Source: Clostridiaceae bacterium (GTDB lineage: Bacteria > Bacillota > Clostridia > Oscillospirales > QAMX01). From it: a stretch of DNA of 64,000 nt. The notes below the pieces were generated by a model that was not told the DNA's origin, searched no databases, and saw only the letters and a list, made by a program, of their open reading frames with translations. The stretch spans positions 66,826 to 130,825 of the forward strand of contig JAHAYX010000032.1 in the NCBI GenBank assembly GCA_018384365.1. Direction: 5' to 3'. The translations under genes were made by a program, and so were the position numbers. Below, piece after piece: positions 1-64,000 of the stretch (position 1 is its first letter; each line of letters starts with the position of its first letter).

Positions 1-23
1 ATATAATTCTTGCCTCTATGCAC
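1..23 (-). CDS. rplA: 50S ribosomal protein L1, first seven codons only
   Basis: The window edge cuts this gene after seven codons. Reading leftward, a GAGGAGG ribosome binding site (positions 31-37) precedes a GTG start at 23, and the first residues read M-H-R-G-K-N-Y. L1 proteins typically begin with a short basic run such as RGKKY, and rplA normally follows rplK, which ends at 110. The call rests on that order and the start peptide. Confidence 0.7.
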
Positions 24-93
24 TTTATTTCCTCCTCATAGTGGTTAGTCGGGCGAATACACCGTGTGCGGTATTCATATCCTCCCACTTTGT

Positions 94-115
94 GAATAAG
101 GTTCTTCCCTTATTC
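94..115 (-). other. 8-bp hairpin over the rplK stop codon
   Basis: GAATAAGG (94-101) pairs perfectly with CCTTATTC (108-115) around a 6-nt loop. It overlaps the rplK stop and lies 56 bp before the rplA ribosome binding site. No T-run follows, so it is not an intrinsic terminator. It could be an mRNA processing or stability element between rplK and rplA. Confidence 0.4.
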
Positions 116-535
116 CTCAACTAAGATACCCATACTGCGGGCAGTACCGGCAATCATGCTCATTGCAGCTTCCACGGAAGCGGCATTCAGGTCGGGCATT
201 TTCTGCTCGGCGATCTTGCGGCAATCAGCCTTGGAAAGCGTTGCAACCTTGGTCTTGTTGGGTTCACCGGAACCGCTCTCAATACCGCATGCCTTCTTAA
301 TCAGCACAGGTGCGGGCGGAGTTTTCGTGATAAAGCTGAAAGAACGGTCGGCATAGATCGTGATGATAACCGGGATGATCAGGCCGATGTCGTTTTTCGT
401 GCGCTCATTGAATTCTTTTGTGAAGCCCATGATGTTGATGCCGTGCGGGCCAAGTGCGGAGCCAACCGGAGGGGCTGGAGTTGCTTTGCCGGCCGGAATC
501 TGTAATTTAACGTAACCTACTACCTTCTGTGCCAC
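110..535 (-). CDS. rplK: 50S ribosomal protein L11
   Basis: L11 of the large ribosomal subunit, which binds the GTPase-associated region of 23S rRNA. From the GTG at 535 the protein is 141 residues, the usual family length, and starts [12 protein letters not shown]. The AGGAGG at 547-552 lies 11 nt upstream. The open frame extends further upstream but that part does not look like L11, so I use the inner GTG. The signature [13 protein letters not shown] is intact, followed by [15 protein letters not shown]. It is fourth in the leftward run rpmG-secE-nusG-rplK-rplA. Confidence 0.97.
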
Positions 536-629
536 CTTTAGGTGCACCTCCTTAGATGAATGTGGTAATTCATACGGACGCTCCCGCGTCCTCCCACGTC
601 GCGCGGGGTCAAGGCGCTGTTCCGGCGCC

Positions 630-1154
630 TTATATCGCTGTAACCTGATGGAGCTCCAGCTCCACCGGGGTCTCGCGGCCAAACATGGAAACGATCACGC
701 GAACACGGTTCTCGCTCTCGTTGATTTCGTCCACAACGCCGATAAAGTTCGTAATCGGACCGTCGGTGACGCGAACCTGATCCCCAACCTTGTAGGAAAG
801 GGAAACCTTCGGTTCTTTCTGGTCAATACCAAGTGCGGCGACTTCTTCGTCTGTCAGCGCCACGGGCTTCGACCCGGGCCCGACAAACCCGGTGACACCG
901 CGGGTATTCCGGACTACATGCCAGCTGTCGTCAGTCATGATCATCTTGATGAGGACATACCCCGGGAAGATTTTGTGCTCCACTTCCTTCTGGGAGTTCT
1001 CACGGACTTCAAGGACAGTCTCAGTCGGGATGTTGACTGCGAAGATGAGGTCGTGCAGCTTTCTGGTTTCGATTGTCTTTTCAATGGTCGCGGCTACTTT
1101 GTTTTCATAGCCGGAATAGGTATGCACAACATACCATCTTGCTTCATCCGCCAT
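630..1154 (-). CDS. nusG: transcription termination/antitermination factor NusG
   Basis: NusG binds RNA polymerase and modulates pausing and termination. The 174 residues show the N-terminal NGN domain ([14 protein letters not shown] near the start, then FPGYVLIKM and [11 protein letters not shown]) and a C-terminal KOW domain (about residues 118-174: [17 protein letters not shown]). Length and order match the family. It sits between secE and rplK, the classic context. Confidence 0.97.
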
Positions 1155-1198
1155 ATGACACCACCTTAAACTTTGATCTGCTTATGACGAGGAAGCCA

Positions 1199-1504
1199 TT
1201 AATAACCGGTTGCAAGTTTCAAAAGCTGTTCCAGAATGAGCTTCTCAAACGCAAAGTCCAAAAGCCCAACAAGAACGCCGACTATGACCAGCACCACCAG
1301 AACAACGGCGGTGTTTTTTAAAACCTGCTTCTTCGTCGGCCATACGACCTTCTTGAACTCGCTCTTGAGTTCGCGGAACCACTTTCCTGCACGGGCCATG
1401 GCATCGCGGAAGGTCATTTTCTTCTTTTTCGGCTTGGCTGCTTCCTTTGCAGGACGCGCTTCGGCTGCCGGTTCGATAGCCTGTGCGATTTTCTTTTTAA
1501 ACAT
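1199..1504 (-). CDS. secE: preprotein translocase subunit SecE
   Basis: Small membrane subunit of the SecYEG translocon. The 101 residues have a charged, lysine-rich N-terminus (about 1-35), the conserved amphipathic motif WFRELKSEFKKVVWPTKK, and one transmembrane helix near the C-terminus (VVLVVLVIVGVLVGLL). The length is somewhat above the roughly 60-75 residues of many Gram-positive SecE proteins because of the charged N-terminal extension. It lies 13 bp after rpmG and just before nusG. Confidence 0.95.
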   Translation of the reverse strand: MFKKKIAQAIEPAAEARPAKEAAKPKKKKMTFRDAMARAGKWFRELKSEFKKVVWPTKKQVLKNTAVVLVVLVIVGVLVGLLDFAFEKLILEQLLKLATGY

Positions 1505-1517
1505 AAGCGCAGCTCCC

Positions 1518-1667
1518 TTATCTGGATTCTCTGTGAACAGTATGCTTTCTGCAGAAACGGCAATACTTATTCATCTCAAGACGATCGGGATCGTTCTTCT
1601 TGTTTTTGAACGTATTGTAGTTGCGCTGCTTGCACTCTGAACAGGCAAGAGTGATCTTTGTACGCAT
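1518..1667 (-). CDS. rpmG: 50S ribosomal protein L33
   Basis: Too short for a routine ORF cutoff but clear on reading. The ATG at 1667 follows a GGAGGTG ribosome binding site, and the 49 residues start M-R-T-K-I-T-L-A-C. Two Cys pairs (C-x2-C near residue 9 and C-x2-C near residue 36) would form the zinc site of the Cys-containing L33 type. The C-terminus is basic. First gene of the rpmG-secE-nusG-rplK operon; a good promoter lies 85 bp upstream. Confidence 0.95.
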
Positions 1668-1751
1668 AAAACGGCACCTCCTGTATTTTTAGCCTCCCTG
1701 AACCGGATCAGTGATTTTGAACATAAAAAAAGAACCCGGACAGGTACATCT

Positions 1752-1780
1752 ACTATACCATAGAGGGGATGAAAGGTCAA
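1752..1780 (-). promoter_or_regulatory. promoter of the rpmG-secE-nusG-rplK-rplA operon
   Basis: On the minus strand, TTGACC (1775-1780) is separated by 17 nt from TATAGT (1752-1757), a good sigma-A match, 85 bp upstream of rpmG. Confidence 0.75.
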
Positions 1781-1953
1781 GAGTTTTTTTAAAATTCTTG
1801 CACTTTTTCTGATTTCCCTGCGTGTTTTGCGGCGGTTTTGGATGGAATGTATGCAAAACCGTTCCGGTCCGGGAAAAGAGGGGGAAGAAAGGGCAAAATT
1901 CCGTCCGCGTCTGTGTTCCGGTAAAAAAACTTTCGAAAATGCGCAAAAAACGC

Positions 1954-1981
1954 TTGACATCTGCGTAAATACTGGTATAAT
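1954..1981 (+). promoter_or_regulatory. promoter of rplJ-rplL
   Basis: TTGACA (1954-1959), 16-nt spacer, TATAAT (1976-1981). Both hexamers match consensus. It drives rplJL through a leader of about 190 nt and is divergent from the rpmG promoter. Confidence 0.85.
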
Positions 1982-1987
1982 ACCTTT

Positions 1988-2163
1988 GTTGTGTGCAAGC
2001 ACAGCATGAGTTTTCCGAAGACAGTACGGGAAAAACAGAAGTGTTTTTCATAACCGGCGCTCCGCGCCCCCGCACCGAGGAAGGCACTGACAGTTTCATG
2101 ACAGTTTTGCCTTTACCCTTTTGTCTTTGGATGCCCATGGACAAAAGGTTTTTTTATTTCACT
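1988..2163 (+). ncRNA. ribosomal protein L10 leader
   Basis: The 5' untranslated region of rplJ carries the block CCGAAGACAGTA (near 2016) and later CACCGAGGAAGG (near 2075), which match what I recall of the Firmicute L10 leader, where L10(L12)4 binds its own mRNA. It ends in a terminator-like hairpin. The expected effect is premature termination when free L10 is in excess. Identification is by eye. Confidence 0.7.
2117..2155 (+). terminator. attenuator terminator in the L10 leader
   Basis: CCTTTTGTC (2117-2125) pairs perfectly with GACAAAAGG (2140-2148) and is followed directly by seven T residues. It lies between the rplJ promoter and the rplJ ribosome binding site, so it is an attenuator and not an end-of-operon terminator. 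Confidence 0.8.
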
Positions 2164-2177
2164 AGGAGGTGACTGAT

Positions 2178-2714
2178 TTGCCGAACGCAGCAGTTCTCAA
2201 GGAGAAACAGGAGATCGTAGCGCAGCTTGCCGAAAAGATGAAAAACGCAAGCGCGGGCGTGCTTGTTGATTACAAGGGCATCACCGTAGCGAACGATACC
2301 AAACTGCGTCGAGAGCTCAGAAACGCCGGAGTCGAGTACAGCGTCGTTAAGAACACTCTGACGAAGCTGGCAGCTGACCAGATCGGTTTTTCCGAAATCG
2401 ACGAACATTTAAACGGCACCACGGCCATCGCCATCAGCCCGTCCGACCCGATTGCCGCCGCAAAGATCCTGCATAACTATGCCAAGGATTCCAACGGCGC
2501 TTTCTCGATCAAAGTCGGTTTTGTTGATGGTAAAGTCATCAGTGCAGCCGAAGTGGAAGAACTGGCCACCATTCCCTCTCGCGAGGGCCTGCTGACCAAG
2601 CTCCTCTACTGCCTGACCAATGGCCCGCGCAGCCTTGCCATCGCGCTGAACGCACTCGCAGAAAAGAATACCGAGGGTACCGCCGAAGCCGCGGAAGCCC
2701 CGGCAGAAGCTTAA
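2178..2714 (+). CDS. rplJ: 50S ribosomal protein L10
   Basis: L10 anchors the L7/L12 stalk to the ribosome and autoregulates its operon. I start at TTG 2178, because AGGAGGT (2164-2170) lies 7 nt upstream; the GTG at 2169 overlaps that site. The product is 178 residues starting M-P-N-A-A-V-L-K-E-K. The N-terminal RNA-binding domain contains LVDYKGITV and LRRELRNAGVEYSVVKNTL. The C-terminus is Ala/Glu-rich, as expected for the L12-binding tail. Confidence 0.95.
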   Translation: MPNAAVLKEKQEIVAQLAEKMKNASAGVLVDYKGITVANDTKLRRELRNAGVEYSVVKNTLTKLAADQIGFSEIDEHLNGTTAIAISPSDPIAAAKILHNYAKDSNGAFSIKVGFVDGKVISAAEVEELATIPSREGLLTKLLYCLTNGPRSLAIALNALAEKNTEGTAEAAEAPAEA

Positions 2715-2747
2715 TCAAAGCGTTACAAGATTTGGAGGTAATTACGA

Positions 2748-3125
2748 ATGGCTAGCGAAAAAATCACGAACTTTATCGAAGAGATCAAAGCTATGACGGT
2801 CCTCGAGCTCAATGAGCTCGTAAAGGCTATTGAAGAAGAATTCGGCGTTTCCGCTGCTGCTGCTATCGCTGTTTCCGCTGCTCCGGCTGCCGGCGCTGCT
2901 GCTGCTGAAGAGAAGACCGAGTTCGACGCCATCCTGACCAGCTTTGGCGCCAACAAGATCAACGTTATCAAGGTTGTCCGTGAGATCACCGGTCTCGGCC
3001 TCAAGGAAGCCAAAGACCTCGTTGACAACTGCCCGAAGCCCCTCAAGGAAGCTGTCTCCAAGGAAGATGCCGAAGAGATCAAGAAGAAGCTCGAAGAGGC
3101 TGGCGCTTCTGTCGAAATCAAGTAA
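2748..3125 (+). CDS. rplL: 50S ribosomal protein L7/L12
   Basis: Stalk protein that recruits translational GTPases. The 125 residues have the N-terminal dimerisation helix (about 1-35), an Ala-rich hinge (about 36-55) and the C-terminal factor-binding domain with [25 protein letters not shown] lies 10 nt before the ATG. It follows rplJ by 33 bp. rpoB, which often follows rplL, is absent; a strong terminator ends the operon here. Confidence 0.97.
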
Positions 3126-3148
3126 GTTTTATTGCCTGAGACTCCCGT

Positions 3149-3185
3149 CGGACGGTGCTTTGCAAAGCACCGTCCGGCGTTTTTT
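3149..3185 (+). terminator. rplJL terminator
   Basis: A perfect 28-nt palindrome (3149-3176, half site CGGACGGTGCTTTG) followed by a T-run (3180-3185), 24 bp after rplL. The palindrome has almost no loop; the central bases would open to form one. Confidence 0.85.
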
Positions 3186-3239
3186 CTGCCAAAAACCGAT
3201 GAGAGATCCATATTTCTTCCTTTGGAACAGGAATATCGG

Positions 3240-3268
3240 GGAACCTGCGGATGCGGGTTCCTTTTTTT
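3240..3268 (+). terminator. second terminator after rplL
   Basis: GGAACCTGC (3240-3248) pairs with GCGGGTTCC (3253-3261, one G-T pair) around GGAT, followed by seven T residues. It sits 55 bp beyond the first rplL terminator, so it is either a backup terminator or the end of a short transcript I cannot identify. Confidence 0.7.
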
Positions 3269-3415
3269 GTCAAAAAATAGCTTCGGCTCAGGGAAAAGCC
3301 ATGGCAGGAATGGCTGTCATGAACACAACTGGGGATTCTGTGAAAAAACGAAGAAAATCTGTTGGTCCCTACAGGAAAAATGCAGTATAGGAAGAAGAAA
3401 AGTGCAGAATAATGC

Positions 3416-3445
3416 TTGACATATTTGATTTGTATATACTATAAT
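3416..3445 (+). promoter_or_regulatory. promoter of the giant surface-protein gene
   Basis: TTGACA (3416-3421), 18-nt spacer, TATAAT (3440-3445). Both hexamers are consensus. The predicted transcript has a leader of about 175 nt. Confidence 0.8.
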
Positions 3446-3451
3446 GGATAT

Positions 3452-3620
3452 AGCTATAGATGGCATTCTGCCGGAGAGGAGGAAAAAAATCGCAGGCCGC
3501 GGAAAACCTTATAAAGGTGTTTCCACGCTGTGATAACCTGGCTGAACTTGTCAAGCAACTGGCTGCATGGCGATACACGGAAGCTGATCACTGCCATGCA
3601 TCCATATCCCAATACAATGC
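3452..3620 (+). promoter_or_regulatory. structured 5' leader of the surface-protein gene, class unassigned
   Basis: The leader contains a hairpin (GGAAA at 3501 pairing with TTTCC at 3520-3524, continued by ACCTT/AAGGT with one bulged G). Flanking it are ATGGCA (3460-3465) and TGCCAT (3592-3597), which could close a larger structure. I compared it by memory with c-di-GMP-I, c-di-GMP-II, c-di-AMP, cobalamin and fluoride riboswitches and found no convincing match. The function is unknown. Confidence 0.35.
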
Positions 3621-3629
3621 AAAGGAGCG

Positions 3630-6600
3630 ATGAAGAAGATGAAAACCGGAAAGCGCATATTCAGCATGATCCTCGTTTTTGCGCTCGTGCTGACTATGCT
3701 GCCCGCAGTCACATTTGCTGCCAATACAGGCTTTACCCACAGCGGCAACAATGCTGGCAGTTATACGGTTGCGTATAACAACGGGCTTTACACTGTTACG
3801 GCCGCTGAGGGCTATGTGCTGAACTCGGTCAGCGCGCAGTTTGATGACGACGGGTCGTTCAGTAAGTATCAATGGGGCAACTGGCAGACTTACATGCCGG
3901 TTAATGGCGTTGTGACATTCATGCGTCCTGTCGTAAGTGAAACGTTGTCATTCTTTGACAACTTTTACGTTGTGACAACTGCAATCCCCGGCAAGACCAA
4001 CACTACAACTACGGTGACCGGCACCCAGACGCAGCTTGAGGAAGGAAAATCTTATACTTTCTCGGCAACTGTGGCAGGTGCCCCGGAAAACGGCTCCATC
4101 GTGATTTTCACGATGCCGGACGGTTCCAAGGTGAACGCCTATACGGTGAACGGCGTGGCACAGGCGGACTGGACCGTGCCGATGAACTTTTATCAGAACG
4201 GTATCCTGGCTGCCGGACAGGTGTCTGCGCAGTTTTTGGGCACGGATACGCTGAATGCCAGCGATGGCCAGCTTGCCGTGACGCTGAAAACTCGCACCCT
4301 CTCCAATGCGCAGGCTAAAATTGATGTGACGGGCCTGACCGGTACCCTGCAGACCCAGACGACCTACACCAGGCTCACTGTAACGGGTGTGCAGGATATG
4401 CAGGGCAATACCCTGACGGAAGACACCCATTATACCGTCACCTGGCAGAAAAGCGTAAATGGCGGCGTAACCTGGGTTACGGCTTCCAACACGAATGTGA
4501 TGTTTGTGGATATGGATACCATTTATAAGGCAATCGTATCCCCGAAGGATCCTTACGCATTCGGCGAATTTGAACTTTCCATCGCTGCCGAAGCACTTTA
4601 TTCGACAACGGCATCCGGCTTCAGCATAGTCGGCAAGAATGGCTCTACGGTGCTTTATGAAGGGCAGCCTGCCACATTGTCCGTCTCTGTTTTAGCTGTT
4701 GGCGGAACAGTTCATTTCTATGAGGATCAGACCTTTATCGGCGAAGCTTATGTTGTCGATAAGCAGGCGGTTCTGAAGCTGACCGATGCGATGATGAACC
4801 GTACGCTGACTGCCGGTACGCATACTTACCGTGCGGTCTACAGCGGCGTGGCCGGCAGATATAACAGCGTGGTCGCGACACTGAGCAAGACGGTTCTTTC
4901 CGGCACGCTTCCGACAACCGGATGGGACATTCTGGTCCGGAATGTGACGGATTTGGAGACCGGCACGCATGCGACTCTGGCCGAGACCGACATCGGTGAT
5001 CAGATCACCCTGTCGCTCCAGCTTCCCGACGGCGTGGCGGCAACAGATTATACCGTCGAGTGGTTCGGTTCCACGGACGGTGAGCACTATGTGCTGCTGG
5101 ATTCTCATGATCAGACCGTTACGGTTGTTCCGATGAATAACCTGTATCGCTACTATGCGGTTGTATATCCGTCCGATATCGGTAATTTCTATCGTCCGGT
5201 AAACGGCATTTCCATCGAGCCGGTGATCTTTGGCGATGCAAAGAATACCACACGCGTGGAAATGACAACCGCGACCCCCATGCCTTATGAGCACACCAAG
5301 ATGACGGTGAATGTCTCTGTATGGGATACACTGAATAACACCAGCATCCTTGATGATATCCCTGTCAAGGGCGGTACGGTGACACTGCGCCTCGGCGGCC
5401 AGGACCTTGAAACGCTGCCGGTGGATGCTTCCGGTATGGCCACCTTCACGGTGGATGTTCCGGCGGCGGGTGATGTCTACACGTACACTGCCGAGTATTC
5501 CGGCAATGCGGTGTACTACACAAGCAGCGACAGCACCTTTGACTTCCAGGACGGCACGACAAAAATCGAGGTTGAGCCTGAAAAGGAAGTATTTGTTGAT
5601 ATCGGCGATATCTTCGCTCGCTCGAATGTGATTGTCTGGATGCCCATTGACGAGGACAGCGTTGACAACACGATTACGATTCGTGATAACAGCGGCAAGA
5701 CGGTTACTTCCATGACAAGCGGTGAGGAATATACCCTGACTGCACCGGATGTCTATACGGAGTTCTTTTATAAGGATGCTGCCGGGAAAGTGATCACGGC
5801 CTATGTCGAGCTGGCGGAAAATGTGGACTTCTATTATGAGTGGCAGATTTCCGAAGACAGCGGAAACACCTGGACGACCAAGGGCAACCGTGACAAGACG
5901 CTGACGGATGTGATTGCGGATGACGATGTCCTCTATAAAGTCCGCGCTATTCCGACGCAGAATTATAAGGAGCCGACCGGCGGTCTGGACTCCGAAACCA
6001 CCGAAAAGGCTGCACGGATTGAAGGAAAGCTGCTGATTTCCGTACGGACCGGCCTGACCGAAGGTTTTGTCGATTATAATGAGGCTCAGGGTGAAGACGA
6101 GTTTGCCTTTGCAGACACTTACGAAGGCAATGCAGTTACCATCCGTGCCACGTTGTACAATTATTCGGATGAGGGCTTCAATATTTTCAAGGAGCCGAAT
6201 TTTGACGATCCGTTTGCTGCCCCGACCGGTTATGTGCGTTTCTACTATGTACCGATGGGCAATCAGGATACAGACTCCTTCGAGATTGATCCTCTCGGCG
6301 ACAACTGGATTCCGATTCTGGACGAAAACGGCTCTGCAAACATTAAAATTCAGGCCAGCGATGACCTGAGCGAGGCATATGCTGCAGTGACGACGTCTGA
6401 GCTGCCTGTGGCGGCAGACGGCAGAATGCAGAATGTTCTCATTGTAGCGGAATACTACGGCGACAATACTTATATGGTTTGCAACAGCATCCAGGATCTC
6501 AGCGAAGGCGGGGATGCCGTGTCCACCTATGTCACGCTTGCTCCTGTTGTGCGTGTCTGGTCTTCTGTCCCGTATGTAAACCTCACGACAGAGGATCTCG

Positions 6601-9600
6601 TGGACGACAATCCGGTGGGTATTGTGATTACGGCGCCGGAAGCCACCCGCGATCCGGAAAACGGCGAGACCATCCCGGTCTTTGACGACGGTACGCTGGT
6701 TCAGGCGAATCCGGATGACCTTGGTAATCTGTACGGCGATGGTTCTCTCCAGTCGATTGAACTGACGACTCCGCTTTATACCCGTGACGGCTACGACAAT
6801 TCTGTGTTAAGTACCATTACGGGAGGAACAATCTCCGCTTTGCTGCAGATAGACAGCGGAGAAGACAGCAGCATCGGTCTGGACCGTCGTCTGGACAGCA
6901 AGGATGTGAATCCGCTTGCAATTCTGAATGCCGATGAGCATTATGATATTTACTGGGAGTATTGCCCGGACTATAAGGCAGAGCTTGTCAAGACCAACGA
7001 AGATGGTGTGATCGGCGCCGCAATCGACAGTGCAGCCGGCGACGGAAACACCTGGATGGCCATTGAGGGCTCCACCAACTGGCATACGATCTATGTAACG
7101 CCGGAGTATGCAAGCTATGCTTTCCGTGCGCGCATTGTGGTACGTAATACGAATGCCACGAAGGCGGCATTTAACGGCGATGACGCTGTAAAACACTCGA
7201 TAATCCATGAAGTTGCTGACCAAAAGGATGAAAATGCCTGCCAGGTTCTTTACGGAAATGTGACAACTAAGTCTGCTGCCCGCACGACCTATTATTCCAA
7301 TGTCCTGCTGGTGAATTTCGGAGAAAATGCTGCATCTGCTGCACTCGAAGCAGTCATCAGCCCGGCAAGTTCCGGTGCCAAGGGCGGAGATACTGTCACG
7401 ATTGACGCATTTGTATACGGCGGTTCGACCTCCGCAAATCCGGAAGGCTATGCGGAACTGTATGTCGATACCTTTGAAGAAGACGAATGGGTGAAGATCG
7501 ACGAACTGGAAGGCGCAGCGTTCACCGTTTCCGACCGCGATGACGATTACCGTCAGGCGCTTGTCAACGGTGAAGCTGTCTGGAACCTCCAGAATGTCCA
7601 GCCCGGTATTTACAGCTTCAAGATCGTTTATCAGAATGCGGATGGTACTCTTGCCTCTGAAAAGTATATTTATAACTACATTGTCCGTGACGATACATAT
7701 GAAATTGCGCTGAATCCTGTGGAAGAGATCTACGACGGTGAATCCCACGCGGCTGAGATTGTAGTGACGGATTACAGCGAGGATGGAACGTCCAACGGCG
7801 TGATGAATGTTGGGGACTGGACCTGGAAGTATTATGAGTATACCCAGGATAACAACGACGAGTACATCGATCTTGTGCAGCTTGTCCTTGACAACATCGT
7901 TTACTACTATTACGAACTGGGCGAGAACGGCTATGCGGCAGAGCCTGCTGCAGTCGCTCCGGTAGACCACGGCGATTATAAGGTAGATGCAGTCCTTCTG
8001 GATACGCTGGCTCTGACCCGCCGCAGTGTCTCCGCAGATTCTGCGGTAAAGGTTCTGAAGCGTGCGGTTAATCTGGAGACTGTCACATACCAGACGGAGA
8101 TTTATGATCCGACTAATCTCTCCGAACGTGCGGTCAACGTACTGTATACGGAACTGAATCAGGCACCTGTGACCTCCAAGGTTGCAAACGCCGACACCGG
8201 TTTCTATACCTACGGCACGAATGGCACACTTCCGAGTCAGGAAGCAGATGTTTCCTATGATTCCGGTATCTCGAATCCCGGCACCGGCATTCCCGCACGC
8301 GAAGGCAGCAATGCAATCGGTGTTGTAGCCGGTGATACGGTCTTTGCGCGTGTGCTCAGCGCAGCAGTTGCAGAAGGCGAGTATGCCGCAGGCACAAACC
8401 GCACTGTTGCAATCGTTGCCACGCTGGATGGCGCTGATGCAGAAAACTATTACCTCGTTCAGAAGGGCACGACCGAGGGTGCAATGATCGATGACGGAAC
8501 GGAAACCTACACGAATTTCCCGATCGATATTTATCGCAACCAGGTTTATGCCGGCTGGACCGGAACAGATGCGGACAGCTTTGCAGCAGTAGATGAATCC
8601 GGCACTACTTCTCCGGTTATGGAAGTTGAGGTCTACTACCACGGTGAAGGCAAGATCGCTCTTGTCGGAACAGGCGTTTGGACCGAGCGCGCCGGCTTCT
8701 CTGCACTGACAGAAGCTGATCAGTGGGACGACGAAAATGGTAACACGCTTGTACCGGCTGACCTGACCAGAGATGGCCTGTACACGATCGTTGTTCGCCC
8801 GAAGGACGCCGCGAATTATAAGGGCGGTGCTTCCACGAAGTTCGTTGTTACAACTGATGCAAGCGGCAATGTAACCCGTACTTATAACAAGACCATGGAC
8901 GAACTTGCCGCGCCGACGCTGTTTGATATCAAGGATACGCAGCAGATTTATGACGGAACGGCCAAAACAGTTACTGTTTTGCTGACGAACCCGGCATATT
9001 CCACGGATGACGTCGTGGTCGAGTACACCTTTGACGGCGTGGTTGCAAGTGGCAACGATGCAGGACGTTACGGCGTTGCGGTATCCGTTGCAGATAAAAA
9101 CGGCGTGACGCTGGATTCCCCGTATGCCACCGTCGGTATTCTGACGGTCTATCGCGGAGAATATGAATATGCTGCTCCGGTTGTTTCGGATAAAACCTAT
9201 GACGGTGAGCCTGTCGTAGTTGCTAATGAAAAAGAATATCCGAACGGCACCTATTTCACTTTCTCCGGCGGCCGCATCAAGGGCGTCAGTTATGATGCAC
9301 CTGTCGATGCCGGTAAGTATGTTGTCACCGCGCATATCCCGAACACGCACAAATACGCAGAAACGACTGTGAGCGCCACGTTTGTCATCGAAAAGAAGAC
9401 TGTTCGTGCTCAGGTGATGAATGCATATAACGAACGCTTCACGACAATCGCCAAAGCAGATATTCTCTGGGACGGTTTTGTCGAGGGCGACAGCTCCTTC
9501 TCTGACATTCTCATCCAGCCGAGTTTTGCTCAGGTTTCCCGCTATCCGACTCATGTTGGCCAGTACGACCTGACCGCCGTTGAGGTAAGCTTTGGTAAGG

Positions 9601-11957
9601 AAGTGGATGCAGACCGCACCGCATTCGCAGACGAGCTGCTTGATTACACTGCTTATGCCTATAACTATGTGATCGATACCGTGGATGGCACGAATTCCAT
9701 TATCGGCAATGGTGAACGCGTAGCCTTTGAAATCCTGGGCCTGAACGGCCACGGAACGATCCATTATGGCGATGTGATCGACCTCTGGACCATCGGTAAT
9801 ACGGCAAATTCCTGGGTCGGCGGCACTGCAAAGACCATCACTGATTCCGCAATCATTCGTTGGAGCGTTACTCCGGCAGATGATTTCGAGGGCACAGTCC
9901 TGATTGATGCGATGACCGGACGTCTGTATGTTGCCGGCGTTGGTTCCTTTACCGTCACGGCTTATCGCGGCACCGGTAATGAAATGATCTACGCGACGGC
10001 CACTGCAACTGCTGAAAAGTATGTAGCGGATGTGGTTGTTGATCAGGAAGACTATGTGTACGATGGTACTGCAAAGCGTGTCAGCACGCTGGAAGACAGA
10101 GTCCATATCGGCTTCCTGGACGAAATGACCGTTACTCTGACGCAGATGACGGAAGTTTCGAAAGAGAATCCGAATCCGGAATTCTATACTGAAACGGTAA
10201 CCCTCTTTAACGCAAAAGACACGTATATTTACAATTATTCCATGACTTCTGCTGTGATCAATAAGATGGCTGCTGAAGGTTTGATTACAGCGGAACAGCA
10301 GGGAGAATACCTTGCAAAGTACACAGCCCCGGATTGGAAAAATGTCGGTGACTACATTGTTACGGTCTATATCAACCCGGTCACCGGCGTGTTCTACGAA
10401 GGCTACGGCTCCAACCGTCTGACGATTCATGAGTCCTACAAGGATGTTATTCCGACGGATGTGAACATTGCTTATGGCACAGGCTATCTGAAGGGAACCC
10501 AGGGCGTTGGTTATACCCATACGGTTGACTCTACGCTTGTTAAGCTCTCCGGTCTGACGGCCAGCGGCAATGAAGTGCTGACGCTGGATGATGCTTGGGT
10601 GTATGGCGATGTAAACCGCCGCGCGGATGCAGGTATTTACACTTCCTTTGTGGCTGGCGGAACAGAGAGCAACGACGCGGTCATGAATGACAGCAACTAC
10701 ATCTACCATTACGTAAACGGTTCGATTGCTGTTTCTGCAGCCAGAGGCACAGTATTCAACCTTGGCTTCTCCAAACAGGACGGCACCGGCTTTGTTAATA
10801 GCCTGAACCGTGTGTATGGCGACGACACGTATGTGGTTGATTATCAGTATGGCACGGCGCTGGTGGCAGGCGACAGCCTGGCAGACTTCGCTCTGAGCCC
10901 GGATCTTGCCTATGTCACAGTGCAGAACGCTGTTGCAGCGGGAAGCAAGCTTTATGAGCGCACACTTCCGTCCACTGGCAGCGTGGTTCTGGACAGCACG
11001 GACTATACCGGTGTTACGAATCTTGAAAATCTGATCCTCAGCAACGCTGAGAATCATGCAGAACGTGACGACAACGATATTTACACCGTCGAAGCAAACA
11101 AGACGACAGGCGAAAGCGCCGCTGCAATCGCCGCAAACCATTACGGTGAGCAGATTGCTGACGCATATAACCTTGCCTTCCGCGCAAAGAACCTTGGCGC
11201 TGAGAATTATCTGGAGAATGATGGCTTCGTGCTGTATGAGACGGCCAGCTTGAATGTCTCCCAGCGCACGGTTGATCTGAAGTCATGGCGCGCCTCCATT
11301 CCATACGGTGCAAGCTTCAAGGATGCCTACGATTTGCTGATCAGCTGCTATGAGATCGACGAGGCAAATGCTGCAAACGAAGGTCTTGCTTATGAGCACG
11401 AGATTGCAGACCTTGAACTGCAGTTCTACACGATGATCGGCGGCGAAAAGGTATATCTGACGGAAGAGTTCCTCGCAGCCTGGTATGAGAGCGAGAATGT
11501 AGATAAGAATTATACCTTTATTCCGGAAATCGGTAACACGAACTATGCTCTGGCAGATGTAACGTATGTCGACGAGCCGGATGGCGCCAAGGATCCCGAT
11601 ATTGAAGTCGATGTCACCAAGACGCAGATTTGGGGTAAGGTCACATGGCGTGCAGGCGTCTATCCTGCATATCGTTACACCGATAACTTCACTGTAACGT
11701 TCTACAAGAGCGTTTACGACGAAGCGAACGGTGAATGGGTAGAGACAAATGAGCGCGTTGTCCTGAATGATGACACGGTCGAGTACACGATCCGGAGATA
11801 TGCAGAGGATGGAAAGGGAGAAATTCTCGTCGAAGGCATTCTCACGAATCCGTCCAGCGGCTCCTATACGTATTCCTCCGGCAAGTACGATCAGATCTTT
11901 GAGCAGGTACAGGTATTCTTCAAGGCGAATGGGTATAACCTGATCAGCGTGAAGTAA
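3630..11957 (+). CDS. giant secreted multidomain MBG/Ig-like surface protein
   Basis: A 2775-residue protein with a clear signal peptide (KKMKTGKRIFSMILVF..., cleavage near TFA-ANT at about residue 30). The rest looks like a chain of beta-rich modules. Segments at about residues 1367, 1770, 1853 and 2142 carry the Y-D-G core typical of MBG domains (IYDGESHAAEIVV, IYDGTAKTVTVLL, TYDGEPVVV, YVYDGTAKR). Earlier parts resemble Ig-like/Big modules (repeated TYRAVYSG and YTAEYSG strands). There are very few cysteines. I see no LPxTG motif, no SLH domain and no C-terminal membrane helix, so anchoring is unexplained. The SLH protein 20 bp downstream is the obvious partner. AAAGGAG lies just upstream; ATG 3639 is an alternative start. 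Likely a cell-surface or matrix adhesin; the ligand is unknown. Confidence 0.9.
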   Translation: MKKMKTGKRIFSMILVFALVLTMLPAVTFAANTGFTHSGNNAGSYTVAYNNGLYTVTAAEGYVLNSVSAQFDDDGSFSKYQWGNWQTYMPVNGVVTFMRPVVSETLSFFDNFYVVTTAIPGKTNTTTTVTGTQTQLEEGKSYTFSATVAGAPENGSIVIFTMPDGSKVNAYTVNGVAQADWTVPMNFYQNGILAAGQVSAQFLGTDTLNASDGQLAVTLKTRTLSNAQAKIDVTGLTGTLQTQTTYTRLTVTGVQDMQGNTLTEDTHYTVTWQKSVNGGVTWVTASNTNVMFVDMDTIYKAIVSPKDPYAFGEFELSIAAEALYSTTASGFSIVGKNGSTVLYEGQPATLSVSVLAVGGTVHFYEDQTFIGEAYVVDKQAVLKLTDAMMNRTLTAGTHTYRAVYSGVAGRYNSVVATLSKTVLSGTLPTTGWDILVRNVTDLETGTHATLAETDIGDQITLSLQLPDGVAATDYTVEWFGSTDGEHYVLLDSHDQTVTVVPMNNLYRYYAVVYPSDIGNFYRPVNGISIEPVIFGDAKNTTRVEMTTATPMPYEHTKMTVNVSVWDTLNNTSILDDIPVKGGTVTLRLGGQDLETLPVDASGMATFTVDVPAAGDVYTYTAEYSGNAVYYTSSDSTFDFQDGTTKIEVEPEKEVFVDIGDIFARSNVIVWMPIDEDSVDNTITIRDNSGKTVTSMTSGEEYTLTAPDVYTEFFYKDAAGKVITAYVELAENVDFYYEWQISEDSGNTWTTKGNRDKTLTDVIADDDVLYKVRAIPTQNYKEPTGGLDSETTEKAARIEGKLLISVRTGLTEGFVDYNEAQGEDEFAFADTYEGNAVTIRATLYNYSDEGFNIFKEPNFDDPFAAPTGYVRFYYVPMGNQDTDSFEIDPLGDNWIPILDENGSANIKIQASDDLSEAYAAVTTSELPVAADGRMQNVLIVAEYYGDNTYMVCNSIQDLSEGGDAVSTYVTLAPVVRVWSSVPYVNLTTEDLVDDNPVGIVITAPEATRDPENGETIPVFDDGTLVQANPDDLGNLYGDGSLQSIELTTPLYTRDGYDNSVLSTITGGTISALLQIDSGEDSSIGLDRRLDSKDVNPLAILNADEHYDIYWEYCPDYKAELVKTNEDGVIGAAIDSAAGDGNTWMAIEGSTNWHTIYVTPEYASYAFRARIVVRNTNATKAAFNGDDAVKHSIIHEVADQKDENACQVLYGNVTTKSAARTTYYSNVLLVNFGENAASAALEAVISPASSGAKGGDTVTIDAFVYGGSTSANPEGYAELYVDTFEEDEWVKIDELEGAAFTVSDRDDDYRQALVNGEAVWNLQNVQPGIYSFKIVYQNADGTLASEKYIYNYIVRDDTYEIALNPVEEIYDGESHAAEIVVTDYSEDGTSNGVMNVGDWTWKYYEYTQDNNDEYIDLVQLVLDNIVYYYYELGENGYAAEPAAVAPVDHGDYKVDAVLLDTLALTRRSVSADSAVKVLKRAVNLETVTYQTEIYDPTNLSERAVNVLYTELNQAPVTSKVANADTGFYTYGTNGTLPSQEADVSYDSGISNPGTGIPAREGSNAIGVVAGDTVFARVLSAAVAEGEYAAGTNRTVAIVATLDGADAENYYLVQKGTTEGAMIDDGTETYTNFPIDIYRNQVYAGWTGTDADSFAAVDESGTTSPVMEVEVYYHGEGKIALVGTGVWTERAGFSALTEADQWDDENGNTLVPADLTRDGLYTIVVRPKDAANYKGGASTKFVVTTDASGNVTRTYNKTMDELAAPTLFDIKDTQQIYDGTAKTVTVLLTNPAYSTDDVVVEYTFDGVVASGNDAGRYGVAVSVADKNGVTLDSPYATVGILTVYRGEYEYAAPVVSDKTYDGEPVVVANEKEYPNGTYFTFSGGRIKGVSYDAPVDAGKYVVTAHIPNTHKYAETTVSATFVIEKKTVRAQVMNAYNERFTTIAKADILWDGFVEGDSSFSDILIQPSFAQVSRYPTHVGQYDLTAVEVSFGKEVDADRTAFADELLDYTAYAYNYVIDTVDGTNSIIGNGERVAFEILGLNGHGTIHYGDVIDLWTIGNTANSWVGGTAKTITDSAIIRWSVTPADDFEGTVLIDAMTGRLYVAGVGSFTVTAYRGTGNEMIYATATATAEKYVADVVVDQEDYVYDGTAKRVSTLEDRVHIGFLDEMTVTLTQMTEVSKENPNPEFYTETVTLFNAKDTYIYNYSMTSAVINKMAAEGLITAEQQGEYLAKYTAPDWKNVGDYIVTVYINPVTGVFYEGYGSNRLTIHESYKDVIPTDVNIAYGTGYLKGTQGVGYTHTVDSTLVKLSGLTASGNEVLTLDDAWVYGDVNRRADAGIYTSFVAGGTESNDAVMNDSNYIYHYVNGSIAVSAARGTVFNLGFSKQDGTGFVNSLNRVYGDDTYVVDYQYGTALVAGDSLADFALSPDLAYVTVQNAVAAGSKLYERTLPSTGSVVLDSTDYTGVTNLENLILSNAENHAERDDNDIYTVEANKTTGESAAAIAANHYGEQIADAYNLAFRAKNLGAENYLENDGFVLYETASLNVSQRTVDLKSWRASIPYGASFKDAYDLLISCYEIDEANAANEGLAYEHEIADLELQFYTMIGGEKVYLTEEFLAAWYESENVDKNYTFIPEIGNTNYALADVTYVDEPDGAKDPDIEVDVTKTQIWGKVTWRAGVYPAYRYTDNFTVTFYKSVYDEANGEWVETNERVVLNDDTVEYTIRRYAEDGKGEILVEGILTNPSSGSYTYSSGKYDQIFEQVQVFFKANGYNLISVK

Positions 11958-11977
11958 TGCAGGGAGGTACACAGAAT

Positions 11978-12955
11978 ATGAAAAAGAACATGAAACGCGT
12001 CCTTTCTCTGGCGCTGGCAATTTCAGTAGTGTTTTCGCTGTCCCTCGTGGCTTTTGCCACGGGGGGACAGTCCGGACCGATCTACGATACCATCTGGACG
12101 CCTTCCAATCCGCCGCCTATCACGACAGGACCTGCTGCTCCTGAGGCACAGAAGAAGCTCGATGTCCTCTTTAACGGCGGTAATGAACTGGAAGGTGCAC
12201 TGAATGTCCCGGCAGAATCCCTGGATGAAAACAAAAACTACCGCGTCTCTGTTGAGCGCGGCAGCGTGATTCCGCAGGAACTGATTCCGGGCGTTGTCAC
12301 AGAAGACCAGTATTATACCCCGATGGGCTGGGTGCTGAAAGACGACTATGAAAAGGGAAATCTGACGGCATTCGTTGATCTGGCGACCTTTGTCCCGAGC
12401 GAAAGCGTGACACTCGTGGCGGTGTATCTGGATACCTGGACGCCTTACAAAGACATGAAGCAGGATCGTTCGGATTGGTATTACAAATATGTCCGTGATC
12501 TCTCGATTGACGGCGTTTTCAACGGTACACCGGATGGAAACCTCCTTCCGCTGAAGCCGCTCGCTTATGGTGAAGCATTGAAGCTGATCATGCTCGCAAC
12601 CGGTTATGAGGTCCAGGCACCGACAGGTACCCATTGGGCCAGTGGTTATTATGCAAAAGCGTTGGAGGATGGCCTGGTCGATGATGAAAACATTGATCTG
12701 GATTCTTCCATTACAAGACGTGAAGTTGCAGAAATCACGGTTCTGGCGCTGGATCTGCCGGACGCTTCGATTGAATCCCCGTTTGCGGACACTGAGCTGC
12801 CTGTTGCCCTTGCTATGTACGAGGCAGGCTTGATGATCGGTACAGATAACGCAGATGGCGAGCGAGTATTCATGCCGGAAAACGACATCACTCGTGCTGA
12901 GATCACAACGATCGTCTGGCGTATCTATCATTATTTCGAGAATGCGGCTGCATAA
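11978..12955 (+). CDS. secreted SLH-domain protein
   Basis: 325 residues from ATG 11978 (GGGAGG at 11962-11967; an in-frame upstream ATG at 11957 lacks a site). Signal peptide with cleavage near VAFA-TGG. The N-terminal half (about 30-150) resembles a bacterial repeat or Ig-like region, with VPAESLDENKNYRVSVE. Three SLH domains follow at about 156-207, 215-260 and 266-320, with recognisable GVFNGTPDG, ITRREVAEI and ITRAEITTIVWR. SLH domains bind pyruvylated secondary cell-wall polymers, so this protein should sit in the wall. It is co-transcribed with the giant protein and may help retain it; that link is inference. Confidence 0.9.
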   Translation: MKKNMKRVLSLALAISVVFSLSLVAFATGGQSGPIYDTIWTPSNPPPITTGPAAPEAQKKLDVLFNGGNELEGALNVPAESLDENKNYRVSVERGSVIPQELIPGVVTEDQYYTPMGWVLKDDYEKGNLTAFVDLATFVPSESVTLVAVYLDTWTPYKDMKQDRSDWYYKYVRDLSIDGVFNGTPDGNLLPLKPLAYGEALKLIMLATGYEVQAPTGTHWASGYYAKALEDGLVDDENIDLDSSITRREVAEITVLALDLPDASIESPFADTELPVALAMYEAGLMIGTDNADGERVFMPENDITRAEITTIVWRIYHYFENAAA

Positions 12956-13004
12956 GCAGTAAAGCACTCGCGACTCAAAAAATGCAAGATATCTAAAAGT
13001 ATGA

Positions 13005-13044
13005 ACAGCCACAGCAGTGAGAACTGCTGTGGCTGTACTTTTTT
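13005..13044 (+). terminator. terminator of the surface-protein operon
   Basis: ACAGCCACAGCAGT (13005-13018) pairs perfectly with ACTGCTGTGGCTGT (13023-13036) around GAGA. T-rich sequence follows, with a run at 13039-13044. Confidence 0.9.
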
Positions 13045-13303
13045 ATCCTGCACGATTGGGCGATGTTGCGAAAGCGAATCGGAGAACGAATGGTTGAGGG
13101 ATCATATAAGATGTATTTTGTAAATGGAAGCTGGTAAAAGGCGAAGCGATTTCAGAAATCTGCCAGAATCAACCTGCGTTAAGTTGTTTTGAAGGCAGTT
13201 AAGAAATATTGTTTACTCCTGTCTACGAAATTGCCCTGTCAGAGAGATGCTTTTACGCATTTGTATTGTCATAGTGTGCGAAATATCGTCCGGAGTTTAC
13301 TGC
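13045..13303. other. intergenic stretch with no gene recognised
   Basis: Between two convergent terminators I find no ORF with a plausible ribosome binding site and no RNA gene. The decamer GCCCTGTCAG at about 13233 recurs in the terminator at 13310, perhaps a partial duplication. Confidence 0.5.
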
Positions 13304-13341
13304 AAAAACGCCCTGTCAGACCTTGGCCTGACAGGGCGTTT
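13304..13341 (-). terminator. terminator of the 13358-14002 gene
   Basis: AACGCCCTGTCAG and CTGACAGGGCGTT form a perfect stem. Read leftward, it ends in a run of T (AAAAA at 13304-13308 on the plus strand). It lies 16 bp after the stop of the leftward gene. Confidence 0.85.
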
Positions 13342-13357
13342 ACGTTATTCTTTATAC

Positions 13358-14002
13358 TCAGCTTACGGTATAGGAACCGTAGACCATGATCTTGGAATCG
13401 GAGGTTGCTGTGAAACCGCGCTCATCGACCGTGACCAGATACAGATGATTACGTTCCAAGCTGCCGCCGCCTTCCAGTTCGTTACCGGAAGTGGTGTCAA
13501 TGATGCCGGGGGAGGAAGGGGTATAGCAGGTCGCGCTGCCGATGCGCAGCAGAACCATGCCGCCGACCGAGAACTTATAGGTTTCGCCGGATTTCACCTG
13601 GACGAGCTGCCAACCGCTGGCAGCAATGCCGCCAGAAGTGGTGCCGCTGTTTCCGGTTCCGTTGATCTGCGCCAGAACGGAATTGGTAACGGCTGCAATA
13701 AAGCTGGAATCGGTCGCAATATTCTCATTGCGTGACTCAAATTCCGCAATTTTTGCTTCCAGTTCGTTGGTATATTCGGTCAGGATCAGATTCATGGATG
13801 TTTCCATTTCCTGCGCCTTCAGTTCGATCGCCGCATTTACTTTTTCGATTGTTTCCGGGGCCAGAACATCCGTCAGATAACTGAGAGCAACCAGCGGATC
13901 GTCTCTGTTGGTTGTTTCAGCAGCCACCGCCATATAACTTGCAAGCAGTAAAAGAACCAGCAGTACGGCACTTGTGCCGGCTATCCATTTCCTTTTCACC
14001 AT
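13358..14002 (-). CDS. secreted or membrane-anchored protein of unknown function
   Basis: 214 residues from ATG 14002 (GGAGG 7 nt upstream; an in-frame TTG at 14008 is less likely). An N-terminal hydrophobic segment (about residues 8-28) is a signal peptide or anchor. A helical, probably coiled-coil region follows (about 35-105, many E/N/K). After a Gly/Thr/Ser linker comes a small beta domain (about 125-214) containing SPGIIDTTSGNELEGGG and VTVDERGFTATSDSKIMVYG. I have seen similar tails in other clostridial secreted proteins but cannot name the domain. Monocistronic by its terminator. Confidence 0.75.
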   Translation of the reverse strand: MVKRKWIAGTSAVLLVLLLLASYMAVAAETTNRDDPLVALSYLTDVLAPETIEKVNAAIELKAQEMETSMNLILTEYTNELEAKIAEFESRNENIATDSSFIAAVTNSVLAQINGTGNSGTTSGGIAASGWQLVQVKSGETYKFSVGGMVLLRIGSATCYTPSSPGIIDTTSGNELEGGGSLERNHLYLVTVDERGFTATSDSKIMVYGSYTVS

Positions 14003-14046
14003 GTACAAACCTCCATTGTAAAGCGGCGGATCTGTACCGCCGATTA

Positions 14047-14406
14047 TTAAACATCCTCACCGAGTCCGAAACTGACCGCGATGGCTTCATCCACACGGCT
14101 CATAACGTCCTCGTCCAGCTTGCCCATTCGTTCAAGCAAGCGTTTTTTGTCAATGGTACGTATCTGCTCAAGGAGTATCACGCTGTCCTTTGTCAGTCCA
14201 AAGGAACGAGCGGACAGCTCGATATGCGTTGGCAAGCGCGCTTTGTTAATCTGCGACGTGATTGCCGCTGCAATCACAGTCGGGCTGTGCTTATTGCCAA
14301 CGTCGTTCTGAACGATAAGTACCGGTCTCACACCGCCTTGCTCACTGCCAACAACAGGGCTCAGGTCGGCAAAGTAGATATCCCCTCGTCTGACATTCGT
14401 GTCCAC
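14047..14406 (-). CDS. ndoA: MazF/EndoA-family mRNA interferase
   Basis: PemK/MazF-type endoribonuclease. From GTG 14406 (GGAG 11 nt upstream) it is 119 residues and close to Bacillus Endo[21 protein letters not shown], then RPVLIVQND, and [16 protein letters not shown]. These carry the residues expected for mRNA cleavage. In Bacillus the order is alr-ndoAI-ndoA with antitoxin NdoAI between; here only about 174 bp separate alr from this start and I find no antitoxin ORF. Either the toxin is controlled by an unlinked partner or it is tolerated. Fifth gene in a leftward nnr-lipoprotein-alr-ndoA series after the upstream membrane gene. Confidence 0.93.
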
Positions 14407-14580
14407 TGAATTCACGCTCCGTCGGAATAGTATACGGATTATCACCGCACCGACTGTATTTTTCCCAAAAGCACGCAGGATATAATCTGCGCTGTGAAAA
14501 ATTTACCGCCCAGTGCGGGAAGAACCCGGTGTCTCCCGTGCGTTATCAGTATATGCCAGAGGAAGAGTCTCTGCCTGTGC

Positions 14581-15738
14581 TCAGATGTAACTGAGCCGCG
14601 CGACATTCTTGCCGCTGCGTGTATAAAGGCGCAAAACACGTTTTGAGATCCCGGTCACGACCTCATAATTGATCGTACCAGCAATTTTTGCCAAATCTTC
14701 AGGCGTGGTGCAGGGCGCAGGGCCGAATACCACGGCCTCGTCGCCCTCCCGCACATCCGGAATATCCGTAACATCCAGCATACAGATATCCATACAGATG
14801 CGCCCGATCACAGGCGCGGGCTTTCCGTGAACGGTCATGGCGGCGCCGGAATAGGCGCGCAGATAACCGTCGCCATAGCCGACCGGTACGGTGGCCACCC
14901 TGGTTTCGCGGGCTGCCGTGAAAGTCATGCCATAGCTGACCGGGGTTCCGGTCGGGATCGTTTTCACCTGCGTAATGGGCGCTTTCATCGTCATGGCCGG
15001 GATGAGTTCCCCGCCGGCCGAACCCGGAACGGGTTCCAGCCCGTAAAGCGCCAGTCCTGCCCGGACCATATCAAAATGTGTGCTATCATATTTTAACACA
15101 GCGGCACTGTTGGCGCAATGTTTTAATAGATTTTTTACACCCTTTGCCTCAATTTCGTCTAAAACAGCAGTAAAATTGGATAATTGTGTCATTGTGGAGG
15201 CCGGGTCTTCGTCATCGGAGCAGGCAAAATGGGTAAAAATCCCCTCAACATTCAGCCCTTCCATCGAGCAGATTTCCAAAACCTCCTGCGCGGCCTCCTG
15301 GGTACGCTCTCGGCAAACAATGCCGTAACGGGACATTCCGGTATCCAGCTTAATATGTACGCGCAGCGGTTCGCCCAGGACGACGGCCGCCTCAGAGTAT
15401 TTTCGCGCGGCTTCCACGCTCGGTACACACTGCGTGATTTGTTCGTCAATCAATTTGTCTGTCAGCTCGGGCGGGGTATAGCCTGCAATCAGAATCGGCG
15501 AAGTGATACCGGCGTCACGTAGGCTCGATGCTTCAAATATGCTTGCTACGCCGAAATAATCCACGCCGGCGCCTTCCAGGCATCGCGCCACTTCGATGGC
15601 GCCGTGGCCATAGGCGTCCGCCTTGACCATGGCCATGACACGGCAGTGCGAAGGGATGCAGGAGCGGACCTTTTTCAGGTTGTGCTCCAGTGCGTCAAGG
15701 CTGATTTCTGCGCGGGTCCAGTTATCATACAGAATCAT
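14581..15738 (-). CDS. alr: alanine racemase
   Basis: PLP enzyme interconverting L- and D-alanine for peptidoglycan. I start at ATG 15738, 8 nt after AGAGGA, giving 385 residues (MILYDNWTRAEISLDALEHN). The PLP lysine is in MAMVKADAYGHG (about residue 40) and the catalytic tyrosine of the second domain in PVSYGMTF (about 265). The C-terminal beta domain contains GRICMDICMLDVTD. Full length. Downstream ndoA and upstream YdcC-type lipoprotein reproduce the Bacillus ydcC-alr-ndoA neighbourhood. Confidence 0.96.
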   Translation of the reverse strand: MILYDNWTRAEISLDALEHNLKKVRSCIPSHCRVMAMVKADAYGHGAIEVARCLEGAGVDYFGVASIFEASSLRDAGITSPILIAGYTPPELTDKLIDEQITQCVPSVEAARKYSEAAVVLGEPLRVHIKLDTGMSRYGIVCRERTQEAAQEVLEICSMEGLNVEGIFTHFACSDDEDPASTMTQLSNFTAVLDEIEAKGVKNLLKHCANSAAVLKYDSTHFDMVRAGLALYGLEPVPGSAGGELIPAMTMKAPITQVKTIPTGTPVSYGMTFTAARETRVATVPVGYGDGYLRAYSGAAMTVHGKPAPVIGRICMDICMLDVTDIPDVREGDEAVVFGPAPCTTPEDLAKIAGTINYEVVTGISKRVLRLYTRSGKNVARLSYI

Positions 15739-15779
15739 AAAGCTGTTCCTCTGTTTCAATGGGGTAACATTGCATGTGG

Positions 15780-16355
15780 TTACACGTTGATGTGAAAAGT
15801 CAGGAATTCACAGGTCAGCACCAGGGCCTCCGCCTGATACAGCTCGGCATAAAGCGGTGTCAGCCGCGCAGGATCGAACCAGACGCGCTGCATATAGTCG
15901 TTTGCACCGCGTTCCTGTGAATAGGTGACGGCAAGCGCCTCTTCATCCTGATAGCGCTCCGTGTTATAATCACGCACCAGACCGCCGGACCAGCCGAAAT
16001 AAAGCTCCGGCAGCGCTTCCAGCGGCGAAACACCTCCGCCGGAGGGCTCGACCAGCAAGACGGCGTCCTCATAGCGGAAAGTCAGCCCGTTGTCCTCCGT
16101 CTCCGCGGTGATTCCGGCAATCGGCTCCGGTTCGACAACGGTCAGCACGCTCCTCCCGGCGTCATACTGCCAATCAATCACGTAGGATGCGGTGCGTTCC
16201 GGCAGCTCCACTCGGATGGAAACACGAGAATCAAACTTTTCAGCGGAACCGTAAAGATTGGTGATATCCGTCAGCAGATCTCTGCTGTTTCCTGCCGCAC
16301 AGGCGGAAAGCAGCAGTATCATCAGTACGCATAAAAAGCAGATTCTGCGGGTCAA
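15780..16355 (-). CDS. lipoprotein, YdcC/LolA-like
   Basis: 191 residues from TTG 16355, with GGAGG 6 nt upstream. The N-terminus is a lipoprotein signal with lipobox LLSAC (Cys about residue 19), so it should be anchored to the outer face of the membrane. The mature part is a single beta-rich domain (YVIDWQYDAGRSVLTVVEP, LTFRYEDAVLLVEPS). In Bacillus the gene before alr is ydcC, a LolA-like lipoprotein; position, size and lipobox fit, but sequence similarity cannot be judged by eye. It lies 41 bp upstream of alr. Confidence 0.75.
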   Translation of the reverse strand: MTRRICFLCVLMILLLSACAAGNSRDLLTDITNLYGSAEKFDSRVSIRVELPERTASYVIDWQYDAGRSVLTVVEPEPIAGITAETEDNGLTFRYEDAVLLVEPSGGGVSPLEALPELYFGWSGGLVRDYNTERYQDEEALAVTYSQERGANDYMQRVWFDPARLTPLYAELYQAEALVLTCEFLTFHINV

Positions 16356-16367
16356 AGGCGCCTCCTG

Positions 16368-17897
16368 TCAGAAATAGAAAATGGAATTGCGGCTGCGCAG
16401 ACGAAGCGGAACGGCACGGAGAATATCACTGGCCGTCATACCGTATTCGCCCTTATCGCGCGCGCAGTCGTCGCCTGCTGCGCCGTGCAGCCATGCCGCC
16501 GCACAGGCAGCCTCGAAGGGCGGAATGCCCTGTGCAGCGAATGAAACGACCAGGCCGGCCAATACATCGCCGCTGCCGCCGCTTGCCATGCCGGGATTTC
16601 CGGTCGGATTGACGGCACAGCGGCCGTCCGGCGAGGCAATGATGGTGCGATGTCCTTTCAGCAGCACCACGCTGCCGCTCTGCCGGGCCGCATCGGAAGC
16701 GGCCAGCATGCGTGCGCGTGCACCATCCGGCGGCATAGCGCCGAAAAGCCGTGCAAATTCCCCGTCATGCGGAGTAAGCACCGGCGTTTGCTGCATGTGG
16801 GACAATATATCTATATGACCCGCAAGCGCGTTTATTCCGTCTGCATCAAAAACAACGGGCAGCGTAATCATGGAAGCAATATCCTGAATCAATGCGGCGG
16901 TGGCCTCTTCCCGGCCCAGTCCGGGCCCGACCAGGACGGCAGTCGCCGCAGAACAAAGCGCCAGAATATCATAAAGAGAGGCTTTCCCGAGATGCTGATT
17001 GTCCGGCAGACAGTAGGCCATCGCCTCCGTCAGTTTGACGGCCATGGTACTGTGGATCGCTGCCGGAACGGCTGCGGTCACTTTTCCGGCGCCGGAGACA
17101 ACGGCAGACTGCGCCGCAAGATAAGCTGCGCCGGTATAGCGCGCGCTTCCGGCAATAATCAGTGCGTGGCCAAAATCCCCTTTATGTGTCCGGCGGTCAC
17201 GCTTCGGCAGAATGTCGAGGCAGTGCTCGTCGCACATGGAAAAAGAGGGGGTATAACGCTTGGAAATCTCCTGGGGGATGCCGATATCGGCAACAATCAA
17301 GCGGCCGCAGTTTGCTGCGGCAGGAAGCAGGAGACAGGAAGGTTTCGGGAAGGAAAACGTCACGGTTGCATCCACCGTAACGGCGTTTTCACACATTCCG
17401 CCGTAATCGGAATAAATCCCGGACGGCAGATCCGCCGCCAGGCGGAAGCCGGAGAACCGGTTGATGAGTGCGGCAGCCTCGGCGCAGTCGCCCGTCAGTT
17501 TGCCGCGGAAGCCGGTGCCGTACATGGCATCCACAACGGCGTCAGTATTTTTCAGACAGTCCGGGTAAAAGTCGCGCACGTCACCGTCCGACTCCACAAA
17601 ACGGGCATACATGGCGCTGCAGTCGGCAGTCATTTTCGAACGGTCGCCAACCATGATGGCAATGGCTTCGCCGCCGCCTGCCAGGATCAGGGAGGCCAGC
17701 GCAAATCCGTCGCCGCCATTGTTGCCGGCGCCGCAGAAAATCACGATGCGGCGGCCGGAAATGCCGTTCAACGCCTGGCAGAGCGTGTCATACAGCGCAC
17801 GCGCGGCGGCGTCCATCAGCTCCAGACCGGGGATACCGCTTTCAATGGCTGCCCGGTCCATATCCCGCACATCGGCGGATGAATATACGTTTGTCAT
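16368..17897 (-). CDS. nnr: bifunctional NAD(P)H-hydrate epimerase / ADP-dependent dehydratase
   Basis: Repairs hydrated NAD(P)H. The 509 residues comprise the YjeF N-terminal epimerase domain (about 1-215: FCGAGNNGGDGFALA, DAMYGTGFRGKL, ADLPSGIYSDYG) and the ribokinase-like dehydratase domain (about 225-500: RRTHKGDFGHALIIAGS, LTPHDGEFARL, GNPGMASGGSGDVLAG). Fused two-domain form of normal length. GGAGAG lies 7 nt before the ATG. It is 12 bp upstream of the lipoprotein gene, so nnr-lipoprotein-alr-ndoA are probably one transcript. Confidence 0.96.
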   Translation of the reverse strand: MTNVYSSADVRDMDRAAIESGIPGLELMDAAARALYDTLCQALNGISGRRIVIFCGAGNNGGDGFALASLILAGGGEAIAIMVGDRSKMTADCSAMYARFVESDGDVRDFYPDCLKNTDAVVDAMYGTGFRGKLTGDCAEAAALINRFSGFRLAADLPSGIYSDYGGMCENAVTVDATVTFSFPKPSCLLLPAAANCGRLIVADIGIPQEISKRYTPSFSMCDEHCLDILPKRDRRTHKGDFGHALIIAGSARYTGAAYLAAQSAVVSGAGKVTAAVPAAIHSTMAVKLTEAMAYCLPDNQHLGKASLYDILALCSAATAVLVGPGLGREEATAALIQDIASMITLPVVFDADGINALAGHIDILSHMQQTPVLTPHDGEFARLFGAMPPDGARARMLAASDAARQSGSVVLLKGHRTIIASPDGRCAVNPTGNPGMASGGSGDVLAGLVVSFAAQGIPPFEAACAAAWLHGAAGDDCARDKGEYGMTASDILRAVPLRLRSRNSIFYF

Positions 17898-17932
17898 AGC
17901 AATTTCTCTCCTATTGGGGGAATCCGGTCAGG

Positions 17933-17957
17933 AAAACGCCCGCGAAACGGGCGTTTT
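17933..17957 (-). terminator. terminator between the membrane-protein gene and nnr
   Basis: AAAACGCCCG and CGGGCGTTTT form a stem around a short loop. Read leftward it ends in TTTT. It lies 26 bp after the stop at 17983. Confidence 0.65.
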
Positions 17958-17982
17958 GACATCCGGCCAGGCACCGGAAGGG

Positions 17983-18543
17983 TCAAAAGTCCTCTTCCTC
18001 CTCGTCTTCGACCGGCGGCACATAGCGAACGGCCATCTGGCGGGGGAGATATTCGGAAAAAATCGTCAGCATCTTCGGCGTCGGCTCAAAAAGTATGCGA
18101 ACCCGGCCGACATCGCGCACATTCGCGAGGACGAACCATGCTTCCGCGTCCGGAGCGGAGCGAGCGTCCACTGTTTTGGCGAACTCCCCCTCGTCATAGG
18201 CGGAACGGTGCTCGTCATCATAGGGCGCGATCAGTTCATAAGCATTTGTTTTCACGTTGATCAGGCGTTTGCGTCCGCGCCGTGCAAAAATACGGTCAAT
18301 GTCCAGCTCGCCGTTTGTCACGAGATATTCGTATTCAATGCTGAGCATCAGAAATGCGCGATAGCCCACCCAGGCAATGATTGCCACGCAGGCCGGCATG
18401 ATGAAAATCAGGCCGAAGGTCTGCGTCAGCATGATTGCGAGATACATGAGAATGGCGCTGGCCAGGATGATCAGCAATTTCAGCAGGGAAGTCTTGATAT
18501 CTGCTCTTTTTTTGACGATATATTCTGCATACATATCCTGCAT
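17983..18543 (-). CDS. membrane protein of unknown function (DUF6106-like)
   Basis: 186 residues with two adjacent transmembrane segments (about 20-40 and 43-65: LLKLLIILASAILMYLAIM and LIFIMPACVAIIAWVGY), then a cytoplasmic domain with YEYLVTNGELDIDRIFARRGRKR and an acidic C-terminal tail (VEDEEEEDF). The layout resembles small clostridial proteins labelled DUF6106, from memory. No enzymatic motif is visible. The ATG lacks a strong ribosome binding site; ATG 18534 is possible. Flanked by terminators, so probably monocistronic. Confidence 0.7.
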   Translation of the reverse strand: MQDMYAEYIVKKRADIKTSLLKLLIILASAILMYLAIMLTQTFGLIFIMPACVAIIAWVGYRAFLMLSIEYEYLVTNGELDIDRIFARRGRKRLINVKTNAYELIAPYDDEHRSAYDEGEFAKTVDARSAPDAEAWFVLANVRDVGRVRILFEPTPKMLTIFSEYLPRQMAVRYVPPVEDEEEEDF

Positions 18544-18644
18544 ACTGTTTTCACCACTTTCACACGATCAAGATATATTATTATAGCAAATTCCCGAAAG
18601 AGTGTCAATTTGAAACGCCGGGATTATGTAAATCTTCCCTGAAC

Positions 18645-18678
18645 AAAAGCTTGCCGGACAACGGTCCGGCAAGCTTTT
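18645..18678 (-). terminator. prfB terminator
   Basis: AAAAGCTTGCCGGAC and GTCCGGCAAGCTTTT form a perfect 15-bp stem around AACG, 53 bp after the prfB stop. The stem itself supplies the terminal T residues. Confidence 0.85.
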
Positions 18679-18730
18679 GGGACGGTATTGGAAGCTGTTT
18701 GCTATTCAGGCAGTTTCTCCAAAAGACCGG

Positions 18731-19852
18731 TCAGGCATTTGCGCCGTTTTTAATGGCGTTCATTTTCAGATAAGCGGAGATGAAACCGTCAATATCGCCG
18801 TCCATCACAGCGTTGATATTGCCGTTTTCAAAGCCTGTGCGGTGGTCTTTGGCCAGCGTGTAGGGCATAAAGACATAGGAACGGATCTGGCTGCCCCATT
18901 CGATCTTTTTCTGTTCTCCCTTGATATCTTCGATCTTGTCGTAGTGTTCGCGCTCTTTGATTTCCATCAGCTTGGACATGAGCATACGCATGGCAACCTG
19001 ACGGTTCTGTACCTGGCTGCGTTCGTTCTGGCAGCTGACGACAATGCCGGTGGGAATATGCGTGATGCGGATGGCGGATTCCGTCTTGTTGACGTGCTGT
19101 CCGCCCGCACCGGAGGAACGGTAGGTATCCACTTTCAGATCCTCGTCACGGATATCAATTTTCATATCATCGCCGAATTCCGGCATGACTTCCACCGCTG
19201 CAAAGGAGGTGTGGCGCCGTCCGGAGGCATCGAACGGGGAAACGCGGACAAGGCGATGCACGCCCATTTCGGACTTCAGGAAGCCAAACGCATTTTCCCC
19301 TTCGATGAGAATATCTGCGCTCTTGATGCCGGCTTCTTCGCCGTCTAAATAGTTCAGGATTTTGTACTTATAGCCATGGCGCTCCGCCCAGCGCGTGTAC
19401 ATACGGTAGAGCATGGAGGCCCAGTCCTGCGCCTCGGTGCCGCCCGCGCCTGCATGGAAGCTCATAATGGCATTGTTGCGGTCATATTCGCCGGAGAGAA
19501 GCGTCTGCATACGCACTTCCTCCAGATGTGTCGTAAGCGCGGCCATACCGGCTGTCACTTCGTCCGAGAGGCTCTCGTCGTTCTCCTCCAGAGCCATGTC
19601 GCACATAAGCTCCAGATCCTCCGCCTCATGGCAGAGCGACTCATAAATGCTGCGGCGGTCCTTCAGCTGCTTGATGCGCTGCAGGACTTTCTGTGAATTT
19701 TCCAGATCGCTCCAGAAATCCGGCTCGGCGGCTTTGGCCTCCAGGGTTTCGACCTCGCGCGCGGCGGATTCGAGATCGAGCGCGGCACCGATTTCTTCTA
19801 TTTCAGGGCGCATGGTATGCAGCTGCTGTTTGAATTCTTCAAATTGTAACAC
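18731..19852 (-). CDS. prfB: peptide chain release factor 2
   Basis: RF2 recognises UAA and UGA. 373 residues from GTG 19852 (GGAGGG 6 nt upstream). The anticodon-like tripeptide SPF is in SPFDASGRRHTSF and the peptidyl-release motif GGQ in SSGAGGQHVNKTESAIR. Most bacterial prfB genes need a +1 frameshift at an internal UGA near codon 25. Here the reading through I-G-A-A-L-D-L-E is continuous with no stop, so the frameshift autoregulation is absent. A promoter lies about 140 bp upstream. Confidence 0.97.
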   Translation of the reverse strand: MLQFEEFKQQLHTMRPEIEEIGAALDLESAAREVETLEAKAAEPDFWSDLENSQKVLQRIKQLKDRRSIYESLCHEAEDLELMCDMALEENDESLSDEVTAGMAALTTHLEEVRMQTLLSGEYDRNNAIMSFHAGAGGTEAQDWASMLYRMYTRWAERHGYKYKILNYLDGEEAGIKSADILIEGENAFGFLKSEMGVHRLVRVSPFDASGRRHTSFAAVEVMPEFGDDMKIDIRDEDLKVDTYRSSGAGGQHVNKTESAIRITHIPTGIVVSCQNERSQVQNRQVAMRMLMSKLMEIKEREHYDKIEDIKGEQKKIEWGSQIRSYVFMPYTLAKDHRTGFENGNINAVMDGDIDGFISAYLKMNAIKNGANA

Positions 19853-19991
19853 GGATAACCCTCCGAAAAGATAAATATAGCATGGATTACGGCCCCGACT
19901 AAATGACAGGGGGCAAGCTGGATTGTCGGTACAAAACGGGGGCGTTTAAATGATTGTCACAGGAACTCCTCCGAAAACATAGATACTTTAT

Positions 19992-20020
19992 TTTATCATT
20001 GTTTTAGCCACTTTGCAAGG
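19992..20020 (-). promoter_or_regulatory. prfB promoter
   Basis: On the minus strand TTGCAA (20015-20020), 17-nt spacer, TAAAAT (19992-19997), giving a leader of roughly 130 nt before the GTG start. Confidence 0.6.
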
Positions 20021-20062
20021 GTATAAAACGGGATTCCGGAAAAAACGGGAGATTTTATATGA

Positions 20063-20091
20063 TTGACAAGGCGGGAGTTTTCGGGTAAAAT
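20063..20091 (+). promoter_or_regulatory. promoter of the Rrf2-family gene
   Basis: TTGACA (20063-20068), 17-nt spacer, TAAAAT (20086-20091). The prfB promoter hexamers lie only 43 bp away on the other strand, so the two genes share a divergent control region. Confidence 0.75.
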
Positions 20092-20158
20092 AATATATAT
20101 CGAATTGGTAAACAATGAACTGCACGGTTTTATCAGAAAAGTAACGGAGGGCGAAAGC

Positions 20159-20572
20159 TTGCGTCTGACAAATGAAAGTGACTATGCACTGCGAATAACA
20201 AATGAGCTGGCCATGATTGGCACAGTGGTCAGCGCAAAGGATTTGGCGGAGCGGACGGACGTGACCATCCGCTTTGCGCTGAAAATCCTGCGCAAACTCA
20301 GCCTTGCGGGCATTGTGGATTCCAAAAAGGGCGCGCAGGGCGGGTATTATCTGAAAAGGCTCCCGTCTGAAGTGAGCATTGGCGAGATTATTGAGGTCAT
20401 TGAGGGTCCAATTCATGTCAGCAACTGTTCGAGGAACGATTATGTCTGTCCGCGCTCTGTGGCGGCGGACGAATGCCGTTTCCACCGCTATTTCTGCGAT
20501 CTGAATGACCGCATCAGAAGGGAACTTTACGAGGTAAAACTCGCGTCTGTCTTTGAAAAAGCGTCGAAATAA
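20159..20572 (+). CDS. Rrf2-family transcriptional regulator
   Basis: 137 residues from TTG 20159 (GGAGG at 20146-20150); the longer open frame would start inside the promoter. The winged helix is at about 1-65 (ESDYALRITNELAMIG, SAKDLAERTDVTIRFALKILRKL, KKGAQGGYYLKR). Four cysteines at about 90-115 (spacings 6, 8 and 6) could ligate an iron-sulfur cluster as in IscR/NsrR relatives, though not with the exact IscR spacing. Probably senses iron-sulfur or nitrosative/redox status and may repress itself. The target genes are not evident. Confidence 0.88.
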   Translation: MRLTNESDYALRITNELAMIGTVVSAKDLAERTDVTIRFALKILRKLSLAGIVDSKKGAQGGYYLKRLPSEVSIGEIIEVIEGPIHVSNCSRNDYVCPRSVAADECRFHRYFCDLNDRIRRELYEVKLASVFEKASK

Positions 20573-20593
20573 CGCTTTTTGCGGGAAATAGTG

Positions 20594-20640
20594 AAAAAAA
20601 CGCCGCTGTATGGGTTTTGTACAGCGGCGTTTTTTTATAC
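20594..20640. terminator. bidirectional terminator between rrf2 and glmM
   Basis: AACGCCGCTGTA and TACAGCGGCGTT form a 12-bp stem. A run of A precedes it and a run of T follows, so it can stop transcription from both convergent genes. Confidence 0.9.
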
Positions 20641-20642
20641 AG

Positions 20643-21989
20643 TTACGACAGGCTCTTGCGGATTTCTTCGGCGGCCTCATTTGCCACACGTTTCACCTGG
20701 TCGATATCGCGGCCCTCGACCATGACGCGGACAAGCGGTTCTGTGCCGGATACGCGGATAACGATGCGTCCGTCATGCCCCAATTCGTTCTTTGCGCGTT
20801 CCGTTGCGGCCCGCACGCAGGGGTCGGAATAGAAGGCAATCTTGCCTTCCGGGGAAACCTTGACATTTACCATGACCTGCGGGAATTTTTCCATGATACC
20901 GGCCAGCTCCGAGAGCTTTTCCTTCCGGCGCGCCATCAGGGAGAGCAGCTGAATGGCCGTCAGCTGTCCGTCGCCGGTTGTTGCAAAGTCGCGGAAGATC
21001 AGATGGCCGGACTGCTCGCCGCCAAAGCTGTAATCCTCCAGCAGCATTTCTTCCAGCACGTAGCGGTCGCCGACCTTGGTGGCGGAGAAGCGCAGATTAT
21101 TTTCTTCACAGAACTGCATAAAGCCCATGTTGGTCATAATGGTGCCGACCACGGTGTCGTGGTTCAGCTTGCCGCGCTCCTTCATGTCCTTTGCACAGAT
21201 GGCCATGATAATGTCGCCGTCGATTTCGCGGCCCATATCGTCCACACACAGGCAGCGGTCAGCATCGCCGTCGAATGCAATGCCGGCGTCCATCCCATGC
21301 TCCACGACATAGGCTTTCAACGCCTCCAGATGCGTGGAACCGCAGCCGGCGTTGATATTGGTGCCGTCCGGCGTGTCAAACAGGAAGGTGGCGTCTGCGC
21401 CAAGCTCCGTAAAAAGCTTGCGCGCCGTGGCGCTGGCGGAACCGTTTGCGCAGTCAACCGCAATGCGCAGGCCGGCGAGCGAATAGGGGACGGTAGTTTT
21501 CAAATGGTTGACATAATCTACCACCGCGTTTTCTGCCCGAGAGGCCTTACCGAGGTCCGTGCCGACGGAAGGTTTGCGTTCGCCCACGTTATCGAGCACG
21601 ATTGCTTCAATTTGTTCTTCCAGTGCGTCTGCGAGCTTATAGCCGTCGCCGCCGAAAATTTTGATGCCGTTAAACTCTGCGGAATTGTGCGAAGCCGAGA
21701 TCATCACGCCGGCATCCGCCTTATATTTGCCGACAAGATAGGCCACGGCAGGCGTAGGCACAACGCCCGCAAAAATGACATCTGCGCCGACGGAGCAGAG
21801 GCCGGCGGCAATGGCACACTCCAACATATCCGAGGACATACGGGTGTCTTTGCCGATCACAAAGAGCGGTCTGCGGCGCAGGCCGGAGAGAACTTCCGCG
21901 GCTGCGCTGCCGATCTGGATTGCGAGTTCACAGGTGAGCGTTTCACCGGCAATGCCGCGAACGCCGTCGGTTCCGAACAGTCTACCCAT
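20643..21989 (-). CDS. glmM: phosphoglucosamine mutase
   Basis: Converts glucosamine-6-phosphate to glucosamine-1-phosphate for UDP-GlcNAc synthesis. 448 residues, standard length. Starts MGRLFGTDGVRGIAGETLT. The phosphoserine motif is in MISASHNSAEFNG (about residue 100), the metal-binding DGDADR in AFDGDADRCL, and the sugar-binding GGEQSGH motif and C-terminal RVSGTEPLVRVMVEG are intact. Its neighbour is a GlmU-like left-handed beta-helix protein, 1 bp away. Confidence 0.97.
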   Translation of the reverse strand: MGRLFGTDGVRGIAGETLTCELAIQIGSAAAEVLSGLRRRPLFVIGKDTRMSSDMLECAIAAGLCSVGADVIFAGVVPTPAVAYLVGKYKADAGVMISASHNSAEFNGIKIFGGDGYKLADALEEQIEAIVLDNVGERKPSVGTDLGKASRAENAVVDYVNHLKTTVPYSLAGLRIAVDCANGSASATARKLFTELGADATFLFDTPDGTNINAGCGSTHLEALKAYVVEHGMDAGIAFDGDADRCLCVDDMGREIDGDIIMAICAKDMKERGKLNHDTVVGTIMTNMGFMQFCEENNLRFSATKVGDRYVLEEMLLEDYSFGGEQSGHLIFRDFATTGDGQLTAIQLLSLMARRKEKLSELAGIMEKFPQVMVNVKVSPEGKIAFYSDPCVRAATERAKNELGHDGRIVIRVSGTEPLVRVMVEGRDIDQVKRVANEAAEEIRKSLS

Positions 21990-22661
21990 TTATCTGGACT
22001 CCTTTTTCACGATGTTGCCGGGGGCCTTAAAGATGGACTCCTCCGGAATGAAGCCGCGCACGCAGGAAGTGGGATACACATTGCTGCGGCGGCCGATGAC
22101 GGTGCCGGGATTCAGAACGCTGTTGCAGCCGACTTCAACGAAGTCACCCAGAATGGCGCCGAATTTTTTCAGGCCCGTTTCGATGGCGCCGAAGTCGCCC
22201 TTGACGGATACCAGGGTTTTGTCACTTTTCACGTTGGAAGTGACAGCGCCCGCCCCCATGTGCGCACGGTAACCGAGAATGGAATCGCCCACATAGTTGA
22301 AATGCGGGACCTGGACGTTATTAAACAGTATGACGTTTTTCAGTTCGGTAGAATTGCCGACCACGGCTTTTTCGCCGACAATGGCGTTGCCGCGGATAAA
22401 TGCGCACTGACGCACTTCGGCTTCCGGACCGATGATACACGGTCCGCCGATGTAGGCGGAGGGGAAAATTTTTGCGGTATTGGAGATCCAGACGCCGGGC
22501 TGCGGAGAGTGATACGCGCGCGGATCAAGCGTGGGGCCGATTTTCAGAATAAAATCGCGGATATGCGCAAGCGCCTGCCACGGATACTGGTATTCAGCAA
22601 GCAGCTCGCCTGCGATGGACTGCTCCAGGGTAAACAGTCTGGTTGTCTCAAGACGTTCCAT
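21990..22661 (-). CDS. left-handed beta-helix protein, GlmU C-terminal-like
   Basis: 223 residues from ATG 22661 (AGAGG just upstream; GTG 22667 also in frame). After about 60 helical residues comes a left-handed parallel beta-helix built of hexapeptide repeats (IFPSAYIGGPCIIGPEAEVR, and AHMGAGAVTSNV). This resembles the acyltransferase half of GlmU and nucleotidyltransferase-like proteins. No nucleotidyltransferase domain is present. Immediately upstream of glmM (1 bp), so a role in amino-sugar or cell-wall precursor metabolism is likely; the exact reaction is not clear. Confidence 0.8.
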   Translation of the reverse strand: MERLETTRLFTLEQSIAGELLAEYQYPWQALAHIRDFILKIGPTLDPRAYHSPQPGVWISNTAKIFPSAYIGGPCIIGPEAEVRQCAFIRGNAIVGEKAVVGNSTELKNVILFNNVQVPHFNYVGDSILGYRAHMGAGAVTSNVKSDKTLVSVKGDFGAIETGLKKFGAILGDFVEVGCNSVLNPGTVIGRRSNVYPTSCVRGFIPEESIFKAPGNIVKKESR

Positions 22662-22695
22662 ACACACCTCTTGCGGGGCGTCCCGCTGGCAAAAA

Positions 22696-23253
22696 TTACT
22701 TGATGCTGCCGTCCGGGTTGAAGAGCGGCAGCTTTTCCAGATAGATGATATCGTCGCGCACCGCAGCGTCGCCTTCTGCGAGCACGGTCATGCGTCCTGC
22801 GATGATGGCGCCGGCTTCTTCCACCAGTTTTTCAACCGCGTAAAGCGATTCGCCGGTGCTGATCACGTCGTCCACGATCAAAACGCGCTTGCCCTTGATA
22901 TATTCGGCCTCATCCTGTGCGAGGTACAGCGTCTGCTCACGGTCGGTCGTGATGGAGCGTACCTTGGTCGCCACAACATTCTTCATATAGAGCTTCGGAT
23001 ATTTGCGCGCCACGACATAGTTATATTTTCCGGACTGGCGGGCCATTTCATAGGCCAGGGGAATACCCTTTGCCTCTGCCGTTACGATCACGTCAAATTC
23101 CGGGGCGCGCTGTAAAAGCTGCTCCGCCGTTTTTACAGTGATTTCCACATCGCCAAACATGACGAAGGCCGCGATATAAAGATCGTCGGTCACCCGGCAA
23201 AGCGGAAGTTCTCTGGTAAGACCCGCAATGGTCATTTGATAGGCGCTGTTCAT
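22696..23253 (-). CDS. adenine phosphoribosyltransferase-like PRTase
   Basis: 185 residues with the PRPP-binding loop VLIVDDVISTGESL (about 123-136) and DVIVTAEAKGIPLAYEMAR in the N-terminal half, both typical of type I phosphoribosyltransferases of the Apt/Xpt group. It may salvage a purine base, but some such proteins are regulators without enzyme activity. GGAG lies 10 nt before the ATG. It is 34 bp upstream of the beta-helix gene and probably heads the operon PRTase-betahelix-glmM. Confidence 0.82.
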   Translation of the reverse strand: MNSAYQMTIAGLTRELPLCRVTDDLYIAAFVMFGDVEITVKTAEQLLQRAPEFDVIVTAEAKGIPLAYEMARQSGKYNYVVARKYPKLYMKNVVATKVRSITTDREQTLYLAQDEAEYIKGKRVLIVDDVISTGESLYAVEKLVEEAGAIIAGRMTVLAEGDAAVRDDIIYLEKLPLFNPDGSIK

Positions 23254-23467
23254 AAAAAACCGTCTCCTTCATGCAGGCCGGAACCCGGCCATAAAATACA
23301 ATTTTGTATAAAACAGGTAAAACTGAACCGCAAATACCGCCAAAAAGAAGCAGCTCCGTGGAAACCGGCCGATTGCGCCGGAACGGGGAAATCCGTCCCG
23401 CACAGCCTACCAAACGGCGGGGAAAAGGCCGGTACGAGTCCGTCGCGCTTCTTTTCAGCATTTTTTG
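23254..23467 (-). promoter_or_regulatory. long structured leader of the PRTase operon
   Basis: About 213 nt separate the promoter from the start codon. On the minus strand a segment near the 5' end, AAAAGAAGC, can pair with GCTTCTTTT further on, closing a GC-rich multi-stem region and ending in TTTTT, which is terminator-like. A second stem, GGCCGG/CCGGCC, lies just before the ribosome binding site. I do not recognise a purine, ZTP, PRPP or T-box signature. Confidence 0.4.
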
Positions 23468-23474
23468 CGCACTC

Positions 23475-23503
23475 AGTATAACACAATATCCCAAAAACCG
23501 CAA
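23475..23503 (-). promoter_or_regulatory. promoter of the PRTase-betahelix-glmM operon
   Basis: Minus strand: TTGCGG (23498-23503), 17-nt spacer, TATACT (23475-23480). It fits sigma-A and explains the long leader. Confidence 0.65.
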
Positions 23504-23572
23504 GAGTTAGCTGAAAAAGAAATGACAAGTCGGTTACAAATGGTTACAGTGTAAATATATGATAAAAAACGC

Positions 23573-23601
23573 TTGTATAATTTATAAAAATACAGTAGAA
23601 T
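23573..23601 (+). promoter_or_regulatory. promoter of the 23686 membrane-protein gene
   Basis: TTGTAT (23573-23578), 17-nt spacer, TAGAAT (23596-23601). Two copies of GGTTACA lie just upstream (near 23532 and 23542) and could be an operator. Confidence 0.5.
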
Positions 23602-23685
23602 TCTAATAGATTATGTTGACCGGTTTATATTACTTTTTTTCCACAGGGGAAAAGCTTGGGGAAGTTCTCTTCGGGGGTGCTGGAC

Positions 23686-24240
23686 GTGAAAAAAACAATG
23701 CGGGGAGGCTGTGTCATAGCTGCTGTTTTGCTGGCAGGGCTTCTTTTTGAACTGGCAGGCGGCATCAGCTATGGCGCCGGCGGAACACGCGGTGTTCTGC
23801 ATATGATTGATGTAGTTATGTCTACCATTTACTTTTTGCTTTTCCTGCTGCTTCCCGTCTGGCTCGGTTATAAGAAATGGACGGCCTGTTTCGTTGCGTA
23901 CGGCGTGCTGTTTGGCGTGGTCGGCGTGATGGGTATGCTGGGCTATCTGGGCTATGGATTCCTGATGAGAGGATTCTCGATCCTCTATTTTCTGCTGATC
24001 GCGCCATTCTCTGCGGTAATTGAACATATTGCCTTATCATGGCATATGTATTATGCGGCGGACAGAATTATGCTGATCGTGCCGCTGGCGGCATATTTCC
24101 TGGCTATGGTTTCCTATATTGTCGGAACAATCCTGCGCGCCCATGAACGCGCACTGCACTATTCGTTGATGCGTCTCGACAGCCGTTATGAATACCGTAT
24201 GCCGCTGGAAGAAACATTGGAGGAAAAGCATACCGCCTGA
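23686..24240 (+). CDS. integral membrane protein, unknown function
   Basis: 184 residues from GTG 23686 (GGGGGT 8 nt upstream; TTG 23656 and ATG 23698 are in frame). Four or five transmembrane segments are visible (about 8-28, 40-62, 65-95, 100-115 and 125-150). The cytoplasmic C-terminus is charged (RMPLEETLEEKHTA). No motif recognised. Alone between convergent transcription of mgtE and its own promoter. Confidence 0.65.
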   Translation: MKKTMRGGCVIAAVLLAGLLFELAGGISYGAGGTRGVLHMIDVVMSTIYFLLFLLLPVWLGYKKWTACFVAYGVLFGVVGVMGMLGYLGYGFLMRGFSILYFLLIAPFSAVIEHIALSWHMYYAADRIMLIVPLAAYFLAMVSYIVGTILRAHERALHYSLMRLDSRYEYRMPLEETLEEKHTA

Positions 24241-24270
24241 TCTCTTCAAGTAAAACCCCCTCTGCTTCAA

Positions 24271-24303
24271 CGAAAAACCCCCAGCCCAACTTGGGCTGGG
24301 GGT
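24271..24303 (-). terminator. mgtE terminator
   Basis: AACCCCCAGCCCA and TGGGCTGGGGGTT form a 13-bp stem. Read leftward it ends in a T-run (AAAAA on the plus strand at 24272-24276). It may also stop the convergent membrane-protein gene. Confidence 0.8.
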
Positions 24304-24358
24304 TATTGCTTTTCTACGATGCTGCACCCGAGGGAATGTACCGGCATGCGCCGGGGAG

Positions 24359-25711
24359 TCAGAACAGCAGCAGTTTTGCAATGCCGAAATAGACGAGCAG
24401 CGAAATGGCGTCCACGATGGTGGTGATAAACGGACTGGCCATGACTGCCGGGTCAAATCCCAGCTTCTTTGCGATCATGGGCAGCGAGCAGCCAATGACT
24501 TTTGCCACCAGCACGGTCAGCGCCATGGTGATGCACACAACGGCTGCAACAAAGATGGTAACGTCCGTGTTGCCCATCAAAAGCCGGTCGACCAGCATAA
24601 CCTTCAGAAAACAGGCCACCGCAAGAACCAGGCCGCACATCACGGCAGTGCGGATCTCTTTCCACACCACGCGGGCCAGATCGGAGAATTCGACTTCACC
24701 CAAAGACAGTGCGCGGATGATCGTAACGGACGACTGGGAACCGGAGTTTCCGCCGGTATCCATCAGCATGGGGATAAATGCCGTAAGCACAACCTGTACG
24801 GCCAGCGCGCTTTCAAACCCCGTGATAATCATACCTGTAAAGGTGGCGGATACCATGAGCAGCAAAAGCCACGGGATGCGGTGCCGGAAAAGATCAAATG
24901 CGGTGGAGCGAAGATACGTCTTTTCGGACGGGGTCATACCACCCATGATCTCGATATCTTCGGTGTTTTCTTCCTGGATAACGTCCATGGCGTCGTCGAA
25001 CGTGACGATGCCGACCAGACGGTTTTCCGTGTCCACAACGGGGATTGCAAGGAAATCGTACTTTTCAAACTGGTGCGCGACATATTCCTGATCGTCATGC
25101 GTGCCGACGCTGATGACATTGGTATCCATGATGTCGCCGATGATACATTCCGTGGAGGAAAGCAGCAGCGTGCGCACCGTGACGATGCCCAGCAGCCTGC
25201 GGCTGGCGTCCGTGACGTAACAGTCGTAGATCGTTTCCTTATCGTATCCGGTTTTCCGGATCCGGTCAAAGGCCTGCGCAACGGTCATGTCGCGTTTCAG
25301 ATCGACATATTCGATCGTCATGATCGTGCCGGCGGAGTCGTCCGGATATTGCAGGATCTCGTTAATGCTGCGGCGCGTTTCCGCGTCGGAGTTTTTCAGA
25401 ATCCGCTTGACAACACCGGCCGGCATTTCTTCAATGATGTCGACGGTGTCATCCAAAAAGAGTTCGTCCAGGATCTCGCGCAGCTCGCGGTCGCTGAAGG
25501 AGCGGATCAGGAGCTCCTGACGATCGGGGTCCATTTCAACGAAGGTTTCCGCGGCCAGCTCCTTTGGCAGGATGCGATAAACAACCGGCAGCGCTGTTTC
25601 CTCCACTTCACCGAGCAAAACGGCGATATCTGCAGCATTTTCCTCCTTTAAAAGGCGGGCCAACTCCACAAATTTGCGCTCTTCAATGAGTTTTAATGCG
25701 TTTTCAATCAT
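24359..25711 (-). CDS. mgtE: magnesium transporter MgtE
   Basis: Mg2+-gated Mg2+ channel. From ATG 25711 (GGAGGG 8 nt upstream) it is 450 residues, the family norm; the longer open frame upstream is leader sequence. Order: N-domain of helical repeats (about 1-130), two CBS domains (about 130-250), then five transmembrane helices (about 280-450). Signature PMLMDTGGNSGSQSSVT lies in the pore region. Preceded by a long leader with a small ORF, suggesting post-initiation control. Confidence 0.96.
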   Translation of the reverse strand: MIENALKLIEERKFVELARLLKEENAADIAVLLGEVEETALPVVYRILPKELAAETFVEMDPDRQELLIRSFSDRELREILDELFLDDTVDIIEEMPAGVVKRILKNSDAETRRSINEILQYPDDSAGTIMTIEYVDLKRDMTVAQAFDRIRKTGYDKETIYDCYVTDASRRLLGIVTVRTLLLSSTECIIGDIMDTNVISVGTHDDQEYVAHQFEKYDFLAIPVVDTENRLVGIVTFDDAMDVIQEENTEDIEIMGGMTPSEKTYLRSTAFDLFRHRIPWLLLLMVSATFTGMIITGFESALAVQVVLTAFIPMLMDTGGNSGSQSSVTIIRALSLGEVEFSDLARVVWKEIRTAVMCGLVLAVACFLKVMLVDRLLMGNTDVTIFVAAVVCITMALTVLVAKVIGCSLPMIAKKLGFDPAVMASPFITTIVDAISLLVYFGIAKLLLF

Positions 25712-25776
25712 GTCAACTTCCCTCCCTGGTTTCTCACGGCCTTCAAAAGGCCGAATCGCCGCCTGCCGGATCAGTT

Positions 25777-25802
25777 TGCGCAGTTTTTCGCGAAAAACGC
25801 GC
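25777..25802 (-). other. palindrome in the mgtE leader
   Basis: GTTTTTCGCGAAAAAC (25783-25798) is a perfect 16-bp palindrome. GCGC on both sides extends it with one bulged base. It lies between the small upstream ORF and the mgtE ribosome binding site and could form a hairpin in the mRNA. Confidence 0.45.
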
Positions 25803-25876
25803 CGCGGAAGGCTATGACTCCGCAAATTGGATGCGAAGGGCGGCATAATGAGGAAGTGTGACACAATGCGACAGCC

Positions 25877-25969
25877 TCAGATGACAAAAACGGACAGCGG
25901 ATGAGTCGCGCCGTCAGTCCCCGGTAATCGAACTCCCGCATCTGTGCCGCAACAACTTCCTGCGTCCAT
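25877..25969 (-). CDS. possible leader peptide upstream of mgtE
   Basis: A 30-codon ORF starting at ATG 25969, 7 nt after GAGGTG, and ending at TGA 25877. The peptide starts M-D-A-G-S-C-C-G-T-D and includes two prolines. It lies wholly within the roughly 300-nt transcript between the mgtE promoter and mgtE. Salmonella mgtA has a proline-containing leader peptide, mgtL; this is a comparison of layout only. It could be chance. Confidence 0.4.
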   Translation of the reverse strand: MDAGSCCGTDAGVRLPGTDGATHPLSVFVI

Positions 25970-26023
25970 TCTGTTTCACCTCACACTGTTTTGAATTTTG
26001 CCGCGGTCTCCCGCGACCCTTTT

Positions 26024-26052
26024 AGTATAGCACTTTATCGTTCCGTTTACAA
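26024..26052 (-). promoter_or_regulatory. mgtE promoter
   Basis: Minus strand: TTGTAA (26047-26052), 17-nt spacer, TATACT (26024-26029). This puts transcription start about 305 nt upstream of mgtE. Confidence 0.65.
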
Positions 26053-26073
26053 GAAATTTTTCCAGTAAAAGCA

Positions 26074-26115
26074 TAAAAAATGCGCCTGGCAGGATGATAT
26101 TTCCTGCCAGGCGCG
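26074..26115 (-). terminator. glpK terminator
   Basis: TGCGCCTGGCAGGA and TCCTGCCAGGCGCG pair around TGATATT. Read leftward, six T residues follow. It lies 65 bp after the glpK stop and 22 bp before the mgtE -35 box. Confidence 0.85.
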
Positions 26116-26179
26116 TGTTGGCTTCTGTTCGGAAAAACCGGTTTGCACAGAAGTCCGGCGCAAGGGGACCTGCGTGCGC

Positions 26180-27655
26180 TTACAGAATCCGGCGCACGGC
26201 GTCGTGCCAGCCGTCGAGCAGAGCGGAACGTTCGCGGCTGTCCATCTGCGGGACAAACTCGCGGTCGCAGCGCCAGACCAGGGAGAGTTCGTCCAGATCC
26301 GTATAATACCCCACACAAAGCCCGGCCAGATACGCCGCGCCAAGCGCGGTTGTTTCAATACAGGCGGGGCGCAGGACACGCGTACCGGAAATATCTGCCT
26401 GGAACTGCATCAGGAAGTTGTTGGCGCTGGCGCCGCCGTCGGCGCGCAGGGAACCAAGCGCAAACGCGATATCGCCGCGCATGGCCCGCAGGACGTCCTC
26501 CGTCTGATACGCGATGGATTCCAAAGTGGCGCGTATGATATGGTCACAGTTTGTGCCGCGCGTCAGGCCCAGAATGGCGCCGCGCGCATAGGCGTTCCAA
26601 TAGGGCGCGCCAAGTCCCGTGAAGGCCGGAACGACATACACGCCGTCGGTGGATTCCACGCGTGTTGCATAGTATTCCGACTCCGGCGCGGAGGCAATCA
26701 GCTTCAGTTCATCCCGCAGCCATTGGATCGCCGCGCCTGCGACAAAGACGGAGCCTTCCAGTGCATAGGTGACGTGCCCATCAAAACCCCAGGCAATTGT
26801 CGTCAGCAGCCCCTGTGTGGAACGCACAGGCGTATTGCCTGTGTTCATCAGCATGAAGCCGCCGGTGCCGTACGTGTTTTTCACATCGCCGGCGTGAAAG
26901 CAAGCCTGGCCGAAGAGCGCGGCATGCTGGTCACCCGCAACGCCGGTGATCGGAATCGGGCCACCAAAGAGCACGGGATCGCTTTCTCCAAAGGATCCGG
27001 AGGAGGGCCGCACCTCCGGCAGGACGGAGCGGGGGATATCGAGCAGGGCAAGAATGTCGTTGTCCCAATCGAGCGTATGGATATTATACAGCATGGTGCG
27101 TGAAGCGTTTGTATAATCCGTTGCGTGGACGCGTCCACCCGTTAAACGGTAGACGAGCCAACTGTCTACGGTGCCGAAGGCCAGTTCCCCGCGGCAGGCG
27201 CGCTCATAGACACCATCCACATGGTCAAAAATCCAGCGCAGCTTTGTGCCGCTGAAGTAGGGATCGATTACAAGCCCCGTGCGCTCCCGGAAAAATTCCG
27301 TCAGGCCTTTTTTCTCCAGCTGTGCGCAGAAATCCGCCGTCCGGCGGCACTGCCAGACGATGGCCGGGCAGACCGGCACGCCGGTTTTCCGGTCCCAGAC
27401 GATGGTGGTTTCGCGCTGATTGGTAATACCGATCGCCGCAATATCCTGATAGGTGACGCCCAATCGCGCCATGGCCTCGCGCGCGACGGAGAGCTGCGAC
27501 GTCCAGATTTCCTCGGCGTCATGTTCCACAAAGCCCGGCTGGGGATAGTATTGCCTGAATTCGCGCTGGACACAGGAGGCAACATTGCCCTCCCGGTCGA
27601 AAAGAATGCAGCGGGAACTGGTTGTGCCCTGGTCAAGTGCCATGATGTAACGCAT
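26180..27655 (-). CDS. glpK: glycerol kinase
   Basis: Phosphorylates glycerol to sn-glycerol-3-phosphate. From ATG 27655 (AGGAGG 6 nt upstream) it is 491 residues, a full-length FGGY kinase: [20 protein letters not shown] at the start, [32 protein letters not shown], and [18 protein letters not shown] with the FGGY-2 signature. No glpF or glpD adjoins. Its leader has a terminator-like hairpin behind the promoter, which recalls GlpP-type antitermination of Bacillus glp operons. Confidence 0.96.
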
Positions 27656-27725
27656 GATATTCCTCCTTTTCAAAGCGGCGGAAATGGTCAGAAGCGTACG
27701 TATACCGGAAAACGGCCGGAAGTTC

Positions 27726-27786
27726 AAAAAAGACCTTCCATCCCATAACCTCCCGGGCGATTGCCCAGAAACGAGACAAAAGGTCT
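27726..27786 (-). terminator. candidate attenuator in the glpK leader
   Basis: On the minus strand AGACCTT (27786-27780) can pair with AAGGTCT (27737-27731), with an inner GGGC-AATC-GCCC stem, followed by six T residues. It lies downstream of the glpK promoter and upstream of its ribosome binding site. It may also stop readthrough from glyS. Confidence 0.5.
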
Positions 27787-27813
27787 AATTTGACAAGAAA
27801 TTAACTGCTTTGT

Positions 27814-27842
27814 ATCTTACCGCGTTTTGCGAAAAAAGTCAA
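27814..27842 (-). promoter_or_regulatory. glpK promoter with upstream operator-like repeat
   Basis: Minus strand: TTGACT (27837-27842), 17-nt spacer, TAAGAT (27814-27819). Just upstream (about 27847-27870) is a near-palindrome TTTGTACAC-TTT-GTGTTCACAAA with two extra bases on one arm, a possible regulator site. Confidence 0.55.
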
Positions 27843-27924
27843 TTCATTTGTGAACACAAAGTGTACAAACTTTCGCGGTGAATTTATGAAAATTCGATAA
27901 AATGCGTGCTTATGTTACCAATCG

Positions 27925-29322
27925 TTAAAAAGCAACGCGCTCCGCAATATAGCTTTTCAGCTCGGCAACGGGGATGCGTACCTGTTCCATGGTATCACGG
28001 TCGCGCACCGTTACGCAGCCGTCGTTTTCCGTATCGAAGTCCACGGTGATGCAGAACGGCGTGCCGATTTCGTCCTGGCGGCGGTAACGTTTGCCGATGG
28101 AGCCTGCTTCGTCGTAATCCACCATGAAATCACGGGAGAGTTCGGCATAAATCTCGTTTGCCTTGTCGCCAAGCTTCTTGGAGAGCGGGAGCACCGCCGC
28201 CTTGAAGGGCGCGAGGAACGGATGCAGATGCATCACCACGCGGGTGTCCTTTTTCGCTTCGTCCACGACTTCTTCGTCGTAGGCTTCCACAAGGAAAGCA
28301 AGCGTGACGCGGTCGGCGCCGAGCGAAGGCTCGATGACATACGGGACATAATGCTCGTTCAGTTCCGGATCAAAGTAATCGAGGTCCTGGCCGGAGGTCT
28401 TGATGTGCTGGGTCAGGTCATAGTCGGTACGGTCCGCAACGCCCCACAGCTCGCCCCAGCCGAACGGGAACATGAACTCGAAGTCGGTGGTTGCCTTGGA
28501 GTAGAAGGCAAGCTCCTCCGGCTCGTGGTCGCGCAGACGCAGGTTTTCTTCCTTAATGCCCAGGTTCACCAGCCAGTCATTGCAGAATTTACGCCAGTAG
28601 GCGAACCATTCCAGATCGGTGCCGGGCTTGCAGAAGAATTCCAGTTCCATCTGCTCGAACTCACGGATGCGGAAGATGAAGTTGCCGGGCGTGATTTCGT
28701 TACGGAAGCTTTTACCGACCTGGCAGACGCCAAACGGCACCTTGCGGCGGGTGGTACGCTGGATATTTTTAAAGTTGACAAAGATGCCCTGCGCCGTTTC
28801 CGGACGCAGATAGACTTCGGTGGAATTGTCCTCCGTCACGCCCTGGTGCGTTTTGAACATCAGGTTGAACTTCCGGATATCCGTGAAGTCGCTCTTGCCG
28901 CAGCCGGGGCAGGGAATGGCGTTTTCCCGGATGAAGGCGACCATTTCTTCGTTGGTCATGGCTTCCACGTTGGCGTTGTTGCCGGTTTCATGGCACCAGT
29001 CCTCGATCAGCTTGTCGGCGCGATGGCGCATTTTGCAGGATTTGCAGTCGATCAGCGGGTCATTGAAGGTCGTGACGTGACCGGAGGCAACCCAAACCTG
29101 CGGATTCATCAGGATGGCGGAGTCGAGACCGACGTTATAGGGATTTTCCTGAACGAATTTTTTCCACCAGGCCTTTTTGATATTGTTTTTCAGCTCCACG
29201 CCGAGGGGACCATAATCCCAGGAGTTTGCAAGACCGCCGTAAATCTCGGAGCCGGGGTATACGAAGCCGCGCCCTTTACAGAGCGCAACGATTTGATCCA
29301 TTGTTTTTTCGGTGTTTTTCAT
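27925..29322 (-). CDS. glyS: glycyl-tRNA synthetase, alpha2 type
   Basis: Class II synthetase charging tRNA-Gly. From ATG 29322 it is 465 residues, the usual length of the single-chain dimeric form found in many Gram-positives. Recognisable: [27 protein letters not shown]-type block ([15 protein letters not shown]), motif 2 region ([20 protein letters not shown]), and the C-terminal anticodon domain with [14 protein letters not shown] and [19 protein letters not shown]. Cys pairs near residues 80 and 125 may bind zinc. No T-box is visible in the short leader. Confidence 0.96.
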
Positions 29323-29367
29323 GGTTTCAAAACCTTTCTGCTTATATTTGCCCACAATAATAGATAT

Positions 29368-29395
29368 ATTATACCGGAAAAAAGGCACTTGTCAA
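29368..29395 (-). promoter_or_regulatory. glyS promoter
   Basis: Minus strand: TTGACA (29390-29395), 16-nt spacer, TATAAT (29368-29373). Leader of about 40 nt, too short for a T-box. Confidence 0.8.
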
Positions 29396-29496
29396 GTTCA
29401 CTTTGATGTGATATACTAAAAATATGCGAAACGGCAGCTCGGTTCGACAGGAAATCTGCGCTTCCGGGCAGTAAATTCGGCAATGTCAGGGCGGTG

Positions 29497-29527
29497 TTTA
29501 CAGAAAAACGGAAAAACCGCATATAAT
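29497..29527 (+). promoter_or_regulatory. tRNA-Pro promoter
   Basis: TATAAT (29522-29527) is consensus; the best -35 is TTTACA (29497-29502) with a 19-nt spacer. It lies 38 bp before the tRNA. Confidence 0.45.
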
Positions 29528-29564
29528 ATCTGCGGCAGCTGCCGGAGAATGTGAAATGAAATAT

Positions 29565-29640
29565 CGGGGTGTTGCGCAGTTGGTAGCGCGCCTGCTTTGG
29601 GAGCAGGAGGCCCGGGGTTCGAGTCCCCGCACTCCGACCA
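29565..29640 (+). tRNA. tRNA-Pro (UGG anticodon)
   Basis: 76 nt with a full cloverleaf: acceptor CGGGGTG/CACTCCG with one G-U pair, D stem GCGC/GCGC, anticodon stem CCTGC/GCAGG with loop TTTGGGA (anticodon TGG), T stem CGGGG/CCCCG with loop TTCGAGT, discriminator A and encoded CCA. Its own terminator follows. It marks the left edge of an accessory region. Confidence 0.95.
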
Positions 29641-29687
29641 TATCTCCACGGTAATTTTGATAGAATTGCCGTGGAGATATTTTTTTG
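29640..29687 (+). terminator. tRNA-Pro terminator
   Basis: ATATCTCCACGG and CCGTGGAGATAT form a long stem (extended by TAATT/AATTG), followed by a run of T to 29686. Confidence 0.9.
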
Positions 29688-29730
29688 CCAAGTCCTTTGA
29701 TTTCAAAGGGTTTGAGCGTTTTCCAAAGGT

Positions 29731-29777
29731 AAAGAGGGCAGCCAATTCTCATCGAAAAGGCCGCCCTCTTTCTTTTA
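29731..29777 (+). terminator. orphan terminator-like hairpin
   Basis: AAAGAGGGC (29731-29739) pairs with GCCCTCTTT (29763-29771), followed by CTTTTATT. No gene lies directly before it on the plus strand, so it may be left over from a deleted gene, just ahead of the repeat array. Confidence 0.55.
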
Positions 29778-29798
29778 TTCACTTGTTTTGCCGCCGAC

Positions 29799-29870
29799 AA
29801 ATCGTTCACCCAACGAGGGCAATCGTTCATTCTTGGGGGAAATCGTTCAGCGGACGGGAGCAATCGTTCA
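29799..29870. repeat. array of four AATCGTTCA direct repeats
   Basis: Four exact copies start at 29799, 29821, 29841 and 29862, spaced 22, 20 and 21 bp, about two helical turns. Spacers differ. Such phased arrays are typical of protein-binding sites: plasmid iterons, or the multiple end repeats of IS21/Mu-type and Tn7-type transposons. No transposase or Rep gene is adjacent. Confidence 0.75.
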
Positions 29871-29910
29871 GTTGACCACTACGCACTCAACGAACAAAAC
29901 TAATTCGAAG

Positions 29911-30180
29911 TCAGTAAGAACTAATCAATGCTTTAATATGACATTCATCTAAAGGTTCAAAACAAGTCAAATCTAATTTATAAACAAGGTTGCTGACACA
30001 TTCGGGGATTTCCGGGAATGGATTGATATGATAATTGCAAAATAGATCAATTTCACTCACATCAAAGCGAACCTCTGCCGCCTCTTGGCCAGATAATGGC
30101 CACTGGGTTTTTCGGTTCCAAAACGGAGCGGAGATTGAGGCGTAACGGCAACAGCAAAGCCCTGCCCAAGCGGGCAGGGC
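29911..30180 (-). pseudogene. open coding-like frame without a start
   Basis: On the minus strand a frame runs without stops from inside the XRE gene through the hairpin at 30156-30183 to a TGA at 29911. The last 60-70 codons have protein-like content (WPLSGQEAAEVRFDVSEI, then FCNYHINPFPEIPE) and a C-terminus EPLDECHIKALISSY. No ribosome binding site or start precedes it. It may be the 3' remnant of a gene brought in with the region. I do not recognise the family. Confidence 0.35.
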
Positions 30181-30183
30181 TTT
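30156..30183. terminator. strong hairpin after the XRE gene
   Basis: AAAGCCCTGCCC and GGGCAGGGCTTT pair perfectly around AAGC, 2 bp beyond the stop of the leftward XRE gene. The T-richer side is on the plus strand (CTTTACTT). For the leftward gene there is no T-run, so its efficiency as a terminator is uncertain. Confidence 0.5.
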
Positions 30184-30185
30184 CT

Positions 30186-30488
30186 TTACTTCTTCTGGTG
30201 TGTTGTTAATAGAAGCATGGCATCTTGCCTTGCTCGGCTGTCAGCAGCCCGGGCGGCTAAAATGAGATCCCTCTCATATGTGCTCAGAATCATGTCATCC
30301 ACATCGACATTTCCAATCAGGTAGTCCACAGACACGCCAAAAGCAGCCGCCATCTTCACTAGCAGCTCAATGGAAGGTTCACGTTCTCCGGTCTCATAGC
30401 GAGAATAATTCCCCTGAGTGCAGCCGATTGCTTCAGCGGCCTGGCGTTGGGTCATGTGATTTAATTCGCGAAGTTGTTTCAGTTTCAT
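30186..30488 (-). CDS. XRE-family transcriptional regulator
   Basis: 100 residues with an N-terminal Cro/C1 helix-turn-helix (about 3-60: MTQRQAAEAIGCTQGNYSRYETGEREPS, given here only in outline) and a short helical C-terminus. GGAGGG lies 6 nt before the ATG. It has its own promoter and is divergent from the recombinase-like cassette; two AATTCGGA boxes in the shared region may be its operators. Probably the repressor of the cassette, as in prophage and integrative elements. Low-GC flanks suggest transfer. Confidence 0.88.
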   Translation of the reverse strand: MKLKQLRELNHMTQRQAAEAIGCTQGNYSRYETGEREPSIELLVKMAAAFGVSVDYLIGNVDVDDMILSTYERDLILAARAADSRARQDAMLLLTTHQKK

Positions 30489-30506
30489 CGGATTCCCTCC
30501 ACAAAT

Positions 30507-30535
30507 ATTCTACACCCCCACTACAGAAAGTGCAA
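30507..30535 (-). promoter_or_regulatory. promoter of the XRE regulator
   Basis: Minus strand: TTGCAC (30530-30535), 17-nt spacer, TAGAAT (30507-30512), 19 bp before the start codon. Confidence 0.6.
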
Positions 30536-30571
30536 TGCCAAATTGGATTTTTAATTTTGAATTAATATGCT

Positions 30572-30619
30572 AATTCGGAGATTATTTCGGTTGACTTTAT
30601 GCCAATTCGGATTTAATAT
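30572..30619 (+). promoter_or_regulatory. cassette promoter with paired AATTCGGA boxes
   Basis: TTGACT (30591-30596), 17-nt spacer, TAATAT (30614-30619). AATTCGGA occurs at 30572-30579 and again at 30604-30611, inside the spacer, 32 bp apart. The placement suits repression by the divergent XRE protein. Confidence 0.6.
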
Positions 30620-30693
30620 ACTCCCGCAACGGAATACGCCTTCCTGAGCAATCCGTTGACAATTCAGCATTATTACGAAAGAGGTGGTTGTTC

Positions 30694-31494
30694 GTGCGGA
30701 TTGATGAAGACCGAGAGCAGTTGCGGCAGGCATACCAACGAGAAGAAGTCAGCGCAGCGGCCTTTATTCCCGCTAAACCAAAGATTGACATTTATGGAGA
30801 AGGTCGAGTATTCCGCGTATGTGCTTACTGCCGCGTCTCGACAGACAACGATGAGCAGCTATCATCTTATGAGCTCCAACAGGCACACTACCGCCAATTG
30901 GTCGGAAATCATCCCAACTGGGATCTCCGGCACATCTACGCAGATGAAGGCATCTCGGGTACCTCCCTTAAGAACCGCGATGACTTCAATGCGATGATTG
31001 CTGCATGTGAAAGGGGCGAGTACGACCTCATCGTCACCAAAAGTGTCAGCCGTTTCGCTCGAAATCTGGTTGACTGTATCACCCTTGTCCGCAAACTGAA
31101 ACGGCAGACCCCTCCGGTAGGAGTGTTCTTCGAGACGGATATCCGACCTTGTGATCCCGATGCCCCCGATTCCCTCAGATGGGCGAAAGGCGGCGGCAAG
31201 ACGGAACTCTCCAACAGAGACCTGCAGTGCAAAGTGTTTGCAGCCAAGCTGTTCGACTTCATGAACTGGGACCCTCAGTACAGGTACAAAATCATGGGTA
31301 AGCCCGCCTCTTGCGATGGCGAGGTGTTGTTCCTTTTTAAGCTGAACGACTTTGAATTGTTCGTTGGCGGAAAGCGCAAGGGTTCCTACCTTCCCAAGGA
31401 CTGGCGGGACTACTTTGGTACCCCCGTGCCGGAGCACGAAGAATCATACAAAATCAACCTTGCCGATGGCTATGTGACCACGGACAAGGCATAA
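30694..31494 (+). CDS. chimera: serine-recombinase catalytic domain fused to a cassette-specific domain
   Basis: 266 residues from GTG 30694 (GAGGTGG 7 nt upstream). Residues about 40-150 are a large-serine-recombinase catalytic domain: CAYCRVSTD with the nucleophile Ser49, YADEGISGTS, and SVSRFARN with the expected arginines. After FFETDI (residue 150, nt about 31144) the recombinase pattern stops: the recombinase and zinc-ribbon DNA-binding domains are missing. The remaining 115 residues match the C-terminal two thirds of the next gene (DSLRW, then CKVFAAKLFDFMNWD, YRYKIMGK and a hydrophobic LFLF block). The simplest reading is a deletion joining a recombinase gene to the first of a row of paralogous genes. 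Recombination activity is unlikely; the fused reading frame is intact. Confidence 0.8.
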   Translation: MRIDEDREQLRQAYQREEVSAAAFIPAKPKIDIYGEGRVFRVCAYCRVSTDNDEQLSSYELQQAHYRQLVGNHPNWDLRHIYADEGISGTSLKNRDDFNAMIAACERGEYDLIVTKSVSRFARNLVDCITLVRKLKRQTPPVGVFFETDIRPCDPDAPDSLRWAKGGGKTELSNRDLQCKVFAAKLFDFMNWDPQYRYKIMGKPASCDGEVLFLFKLNDFELFVGGKRKGSYLPKDWRDYFGTPVPEHEESYKINLADGYVTTDKA

Positions 31495-31509
31495 ACAGGA
31501 GGAATTGAA

Positions 31510-31965
31510 ATGCAACTTGATCCCAGACTCAGCGAAATCAGCCTGGATGGCTTCCAGGTCGTCAGTGGTCAGATGTTCGCCCATCTGCCTCGTAAGAGCG
31601 ATGCCACATGCACCCTTTGGCCTACGAGCATTTCCTTCAGCAAGCAGGCAGTCGTTCTTCTGAACAATTGCGAACACATCCGCATCGAAATCAATCCTAC
31701 CACAAAAGGTCTTCTGGTGGTTCCCGTCACGAGCAAAGACCAGGATGGAATCCGTTGGATCAAGAGTATCAAGTCGCCTGCGGCCAGAAAAATCGAATGC
31801 AAGACTTTTGCTTCACAGCTTTACGATACTTGGGGATGGGACAAGAGCCTCGTGTACCGGGCCACTGGCCGGCTGTTTACTGCTGACAATAAGGTATTGA
31901 TGCTGTTCGATTTTGCTAACCCAGAGTCCTGGAAGTCACGGGAAGCTGGTGAAAAGAATGCATGA
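31510..31965 (+). CDS. cassette protein, domain unassigned (paralogue 2)
   Basis: 151 residues, with AGGAGG 10 nt before the ATG and 15 bp after the chimera. N-terminal third: LDPRLSEISLDGFQVVSGQM then an IWP-like TLWPTSISFSKQAV block. C-terminal part holds the shared motif: RWIKSIKSP, ECKTFASQLYDTWGWD, LVYRATGR, then a LMLFDF strand. The same motif is in the upstream chimera and in the downstream gene. No catalytic pattern or membrane segment. I recall such proteins beside recombinases in clostridial genomes, without a function. Confidence 0.75.
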   Translation: MQLDPRLSEISLDGFQVVSGQMFAHLPRKSDATCTLWPTSISFSKQAVVLLNNCEHIRIEINPTTKGLLVVPVTSKDQDGIRWIKSIKSPAARKIECKTFASQLYDTWGWDKSLVYRATGRLFTADNKVLMLFDFANPESWKSREAGEKNA

Positions 31966-32335
31966 GACATTTATATCCTTCTACTTAGCCGGCGGTCGTG
32001 TCCATATCAAAGCCGATGCAGTGAGAGGTATTGGGGAGCCGCCGTTCGTGCGGTTCCTCATTGCCGAGGATGGCAAGTCGATGGTCATGGAGCCGTACAG
32101 CAGAAAGGTGTTTGCCTCAATGCGAGTGCCGCCAACCATGTATAAAAAGACGGGACAGCGGGCACGGATGGAAATCAAATGTGCTCCGTTCTGTCGATAT
32201 CTGGCAGCCTACCTGGGGTGGGACGAGAGTTCCACCTACAGAGTCCCAGGCAGGATTCTGCCCCAACAACGCTTCGTCCTATTTGACTTGACGAGCGCCT
32301 ATTCTATTCACGGCACTGCCGAGGAGGTACAGTGA
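31958..32335 (+). CDS. cassette protein, domain unassigned (paralogue 3)
   Basis: 125 residues from ATG 31958, overlapping the previous stop by 8 nt, so translation is probably coupled. Starts MHETFISFYLAGGRVHI. Shared motif in the C-terminal half: IKCAPFCRYLAAYLGWDESS, YRVPGR, and RFVLFDL. It is shorter at the N-terminus than paralogue 2. The tight packing with an XRE gene next suggests one functional unit. Confidence 0.75.
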   Translation: MHETFISFYLAGGRVHIKADAVRGIGEPPFVRFLIAEDGKSMVMEPYSRKVFASMRVPPTMYKKTGQRARMEIKCAPFCRYLAAYLGWDESSTYRVPGRILPQQRFVLFDLTSAYSIHGTAEEVQ

Positions 32336-32559
32336 TGGGTGTATCTTACAAAAAACTATGGAAGTTGTTAATCGACAAGAATATGGGCAAAGGCAACCTC
32401 CGGGAGGCTGCACACCTCGCCCCCCATACCCTTACCAAAATGGGAAAAGGCGAGCCCGTATCGCTGACCGTGCTGTGCCGCATATGCGAGACCCTCGAGG
32501 TTGACCTTGGGGACATTGTTTCCTACACCCCCGCCCAAAAGGAGGACACGCCAGAATGA
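32335..32559 (+). CDS. small XRE/Cro-type DNA-binding protein
   Basis: 74 residues from ATG 32335, sharing its A with the previous TGA; GAGGAGG lies 7 nt upstream. Nearly the whole protein is one helix-turn-helix of the short YozG/Cro kind (KKLWKLLIDKNMGKGNLREA, then VLCRICETLEVDLGDIVSY). Such proteins occur at the ends of clostridial mobile-element operons. Its role may be to regulate the cassette together with the divergent XRE protein. Confidence 0.85.
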   Translation: MGVSYKKLWKLLIDKNMGKGNLREAAHLAPHTLTKMGKGEPVSLTVLCRICETLEVDLGDIVSYTPAQKEDTPE

Positions 32560-32666
32560 AGTACTATATATGCTGTGACTTTTTCGCCATAAAGATTGAA
32601 AATCCATCAGTTTTCACCTATAATCTTCTTGAAGACACAAAGTGTGCAATATTCTTTTACACATAA
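32556..32666 (+). CDS. small ORF, 36 residues
   Basis: ATG 32556 overlaps the TGA of the XRE gene (ATGA), with AGGAGGA 9 nt upstream, and the frame ends at TAA 32666. The peptide begins M-K-Y-Y-I-C-C-D-F-F and is aromatic-rich with three cysteines. A promoter for the next gene lies inside it. It may be a real small protein or the remnant of a longer one. Confidence 0.4.
   Translation: MKYYICCDFFAIKIENPSVFTYNLLEDTKCAIFFYT
32596..32624 (+). promoter_or_regulatory. promoter of the STAS-like gene
   Basis: TTGAAA (32596-32601), 17-nt spacer, TATAAT (32619-32624), about 55 bp before the GTG start. Confidence 0.6.
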
Positions 32667-32678
32667 GAGGTGGTTTTG

Positions 32679-33467
32679 GTGAAGGATTATTACTCCGACA
32701 ACGCTATCCGAACAGACAATATTATTACTTTAAAATACTGCAATCACCCAAAATGTGCATCTGATTTTTTGAGGTTAGTAAAAGAGGTATTGCGAAGAGG
32801 GTATAGTGAAATTGTAATCCGTTCAGATGCAATTTCTGTATTCCCTAATGCATGTGTCCCCATTGCAGGAATTATTGATTACTACACCCAGAATGGTGTA
32901 AACTTTGTGCATGACATAAATCCGGATTCTTATCTTTATAAATGCGGATTCATGGCTCCCTTCAAAAAAAGTCGCAAAGAGCTTCAGAGTGAGCAATTCC
33001 CATTTGACAAGATTTTTTATTATGAGGATTCTGGGCAAGTTGCTGATATAACGCAAGCGTACATTGATGCTAATAAGCCAATCGATATCAAACAATTGTT
33101 CAGCACCATCGGTGGATTTGATTGCTTTGACATTCGCATTGACAACATGCTAAACGATGCAGACTACTTAGTGTATGATGTATTCCAAAATGGGAAAGGC
33201 ACTGCAACCCGAGATGCTGGAGCGTACATCAGGCTGGACGTCGAAAACATTTTAAGGCGGAACCAATACGGTGTAATTTTAGATTTTTCTAATACCAAAA
33301 CTGTAAGCTCCTCTTTCATAGATGAACTTGTTTCCAAAATGGTCTTAGATTTGGGCTTTGTCACGTTTAACAATGCTATTCGTCTTGTAAATATGAATCC
33401 TGAAATATCTTTTTTGTGCGAACGCGCTCTTTATATGCGAATATCAGATACTTGGAAAAATCAATAA
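32679..33467 (+). CDS. protein with C-terminal STAS-like DUF4325 domain
   Basis: 262 residues from GTG 32679 (AGAGGTGG upstream; GTG 32670 is also in frame). The C-terminal 90 residues match the STAS-like DUF4325 pattern: AGAYIRLDVENILRR, then VILDFSNTKTVSSSFIDEL and a NAIRLVN strand. The N-terminal 150 residues contain a second, diverged region with EIVIRSDAISVFPNACVPIAG, which also looks STAS-like. AT-rich compared with the chromosome, indicating transfer. DUF4325 proteins occur with ATPase/kinase partners in signalling and defence loci; no partner is next to it here. Confidence 0.75.
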   Translation: MKDYYSDNAIRTDNIITLKYCNHPKCASDFLRLVKEVLRRGYSEIVIRSDAISVFPNACVPIAGIIDYYTQNGVNFVHDINPDSYLYKCGFMAPFKKSRKELQSEQFPFDKIFYYEDSGQVADITQAYIDANKPIDIKQLFSTIGGFDCFDIRIDNMLNDADYLVYDVFQNGKGTATRDAGAYIRLDVENILRRNQYGVILDFSNTKTVSSSFIDELVSKMVLDLGFVTFNNAIRLVNMNPEISFLCERALYMRISDTWKNQ

Positions 33468-33611
33468 TATTGAAATGCGTGGAGATTGTGGTTACAATCT
33501 CTGTTAGCGGACCCCAACACATGTCCAGTTAATTCTCAAAGATTTTGTACCAAGCAGTTCAATTTTAGTCGGTTATTCCTGGAACGCATGGAGGTCATCA
33601 CTCCTGGGACT

Positions 33612-33682
33612 TGCACCCCAAAATAGAAAATGCACCCCACCGACCGATGAGATGCACCCCGCAATTTTCGGCGGTGCACCCC
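33612..33682. repeat. array of four TGCACCCC direct repeats
   Basis: Exact copies start at 33612, 33631, 33653 and 33675 (spacing 19, 22 and 22 bp). The layout mirrors the AATCGTTCA array 3.7 kb to the left, although the unit differs. Together they bracket the cassette. No transposase adjoins. Confidence 0.7.
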
Positions 33683-33722
33683 ACGGCCACCGCTTTCTAT
33701 CAAAATTATAGCCCTTTGCCAC

Positions 33723-33776
33723 AACCGGACACCAGTTTTGATACAATACGTATCGAAGCGGGTGTCCGGTTTTATT
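33723..33776 (+). terminator. terminator after the second repeat array
   Basis: AACCGGACACC (33723-33733) pairs with GGTGTCCGGTT (33761-33771), with an inner GATAC/GTATC stem, followed by TTATTTT. Confidence 0.8.
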
Positions 33777-33783
33777 TTGCTGT

Positions 33784-34070
33784 AGAATTCTGATAAAGAA
33801 TGGTTGGACAAATCGGAATGATAGGAACAGACGAATGTTACTCTTGTTTTCAAATTCCCTTTTTGATTTACAGCGATTTGATACGCTTCTTCATTCGGCA
33901 TCGATAACCTGAGCCAGCGGATATTCATCAGGGAGCGCAGCATTTACTTCTGTTTCCGGGTATTTGCCGGGTGTTCTATGCCACGATAGCGTCTGTCCTC
34001 AGCCGCCAGCCGTTTGATGAGGAAACTCTTTTGCTGCCTGTTTCATGCGCCTCTCTCCCATAAGAAAATT
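33784..34070. other. region with degraded coding content only
   Basis: No intact gene with a start signal. On the minus strand a short stretch near 33880-33960 reads like coding (PETEVNAALPDEYPLAQVIDAE in outline) but is broken by stops. Probably the remains of a lost gene. Confidence 0.4.
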
Positions 34071-34098
34071 GCCCGCTCTTTTGCAGAGCGGGCAATTT
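34071..34098 (-). terminator. terminator of the PNPOx-like gene
   Basis: AAATTGCCCGCTC and GAGCGGGCAATTT form a 13-bp stem around TTTTGCA, 2 bp after the stop. Read leftward it continues TTTTCTTA. Confidence 0.8.
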
Positions 34099-34099
34099 A

Positions 34100-34492
34100 T
34101 TAAAACTCATGTACTTCGGGAGCCGCGGTGAAAGAAGAAAAGGTGGCAATGGCGTTCTTCAGGTACAGCACCTGGGTATTGGCGTCGTTCTCGTCATACA
34201 TGCTGCGCAGGCTGGTATAGTCGTCCAGCATGGATTTCTTGGCCTCCACGCGGTCATCCTCCACCAGCTCCGCGGCCACGCGCAGCCATACGCCGTCTTT
34301 GAACGCGCAGATCTCGCACTTGGGGTTGGCGGCCAGTTGTTTGGACACAGACTTGGACTTGCCGGTCTGAATATACAACTTGCCCTCAAAGATATGCGCG
34401 GTACCGAAAGGGCGAACGCGGGGCTGGTCACCCTCCACGGTGGCCAGATAGTAAGTGCCAGCAGACTTCAGAAATTCACATACTTTTTCCAT
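34100..34492 (-). CDS. pyridoxamine 5'-phosphate oxidase-like flavin-binding protein
   Basis: 130 residues from ATG 34492 (GGAGG 9 nt upstream). Single split-barrel domain: TYYLATVEGDQPRVRPFGTA, KLYIQTGKSKSVSKQL, PKCEICAF and VWLRVAAELVEDDR. This subgroup of small clostridial proteins usually binds FMN; it need not be a true pyridoxamine phosphate oxidase. It is divergent from a broken HxlR regulator gene, a common neighbour of such reductase-like genes. Confidence 0.88.
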   Translation of the reverse strand: MEKVCEFLKSAGTYYLATVEGDQPRVRPFGTAHIFEGKLYIQTGKSKSVSKQLAANPKCEICAFKDGVWLRVAAELVEDDRVEAKKSMLDDYTSLRSMYDENDANTQVLYLKNAIATFSSFTAAPEVHEF

Positions 34493-34626
34493 GTGAGATA
34501 CCTCCATTCATTTGATTGTTTGACGCATCATGACTTTTCTTATATAATACAATTTAAAAATTTGTTTGTAAAGTGGGTTCTATTCAGATTGATAATTCCC
34601 TGAAAGACACGATTTGGGGTTTTGTG

Positions 34627-34772
34627 ATGGAACTGCCCGCATGCCGGTTGAGACGACTCTGATGCCCACCGGAAACAAATGAAGGGTACTGGTTCTGCGG
34701 GATCTGTTGGGCGGCACCAAGCACCTCGGTGAATTGAAAAAGTACATCGTTACGCTGCCCCGGAAGTACTGA
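34627..34772 (+). pseudogene. HxlR-family regulator fragment, frameshifted and with an internal stop
   Basis: ATG 34627 starts M-E-L-P-A-C, then the frame shifts by one base near 34642 into P-V-E-T-T-L-M. A TGA at 34678-34680 replaces the conserved Trp of the G-x-K-W motif. After it comes VLVLRDLLGGTKHLGELKKY, the HxlR winged-helix core, and the frame ends at 34772. The second half of the domain is missing. Three independent defects mark it as dead. Confidence 0.75.
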
Positions 34773-34959
34773 CTGCCCGGCTCCGGGGCGGCTGCACCTA
34801 TTGCATGGCATGCATCTGCCGCTGTTCCACCCGAGCCATCGAGTACGGGAAAAGAGTGTCGAAAAGCCCGGATATTATTTCCTTGGCTATACGATTCTTG
34901 CGCTGGTGGCAGGATTGAAATACCTGCTCTTTGCGTTTTCAAGAGCAGTTAAATTTCTG

Positions 34960-34988
34960 TTGATTTTCCTATTAACCTACTGTATAAT
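34960..34988 (+). promoter_or_regulatory. promoter and operator of the second Rrf2 gene
   Basis: TTGATT (34960-34965), 17-nt spacer, TATAAT (34983-34988). CCTATTA...TAATAGG (about 34968-34991) is an inverted repeat covering the spacer and -10 box, a likely autoregulatory site. Confidence 0.65.
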
Positions 34989-35014
34989 AGGATTGTTTTG
35001 GAGGGGGGAGAGGT

Positions 35015-35446
35015 ATGTTCATTTCAACCAAAGGCCGCTATGCGCTGCGGGTCATGATCGACTTGGCAGAGCATCAGGCAGAGGGCTTTATTCCTCTGAA
35101 AATTATTGCGGAGCGGCAGGAGATTTCAGAGAAATATCTGGAGAGCATCATCAAGCTGTTGGTAAAAGCCAAACTGTTGAACGGTTTACGCGGCAAAGGC
35201 GGAGGTTATCAGCTGACAAAGGCACCGGAGCAATACACCGTGGGAAGTATTCTGCGAATGACTGAAGATTCCATAGCCCCGGTAGCTTGTCTTGAGCCCG
35301 GCGCCAGCGTCTGCCCTCGGGCAGCAGAGTGCCGCACCCTCTCTGTATGGCTGGGGCTTGACAAAGTCATTCATGATTATTTGGATAATATCACCTTGGC
35401 TGATCTGATGCGCAGCAATTCCGATGAATATGACTATGTTATCTGA
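35015..35446 (+). CDS. Rrf2-family regulator with IscR-like cysteines
   Basis: 143 residues, with GGAGGGGGGAG before the ATG. Winged helix at about 1-70 (STKGRYALRVMIDLAEHQ, SEKYLESIIKLLVKAKLL, LRGKGGGYQLTKAP). A cysteine cluster at about 93-107 (VACLEPGASVCPRAAECRT: C-x7-C-x5-C) resembles the [2Fe-2S] ligand region of IscR. Probably an iron-sulfur or redox sensor. No iscS/iscU follows; it is alone between its promoter and terminator, so its targets lie elsewhere. Confidence 0.9.
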   Translation: MFISTKGRYALRVMIDLAEHQAEGFIPLKIIAERQEISEKYLESIIKLLVKAKLLNGLRGKGGGYQLTKAPEQYTVGSILRMTEDSIAPVACLEPGASVCPRAAECRTLSVWLGLDKVIHDYLDNITLADLMRSNSDEYDYVI

Positions 35447-35466
35447 ACTGTATTTCTGGTTTTCAC

Positions 35467-35505
35467 AAAAAGGTGTCCGCCCAGTTTTTGGGCGGACACC
35501 TTTTA
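35467..35505 (+). terminator. terminator of the second Rrf2 gene
   Basis: AAAAGGTGTCCGCCC and GGGCGGACACCTTTT form a 15-bp stem around AGTTTTT, followed by ATT. Confidence 0.9.
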
Positions 35506-35764
35506 TTCATTCTGAAAGCTGTAAAAAAACGTTACAGATTTCGCCACAGCGAGCCGATGCATGGCAAAACACTGAGCCATGGAGTAACGCCTGGTTTTGG
35601 AATACTATGCTGCCACATTCTTTATGACAACATTTTCGTGCGGTATGTAGACATGAATTTCGGGATTTTATTGAAAAAGCAGGAGAAAAACTGCCGGAAT
35701 AATTAATTTATCAGCGTTATTGTATTCTGTGTAAATAATATTCTTTTTAAACGGTATTCTTTGA
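35506..35764. other. intergenic, nothing recognised
   Basis: AT-rich sequence between the Rrf2 terminator and the kinase promoter. No ORF with a ribosome binding site and no RNA gene seen. Confidence 0.5.
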
Positions 35765-35793
35765 TTGCGTATTGAAAGAGCGTATGTTATACT
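35765..35793 (+). promoter_or_regulatory. promoter of the six-module hybrid kinase
   Basis: TTGCGT (35765-35770), 17-nt spacer, TATACT (35788-35793). The leader would be about 240 nt long; I find no recognised riboswitch in it. Confidence 0.55.
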
Positions 35794-36043
35794 AAAAAAA
35801 TGAAATAATGTCTAAATTTCGGTTTTCAATGGTGTTATTTCAAATGACTTATTTGTCATGTTTCGTGACACAGGAATGAATCGCCAGTAGCGAATCCGGG
35901 AGTGACGGTCCATGCTTCATGCAGCGTTGAGATCACCGCCGGACAGCTTGCGCAATTTTCCGTGATAAAGAAGAGTACTGGGAGCCAGATTGATTTCAGT
36001 TTGATACTTGATACCCGGATACGAAGGAAAGGGAGCGTAGACT

Positions 36044-39000
36044 ATGGGGCCTGACCGCAAGTTTGAAACAGAAGAAAGCAGGAATTCCTGTTTGGATTTG
36101 CAGGAATTCTGTGACATGGAGCAATTATACAGACTGATCGACAACTGGTCTAAAAGCAGCGGAATGTCCGCCGTGATCGTGGATATGGAGGGCAATCGCA
36201 CTTCGGAGTCTTTTGGAATGACGGGATTTTGTCAAATGATCCATGACCATGAAAGCGGCGAGGCGGTCTGCGCATCCACCTGGAAAGCGGAGCATGACGG
36301 CATTTATGTATGCCCCATTGGCTTCTGCGATTTCTCTATTCCCATTATCCTGCCAAACGGTCAGATTTTGGGCAAGGTTCTGGCCGGACAGGCGCTCTCT
36401 GTCAATCAAAGCGAGGAAGAAATTCTGAAAAAGACCGTACAGCTTGGGCTTGACGAGGCGACGGTAAAGGCTGTTCTCTCCCGCGTCCATCGAAAAACGG
36501 AGAAGGAAATGGAGGGTTCCTATGAACTCCTGAAGGAGATGCTTCATTTCTTTATCGAGAAGAACTACTCCATCTGGGTCACCGATAATGAATTGAAAAA
36601 GGCTCCGGCGAAGAAGGACCGGATTCTGTCACAGATCACGCAGCTGATGTATAGCTATAACCTGACGGTGGATCTGGAAACGAAGACTTATACGCTGATT
36701 ACCGGCACCGGCATGGAGCGAACCGTAGAGGAATACAAACGGCACAGCCATCAGTCCGAGCTGACTGCCTTCCAGAACAGCATTATCCATCCCGCCTATG
36801 TGAACCGCTTCAATGAGCTTTTGGACTTTACGTCCGCCAGAAACAGCCCCTCGTCAAACGGTTTCAAAGGGACACTGGAGTACCCGGTTCTCTATCCTGG
36901 GGATGTGGAATATGAGTGGCACGAGATCAATGTGTTCATCGACACCGAGGAGGACGGAAGAAGAGTTGCCAACATCCTCGGCCGCGATATCACAGAGACC
37001 CATAACGCGCAGGAAAAGAGCGAAAAGGAACTGCGCGCTGCCGCCGCGAAAAACCAGATCCTGTCCGAGTTGACCAAAATGCTGTACAGCTATAACCTGA
37101 CGCTGAATCTTCGGACCGGCAAGTACAGCATGATCATCGGCACCGGTATGACGCAGTTCATGGAGATCTTCAAATCCACAGATGATTACGAGACGGCGTA
37201 CAAGCAGAAAATCACCTATTTGGATCCGGAGCATGTGGCGCAGTTCGCGGCCCTTGCCAGTCTGGACGCCCTGCGGGCCAGAACCAACGCCAACGGCTTC
37301 ATCGGCAGCCTGGAATATGGCGCCATCACGGACTACGGCGAAGAATGGCATGAGATCAACGTCTTTATCAGTACAGACGAAGCAGGGGAGCACATTGCCA
37401 ATATTCTGGGCCGCGATATCACGGACGCGCACAGACGCCAGGAACAGCGTGAAAACCAGCAAAGAGCGGCCATAGCCCGTGACCAGCTGCTCTCCGGTGT
37501 CACGAAAATGCTGTACAGCTACAACCTCACTGTGAATCTGGAGACCTGGAAGTATTCTCTGATTACCGGCACCGGTATGGACAACGTGCTGGAAACCATG
37601 CAGCACAGTGACGACTATGTGCTGCTTTGTGCGAAGCTTTCCCGAAATATTGCGCCGGAGGATCAGGAAAGTCTGGAAAAACTCATCGGCATCCATGCGC
37701 TGCAGGAAAAAATGAACGGCAGCGGCTTTGCCGGAACCCTCTCCTGCCGGGTTATTTCCGGCGAAGACAGCGAGTGGCATGAGATCAACCTCTTCATGGG
37801 CACCAACGAGGACGGTGTCCCCGTTGCCAACATTCTGGGGCGCGACATCACCGAGGTGCATGAGCAGCAGGCGGCGAAGGAGCGTGAGCTGAAAGCCTCT
37901 GCCGCGAAAGACCAGATTCTTTCCGACATTACAAAGACGCTGTACAGCTATAACGCCACGGTGAATCTGAACACCGGAAAGTACAGCCTGATCGTCGGCA
38001 CGGGCATGGAGGAGATTATTCAGCATTTTTCCCGGACGGATGACTATGAAACGGCGTGCGGATACCTGCTGGAGAAAGCACTTCCCGAATACCTGGAGGA
38101 AATGAACCGCCGCTTCTCGCTGGAGGCTCTGCGTGCCCAGAAAAATCTGAGCGGTCATATCGGACAGATCGAATACGCTGCAAAAACAGAAAGCGGGATC
38201 GGCTGGTTCGAGGTCAACGCCTTCATGGGGGTGGATGAGGAAGGAACCCCCATTGCCAATATTCTGGGCCGCGATATCACCGAGATCCACGAGGCCCAGG
38301 AACGCCGCGAAAACGAACTGAAAGCGGTGGCAGCAAAGGATCAGATCCTTTCCAACATCACAAAGACCCTGTACAGCTATAACCTGACCCTCAATCTGGT
38401 CAGCGGGAAATACAGCCTGATCGTCGGTACCGGCATGAAGGAGTTCGTGAAGATTTTTGAATCCACGGACGACTACGAAACGGCTTACCGGCAAAAAATC
38501 CGGTACGTAGCGGAGGAGCACATCGAAGCGTTCGGCAATTTCAGCAGCTTGTCCGCGCTGAGAGACCGGAAGCATGAAACGGGATATATCGGCAACCTGG
38601 AATATGCCGCAAAAACGGAAAAGGGCATCGAATGGCACGAGATCAACATCTTCCTCGGCACGGACGAAAACGGGGACCGCATTGCCAATATTCTGGGCCG
38701 AGACATTACCGAATCCCATGAGCTGCAGGAAATCAAGGAACGGGAGCTTCGCGCCTCCGCCGCGAGAGACCAGCTGCTTTCCGGCATTACCAAGATGCTG
38801 TATAGCTATAACATGACCGTGAATGTCAACAATGGGAAGTATACGCTGATCACCGGCACCGGTCTGGACGGCACTGTGTCCAGAATGGAGGCCACAGATC
38901 AATACGATGACATTTATCAAAGTTTTTTGCATGCTGTGGACCCTCAATACCGGCAAAGAGGCACAGAACTGCTGTCGCTGGACAGTTACCGGGGAAAACA

Positions 39001-40336
39001 GGACAAAACCGGGTATTTGGGCACGGAAGAATTTCCCATGCATTACACGGAAAAGCTGGAATGGCATGAAATCAATGTATTTGCCGGATATGACGATGAT
39101 GGCGAGCCTATCATCAACATTCTGGGGCGCGATGTGACTGAGGCCCATGATAAGGCGGATACGAAGGCACAGCTGGAGATTGCAAATGCCTCAAATGCCG
39201 CAAAATCCGCGTTCCTGTTCAATATGTCCCATGATATCCGCACACCCATGAATGCCATTATCGGTTTTACGGAGCTTCTGGAAAAACATCTGGACGATCA
39301 GGAACTGGCAAGGGCGTACATCAAGAAGATCCAGACGTCCAATGATTTTCTGCTTTCCCTGATCAACAACGTGCTGGAGATGGCGCGGATCGAAAGCGGA
39401 AAAGAGACCCTGGACGAATCCTGTTGGAACGCCTATCAATTCAACGATTCCCTGTATTCCCTGTTCGATTCGCAGATGAAGGCAAAAGGAATCGAGTTTA
39501 CCAGAACTTCGCAGGTCATACACCCCGAAGTGATCTGTGATGAAACCAAGCTCCGGGAGGTTTTCCTGAATATTCTGAGCAACGCCCTCAAGTATACCCC
39601 GGCAGGCGGAAAAGTGACCATGCGGCTGACGGAGCTCCCCTCCGACCGGCCCGGATATGCCGTGTATCAGACCGTTATTGAAGATACCGGGATCGGTATG
39701 TCCGAGGAATTCCTGCCTCATCTGTTTGAGGAGTTTACCAGAGAACGCTCCAGCACGGAGAGCCGTGTGACCGGCACCGGACTTGGTATGCCTATCGTGA
39801 AGAAACTGGTGGATCTGATGCAGGGAACCATTGAAGTGGAGAGCCGGATCGGCAAGGGAACCAGATTTACGGTGACACTGCCGCATCGGATCGCCGAACA
39901 GGAAAGCACCAATCGGTTGATTGAGAAAACATATGAGCACGAGTCCGATCATTTTAAGGGGAAACGCATTCTTCTGGCGGAGGATAATGATCTGAATGCC
40001 GAGATTGCCATTACGATCCTGCAGGAGGCCGGTTTTGAAGTGGAGCATGCCGCCGACGGCATTATCTGCGTGGATATGCTGGAAAAGGCGCCTTCCGGTT
40101 ATTATGACCTCATCCTGATGGACATCCAGATGCCGAACATGGATGGGTACAAGGCAACGCAGACGATCCGCAACTTTTCGGATGCCGAAAAAGCGGGGAT
40201 CACCATTGTTGCCATGACCGCCAATGCGTTTGAAGAAGACAAACGCAACGCTTACAGAGCCGGCATGAACCTGCACATCGCCAAACCGATCAAGGTGGAT
40301 GAACTGATGTCTGCTTTGATGGAGATATTGGAATAG
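36044..40336 (+). CDS. hybrid sensor histidine kinase: PocR-like domain, six tandem modules, HisKA, HATPase, receiver
   Basis: 1430 residues; GGAG 8 nt before the ATG. Residues about 25-175 form a PocR-like sensory domain (LYRLIDNWSKSSGMSAVIVD, CPIGFCDFSIPI), usually a small-ligand sensor. Then six copies of one module start at residues 191, 336, 479, 622, 765 and 908; the last five are 143 residues apart. Each copy has SYN-x-T near the start, GTGM, EWHEINVF-type and ANILGRDIT blocks, and looks PAS-like. HisKA follows (about 1057-1120: FNMSHDIRTPMNAIIGF), HATPase (about 1165-1285: LREVFLNILSNALKY, GTGLGMPIVKKL), and a C-terminal receiver (about 1305-1425: ILLAEDNDLNAEI, LMDIQMPNMDG, phosphoacceptor Asp). 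No transmembrane segment is evident, so it is probably cytoplasmic. It faces a second hybrid-kinase operon. Confidence 0.93.
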   Translation: MGPDRKFETEESRNSCLDLQEFCDMEQLYRLIDNWSKSSGMSAVIVDMEGNRTSESFGMTGFCQMIHDHESGEAVCASTWKAEHDGIYVCPIGFCDFSIPIILPNGQILGKVLAGQALSVNQSEEEILKKTVQLGLDEATVKAVLSRVHRKTEKEMEGSYELLKEMLHFFIEKNYSIWVTDNELKKAPAKKDRILSQITQLMYSYNLTVDLETKTYTLITGTGMERTVEEYKRHSHQSELTAFQNSIIHPAYVNRFNELLDFTSARNSPSSNGFKGTLEYPVLYPGDVEYEWHEINVFIDTEEDGRRVANILGRDITETHNAQEKSEKELRAAAAKNQILSELTKMLYSYNLTLNLRTGKYSMIIGTGMTQFMEIFKSTDDYETAYKQKITYLDPEHVAQFAALASLDALRARTNANGFIGSLEYGAITDYGEEWHEINVFISTDEAGEHIANILGRDITDAHRRQEQRENQQRAAIARDQLLSGVTKMLYSYNLTVNLETWKYSLITGTGMDNVLETMQHSDDYVLLCAKLSRNIAPEDQESLEKLIGIHALQEKMNGSGFAGTLSCRVISGEDSEWHEINLFMGTNEDGVPVANILGRDITEVHEQQAAKERELKASAAKDQILSDITKTLYSYNATVNLNTGKYSLIVGTGMEEIIQHFSRTDDYETACGYLLEKALPEYLEEMNRRFSLEALRAQKNLSGHIGQIEYAAKTESGIGWFEVNAFMGVDEEGTPIANILGRDITEIHEAQERRENELKAVAAKDQILSNITKTLYSYNLTLNLVSGKYSLIVGTGMKEFVKIFESTDDYETAYRQKIRYVAEEHIEAFGNFSSLSALRDRKHETGYIGNLEYAAKTEKGIEWHEINIFLGTDENGDRIANILGRDITESHELQEIKERELRASAARDQLLSGITKMLYSYNMTVNVNNGKYTLITGTGLDGTVSRMEATDQYDDIYQSFLHAVDPQYRQRGTELLSLDSYRGKQDKTGYLGTEEFPMHYTEKLEWHEINVFAGYDDDGEPIINILGRDVTEAHDKADTKAQLEIANASNAAKSAFLFNMSHDIRTPMNAIIGFTELLEKHLDDQELARAYIKKIQTSNDFLLSLINNVLEMARIESGKETLDESCWNAYQFNDSLYSLFDSQMKAKGIEFTRTSQVIHPEVICDETKLREVFLNILSNALKYTPAGGKVTMRLTELPSDRPGYAVYQTVIEDTGIGMSEEFLPHLFEEFTRERSSTESRVTGTGLGMPIVKKLVDLMQGTIEVESRIGKGTRFTVTLPHRIAEQESTNRLIEKTYEHESDHFKGKRILLAEDNDLNAEIAITILQEAGFEVEHAADGIICVDMLEKAPSGYYDLILMDIQMPNMDGYKATQTIRNFSDAEKAGITIVAMTANAFEEDKRNAYRAGMNLHIAKPIKVDELMSALMEILE
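36614..39190 (+). repeat. six tandem coding repeats of about 430 bp
   Basis: Unit starts at 36614, 37049, 37478, 37907, 38336 and 38765; the period is 435 bp once and then 429 bp four times. The copies have diverged between blocks but keep the same motifs, so they are old duplications under selection, not recent slippage. Confidence 0.9.
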
Positions 40337-40394
40337 GAAAGCTAAGGCACAAGGTTTTTCACTTCATACGACGAGAAACAGAGAAAAAAACGAA

Positions 40395-40435
40395 GAACCC
40401 TCTTTGAAATTATCCGTTTCAAAGAGGGTTCGTTT
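40395..40435. terminator. terminator between convergent kinase genes
   Basis: GAACCCTCTTTGAAA and TTTCAAAGAGGGTTC form a 15-bp stem around TTATCCG, with an A-run before and T-rich sequence after it, so it works in both directions. Confidence 0.85.
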
Positions 40436-40546
40436 CATTTTTGATCGTTTCCGGCGCTGTGCCGGATAGAGATACCCGTATGAAAGTTTTCCGGTGTTGC
40501 CCCTTTTTGCTTGTCGGAAGGCATACCGGGCGAAGAAGCGAGCGTT

Positions 40547-43048
40547 TTACTGCCGCGCATTCCGTGCAATGGCCTTAATGACCTCATCCATGACAATCGG
40601 TTTTGACAGGTGTCCGTTCATGCCCGCGTCCAGAGAAGCCTGAACATCCTCGGCAAAGGCATTGGCTGTCATGGCGATGATGGGGATCCGGCGCGCATCC
40701 GGGCGGCTCTGCATGGTGCGAATGGCCTCCGTGGCTTCGTAACCATTCATTTTCGGCATCATGATATCCATGAAAATGATAGCAAAGGTATCCGGCGGAT
40801 TCTTTGCGAAGGTCTCAACCGTTTCATCGCCGTCAGAGGTTCTGGTCACCTGAGTTCCCAGCTCCTCCAGCTGTACGATGGCAATCTCCGCATTCAGGTC
40901 GTTATCTTCGGCCAGCAGGATTTTGATACCCGAAAGATCCACCTCGGCGGCGTGACAGGACCGCTTCTGTACCTTGCTTTCCTCAGTCAGCTCCAGCGGG
41001 AGCTCCACGGTGAAGGCAGAACCTTCCCCTTTCTTACTTTCCACAGAAATCGTGCCGCCCATCAGGTCGACATACCGGCGGGTGATTGCCATGCCGAGGC
41101 CGGTACCCTTATACTGTGTCCGCGCATCGTTTTCTTCCTGGGAGAACTCGTCAAAAATATGCTGGACAAACTCTTCATTCATGCCGATACCGGTATCAGT
41201 CACCCGATAGCACACTGTGATGTGCCGATCATCCGCGCCCGGAGCATAGCTGGCTTCAAAAGTGATGCTGCCGCCGTCTTCCGTAAATTTCACCGCATTG
41301 CCCAGGATGTTTACCAGGACTTCCCGGATGCGCACGGCATCAGCCAGCACGTAGGGATGTGCCGGGACGGCCAGATTGGCGTGGAATTCGACATTCCGGT
41401 TGGACAGGAATCCCTGTGTAATGCTCATCGCCGTGTCGGCAACCTCCGTAATGTCAACGGGACTGGGGATGAATTTGATTTTCCCGCTTTCAATGCGGCT
41501 GATATCCAGTACGTCATTGATGAGCGTCAGGAGATGGTCGGAACTTTCGCTGATTTTCCGCAGGCAGTTTTTGACTTCCGGCTTCGGATCATGCTTCATG
41601 GCAATGTTTGTGAAGCCGATGATCGCATTCATCGGCGTGCGGATATCGTGCGACATATTGTTCAGGAAGGTGGTCTTTGCACGATTCGCGTTTTCCGCGG
41701 TATGAACGGCATCTTCCAGCCGCTGATTGATTTTTTTGTCCTTGGTACGGTCAGATAAATCCAAAATGTACTTTTTCTCACCCTGAATGTCTGTACAGAA
41801 AACCACGACACGGAACCAAAGCTCCTCTCCGGTTTTCTGATGGATATATTCCCGGTCCCACTCGCGTTGTTCGCCGGGCAAAATAGTGGACAACTGGTCG
41901 AGAATGAGCTCCGACTCGTTCGGCCGGATCAAATGCTCGATTTCATGAACATCACGGAGCACCCGCTCCTCTGAAATACCGACCAGCTTCTCAATATTGG
42001 GGCTTACGTATTCCACGCGCAGATTCCTGGCGTCGACCATCAGAAAAACGTCGTCCACGTTGATGGACAGCTTGGAAAACAGCTCGTCGCGGGCGAGCAG
42101 TTCGTTGTCCTTGCGTTTCAGTTTTTGCCGGTTTTGCTGGACCACCAGCAGTAAAATCGTCATGGCCAGTGCAATGGCAATGCCCGATACGACGATGATG
42201 GTGGTGGACTGCAGCTTGTTCATGCTGGCATTGACCACATAGGTCGGCACAATGCCCAGAACGATCCAGTCCTGAAAATTCGCGGGTTCATAAATCAGAT
42301 AATAATCTCTGCCATCTTTTTCAAATACCAGATTGCCGGATTTGCCTGTGCCAAACGCTTCTTCCAGGTCTGCAAGCTCCTTTTCGGTCAGACTTTCGGA
42401 CTTTTCCAACATGGCAAAGAAATTGCGCATGTCATTCATATCCTGACTGCCGTTATCCACAACAACGCGGCCATCGGGCAGGACCGCAAAAGTGCTGGCC
42501 TGGCCGTTAAAGGCGGAAATTTTCAGCGCGTCCACCATGTCGGAGTTATTGAAGGTGATGGCAATGGCCTCATATTCAAACCCCCGGTAGTTTCCCTTCG
42601 CCGCAGGAATGGCGAACACCATGATTTTCGGCTGATCCGGAACCACGGAGTTGACCACGATCGGCTGTTGATCCAGAATCAGAGCGGGAAGCTTTTCACG
42701 CAGGTCCAGATAGCCTTGCTGCCCCTCCAGCGTGAGATAATTGCCGTCCCGGGAGATGAAATAGAAGTCCGTAAAATGGCTTTCCTCCCGGGCGTGGTTT
42801 ACATAAGTCGTGATTTCGTCGTCGTTTTCCGTTTTGCTGAGATAGGGCTCCCACATCCGCATCCGGCTCCAGTTCACAGACACCAGATTATACAGTGTCT
42901 GGTTCGCCTGATGAAAAATTTCTGTCAGGTGGGCGGTGCTTTCTTCATAAATAGTCTGGGATACAAAACCGAAATAGGCAGAACCGGCCCAAACCACGCC
43001 TGCCGTCAGCACAAGGGCCAACAGCAGAATAACGAGTCGCTTTTTCAT
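40547..43048 (-). CDS. membrane hybrid sensor histidine kinase
   Basis: 833 residues. Two transmembrane segments (about 5-25 and 280-305) flank an extracytoplasmic Cache-like domain (about 30-275: FTDFYFISRDGNYLTLEGQQ). Then a PAS domain (about 325-440: VEYVSPNIEKLVGISEER), HisKA (about 455-520: FLNNMSHDIRTPMNAIIGF), HATPase (about 565-690: REVLVNILGNAVKF, GTGLGMAITRRYVDLMGG), and a receiver (about 705-830: ILLAEDNDLNAEIAI, IFMDIMMPKMNG). It is last in the leftward operon HTH-receiver, binding protein, kinase (36 bp after the binding protein). The Cache domain may bind the ligand or contact the binding protein. Confidence 0.93.
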   Translation of the reverse strand: MKKRLVILLLALVLTAGVVWAGSAYFGFVSQTIYEESTAHLTEIFHQANQTLYNLVSVNWSRMRMWEPYLSKTENDDEITTYVNHAREESHFTDFYFISRDGNYLTLEGQQGYLDLREKLPALILDQQPIVVNSVVPDQPKIMVFAIPAAKGNYRGFEYEAIAITFNNSDMVDALKISAFNGQASTFAVLPDGRVVVDNGSQDMNDMRNFFAMLEKSESLTEKELADLEEAFGTGKSGNLVFEKDGRDYYLIYEPANFQDWIVLGIVPTYVVNASMNKLQSTTIIVVSGIAIALAMTILLLVVQQNRQKLKRKDNELLARDELFSKLSINVDDVFLMVDARNLRVEYVSPNIEKLVGISEERVLRDVHEIEHLIRPNESELILDQLSTILPGEQREWDREYIHQKTGEELWFRVVVFCTDIQGEKKYILDLSDRTKDKKINQRLEDAVHTAENANRAKTTFLNNMSHDIRTPMNAIIGFTNIAMKHDPKPEVKNCLRKISESSDHLLTLINDVLDISRIESGKIKFIPSPVDITEVADTAMSITQGFLSNRNVEFHANLAVPAHPYVLADAVRIREVLVNILGNAVKFTEDGGSITFEASYAPGADDRHITVCYRVTDTGIGMNEEFVQHIFDEFSQEENDARTQYKGTGLGMAITRRYVDLMGGTISVESKKGEGSAFTVELPLELTEESKVQKRSCHAAEVDLSGIKILLAEDNDLNAEIAIVQLEELGTQVTRTSDGDETVETFAKNPPDTFAIIFMDIMMPKMNGYEATEAIRTMQSRPDARRIPIIAMTANAFAEDVQASLDAGMNGHLSKPIVMDEVIKAIARNARQ

Positions 43049-43084
43049 GTCGCCGCCCTCCTTTCCATCATGTTCTCCGGATGT

Positions 43085-44971
43085 TTATTTCCCCTGGAGA
43101 ATGGTTACATACTTTGTGGGCTCCAGGAACTGCCGGGTCTTTTCCAGCGCCTCCTGCATACACTCCTGGCTGGAGAAGTCGTCCACCAGATAATCCTGGC
43201 GCTTCTCCTTCAGGTCGGCAGGCATGGGGCAATTGCAGAAGGTCTCATGCTCCAGGAACGTGTCTGCGCCCACCAGAAGCAGCGTGTAAGTGGCGCTGTC
43301 GTCCAGTTTTTTGCCGTCAATCGTGATTTCTTCCAGACGGAATTTGCCGCGCTCATACTCGGTGACGGTATATTCCATTCCGCTGGTGACGGGCATCAGA
43401 TTGCGGTGGTGGATGGGGTTGGAACCGTCCTCCTTCACATTGACGAGCCAGTCCATGAAGCGGCGGACCTCCTCGCCGGTATACTCGCCCCGGTAAATGG
43501 AGTTTCTGGCGGTGAGGATCCACTTCGCCTGCTGCAGGGTGTAGTCCCCGGCGTAGATGGAGGTGCTGGCCACCGGGGAGTAGGCGATGGCGATCTGGTC
43601 GTCAAAGGCTGCGCACAGGGTGTTCACCAGAGCGGAAGCAGCCTGGCTTCCGTGCTCGGTGAAGTCGTTGGAATAGGCGTTTTTCTGGGTAAACATGACC
43701 TCGACAGCGTCCGGATCCTTATAATCGGTGATCTGCGCGTTGAAAGCGTCATACGCAGCCTGGGCGTCATATTCGCCGGTCATCATCTTATGTCCCACGT
43801 CCTGAGAAATGGCAAATACCTCGGTGGAGGCCAGGCGCATATACAGATGGTTGCTTTCGATGCAGTCCTGCACATACTGGAGCGCTTTGGTCGGGGTGAT
43901 GTTCACTTCTTTGTTATAGGACAGCACGGAGGTGCCGAAGGCAACCTGTTTCTGGCCTTCCTCGCTGAAAATCGCCATCAGGATCTCCATAACGGCCTCG
44001 CGCTTGGCTTCGTCCTTTTCCACGGTGTTGGATACGGCCAGCTGGCACATGGGATAGGTCAGCAGCCAGTTATCCTCGCTGGTTTCCCCGAAATAGGGCA
44101 GGATAACACAGTTGATGCCCCGCTCTGACGTGACATTGTCCGCCAGAGCTGCCGTATTGCGAACCATGGCGGTCTTTCCATTAAAAAACGGTTCCATCGT
44201 AGCGGAAAACTGCAGTTCTTCATCGCCAAGCTGGAAGCGGACATCTTTCAGGAACTGCTCATATTTTGCAAAGACCACGGGCCATACAGTATCATCCAGT
44301 CCGACCTGCGCATCCGCTGTCTCACTTTCATATTCCATGCGCCACTGTGTGCCTTCCAGGCTCATCAGTTCCGGGATGGCGCAGCCCTGCATGGTTTCCA
44401 GGCAGGAATAGTCATAAGACCAGTCGGTCTGGAAGCCTTTGATGCCCACAACCTCAAACGCGTCGATGGCGGCGACAAATTCGGTATAGTTGGTGGGCAG
44501 CGCGATGCCGTACTGGTCAAACAGGTCCTTGTTGGCCATAATGCAGTCCACTTCGGCGCACATGGGCAGCCAGCGGATGGCGCCGCCGGTTTCGCGGTTG
44601 ACCTCGAGATAGCTGGAATAGAAGGTGCCTGCCACCTCGGACTTGCTCAGGTCCATCAGATGCTCGGCCAAAGGCGCGGCATCATTCAATGAGAAGCGGC
44701 GGCAGGTGATGATATCCGGAATTTCCTCGCCGCGCGCCAGCAGATCCTTATAGTATTCCATGGTATTGAAACTCTGGACAAAGGTGAAATCAATATCGGG
44801 GAACTGTTCCTCCAGCCAGGGAGTCAGACCCTTGAGCATGGAACGGTCCCACAGATACATGGTGATGGAAATTTTGTCGTCTTTTCCCGCTTTCTGACCA
44901 GCGCAGCCGGTAAACAGGGCGGCCAGCATGAGGACGGCAAGCAGCAGGCAGATCAATCTCTTGGTTTTCAT
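43085..44971 (-). CDS. solute-binding lipoprotein with 5'-nucleotidase-like C-terminus
   Basis: 628 residues. Lipoprotein signal with lipobox FTGC (Cys about residue 23). About 35-430 is a family 1 extracellular solute-binding domain (ITMYLWDRSMLKGLTPWLEEQFPDI in outline, later NGKTAMVRNTAAL). The C-terminal 170 residues have MPVTSGMEYTVTEY, ITIDGKKLDDSATYTLLL, the pattern of the 5'-nucleotidase C-terminal domain; the metallophosphatase domain is absent. No ABC permease is nearby. Placed between an HTH-receiver gene and a membrane kinase, it probably presents a ligand to the kinase, not to a transporter. Confidence 0.85.
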   Translation of the reverse strand: MKTKRLICLLLAVLMLAALFTGCAGQKAGKDDKISITMYLWDRSMLKGLTPWLEEQFPDIDFTFVQSFNTMEYYKDLLARGEEIPDIITCRRFSLNDAAPLAEHLMDLSKSEVAGTFYSSYLEVNRETGGAIRWLPMCAEVDCIMANKDLFDQYGIALPTNYTEFVAAIDAFEVVGIKGFQTDWSYDYSCLETMQGCAIPELMSLEGTQWRMEYESETADAQVGLDDTVWPVVFAKYEQFLKDVRFQLGDEELQFSATMEPFFNGKTAMVRNTAALADNVTSERGINCVILPYFGETSEDNWLLTYPMCQLAVSNTVEKDEAKREAVMEILMAIFSEEGQKQVAFGTSVLSYNKEVNITPTKALQYVQDCIESNHLYMRLASTEVFAISQDVGHKMMTGEYDAQAAYDAFNAQITDYKDPDAVEVMFTQKNAYSNDFTEHGSQAASALVNTLCAAFDDQIAIAYSPVASTSIYAGDYTLQQAKWILTARNSIYRGEYTGEEVRRFMDWLVNVKEDGSNPIHHRNLMPVTSGMEYTVTEYERGKFRLEEITIDGKKLDDSATYTLLLVGADTFLEHETFCNCPMPADLKEKRQDYLVDDFSSQECMQEALEKTRQFLEPTKYVTILQGK

Positions 44972-45082
44972 TGGCAGTTCTCCTTGTAATTGAATTGGAA
45001 TATCAGAGTCTGTGCATCCGGATAACGGCCTGCAGGCAACCCGGAATTTCAGAATGCAGGGGCACGATTTGCGGGGTGTGGC

Positions 45083-45964
45083 TCATTGCAGTTTTGCCAG
45101 ACTTCGCAGAAGCCGGGCAGAATTACAGGGTTTTACGAGAAAATCGTCCATGCCGATCACAGCGGCTCTCTCCCGGTTTTCGGCAACCGCATTTGCCGTA
45201 AGGGCAAGGATGGGAACATTCGCCCGGATCCGGTTCGGGAGATTCCGGATCATCACCGTTGCTTCAAATCCGTCCATCACCGGCATTTCAATGTCCATCA
45301 GAATAAAATGATAGTATCCCGGCTCGTTTGCCTTCACGGCGGCGACCGCTTCGCTTCCGTTGCTGCCTTCCTCGACGACGAGCCCGTGATCCACAAGGAC
45401 GGCTTTCAGAATTTCGCGGTTCAGCGCGTTGTCATCCACAAGAAGGACTCGCTTTCCCCTTAGTGCGTCCAGGTTTTCTGTGCCATCCGCAGCCGGCGCA
45501 TCCCCTGGCGGTTCGCCGAGGGCACAGGAAATGGTCGTTTCCATAGTGGCAAGAACCGGCTGGATCTTCCCGAGATATTCCTCCGCTTTGGAGCCGTGCC
45601 GCCTTCCGAGTTCGGCATATCCGACCGCGCTGTTCAGTTCGGTTCGTATATCCCGCAGGGATTTTTTATGAAACTCCGCGGCTTTTCTCGCGGCCTCCAG
45701 TTCCTTTTCCAGCAGATCCAGTTTTTCCAGCAGCATTTCATGGTTCGCCTGAGAACTCTGGACTTTTCCATCCGGATAGTGAAGCGTAAACTCTATCGTG
45801 ACGCCCAGCGCATCCAGACATTTCTGGAATTCTTCAAAACTCATGCTTTCCCGGGCCAGTTTTCTGTATAAGGAAGACGGAAGCATTCCCATCCGTTTTG
45901 CAAGGTCGGCTTTTGTGGTTCCGAGCTCAGCACAGACGATATTGATTGTCTCCGCAGTCTTCAT
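45083..45964 (-). CDS. HTH protein with C-terminal receiver domain
   Basis: 293 residues from ATG 45964 (GGGAGG 6 nt upstream). An XRE-like helix-turn-helix is at the N-terminus (about 5-55: ELGTTKADLAKRMGMLPSSL), then a coiled coil (about 75-150), then a receiver (about 170-290: RVLLVDDNALNREILKAVL, FILMDIEMPVMDGFEA with the phosphoacceptor Asp, and LVKP). Classical response regulators have the receiver first, so the order is reversed. The coiled coil has a kinase-like DHp flavour (AAEFHKKSLRDIRTELNSAV) but no HATPase. First gene of the operon, so it may be both sensor output and autoregulator. Confidence 0.88.
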   Translation of the reverse strand: MKTAETINIVCAELGTTKADLAKRMGMLPSSLYRKLARESMSFEEFQKCLDALGVTIEFTLHYPDGKVQSSQANHEMLLEKLDLLEKELEAARKAAEFHKKSLRDIRTELNSAVGYAELGRRHGSKAEEYLGKIQPVLATMETTISCALGEPPGDAPAADGTENLDALRGKRVLLVDDNALNREILKAVLVDHGLVVEEGSNGSEAVAAVKANEPGYYHFILMDIEMPVMDGFEATVMIRNLPNRIRANVPILALTANAVAENRERAAVIGMDDFLVKPCNSARLLRSLAKLQ

Positions 45965-46013
45965 GCGGAACCTCCCTTCCTTCATTCGCCATTGAATAAG
46001 TTACATTTTTAAT

Positions 46014-46042
46014 ATCATAACATATTCGACATATTATTACAA
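46014..46042 (-). promoter_or_regulatory. promoter of the HTH-receiver/binding protein/kinase operon
   Basis: Minus strand: TTGTAA (46037-46042), 17-nt spacer, TATGAT (46014-46019), about 50 bp before the start codon. Confidence 0.6.
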
Positions 46043-46161
46043 GGCATATGGACACGAATTTCAAATTTTAACAAAATATTGAAACGAGCGCAGCGAAAAA
46101 AAGCACACGGGCTTTCTTCCGGTCCGCCTGACGTACCGGCAGGGGATTTCCCCGCCGTATG

Positions 46162-46190
46162 TTGCAAATTCCGGATCGGTATATTATAAT
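46162..46190 (+). promoter_or_regulatory. promoter of the macrodomain operon
   Basis: TTGCAA (46162-46167), 17-nt spacer, TATAAT (46185-46190). Leader of about 110 nt. The stretch 45986-46308 holds only this and the divergent promoter. Confidence 0.65.
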
Positions 46191-46308
46191 GTGGTCGGAT
46201 TGGCCAGAAAAAGAGGCGATCCTTATTTGCTGCCACCGGAAGAATCAACAACCACCATCCCATACAGCAAGCGCGGAAGGAATATTTTCCGATAAGGAGG
46301 GCGGATCC

Positions 46309-47322
46309 ATGCCACTCGAGATTGTGCGAAACGACATCACCAAAATGACCGTTGACGCCATTGTCAACGCCGCCAACGAATCCCTGCTGGGCGGCGGCGG
46401 TGTGGACGGCTGTATCCACCGTGCCGCAGGGCCGGGTCTGCTTCATGAGTGCAGGACGCTGGGCGGATGCAAAACCGGTGATGCCAAGCTGACGGGCGCC
46501 TACCGCCTGCCGTGTAAATATGTGATCCACACGGTGGGGCCCGTGTGGCAGGACGGCACGCACGGCGAGCGGGAAAAACTGGCTTCCTGCTACCGGAAAA
46601 GCCTCGTTCTGGCGAAGGAACACGGCTGTGAAACGGTGGCTTTTCCCTTGATTTCCTCCGGTGTTTATGGTTATCCCGGAGATCAGGCGCTCCGCGTCGC
46701 GGTGGACACGATCGGCGAATTTTTGATGGAGAATGACATGACGGTATTTCTCGTCATTTTCGATCGCGCGTCCTTCCGGATCAGCGGGAAGCTGTTTTCG
46801 GACATCGCGGAGTACATCGACGACAATTATGTGGACGCGCATACCGACGCCCGGCGGGGGCGGGTATATGGGCTGAAACGTCACGATCCGAACGAGGTTG
46901 TGGCCTGCAAGGAGTCCGATGTCCTTCTGGCGTTCGCGCTGCCCTGCGTGAACGGTGGTCTGGACGACCTGCTGTCGAATCTGGACGCCGGATTTTCCGA
47001 AACTCTGCTGCAGCTCATTGACCGCAGCGGGAAAAAGGACGCAGAAATCTATAAAAAGGCCAATGTTGACCGGAAGTTGTTCTCGAAAATCCGCAATAAC
47101 CCGGACTATAAGCCGTCCAAGGCCACCGCACTTGCCTTTGCCATTGCGCTGGAGCTGGATTTGGACGAGACGCGGGACTTTCTGGCCCGCGCCGGTTTTG
47201 CCCTGAGCCGCAGCAGCAAGTTCGACGTCATCATCGAGTACTTTATCCGGCAGAAGAAATACGATGTTTTTGAAATCAACGAGGCACTGTTTGCCTTTGA
47301 TCAAAGTTTGTTAGGAGCGTGA
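46309..47322 (+). CDS. macrodomain protein with C-terminal helical domain
   Basis: 337 residues from ATG 46309 (AAGGAGG 9 nt upstream). Residues 1-170 are a macrodomain: [34 protein letters not shown], and [11 protein letters not shown], with the loops that bind ADP-ribose intact, so ADP-ribosyl hydrolase or O-acetyl-ADP-ribose deacetylase activity is plausible. The C-terminal 110 residues ([20 protein letters not shown], then [20 protein letters not shown]) are a helical domain seen attached to several unrelated domains in Firmicutes and resembling a helix-turn-helix. It lies 4 bp from the ArsC-like gene. Confidence 0.9.
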
Positions 47323-47326
47323 CGGA

Positions 47327-47686
47327 ATGATTCACTTTGTTTGCTACCCCAAATGCACCACCTGCCAGAAGGCGCAGAAGTGGCTGGACGAAAACCGGAT
47401 TGACTATGCGGTCCGGGACATCAAAACAAACAACCCGACGTACGAGGAACTCTCGGCGTGGTACCATGCCAGCGGCCTGCCGCTGAAAAAGTTTTTCAAC
47501 ACCAGCGGCCTGCTCTATAAGTCCATGGATCTGAAAAACCGGCTGCCTGCCATGAGCGAAGAAGAAATGCTGAAACTGCTTGCAACCGACGGAATGCTGG
47601 TGAAGCGGCCGCTTGCTGTCGGGGATGGCGTGGTCCTTGTAGGCTTCAAAGAGGCGGAATGGGAAAGCCGCTTGAAAACCGAATAA
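47327..47686 (+). CDS. ArsC/Spx-family thioredoxin-like protein
   Basis: 119 residues; overlaps the macrodomain transcript with a 4-bp gap. CPKCTTCQKAQKWL at the N-terminus gives a C-x2-C-x2-C pattern at the ArsC/Spx redox site. KPLAVGD-type C-terminal motif present as RPLAVGDGVVLVGF. Single thioredoxin-fold domain of normal length. The YffB/MgsR/Spx branch includes regulators and putative reductases; the Arg needed for RNA polymerase contact in Spx cannot be assigned by eye. Function in ADP-ribose metabolism or stress response is inference from context. Confidence 0.88.
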   Translation: MIHFVCYPKCTTCQKAQKWLDENRIDYAVRDIKTNNPTYEELSAWYHASGLPLKKFFNTSGLLYKSMDLKNRLPAMSEEEMLKLLATDGMLVKRPLAVGDGVVLVGFKEAEWESRLKTE

Positions 47687-47705
47687 ATGTCGCCCATCAT
47701 GCGAC

Positions 47706-47764
47706 CAAACCCTCCTTCGTATGCGCTAAAATCAAGGCGTAATCAAACGAAGGAGGGTTTTTCT
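47706..47764 (+). promoter_or_regulatory. inverted repeat that contains the VWA-gene ribosome binding site
   Basis: AAACCCTCCTTCGT (47707-47720) pairs with ACGAAGGAGGGTTT (47747-47760) across a 26-nt loop and is followed by TTTC. It looks like a terminator for the ArsC-like gene, but its 3' arm is also the AAGGAGG that serves the ATG at 47766. Pairing would hide that site. Confidence 0.65.
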
Positions 47765-47765
47765 T

Positions 47766-48401
47766 ATGACAGAACTGATATTCATCCTGGACCGCAGCGG
47801 TTCCATGGCGGGACTGGAGCGCGACACCATCGGCGGTTTCAACTCCATGATCGAAAAGCAGAAGAAGGAAGCGGGCGAGGCCCTGGTCTCCACGGTGCTC
47901 TTCGACAACGAAAGCGTGGTCATCCATGACCGCCTGCCGCTGGAGAAAGTGCCCCGCATGACGGAAAAGGAGTACTTCACCCGCGGCTGCACGGCACTGC
48001 TGGATGCCGTCGGCGGCGCGATTCACCATATCGGAAACATCCACAAGTACGCACGGCGGGAAGATGTGCCGGAAAAAACGCTGTTCGTCATCACCACCGA
48101 CGGGTATGAAAACGCCAGCCGGCGCTATGACTATGAAACGGTGCGCAGAATGATCGAACGGCAGAAGGAAAAGTACGGCTGGGAGTTTCTGTTTCTGGGC
48201 GCCAATATCGACGCGGCCGCGGAGGCCCGGCGTTTCGGCATCAGCGCTGACCGCGCGGTGAATTACAAGTGCGATGAGGCGGGCACGGCGCTGAACTATG
48301 AGGTCATCCATGAAGCCGTGTGCAGCGTGCGTGCGGCGAGGCCGCTTTGCGCGGACTGGAAGCGGCGCATTGATGAGGATGTGCAGAAACGCGGAAAATG
48401 A
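47766..48401 (+). CDS. von Willebrand factor A-domain protein
   Basis: 211 residues, a single VWA domain. The MIDAS is complete: DRSGSMAG at the start, Thr in TRGCTALLDAV, and Asp in VITTDGYENAS. No signal peptide or membrane helix, so it is cytoplasmic, like TerY-type proteins of tellurite-resistance and stress loci. It is next to the macrodomain/ArsC pair and may be part of the same unit. Partner unknown. Confidence 0.88.
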   Translation: MTELIFILDRSGSMAGLERDTIGGFNSMIEKQKKEAGEALVSTVLFDNESVVIHDRLPLEKVPRMTEKEYFTRGCTALLDAVGGAIHHIGNIHKYARREDVPEKTLFVITTDGYENASRRYDYETVRRMIERQKEKYGWEFLFLGANIDAAAEARRFGISADRAVNYKCDEAGTALNYEVIHEAVCSVRAARPLCADWKRRIDEDVQKRGK

Positions 48402-48455
48402 CCGGCGCGATTTCTGCGGGACTCTGCCATGCGTGCAGAAGTGCGGTTGTGACAG

Positions 48456-48490
48456 TAAAAATTCCCCGGTTTCAGAAAGAAACCGGGGAA
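48456..48490 (-). terminator. terminator of the 48532-50010 lipoprotein gene
   Basis: TTCCCCGGTTTC and GAAACCGGGGAA form a 12-bp stem around AGAAA. Read leftward, TTTTT follows. It lies between convergent genes. Confidence 0.75.
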
Positions 48491-48531
48491 AATACGGATT
48501 GCGGGGTACTGCGCAAAGGAAAAGCGGCAGC

Positions 48532-50010
48532 TTATCCCATTGCATGGGAACCGTCGTCTGTTTCAAAACCGGCGACATACTCCATATAGACTTCGCCATA
48601 CCCGGCACCGCTGACGGCCCACCAGTACACCGTGTATTCACAGGGACCATCCTGCCATGAGGCGTAAATAAACAGCGGAGAGGTGTCGAACATGACATGG
48701 GCGTAGATTGCGCACAGATCGCCGCGGGAAAGCGTGAGGTCGGCAAGAACCGTTTCCGATTCAATTTCGCCGTCAATGTTGAAATCAATCAGCTCGACCT
48801 TGATATTCACGTCATTTTTCAGCGGCAGAAGCAGCATCGGTGTGTCAGAAGCCAGCGCAGCATCCGAAAGGAACACTTCCTCCTTGCGGCCGGTGAAGTA
48901 AAGCTCCTCCAGCTCCGTTCCGTTCGGCTCGCTGATGATGGAGAACAGATCCAGGGGATCCGAACTGCCACTGTAAATCTCTGCCAGCAGATTGCAGGGA
49001 CGCCACAGTTCCGGCTCCCCGACGCGTTCATAGACGGCGCCGTTTGCGGCTGCTGCAAAGTACTGTAAATGACCGAGGTTATCGGTATCTTCGTCACCGA
49101 CGCCCATCAGACAGCAGGGATCTCCGTTGATCGTTTCAACCAGGCCGGGTGCAATCATGTATAACCCCCGGTCGACCAGATCCTCCAGTCCGGCAGGTCC
49201 GAGGTTATCCAGAATGATTTTTTCAGCCATTTCCTCGGAGGGAGGAGCATCCTGGGGATTTGCGGCGTAATAATAGGGGAAGGAAAGGTCGGCTTCCACC
49301 CCGTCGGCTGCCACGGCAAACACGGTGACGTATCCGCCGTTGTCATAGGATACGGTATCTTCGTAAAAGGAGACGATATCACTCACGTGGGGCAATTCAC
49401 CAATGCTCACAAATGCAGGGTCCCCGGCAGGGCGGCTGATGACCCAATCCTCCAGAACGATGCCTACCGGCACGCACTCCACGCCGCCGCCCTCGGTCAA
49501 AAGAAATACGAACGGGGAAACGCTGTTTCCCATACTTCCGATAAAGAGATCCGTATAACTGCCCGTCAGTCCGGAGACCGGATACGGCTCGTTACAGCGC
49601 AAACCGCTGTTCGAACCAAAGTGTTCGGCGGCAGCATCCGGCAGGAGCGTGATTGTGAGCGTGCCGTCCCGGAGCGTTGCCTTTACATATTCGTACGTAT
49701 ATTCGAGAGCGGGATCTTCATCCTGATCGGAAGAATGATCTTGCTCCGGTTTCTTGTTCTGACCGGCGCCTTCGGTGCTTCCGGGACTTTTTTTATCTTC
49801 GGCGTCTTCACCCTTCTGCTCGGTGTCCGGATTGTTTTCCGGATCTTCCGTTTCTCCTTCACCGGAATCCGCCGTATTCAGCTTATCCGGAGAAAAATGC
49901 TTAAATGCCGGTTCGCTGCCGTCGTCCCGCCCGGTACTGGCGCAGCCGGAAAGCAGCAATGTCAGAATCAGCAGAATCGCAATGAAACGATACGTGTTTT
50001 TCTTCCTCAT
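48532..50010 (-). CDS. lipoprotein of unknown function
   Basis: 492 residues. Lipobox LLSGC (Cys about residue 23). A disordered acidic/Pro/Gly linker follows (about 30-100). The remainder is a globular region with TLTITLLPDAAAEHFGS, AFVSIGELPHVSDIVSFY and several four-residue aromatic strands. No enzyme motif found. GGAGAAG precedes the ATG. It resembles, in lipobox plus acidic linker design, the lipoprotein at 59005, but the globular parts differ. Confidence 0.75.
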   Translation of the reverse strand: MRKKNTYRFIAILLILTLLLSGCASTGRDDGSEPAFKHFSPDKLNTADSGEGETEDPENNPDTEQKGEDAEDKKSPGSTEGAGQNKKPEQDHSSDQDEDPALEYTYEYVKATLRDGTLTITLLPDAAAEHFGSNSGLRCNEPYPVSGLTGSYTDLFIGSMGNSVSPFVFLLTEGGGVECVPVGIVLEDWVISRPAGDPAFVSIGELPHVSDIVSFYEDTVSYDNGGYVTVFAVAADGVEADLSFPYYYAANPQDAPPSEEMAEKIILDNLGPAGLEDLVDRGLYMIAPGLVETINGDPCCLMGVGDEDTDNLGHLQYFAAAANGAVYERVGEPELWRPCNLLAEIYSGSSDPLDLFSIISEPNGTELEELYFTGRKEEVFLSDAALASDTPMLLLPLKNDVNIKVELIDFNIDGEIESETVLADLTLSRGDLCAIYAHVMFDTSPLFIYASWQDGPCEYTVYWWAVSGAGYGEVYMEYVAGFETDDGSHAMG

Positions 50011-50270
50011 GTTCTCTTCTCCTATCCTTTAGCGGCAGTTTTCCGGATACCGCCGTTCGACCTGGATTTCCCACTTCGTTTTTATCTTGTCATATCCGGA
50101 TGCGTTTTGTCAACCGCTTTTTCCTCCCATATCCGGAGGTTTTCGCAGCGAACCATCCAAAAAAATCGCCGCTGTCTTTACGGAAAATGGACAATTGCGC
50201 GGTACGGCTGTGTCAGGTTCCGAAAAACTGCATTTTTTTGAAAATTCTCTTTCTTTTGGTAATACACCAT
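50011..50270. other. divergent intergenic region
   Basis: Separates the leftward lipoprotein gene from the rightward mscS gene. A TTGACA on the minus strand (near 50110) lacks a well-spaced -10. No gene seen. Confidence 0.45.
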
Positions 50271-50278
50271 GTTATACT
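50270..50278 (+). promoter_or_regulatory. extended -10 promoter of mscS
   Basis: TG-T-TATACT (TATACT at 50273-50278) is an extended -10 element; no good -35 lies 17 nt upstream. About 70 bp before the start codon. Confidence 0.4.
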
Positions 50279-50354
50279 GGTGTCAGAAGGTTTCAAAATT
50301 CGGTTCCGGCAAATGAAGTTGGCTGAAAACCGAAAAAAGAAAGGAGAAAACCAC

Positions 50355-51158
50355 ATGGAATCCCTGATTTCCAACCTGGCCACCATGGCGACCGCCACGG
50401 GCGGCAAAATCGTTCTGGCAATTCTCGTTCTCATCATCGGCAATATCCTGATCAGAAGCCTGATGAAATTCCTTGGCAAAAGCAAACTTATGGAGAAGAT
50501 TGAGGGAACGGTGCGTACCTTTGTCCTCAGTTTTATCAAGGCAGGCCTTTATGTAATCCTTGTGATCTCCATCATCGGCATCCTGGGCGTCCCGATGGCC
50601 TCCGTGATCGCAGTTTTGGCTTCTGCGGGCGTGGCGGTTGGCCTGGCCCTGCAGGGAGCGCTTTCTAACCTGGCGGGCGGCATTATGCTGATGATCTTCA
50701 AGCCCTTCCATCAGGGCGATTACATCGCGGCAGCCGGTGTGGAAGGCGTTGTGAATGAAGTCACGCTGTTCTACACGGTCATTCTGACGCTGGATAATAA
50801 GCGCATCACCGTGCCGAACGGCAGCCTGATGAACGCCAATGTGACAGACTTTTCCTCCGAACCGCTGCGGCGCGTGGATCTCAGCTTTGCGTGCGCGAAG
50901 AGCGAAGCACCGGCAAAAATCCAGGATATGATGATTGCGGTGATGAAAGCCAACCCCAAGGTTCTGGCCGATCCGGAGCCTTTTGCACGGATCAGCGGCG
51001 GCACCAACGAAGCCATGGCCTTTACGGTGCGTGCCTGGTGTAAAAACGAGGATTACTGGGACGTGTATTTCGATCTGACGCAGAACATCACGGAAGCCAT
51101 GGCCGAAAATCATGTACAGGCCCCGGCCGTCCGCGTTACCACAGACGCACAGAAATAA
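50355..51158 (+). CDS. mscS: MscS-family mechanosensitive channel
   Basis: 267 residues from ATG 50355 (AAAGGAG 7 nt upstream); the longer open frame upstream has no start signal. Three transmembrane helices (about 15-40, 60-85 and 88-115). The pore helix is Gly/Ala-rich (ASAGVAVGLALQGALSNLAGG), followed by the beta domain with GDYIAAAGVEGVVNEV and VPNGSLMNANVTDFS. Releases solutes on hypo-osmotic shock. 18 bp before the YegP-like gene. Confidence 0.95.
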   Translation: MESLISNLATMATATGGKIVLAILVLIIGNILIRSLMKFLGKSKLMEKIEGTVRTFVLSFIKAGLYVILVISIIGILGVPMASVIAVLASAGVAVGLALQGALSNLAGGIMLMIFKPFHQGDYIAAAGVEGVVNEVTLFYTVILTLDNKRITVPNGSLMNANVTDFSSEPLRRVDLSFACAKSEAPAKIQDMMIAVMKANPKVLADPEPFARISGGTNEAMAFTVRAWCKNEDYWDVYFDLTQNITEAMAENHVQAPAVRVTTDAQK

Positions 51159-51176
51159 CAGCAGGAGGCAAAGAAT

Positions 51177-51548
51177 ATGGGTAAATTTGTGATGAAAACG
51201 ACTGCAACGGGTTTCACCTTCCGCCTGAAGGCCGGGAACGGCGAGGTGATCGCAACATCGGAAGTGTATTCTTCCGAAGCTGCCTGCCGGAACGGGATTC
51301 AAAGCGTGATGACCAACGCACCGATTGCCGCACTTGAGGATCAGACGGTCGAGGGCTACTCGGCAGAGAAGCATCCCAAGTTTGAGGTTTATCTGGACAA
51401 AAAAGGCGAATGCCGCTTCCGCCTGAAGGCCAGAAACGGAGAAATCATCGCCGTTTCCGAGGGATATACGGCAAAGGCATCCTGCTTAAACGGTGTGGAG
51501 AGCGTCCGTAAAAATGCAGCGGATGCGGAAATCGTCACGGAAGAATAA
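51177..51548 (+). CDS. YegP/DUF1508-family protein
   Basis: 123 residues made of two copies of the YegP unit (about 1-60 and 65-123): FTFRLKAGNGEVIATSEVYS and CRFRLKARNGEIIAVSEGYT. Small cytoplasmic alpha/beta protein, function unknown in the family. Co-transcribed with mscS (18 bp apart, GCAGGAGG upstream). Confidence 0.92.
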   Translation: MGKFVMKTTATGFTFRLKAGNGEVIATSEVYSSEAACRNGIQSVMTNAPIAALEDQTVEGYSAEKHPKFEVYLDKKGECRFRLKARNGEIIAVSEGYTAKASCLNGVESVRKNAADAEIVTEE

Positions 51549-51563
51549 CACCGGTTTTAAAAA

Positions 51564-51604
51564 AAGCGCGGCTTGTCCGAAAGGACGGGCCTGCGCTTTT
51601 TTCG
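51564..51604 (+). terminator. mscS-yegP terminator
   Basis: AAGCGCGGCTTGTCC pairs imperfectly with GGACGGGCCTGCGCTT around GAAA, followed by TTTTT. Confidence 0.75.
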
Positions 51605-51667
51605 TGTCCGGAATTTTTCGCCTCGGTGTATTTTTCGACGGATTCGGAAAGGAATTTGCATTTTCTG

Positions 51668-51696
51668 TTGAGTTTTCCGGGGAAACCCCGTATAAT
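51668..51696 (+). promoter_or_regulatory. promoter with a perfect palindrome in the spacer
   Basis: TTGAGT (51668-51673), 17-nt spacer, TATAAT (51691-51696). The spacer ends in CGGGGAAACCCCG (51678-51690), a perfect inverted repeat abutting the -10 box, a likely operator. It drives the three-gene signalling operon. Confidence 0.7.
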
Positions 51697-51758
51697 TGAG
51701 AGTGATTTATACTGGAAAGAATTGATTGCCGGTGCGCGGGAAAGGGAGGCGCGGTCTT

Positions 51759-53444
51759 TTGAAAACAAAATCAAATACATGGACCGTAGCCGTGATTAGC
51801 CTGCTGGTTATCACAGCGGATCTCATCCAGATACTCCACAATGCCAATTTGACTCTTCTGCCGAACTTGCCGGAATTTCGAATGCTGACGGATCTCATCC
51901 GTGTTTCCATCCATGTTGCGCTGATCACCATGTGGGGTTTTTCGCTGTATCACCGCATTGTGCAGATGCAGGCCAGATGGTATCTCTGCGGCATCGCGAT
52001 CCTGATGCTTTTCTGGCTGCATCTCAAGGTTCTGAAATACTATATTGTCATGGATGTCAATGCAGTCAGATACCTCTGGTACCTGTATTATCTGCCGCTG
52101 CTTTATATTCCGCTGTTTGCCCTGTTTGCCGCGTTATTTCTCGGGAAGGCAGAATCCTACCGCCTGCCCCGCTGGATCCATTTTCTTCACATCCCGGCGG
52201 CGGCGCTGTTCCTGCTTGTGCTGAGCAACGATCTGCACCAGCTGGTTTTCCGTTTCCCGGCAGATGCCGCTGTCTTTTCCGACCATGCTTACCAGCGCGG
52301 CGCCGGCTATGCGCTGGTTTTTATCTGGTTTGCAGCCTGTTCGTTCCTCGCTTTTTGCATCATGTTCACCCGCAGCAGATTCTATCGGAAGCGGAAGGAA
52401 TTCCTGCCCCTGATCCTCTCTTTGGCTCTGTCGATGACGTATATTTTAACCTATATGGTGAATTTCCCACTGACTGTTTTCCTGGCGGGAGATTCCAGCG
52501 CGGCTTGCTGTCTGCTCTTCGCTGCCGTTATTGAAAGCTGTATTTACTGCAGAATGATTCCCACCAACACGCGCTATAATGAAATGTTTGCTGCTTCCGT
52601 CGGAAACAATGCGCAGATTGTGGATGCGTCGTACCGGGTGCGGTATGCTTCCGGAGAAGCAGTGCAGATTCCGGTGGAAAAAATGAAGGAAGCGGAAAAC
52701 GGCCCCGTGATGCTGGGAGAAGAAACGATTTTGCATCATATGCCAATCGCCGGAGGCCATGCCGTCTGGGTGGAGGATATCTCGGAGCTTTCGAAACTGC
52801 GCAGGGAATTGACGGATACGCAGGAAGAACTGATCGAACGCAATGCCATGCTGGAATACGAATATAATCTGGAGAAGCAGAGAAAGACGGTGGAAGAGCA
52901 GAACCGTTTGTATGATCTGCTTGCCTCCTCCACGCGAAAACAGTTGGATCAGATCTCCCTGCTGATGCAGGACTACGAAGCGGCCGGTACGGATACGGAG
53001 GCAGGCCGGGCCATTCTGTCCCGTATCGCTGTTTTAGGCAGCTATGTCAAAAGAAAAAAGCATCTGATGCTTTCCGTTTACAGCGATTTCAACATCGCGG
53101 AGGGAGAATTAAAGCGTGCCTTTGCAGAATCGCTCCACTATCTCCAGTTCATGGGCGTGCGCTGCACGCTGTATGTGGACACCGGCAGACATTATCTCCC
53201 GGGCACCATGGCAGCGTTTGCCTATGACTTCTTTGAAACGGTGACAGAGACCGCGCTGGACAGCTTGACCTCCATGATGGTCACGGTCAGCGAGGTATCG
53301 GATGTGTTCCGTGTCCGTCTGATCGTCGGCTGTGGGGAGGATCTGCGTGTTTTGCAGAAGGAATACCCCGCTGCCATGATCGAAGCGTCTGACGAGGACG
53401 AGTGGACCCTGGTTCTCCCGCTGAAGGGAGGAACTGCCGGATGA
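51759..53444 (+). CDS. 7TM sensor protein with degenerate kinase-like C-terminus
   Basis: 561 residues from TTG 51759 (GGGAGG 9 nt upstream). Seven or so transmembrane helices occupy about 8-250, as in the histidine-kinase 7TM N-terminal region. A PAS-like piece (about 280-340) and a coiled coil (about 345-400) follow. The C-terminal 130 residues have the layout of an HATPase (FAYDFFETVTETALDSLTS where an N-box would be, then VRLIVGCG), but the key Asn and the G-boxes are missing and no phosphoacceptor His motif is evident. It overlaps the next gene by ATGA and is probably a co-sensor. Confidence 0.8.
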   Translation: MKTKSNTWTVAVISLLVITADLIQILHNANLTLLPNLPEFRMLTDLIRVSIHVALITMWGFSLYHRIVQMQARWYLCGIAILMLFWLHLKVLKYYIVMDVNAVRYLWYLYYLPLLYIPLFALFAALFLGKAESYRLPRWIHFLHIPAAALFLLVLSNDLHQLVFRFPADAAVFSDHAYQRGAGYALVFIWFAACSFLAFCIMFTRSRFYRKRKEFLPLILSLALSMTYILTYMVNFPLTVFLAGDSSAACCLLFAAVIESCIYCRMIPTNTRYNEMFAASVGNNAQIVDASYRVRYASGEAVQIPVEKMKEAENGPVMLGEETILHHMPIAGGHAVWVEDISELSKLRRELTDTQEELIERNAMLEYEYNLEKQRKTVEEQNRLYDLLASSTRKQLDQISLLMQDYEAAGTDTEAGRAILSRIAVLGSYVKRKKHLMLSVYSDFNIAEGELKRAFAESLHYLQFMGVRCTLYVDTGRHYLPGTMAAFAYDFFETVTETALDSLTSMMVTVSEVSDVFRVRLIVGCGEDLRVLQKEYPAAMIEASDEDEWTLVLPLKGGTAG

Positions 53445-54700
53445 TCTGTTATTGCCTGCTGCCGCACAACGGTCAGATGCTGCTGATTCTTTCCACGTAT
53501 CTGATCTGTACGGCAGAATTCGGTCTGCTGCTCTACCGAATTTCGAGACGGAGCGCTCTCCGGTACAGAATTGTGGATGGTGTTTTACAGCTTTTCTCTC
53601 TGCTATTGCTGGTTTTCCTGATTTGCAGCAATCGGGATGCCCCGCCGCTCTTTCACATCCCTGTACTGGTGCCTGTTTTGTCCATGGCGGCTGTTTTGCT
53701 GTATACCGCAGTGGGGGGTTATCGGGAATGGCGCCGGAGTAAGGAGGAAATCAGCGACTGGTCGATCAAGGAGGCCATTGACGACCTGCCTGCGGGACTG
53801 TGTTTCGCCGATTCGACGGGGCGTGTGATCCTCTGCAACCGGAAAATGGACGCCCTGACGAATCTCCTGATCGGACGGCATCCGCAGACGCTTGCGGAAC
53901 TGGAAAGAGCCCTGCGTGACCTTCCATCCCGAAGCGGCGTGGTTGCGCTGGGGGATGTTTCCGGCTGCTATCGGTTCCCGGACGGAAGAATCTACCGCTT
54001 CCGCAGCAATCCGCTGAGCGGAGAAGAATTGTCCGGCTATACGCAGTTTTCCGCTTTTGATGAAACGGAAATTTACCGGGGAAACGTGAAACTCCGCAAA
54101 AGTAATGAACGGCTGCAGCAGGTGAACCGGAAACTGCAGAGAATGTACGAGCGCATGGCGGACGACGTGCGGGAAAAAGAAAGTCTGGAACTGAAGGTTT
54201 ATCTGCACGACGTTCTGGGAAGAAGCCTGCTGACGGTGCAGGACGTGAAAAACAGCACGTCGCTGGAAGTGAAGGAAAAACTGAAAAACCTGAAGGAAGC
54301 GGTAAGCCTGCTGGCGTCAAGCCGTCTGTCCCTGCGCGGTACGATGGAGGAAGCACGGCAAAAAGCGGCGGAAATGGGCGTCGAAGTCCTGGTCGAGGGG
54401 TATATTCCACCGGATACGGAGATGGAGAATCTGGTTTCTGCGGCTGTCCGGGAATGTGTGACGAATTGCATCCGCCACGCGCAGGGAACTGCCGTGTACG
54501 TGAAGATTACCCAGCGCAGCGGCATCCTGCGAACGGAGATTACCAACAACGGCAAGGCGCCGGAACATCAAATTACAGAGGGCAGCGGCCTGTCTTCTCT
54601 CAGAAGAAGCGTGGAGGCTTCCGGCGGTGAAATGCACGTATCTCACCGGCCTGCGTTTTCTCTGGTGCTGCATCTGCCCAGGAAGGGGGACAGCTTGTGA
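53441..54700 (+). CDS. sensor histidine kinase (HisKA_3/LytS-like)
   Basis: 419 residues from ATG 53441, overlapping the previous stop. Two transmembrane segments near the N-terminus (about 10-30 and 45-95). A PAS-like domain (about 115-200: LPAGLCFADSTGRVILCNRK). A coiled coil leads to a DHp-like helix with YLHDVLGRSLLTVQ (about 255; conserved His and the H-D-x-L-G pattern of HisKA_3 kinases). HATPase at about 325-415 with VRECVTNCIRHA and GSGLSSLRRSVEASGG intact. It should phosphorylate the next gene's product. Confidence 0.88.
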   Translation: MICYCLLPHNGQMLLILSTYLICTAEFGLLLYRISRRSALRYRIVDGVLQLFSLLLLVFLICSNRDAPPLFHIPVLVPVLSMAAVLLYTAVGGYREWRRSKEEISDWSIKEAIDDLPAGLCFADSTGRVILCNRKMDALTNLLIGRHPQTLAELERALRDLPSRSGVVALGDVSGCYRFPDGRIYRFRSNPLSGEELSGYTQFSAFDETEIYRGNVKLRKSNERLQQVNRKLQRMYERMADDVREKESLELKVYLHDVLGRSLLTVQDVKNSTSLEVKEKLKNLKEAVSLLASSRLSLRGTMEEARQKAAEMGVEVLVEGYIPPDTEMENLVSAAVRECVTNCIRHAQGTAVYVKITQRSGILRTEITNNGKAPEHQITEGSGLSSLRRSVEASGGEMHVSHRPAFSLVLHLPRKGDSL

Positions 54701-55326
54701 TCCATATCATTCTGGTTGAGGATGACCTCTACATACAGGAATATTTTGCGCATCTGCTGACTTCCGACGGGCGGTTTCGCCTGGCCGGCGCCGTTCGTGA
54801 CGCTTTTGAAGCGGAAACACTCTGCGATCAGCATATCGACCTTGTGCTGATGGATGTGCTGACGCTGCACCGTCATTCCGGCCTTGCGGCCGGCAGGAGG
54901 ATCAAGGAAGCGCATCCGCATATCAAAGTGGTGATTATGACCTCGCTTGTGGACCCGGAAGTGCTGGCAAAGGCAAAGGCGGGCTGTGCGGACAGCCTGT
55001 GGTATAAAGATCATGGCGACGAGCAGCTTCTGGATGTCATCTGCCACACGATGCAGGGCGAGCGTGTGTTCCCCGATGAGTCGCCTGCGGTGGAATTGGA
55101 GGGGATTCTGTCAAACGACATCGCCCCGGCGCAGCTGGAAATCCTGCGCTGCTTTATCCGGGGAATGACGTATGCGGAAATCGGCAAAAAGTTTGGCATC
55201 ACAAGCGACGGCGCCCGGTGGCACATCCGGGAACTGGTGAAAAAATGCGGTTTTGCCAATAAGGAGGAGCTGGTTGCTGCGGCTATCTCCGGGAAATTGA
55301 TCGTGACGACGCTCAAGGATGAATAA
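54697..55326 (+). CDS. NarL/LuxR-like response regulator
   Basis: 209 residues from GTG 54697, overlapping the kinase stop (GTGA). Receiver at about 1-120: HIILVEDDLYIQEY, LVLMDVLTLHR with the phosphoacceptor Asp near 50, VIMTSL and WYKDHG (Lys present, but Asp replaces the usual Pro after it). The C-terminal helix-turn-helix (about 145-200) has IRGMTYAEIGKKFGITSDGA. Cognate regulator of the kinase. The palindrome in the operon promoter is a candidate target. Confidence 0.9.
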   Translation: MIHIILVEDDLYIQEYFAHLLTSDGRFRLAGAVRDAFEAETLCDQHIDLVLMDVLTLHRHSGLAAGRRIKEAHPHIKVVIMTSLVDPEVLAKAKAGCADSLWYKDHGDEQLLDVICHTMQGERVFPDESPAVELEGILSNDIAPAQLEILRCFIRGMTYAEIGKKFGITSDGARWHIRELVKKCGFANKEELVAAAISGKLIVTTLKDE

Positions 55327-55345
55327 AGGCTTTGGTGCGGTATCG

Positions 55346-55379
55346 AAAAAGACCTGCTTTTATAAAGCGGGTCTTTTTT
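55346..55379 (+). terminator. terminator of the kinase/regulator operon
   Basis: AAAAAGACCTGCTTT and AAAGCGGGTCTTTTTT form a stem around TAT with one mismatch-like position, 20 bp after the stop. Confidence 0.85.
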
Positions 55380-55435
55380 CATGCCAAAGCGGCAGCAATT
55401 TTCTTTGCAGGGGGTAAAACCTCCGCTTCCGGTAG

Positions 55436-55545
55436 TTACAGTCGAAAAAAGGCAGGTTAAAATGAAAATAAGAAAATTCTGCCGTGTCCTGCGCCGAATA
55501 CGCTGGAATAAAGTGGACTCTTTCACTTTTTCAGGCGGTTTTTGA
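55436..55545 (+). other. weak promoter followed by a 27-codon ORF
   Basis: TTACAG (55436-55441), 16-nt spacer, TAAAAT (55458-55463). An ATG at 55462 opens a 27-residue basic frame starting M-K-I-R-K-F-C-R ending at 55545, but its start overlaps the -10 box, so both cannot be used together. AAAGTG/CACTTT (near 55511-55529) forms a weak hairpin with a T-run. I report it as undecided sequence upstream of the pseudo-receiver gene. Confidence 0.25.
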
Positions 55546-55613
55546 CGGGCGCGGGCGATACCTCAACCGGCGGGTGGTCAGCAGAAATTATAGCCGGGAA
55601 GGGCGGTGATTCT

Positions 55614-55997
55614 ATGCGGAGGATCGTGCTGGATATGCAGAGCGGCATTTTTGCAAGGGCAATCCAGCGAACGTTGTTGCAGGAACTGGATAATTATCAG
55701 ATCATCATATCGGAATCGCCCGATATGACCGTACAGCAATGCAGGACCTTTAAGCCCTATGCGCTCCTGATGGAGGCAACGGGGTATACGCCCTGGATGC
55801 TGGACGAGCGGATGGCAATCCGGGACAGGGTCAAGCAGCTTGACCCGGAATGCAGGATTGTCATCCTGGTGGACGATGTGGCGGACGGCGCATTGGCAGA
55901 ACGGGTCAAGAATGCCAAGCGGGATGGGAAAATTGACGCTTTTCTCTTCGGTTCCGTTACGGATACGTACTTTGCTGCCGTGATGGACAGTCTGTAA
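55614..55997 (+). CDS. pseudo-receiver domain protein
   Basis: 127 residues from ATG 55614 (GGGCGGTGAT upstream; weak site). The fold pattern is that of a CheY-like receiver: alternating strands MRRIVLDM, YQIIISESP, ALLMEATG, RIVILVDDV, DAFLFGSV. The phosphoacceptor Asp position (ALLMEATG) holds Glu, the N-terminal acidic pair is missing, and the conserved Lys is not evident. It should not be phosphorylated normally. It stands alone between two operons; related by location to the upstream two-component system. Confidence 0.65.
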   Translation: MRRIVLDMQSGIFARAIQRTLLQELDNYQIIISESPDMTVQQCRTFKPYALLMEATGYTPWMLDERMAIRDRVKQLDPECRIVILVDDVADGALAERVKNAKRDGKIDAFLFGSVTDTYFAAVMDSL

Positions 55998-56120
55998 AAG
56001 CGGCGGCCGGAAGCCGGAAAGACCGGCTGACCTTGTGAATTTTCGCAGCAGCGCGTAATAGCGTCAGATAACGCACGGGTTTTCCTTTGTTGATGAAATG
56101 TATTTGAAAGGAGAAAGACT

Positions 56121-57548
56121 ATGGGATTGATTAAAGCAGCATTGGGTGCAGCGGGCGGCGTATTGGCCGATCAGTGGAAAGAATACTTTTACTGCGAGGC
56201 ACTGCCGGCAAACGTACTGGCTATCAAGGGACAGAAGCGTGTGGGAGGCCGTTCCAGCAACACGAAGGGCTCGGACAACATCATCTCAAGCGGCTCGATC
56301 ATTGCCGTGGCCGACGGCCAGTGTATGCTGATCGTCGAGCAGGGCAAGGTGGTGGACGTCTGCGCCGAGCCGGGTGAATATACCTATGATGCCTCCACGG
56401 AGCCTTCGATTTTCGCAGGTGGCCTGAACAAGGAAAACATCCTGAACGTCCTTTCCACCGTGGGCAAGCGTTTCACCTTTGGCGGCGAAGCGCCCAAGGA
56501 TCAGAGAGTGTATTACTTCAATACCAAGGAATTGATTGGCAATAAATATGGTACGCCGTCGCCGGTGCCGTTCCGCGTCGTCGACCAGCGTGCCGGCATT
56601 GACATTGATATTGCCGTCCGCTGCTTCGGTGAATATTCTTACCGTGTTTCCAATCCGCTGCTGTTCTACACGAATGTTTGCGGCAACGTGGAATCCGGTT
56701 ATGACCGCAGCCTGATTGACAGCCAGCTGAAAACAGAACTTTTAACGGCCCTGCAGCCGGCATTCGCCCGTATTTCTGACATGGGCATCCGCTATTCGGC
56801 ACTGCCGGGACACACGCAGGAACTGGCGGAGGCACTGAATGAGGTGCTGTCGTCGAAATGGCGTGATCTGCGCGGCCTGGAGATCGTTTCCTTCGGCGTA
56901 TCCTCTGTGAAAGCCAGCGAGGAAGACGAGCAGATGATTAAGGAAATGCAGCGCAACGCGGCCTTTATGGATCCGACGCGCGCGGCAGCACATCTGGTCG
57001 GTGCACAGGCCGGCGCGATGCAGTCTGCCGCCTCCAACCAGGGCGCAGGCCCGGCAATGGCCTTTATGGGAATGAATATGGCCGGTCAGATGGGCGGCAT
57101 GAACGCACAGAGCCTGTATCAGATGGGCCAGCAGCAGCCTCAGGTGCAGCAGCAGCCTGCACCGGCAGCGCCTGCCGCCAACAGCTGGACCTGCGCCTGC
57201 GGCGCAGTGGCTACCGGCAAGTTCTGCCCGGAATGCGGCGCAAAGAAGCCGGAACCGAAGCCTGCGGCAGACAGCTGGGTCTGTCCCTCCTGCGGCGCGG
57301 CGGCCACCGGCAAGTTCTGTCCGGAATGCGGCACAAAGAAGCCGGAACCGAAGCCCGACGGATGGGTCTGCCCCACCTGCGGCGCGGTGAACAAAGGCAA
57401 ATTCTGCGCGGAATGCGGCACGAAAAAGCCTGCGGGCGTACCGCAGTACCGCTGCGATAAGTGCGGCTGGGAGCCTGCCGATCCCACAAAGCCGCCGAAG
57501 TTCTGCCCGGAGTGCGGGGATCCTTTTGATGATGGAGATATCCGGTGA
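56121..57548 (+). CDS. SPFH-domain protein with C-terminal zinc ribbons (YdjI-like)
   Basis: 475 residues; AAAGGAG 8 nt before the ATG. Residues 1-300 are an SPFH/virion-core-like domain similar in plan to Bacillus YdjI (ALPANVLAIKGQKR, SGSIIAVADGQCMLIVEQGK, FTFGGEAPKDQRVYYF). A Gly/Met/Gln-rich linker follows (about 300-350), then four zinc ribbons (about 353-475) with repeated C-x-C/C-x2-C and FCPECG. In Bacillus, YdjI recruits PspA (YdjF) to stressed membrane with YdjG/YdjH. Here YdjG- and YdjH-like genes follow, but no pspA is in view. Heads the seven-gene cluster. Confidence 0.88.
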   Translation: MGLIKAALGAAGGVLADQWKEYFYCEALPANVLAIKGQKRVGGRSSNTKGSDNIISSGSIIAVADGQCMLIVEQGKVVDVCAEPGEYTYDASTEPSIFAGGLNKENILNVLSTVGKRFTFGGEAPKDQRVYYFNTKELIGNKYGTPSPVPFRVVDQRAGIDIDIAVRCFGEYSYRVSNPLLFYTNVCGNVESGYDRSLIDSQLKTELLTALQPAFARISDMGIRYSALPGHTQELAEALNEVLSSKWRDLRGLEIVSFGVSSVKASEEDEQMIKEMQRNAAFMDPTRAAAHLVGAQAGAMQSAASNQGAGPAMAFMGMNMAGQMGGMNAQSLYQMGQQQPQVQQQPAPAAPAANSWTCACGAVATGKFCPECGAKKPEPKPAADSWVCPSCGAAATGKFCPECGTKKPEPKPDGWVCPTCGAVNKGKFCAECGTKKPAGVPQYRCDKCGWEPADPTKPPKFCPECGDPFDDGDIR

Positions 57549-58069
57549 AAAAGGGATGGATGCCTGCTTTGATCCTGATTCCGGCTTTTCTGGTGGTGCT
57601 TGTGGGTGCGTTTTTCCTGCTCCGGCATTTTGTCATAAAAAATGTTCCCGACATAGGCGGAGGGAAGAATCCGGATGCGATTGGAGAAACGGATGGCCTG
57701 GAAATGTGGGACGGCGATTTTACCTATGTGGATAACGAAGTTCTCCTGCCGGTGCTGGCCGGCACCTGGGAGAGCGCCGACGGACAGTACGAGATGTCAT
57801 TGTCGGAGGATTACCGGATTCAGCTTCGTAAGAACGGCGAAACCTTGCTGGACGGCGAATACGACTTTGTCTACCTCCAGCCCGGCAAGGTTTTCAGCAC
57901 GGATTTACGGCTGAACACTACCGAACTTACAAGGTTGAACGGAACGGTCATAGGCGAGATCTGCGATCTGCGTCACGAAGTGTCCGACGATGATGAAAAC
58001 GGCAGAATTGTCCTGATGTTTGCAGAAGGTTCTTTGGACACCGGGACCGTTGAATTCAAAAAGCAGTAG
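57545..58069 (+). CDS. membrane-anchored small protein
   Basis: 174 residues from GTG 57545, overlapping the previous stop by GTGA. One transmembrane segment near the N-terminus (about 6-28: ALILIPAFLVVLVGAFFLL), then an extracytoplasmic domain (about 60-174) with a lipocalin-like strand pattern: LAGTWESADGQYEMSLSE, GEYDFVYLQ. The same LxGTWxxxDGxY-type theme recurs in the zinc-ribbon protein at 62568 (GGTWKLDGETFTF), so the two outer domains may be related. Function unknown. Confidence 0.75.
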   Translation: MKKGWMPALILIPAFLVVLVGAFFLLRHFVIKNVPDIGGGKNPDAIGETDGLEMWDGDFTYVDNEVLLPVLAGTWESADGQYEMSLSEDYRIQLRKNGETLLDGEYDFVYLQPGKVFSTDLRLNTTELTRLNGTVIGEICDLRHEVSDDDENGRIVLMFAEGSLDTGTVEFKKQ

Positions 58070-58086
58070 CTTTGGAGGAAAATAGC

Positions 58087-58974
58087 ATGGGATTGTTCGA
58101 CGCATTTAAAAAGAAAGAGTGCTCCATCTGCGGCGGCGAGATCGGACTTCTGGGCAACCGCAAGCTGGAGGACGGCAATATGTGCAAAAGCTGTGCGGCG
58201 AAGCTCTCGCCGTGGTTCTCTGAGCGGCGCAACAGCACCGTGGAGGAAATCAAGGCACAGCTGGATTACCGCGAGGCAAACAAGGAAAAGGTGGCCGCGT
58301 TCCACACCACACGCACGCTGGGTGAGACCGTGAAGGTACTGCTGGACGAGGATGCGGGAAAATTCATGGTCACTTCAGCCCGGGATCTGGCAGAGGCGAA
58401 TCCGGATGTGCTGGATTTTGCGGACGTGACAGGCTGTACGCTGGATATTGACGAGGACAGAACGGAAATCCAGTACAAGGATGCCGAGGGAAACCGGAAG
58501 AGCTTTACACCCAAGCGTTATGCCTATTCCTACGATTTTACCATTGTCATTCATGTCAATAATCCGTATTTCAATGAAATCCGTTTCCAGCTGAACCGTT
58601 CCAAGGTGGACAACGACGAGGAAACCCTGCTGGACGGTCCGAATGCAATGCCCAGAACCAGAACACCCGCCCGGCCCATGCCCGGCGGTGCCCGTCCGGG
58701 CGCCATGCGCCCTGGAATGGCGCCGCGTGCACCGATGGGCGGTGTGCGCACGTCCAATGCGGATGAGGTTCGCGCCAGCGTGGAATACCGGCAGTATGAG
58801 GAAATGGGCAACGAAATCCGGGATGCTCTGCTGCAGGTGCGCCAGGAGGTACGTGCAAATGCGGCTGCTGCCGCGGCGCCCCGTCAGGCTGTGACCTGTC
58901 CGTGGTGTGGTGCAACGACCACGCCCGATGCATCGGGCTGCTGTGAATACTGTGGCGGTTCCGTGAACGGTTGA
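58087..58974 (+). CDS. DUF4428-like zinc-ribbon protein
   Basis: 295 residues from ATG 58087 (TTGGAGG upstream). An N-terminal treble-clef/zinc-ribbon (CSICGGEIGLLGNRKLEDGN, then CKSC) is typical of DUF4428. A central beta domain (about 85-180) follows: VTGCTLDIDEDRTEIQYKDA and FTIVIHVNNPYFNEIRFQL. Then a Pro/Arg/Gly-rich linker (about 195-225), and a C-terminal ribbon CPWCGATT...CCEYCGG. Cytoplasmic. Such proteins are often near SPFH/YdjI-type genes in Firmicutes. Confidence 0.85.
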   Translation: MGLFDAFKKKECSICGGEIGLLGNRKLEDGNMCKSCAAKLSPWFSERRNSTVEEIKAQLDYREANKEKVAAFHTTRTLGETVKVLLDEDAGKFMVTSARDLAEANPDVLDFADVTGCTLDIDEDRTEIQYKDAEGNRKSFTPKRYAYSYDFTIVIHVNNPYFNEIRFQLNRSKVDNDEETLLDGPNAMPRTRTPARPMPGGARPGAMRPGMAPRAPMGGVRTSNADEVRASVEYRQYEEMGNEIRDALLQVRQEVRANAAAAAAPRQAVTCPWCGATTTPDASGCCEYCGGSVNG

Positions 58975-59004
58975 GGACAGCGTGTGAAGAAAAGGAGAAC
59001 TGCG

Positions 59005-60564
59005 ATGAAAAGAATCCTGGCGATCCTGCTTGCTGCGGTCATGCTGTTGGGACTGTGTGCCTGCGGTAAGGACGAAAAAAACATTGCAAGCCTTACAGAA
59101 AAAACAGAGGGTACGAATACACAGCCGGACTCCGGTATCGAGCCGGATGAAAAACCGGATCCGGAACCTGACCCGGAACCTGAGCCGGAAACTGACCCGG
59201 AACCTGACCCGGAACCGGAACCCGATCCCGAACCGGAAGTGGAACTGACCACCATTGAAACCACGCTGTTCACGGTTTCTTTCCCCACGGATGACGGATG
59301 GGAATTTGAAGACGACGATATCACCGACAGAGACGATTATTGCGCCTGCGACCTCTTTGTCTTTGATGAAGATGGCAATCGGGAGCTTGCCGTGCGCATT
59401 TTCGCGGGGATTCAGGATCCGTACGAATACCGAAATGATCTGTATAACCGCGGATTTGACGAATATGCGTTGGTGGAGGAAAACGCCTATGCGGACGTCA
59501 CCTTTTCCATTGGCGGCCAGCAGCTGCTGAAATGGGAAAACGCAGGCGGAGATACCCTCTTCTACTTTGGCCGTAACGAGTCCGCCGGCGCCACGATGTT
59601 CTTCCGGGTTTGGGACAACATCGACGATGAACGCGTGGGGCGTATGCTGGAAAATCTGCAGTTCCACCTGGAGGAAACCGGCAATGTTGACTGGCCGTGG
59701 TACTGGGAGGGCGAAAGATTCTCCCGCGGAGAGTACAGCACCATGATCGGCACCTACACGCTGACGAGTACGTTCCTGCCTGCCGACGACCCGATCATCA
59801 CGCACGAAACGTTTGAACACGATATCGAAATCGTGGGCGACCGGGCCTATATCCTCTCGGACGGTGTGCTGCAGCAGTATGCCTTTGACGGCACGGGCTT
59901 TACATACGTGCAGGATGTGGCTGCGGGCGACGGCTATGAACGGATTGACGTGTCAAGCGACGGCACACTTCTGCTTTCTGACTTTATGAAGCCTTACATT
60001 GGCATCTCGGACGGCGAAATGACGTTCAGTTACAGCGGACCGGATTATTTCGCCGCCGCGCCGGACGGCAGCTGGGGAATCAGTTATTTCACAACTCCGG
60101 ATTCCGTGGTGCGTTACCGCTTTGCGGACGGCACCATGCAGACCGAGGCCTTCCCGCTCACCGGCCTTTCCATGGCAACGAAGATCTGGATAGACGACAG
60201 TTATGTCTATATCACCGGCTCCGATGCGGAGGCCAGCGCGCAGGTTGTGCAGGTCTATGACCATGCCGGCACGCTGCAGAAAACACTTCTGGGCAAGGAT
60301 GGACGCCTTGGCAGCATCACATTTGTGACCAAAACGGAAAACGGCTTCCTGGCGCTGGATGGCAATATGCGCTCGGTTGTTCTGTGGAACGCAGAGGGTA
60401 CTTATATCGGAGAAGCCGACGACCGAGACCTCTTCGACACCTCCTATCCGTGGCTCTGCTCGGCCGATTTGCAGCCGGACGGAAGCATTGTGGTGATACT
60501 GACTGAGGATCGCGACGACAACTCTGCCATGGAACTGGTTGCGTTCCGTCTGAGCGGCTTTTGA
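59005..60564 (+). CDS. lipoprotein with PEPD-rich linker and beta-propeller-like domain
   Basis: 519 residues from ATG 59005 (AAGGAG 7 nt upstream). Lipobox GLCAC (Cys about residue 20). A Pro-Glu/Asp linker (about 45-80) repeats PDPEPEPE. Then an alpha/beta domain (about 85-215: TLFTVSFPTDDGWEFEDD). The C-terminal 290 residues repeat strands such as AYILSDGVLQQYAFDGTG and YVYITGSDAEASAQVV, suggesting a beta-propeller. The linker could span the cell wall. It is inside the YdjGHI-like cluster, so it may sense envelope state from outside. Confidence 0.8.
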   Translation: MKRILAILLAAVMLLGLCACGKDEKNIASLTEKTEGTNTQPDSGIEPDEKPDPEPDPEPEPETDPEPDPEPEPDPEPEVELTTIETTLFTVSFPTDDGWEFEDDDITDRDDYCACDLFVFDEDGNRELAVRIFAGIQDPYEYRNDLYNRGFDEYALVEENAYADVTFSIGGQQLLKWENAGGDTLFYFGRNESAGATMFFRVWDNIDDERVGRMLENLQFHLEETGNVDWPWYWEGERFSRGEYSTMIGTYTLTSTFLPADDPIITHETFEHDIEIVGDRAYILSDGVLQQYAFDGTGFTYVQDVAAGDGYERIDVSSDGTLLLSDFMKPYIGISDGEMTFSYSGPDYFAAAPDGSWGISYFTTPDSVVRYRFADGTMQTEAFPLTGLSMATKIWIDDSYVYITGSDAEASAQVVQVYDHAGTLQKTLLGKDGRLGSITFVTKTENGFLALDGNMRSVVLWNAEGTYIGEADDRDLFDTSYPWLCSADLQPDGSIVVILTEDRDDNSAMELVAFRLSGF

Positions 60565-60583
60565 TCTGTGACAGGGGGAGAAA

Positions 60584-61729
60584 ATGGCCAGTAAAATTAC
60601 GAATTATCAATGTCCGGCCTGTACGGGGCCGCTCCATTTTGTGGGCGGCTCCGGCAAGCTGGAATGTGACTACTGCGGTTCCTCTTTTTCGGTAGCCGAA
60701 ATCGAGGCATTGTACGCGGAAAAAGAGGCTGCGGCCGCGGAAGCCGCTGCCAAAGAGGAAGAAAAGGCCGCACAGGAGGAAGGAAGCTGGGAAATACCTC
60801 CGGAAAGCGACTGGGGAGAAGATGCGGCGCATATGCGCGCTTATTCCTGCCCGTCGTGCGGAGCGGAACTGATCTGCGACGAAACCACCGCCGCAACCAG
60901 CTGCCCTTATTGCGGCAATCCCACGATTGTGCCCGGACAGTTTGCCGGTGCCCTGCGGCCGGATTATGTGATACCGTTCAAGCTGGATCACGAGGCGGCC
61001 AAGAAGGCGCTCAAAGAGCATTACCGGAAAAATCCGTTTTTGCCGAAGGTGTTTTCGCAGGCCAACCATATCGAGGAAATCAAGGGCGTTTATGTACCGT
61101 TCTGGCTGTTTGACGCCGATGTGGATGCAAACGCCACCTTCCACGCGGCAAATGTCTCTTCCCGCGAAGAAGGAGACTATCGCGTGACCACCACGGTGCA
61201 TTACAACGTGCAGCGCGGCGGAACAGTGCAGTTTTTGCACGTTCCCGCGGACGCCTCCAGCAAAATGGCGGACGATTACATGGATTCCATCGAACCGTTT
61301 GACTTTTCGGAACTGAAACCGTTTTCCACGGCATATCTGCCGGGATATCTGGCAGATAAATACGACGTGGATGTGGCCACATGTGGTCAACGGGCAGACC
61401 GGCGCTGCAAACAAACCGCCGCAAACCTGTTGTACCAGGATGTCACGGGCTATACCTCGGTGAGTCAGGAGAGCCTGCAGGCAAGGATACGGCACGGTGC
61501 AGTGCATTATGCGCTGATGCCGGTCTGGATGCTGACGACGGACTGGAACGGAAAAAAATATCTCTTTGCCATGAATGGCCAGACGGGCAAGTTTGTCGGG
61601 GAACTCCCTTCGTCAAAAGCGCGTTTCTGGGCTCTGACCGGCATTCTGACGGCTGTACTGAGCACGCTGATCGGCGTCAGCGGGATTGGCTGGCTGTGCG
61701 TTCAGATTCTGGCTGCGCTGTTTGCGTGA
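60584..61729 (+). CDS. YdjG-like protein: two zinc ribbons and C-terminal membrane helix
   Basis: 381 residues; CAGGGGGAG 7 nt before the ATG. N-terminal TFIIB-type zinc ribbon (YQCPACTGPLHF...CDYCGSS), an Ala/Glu coiled region (about 45-75), a second ribbon (about 85-115: CPSCGAEL...CPYCGN), then a domain with FKLDHEAAKKALKEHYRKNP and VYVPFWLFDADV and one C-terminal transmembrane pair (about 345-380). This matches Bacillus YdjG in plan; with YdjH it forms the membrane platform for YdjI/PspA. Confidence 0.88.
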   Translation: MASKITNYQCPACTGPLHFVGGSGKLECDYCGSSFSVAEIEALYAEKEAAAAEAAAKEEEKAAQEEGSWEIPPESDWGEDAAHMRAYSCPSCGAELICDETTAATSCPYCGNPTIVPGQFAGALRPDYVIPFKLDHEAAKKALKEHYRKNPFLPKVFSQANHIEEIKGVYVPFWLFDADVDANATFHAANVSSREEGDYRVTTTVHYNVQRGGTVQFLHVPADASSKMADDYMDSIEPFDFSELKPFSTAYLPGYLADKYDVDVATCGQRADRRCKQTAANLLYQDVTGYTSVSQESLQARIRHGAVHYALMPVWMLTTDWNGKKYLFAMNGQTGKFVGELPSSKARFWALTGILTAVLSTLIGVSGIGWLCVQILAALFA

Positions 61730-61743
61730 AAGGAAGGTGCTTT

Positions 61744-62535
61744 GTGAAACGAACTCTTGTTTTGCTGTGCATCCTGACGCTGATGCTTGGCTGTTTGCCG
61801 CCTGCTTTTGCGGCGGAGGATGATTTCCCCTATATCTGCGATACAGAGCTGCTTTTAACGGACGAGGAATGGACCACGCTGGAACGCCGCGCGAAAGTGA
61901 TTTCCGAACAGTTTGCGTGTGCCGTGTATTTTGTCACGGTTGAGAACTATCAGGATTACGGCAGCGGCAGTATCTATGAAGTGGCCAAGAATATTTATCT
62001 GGAATACGATCTGGGCTGGGGCGAGGAAAAAAGCGGCGTCCTTCTGCTGCTTTCCATGTATGACAGAGATTATACCCTGATCGCCTACGGATACGGGAAT
62101 ACGGCTTTTACGGACTACGGAAAGGACTATCTCAGCGAACAGTTCCTGGACGATTTTGCAGACAATGACTGGGCCGAGGGCTGCCAGGATTATCTGGCGA
62201 CCTGCGGAGAAATGCTGAAAATGGCGCGGGAGGGGAATCCTCTTGATATCGGTTCGCGTGTCCGCACCTGGCATATTGTGGTTGCCAGTATTGTGCTTGG
62301 CTTCCTTCTTGCACTGGTCATCTGCAATGCGTGGAGCAGAAAATGCAGGAAAAAGACGGCGCTCAACATGGAGGCCAGCAATTATCTTGCACCGGGCGGT
62401 ATGGACATCACCCTGCGTGACGACCAATACAGCCATACAACGCAGACCCGAACTAAAATCGAAAGATCCTCTGGCAGTTCCGGCGGAACAACGATTGACA
62501 GCCAGGGGTTCTCGGGAAAAAGCGGAAAATTCTAA
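61744..62535 (+). CDS. YdjH-like TPM-domain membrane protein
   Basis: 263 residues from GTG 61744 (GGAAGG 6 nt upstream). Signal peptide with cleavage near AFA-AED. TPM-like domain at about 30-165: LLTDEEWTTLERRAKVISEQ, EYDLGWGEEKSGVLLLLSMY. Then a transmembrane helix (about 178-200: IVVASIVLGFLLALVICN) and a cytoplasmic tail ending with a Ser/Gly-rich stretch (SGGTTIDSQGFSGKSGKF). The domain order fits Bacillus YdjH, partner of YdjG. Confidence 0.87.
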   Translation: MKRTLVLLCILTLMLGCLPPAFAAEDDFPYICDTELLLTDEEWTTLERRAKVISEQFACAVYFVTVENYQDYGSGSIYEVAKNIYLEYDLGWGEEKSGVLLLLSMYDRDYTLIAYGYGNTAFTDYGKDYLSEQFLDDFADNDWAEGCQDYLATCGEMLKMAREGNPLDIGSRVRTWHIVVASIVLGFLLALVICNAWSRKCRKKTALNMEASNYLAPGGMDITLRDDQYSHTTQTRTKIERSSGSSGGTTIDSQGFSGKSGKF

Positions 62536-62567
62536 GCGGAGAATACGAAGTAAAAGGAGAGAATGTT

Positions 62568-64000
62568 ATGAGTTTCTGCCCCAATTGCGGAGCTTCGCTT
62601 CCAGATGGAACAAAGTTTTGTACGGAATGCGGACAAAAAATAGCCGCGGCCCCCGCAACCCCTGCGCCGCCTGCACAGCCGGCCTATGAAGCACCGGCAC
62701 CGGCGCAGCCGACCTATGCACCTCCCGCACAGCAGGCCCCTGTGCCTCCCGCACAACCGACTTATGAGGCACCTGCGGCAGCACCGGCGCAGCCGACTTA
62801 TGCGCCGCCTGCACAGCCAGCTTACGCACCGCCCGCACAGCAGACTTACGAGGCACCTGCGGCAGCACCGGCGCAGCCGACTTATGTGCCGCCTGCACAG
62901 CCGACTTACGCACCGCCTGCACAGCAGACTTACGAGGCACCTGCACCCGCACCGGTGCAGCAGCGTTATGCGCCGCCCACTGCACCGGAAAAGGTCATGC
63001 AGCAGAAGAAACCCGGAGGCGGCGGAAAAAAGACCGGCCTGATCATCGGCATTGCCGCCGCAGCCGTTGTGCTTGTTGTGGTGGCGCTGGTATTGCTGCT
63101 TGGCGGCAAAAAAGGCGGTAATGATCCCGTTCTTGGCCGTTATGACGCTGTTTCCTGCACAATGGAGGGCATTGAACTGGATGCAGAAGGCGACTGGATC
63201 GAGCTGAAGAAGAATGGAAAAGCCGATGTGCGTCTGCTGGGTGAAGAATTCGGCGGAACCTGGAAACTGGATGGAGAAACCTTCACGTTTGAACAGGGCG
63301 GTGATAAGTATCCGGGTACGCTGAAGGACGGCGTGCTGAACGTGGACCTTGGCGGCCTGCTCTATACCTTCCAGAAGGAGGGTTCCGGCACTGAAAATGG
63401 AGACAAAAACGACGGCGCGGCAAAACCCGGTAAGACAGCGGAGGAAGTTGGCTACTGGACGCTGCTGCGTGTGGACAGCGACAATACCGACGCAGCCATG
63501 AGCGAAGAGGATCTTGCCATGTTCAAAGAACTTGGCATCAATTTCTTCGTGGAGATCAAGGCAGACGGAACGGCGGCACTTGTGCTGGATAATCCGGTCA
63601 AGATGACCTGGGAAAACGGCAAACTCAGCGCGGAGGACGGAACTTCCCTGACTTACACGCTGGAAAATGATCAGCTCTGCATCCGCATGGACGGCGCGGA
63701 CTATATCTTTGCCCGCGGCGAGGGCAGCGCACCGGAAATCAACTGGAATGCCGAGCCGGACGACGGCGACGATACGGATGACGGCGATGACTGGGACGAC
63801 GGCGGCGACAGCGAACCGGGAGACACGGAAGATACCGGCGCATATGCCTGGTGGGACGGCAAATGGTATGGCTGGCTCGTATTCAGCAATGCGTCCTCGT
63901 ATTATGAGGATTGGATTGGGGACTGCGGAGACTGTGTTGTGGAAATCACAGCCGATGAGGACGGTACCGGTTATGTGGAACTCTATTTGCTCGAAGATGA
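62568..64000 (+). CDS. zinc-ribbon protein with Pro/Ala/Gln repeats and outer domain, cut by the window edge
   Basis: At least 477 residues from ATG 62568 (AAAGGAGAG 7 nt upstream); no stop before the window ends. N-terminal zinc ribbon (MSFCPNCGASLPDGTKFCTE). A repeat region (about 25-135) with units such as APAQPTYAPPAQ. A transmembrane helix (about 155-180: GLIIGIAAAAVVLVVVALVLL). Beyond it, two lipocalin-like domains (DWIELKKNGKADVRLLGEEF; MTWENGKLSAEDGTSLTY) and an acidic Asp/Gly linker (about 395-415). The ribbon is cytoplasmic, the rest outside. Last visible member of the cluster. Confidence 0.87.
   Translation, partial: MSFCPNCGASLPDGTKFCTECGQKIAAAPATPAPPAQPAYEAPAPAQPTYAPPAQQAPVPPAQPTYEAPAAAPAQPTYAPPAQPAYAPPAQQTYEAPAAAPAQPTYVPPAQPTYAPPAQQTYEAPAPAPVQQRYAPPTAPEKVMQQKKPGGGGKKTGLIIGIAAAAVVLVVVALVLLLGGKKGGNDPVLGRYDAVSCTMEGIELDAEGDWIELKKNGKADVRLLGEEFGGTWKLDGETFTFEQGGDKYPGTLKDGVLNVDLGGLLYTFQKEGSGTENGDKNDGAAKPGKTAEEVGYWTLLRVDSDNTDAAMSEEDLAMFKELGINFFVEIKADGTAALVLDNPVKMTWENGKLSAEDGTSLTYTLENDQLCIRMDGADYIFARGEGSAPEINWNAEPDDGDDTDDGDDWDDGGDSEPGDTEDTGAYAWWDGKWYGWLVFSNASSYYEDWIGDCGDCVVEITADEDGTGYVELYLLED

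Follow-up and report, generated by a model that had tools for sequence, protein, structure and literature searches.

A prophage relic in a Clostridiaceae contig is a fossil of a variant large serine recombinase operon that looks like a multi-part recombination machine

Known serine integrases are generally single-protein enzymes that work with one RDF, and action of the RDF via the C-terminal module of the integrase is known for gp3 of phiC31. RDFs act through an integrase C-terminal module made up of zinc and coiled-coil elements (PMC5814800). Streptococcal ICEs carry triplets of serine integrases that fall into position-specific orthologue groups, and 10 of 42 such integrases lack PF13408 (PMC4701971).

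Here we describe a gene which is itself only a fossil of an operon, together with the intact operon, a variant of the large serine recombinases (LSRs). Gut phages and islands commonly carry it, and it has the look of a multi-part recombination machine not described before. Like the integrases of the phiC31, Bxb1 and TP901-1 type, its recombinase (LSR-DOM) contains PF00239 and PF07508 and has a conserved active site, but it carries an unnamed domain (DOM) in place of the zinc ribbon, and two or three DOM paralogues are encoded in the operon. The elements that carry it share with the streptococcal triplets the presence of several LSRs per element, orthologue groups tied to position and zinc-ribbon-less members, whereas DOM paralogues are not mentioned in the available part of that source (PMC4701971).

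The relic and its intact relative

A search of IMG/VR with the chimeric gene of the window (the whole stretch of 64,000 nucleotides that was analysed, from contig JAHAYX010000032.1) retrieved a 9389-bp contig, L017. Its genes are, in order, holin-like and amidase-like genes, a 444-aa LSR, a 523-aa LSR, an XRE gene on the minus strand, a 606-aa LSR, ORFs of 198, 151 and 140 aa, and a 74-aa XRE gene. Gapless blastn blocks match window positions 30104–31144 to L017 4716–5756 and window positions 31140–32567 to L017 7373–8800. The window from 30104 to 32567 equals L017 minus 1621 bp, with TA shared at the join, and comprises the following features, the DOM paralogues being named D2, D3 and D4 by their slots in the operon.

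30104..30145, + strand: 3' remnant of a zinc-ribbon large serine recombinase gene, its last 13 codons plus stop (WVFRFQNGAEIEA, then stop), at the left edge of the relic; runs colinearly with the 3' end of the gene for the 523-aa L017 integrase
30186..30488, − strand: XRE/Cro-type repressor, 100 aa, divergent to the operon; Pfam HTH_3, E=1.4e-19; orthologue at L017 4801–5100
30694..31141, + strand: N-terminal 149 codons of LSR-DOM, a catalytic domain with the nucleophile Ser, cut before its end and lacking the recombinase domain; PF00239, E=1.9e-19, profile positions 2–92 of 145
31140..31141, no strand: deletion junction with the 2-bp microhomology TA, 1621 bp being absent relative to L017; gapless blastn blocks on both sides and base-level comparison
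31142..31494, + strand: latter half of paralogue D2 with its C-terminal tail, in frame with the recombinase part to which it is fused; 94% identical in aa to the end of the L017 7131–7727 product; D2 in the tree, support 99/95
31510..31965, + strand: paralogue D3, complete, 151 aa; 92% aa identity to L017 7743–8198; D3 clade
31958..32335, + strand: paralogue D4, complete, 125 aa; 90% aa identity to L017; D4 clade
32335..32559, + strand: small Cro/C1-type HTH protein, 74 aa; PF13443 (HTH_26), E=5.2e-15; orthologue at L017 8568–8792
32556..32567, + strand: a phage gene cut off after its first four codons (MKYY), where the relic ends on the right; L017 homology stops at window position 32567

In L017 the 606-aa LSR is unbroken and is followed by a full-length 198-aa first paralogue, which is the arrangement that the first-pass annotation had proposed to look for in related genomes, colinear with the window save for the 1621-bp deletion. 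The deletion joined residues 1–149 of the recombinase, 97% identical in aa to the L017 protein, to the latter half of D2, so that the chimera lost the recombinase's own DOM copy and gained half of D2. An in-frame fusion by deletion had been placed near 31144, 3 bp from the junction now located at 31140–31141. The chimera had also been read, correctly, as devoid of recombinase and zinc-ribbon domains: in the Pfam search the LSR catalytic domain extends only to residue 138, and neither PF07508 nor a zinc ribbon is found. The ORF (30694–31494) begins with GTG and stays open with no internal stop. Since the end of the catalytic domain, the entire recombinase domain and half of DOM are missing, the chimera is almost certainly dead as a recombinase.

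Both ends of the L017 homology are broken genes, and the segment between them, about 2.5 kb lying 3' of a tRNA-Pro gene and containing no structural phage genes, is a prophage relic, related to the element from which L017 derives. The two XRE genes do frame the row as annotated; the regulated unit that had been proposed gives way to a truncated prophage relic, which is not a working regulated unit.

Could the fusion instead be an artefact of assembly or binning? The genome is fragmented (63 contigs, 88.7% complete). Misassembly is nonetheless unlikely because the overlap at the join is only 2 bp; colinearity is gapless on both sides, and neither the deleted segment nor further DOM copies were found elsewhere in the 88.7% complete genome. 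We regard an artefact as extremely improbable, in keeping with the deletion originally inferred. Selection could also have kept the chimera as a new protein that works, such as a dominant-negative one that blocks related phages; its frame is open, D3, D4 and both XRE genes are intact beside it, and dN/dS is low across the relic genes (0.03–0.09), including both halves of the chimera. A recent deletion, however, would also give low dN/dS, the catalytic domain and DOM are each halved, the relic edges are broken genes as well, the exact junction sequence has no match in IMG/VR, and the same operon has suffered unrelated breakage at other loci (L063, L064, L087 and L223). For these reasons a working chimera appears very unlikely, and we retain the relic. 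Given the low dN/dS, D3, D4 or the XRE genes may still have a role.

An empty site for the relic is unreadable, the DNA 3' of tRNA-Pro differing in all three genomes of the genus. At this position (29565–29640) one of them has AbiH-like genes and another NUDIX-like genes, which suggests an insertion hotspot. Directly after the relic, and outside it, a STAS-like DUF4325 protein is encoded at 32679–33467, the C-terminal part of which matches the PADLOC DrmA model (E=1.1e-7). Further on, 36044–40336 encodes a 1430-aa hybrid sensor kinase in which about six repeats resembling QILSxITKxLYSYNLTxNLxTGKYSLIxGTGM were seen by eye ahead of the kinase and receiver domains.

The unnamed domain and the intact recombinase

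The window ORFs at 30694–31494, 31510–31965 and 31958–32335 had been said to share a C-terminal block, and their relationship is significant both in pairwise BLASTP (E=2e-10 for the chimera tail against the 31510 protein, E=1e-7 for the 31510 against the 31958 protein, and E=0.001 for the chimera against the 31958 protein) and between slot profiles. In hhalign comparisons the LSR-DOM, D2 and D4 profiles match one another with 99.6–100% probability and E-values of 6e-24 to 2e-52; the D3 profile is partly contaminated by D4 sequences, and the D3–D4 value was left out. The block is real, but the domain is larger, at about 125 residues, and the block makes up its second half only; the 31510 and 31958 proteins keep the first half intact, and the chimera lacks it. 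In a tree of 80 domain copies each slot forms an orthologous group, the chimera tail falling with D2, the 31510 protein with D3 and the 31958 protein with D4, each beside its L017 counterpart. D2 has the shortest branches and is the slowest-changing slot, more conserved than the recombinase's own DOM.

The domain could not be named in the first-pass annotation, and searches of Pfam, NCBIfam, PHROGs and PADLOC gave it no significant family. The closest Pfam model is DUF6128, which 23 of the 67 D2 proteins match weakly, at best with E 0.0021. A defence system was considered and dropped, the three window proteins being without a PADLOC match, and profile comparison gives no support for an internal repeat of the DOM halves. 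Literature searches returned no description of the operon or the domain.

LSR-DOM of L017 contains PF00239 and PF07508 (E=3.9e-23) and no PF13408, the zinc ribbon that is typical of LSRs without being universal among them, and its C-terminal part, where other LSRs have the zinc ribbon, is DOM; because of this the domain must have been on the recombinase before the deletion. Thus the proposed ancestral row of paralogues beside a recombinase is indeed present in L017, except that the C-terminus of the recombinase is itself a fourth copy. By regular expression the zinc-ribbon Cys motif is present in 0 of 85 LSR-DOM proteins versus 35 of 39 neighbouring LSRs. Catalytic residues are conserved, with Y45, R47 and S49 in 61 of 62 sequences and R120, R123, E172 and R187 in all 62. 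The best NCBIfam matches are SCC recombinases, led by CcrB (E=5.5e-30, positions 8–283 of 542), and at 104.5 bits against a cut-off of 900 the protein falls below the equivalog threshold for CcrA/B/C. An ATPase gene adjoins the recombinase in the Oscillospiraceae-type operons as it does with CcrA, CcrB and CcrC; unlike in those systems, the match covers the N-terminal half only, the ATPase is AAA_25, and DOM paralogues are present.

The AlphaFold2 model of LSR-DOM has a mean pLDDT of 80, is integrase-like over residues 32–330, a region that aligns with solved serine integrase chains at Z of about 12–16, and predicts the DOM core well at about 410–500. D2 is modelled with a mean pLDDT of 72 and the same order of strands and helices as the DOM of LSR-DOM. 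Among solved structures there is neither a sequence match to DOM nor a convincing fold match. Foldseek matches in the PDB, to sliding clamps, were dismissed at TM of about 0.11, and those in BFVD are uncharacterised phage proteins. In a second look the best fold match of D2 was MraZ (9r4j), which is very weak (Z 3.6 over 94 residues at 3.9 Å). Although this recalls the swapped-hairpin DNA-binding proteins of the MraZ/AbrB type, DOM has no profile similarity to them: hhalign probabilities of 0.03–0.08% equal those of unrelated controls, and the whole domain and its halves alike stay at control level. Homology thus finds no support in the profiles, and the fold is kept as a lead only.

Organization and carriers of the operon

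Scanning one genome for each species gave 223 matching stretches, of which 215 are relatives, and 80 loci fetched by D2 were kept. The order LSR-DOM, D2, (D3), D4 is fixed, both across about 80 loci and among Ca. Heliusvirales phages, and at least two free-standing DOM genes lie behind 75 of the 78 LSR-DOM genes with enough downstream sequence. The predicted recurrence of one unnamed family near recombinases and XRE genes, as pairs or triplets, was found. In order to avoid the bias of a search by D2, a second set of loci was fetched by DNA similarity to the recombinase part of the window segment; D2 and D4 are present in 6 of 6 non-degenerate loci of this set, and at L223 the operon is again a degenerate relic. 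Among 398 genomes sampled across the phylum, D2 occurs in only one besides the window's own, as expected for a mobile element.

Two arrangements recur. The Oscillospiraceae type reads (XRE)-(AAA_25 ATPase, 18 loci)-LSR-DOM-D2-D3-D4 and has no ParB-like gene, and the Lachnospiraceae/Heliusvirales type reads (XRE)-LSR-DOM-D2-D4-ParB-like-DUF6551/ParB-like (35 loci). Complete Ca. Heliusvirales genomes carry LSR-DOM, D2, D4 and ParB-like genes. The nine shared genes described for the Ca. Heliusviridae/Heliusvirales gut phages (PMC9226167) do not include the operon, and the window relic, unlike these phages, has no structural genes at all.

Carriers usually hold a second integration system, namely zinc-ribbon LSRs in phages and a trio resembling Tn554 TnpABC in islands within cpaF. 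No delineated element has LSR-DOM as its sole recombinase, nor could an attachment site be attributed to it. One island of about 19.5 kb is shared at 99.3% identity by Coprococcus comes and Blautia luti; in each it interrupts cpaF, at an identical codon, and it has the LSR-DOM operon at one end and the three TnpABC-like genes near the other. This island (L205–L210; G786:C49, about 6.6–26.2 kb of the reversed contig; G787:C122) occupies the site DMLQA|INTGHDG with a core of about 3 bp. Related islands contain, by eye, type I restriction-like genes in Bilifractor porci and DUF262-like and large methylase-like genes in Faecalicatena contorta.

Blocks consisting of the operon only are common to loci with unrelated flanks, which suggests that it travels in one piece or is swapped as a module. 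An autonomous mini-element was rejected, since such blocks could equally reflect phage module exchange and the test on the ligA side at L060 gave no synteny. A regular-expression search for LSR tails at other element ends found none. By eye, the LSR downstream of the operon abuts an apparent C-terminal part of a sporulation sigma factor, sigK, at L035:10284–10859, L043:10347–10769 and L064:10120–10515, and from these sigK-like neighbours the operon may also reside in skin-like elements.

Ahead of LSR-DOM, three loci encode a protein of about 213 aa (L220:4612–5253, L225:3470–4111 and L226:5175–5816) that matches the LSR catalytic domain. It has VAVYIRYFNQ in place of the recombinase Y-x-R-x-S motif and, to judge from its sequence, appears to lack the Ser nucleophile. 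A 215-aa ORF near 4237–4884 of L016 occupies the same position and is similar by eye.

Proposed role of the DOM copies

Taken together, window positions 30104–32567 are almost certainly a relic, and the intact operon probably encodes a multi-subunit serine recombinase. The nucleophile-less appearance of the 213-aa partner points to such a machine, and the multi-subunit mechanism itself we consider about evenly balanced. In its fullest form, which we put forward tentatively and hold at a little under even confidence, it is a heteromeric enzyme with a zinc-ribbon-less LSR for catalysis, in which the DOM in cis and two or three DOM paralogues (sometimes with the apparently nucleophile-less catalytic subunit) would together recognize the DNA and set the direction of recombination in gut phages and islands. 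The DOM in cis would replace the zinc ribbon and coiled coil and contact attachment-site DNA or partner subunits; D2–D4 would bind in trans to DNA, to the cis DOM or to both, build the synapse and set its direction, integration or excision; and the adjacent XRE switch would control the operon. The free-standing copies would most likely be accessory DNA-binding or directionality subunits. Binding of DNA by DOM is suggested by the charge of its copies, which are basic (median pI 9.0–9.5), and by the fold match to MraZ, which is very weak and finds no echo in the profiles. Direction control would be a natural role for D2–D4 because in known integrases RDFs act at the zinc-ribbon/coiled-coil module. 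As the operon has traded the zinc ribbon for a domain also encoded in trans, the question of direction control is directly testable, and the operon could yield a new class of integration tools. DOM has no significant family match in the searched libraries, yet the operon recurs at more than 200 genome loci matched by pattern and in human gut phages of high prevalence.

Two other readings of the intact operon were weighed against the multi-subunit recombinase. LSR-DOM might be the integrase and D2–D4 only its RDFs, which would have diverged from its C-terminal domain and would turn it towards excision. It is exactly the domain substituting for the module used by RDFs (PMC5814800) that the paralogues match, and they lie beside an XRE switch; two or three paralogues are kept, however, rather than one RDF, the conservation of D2 exceeds that of the recombinase's own DOM, and the operon often adjoins a second LSR, so that we think this reading unlikely. 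That the operon serves to maintain its element, by dimer resolution or partition, instead of acting as an integrase seems to us more doubtful again. Other recombinases are available for integration, and the ParB-like and DUF6551/ParB-like genes continue the Lachnospiraceae-type operons at 35 loci. Against this, no ParA gene was identified in a search made without a ParA model, the Oscillospiraceae-type operons do without the ParB-like gene, and in the cpaF islands the operon sits at the end of the element.
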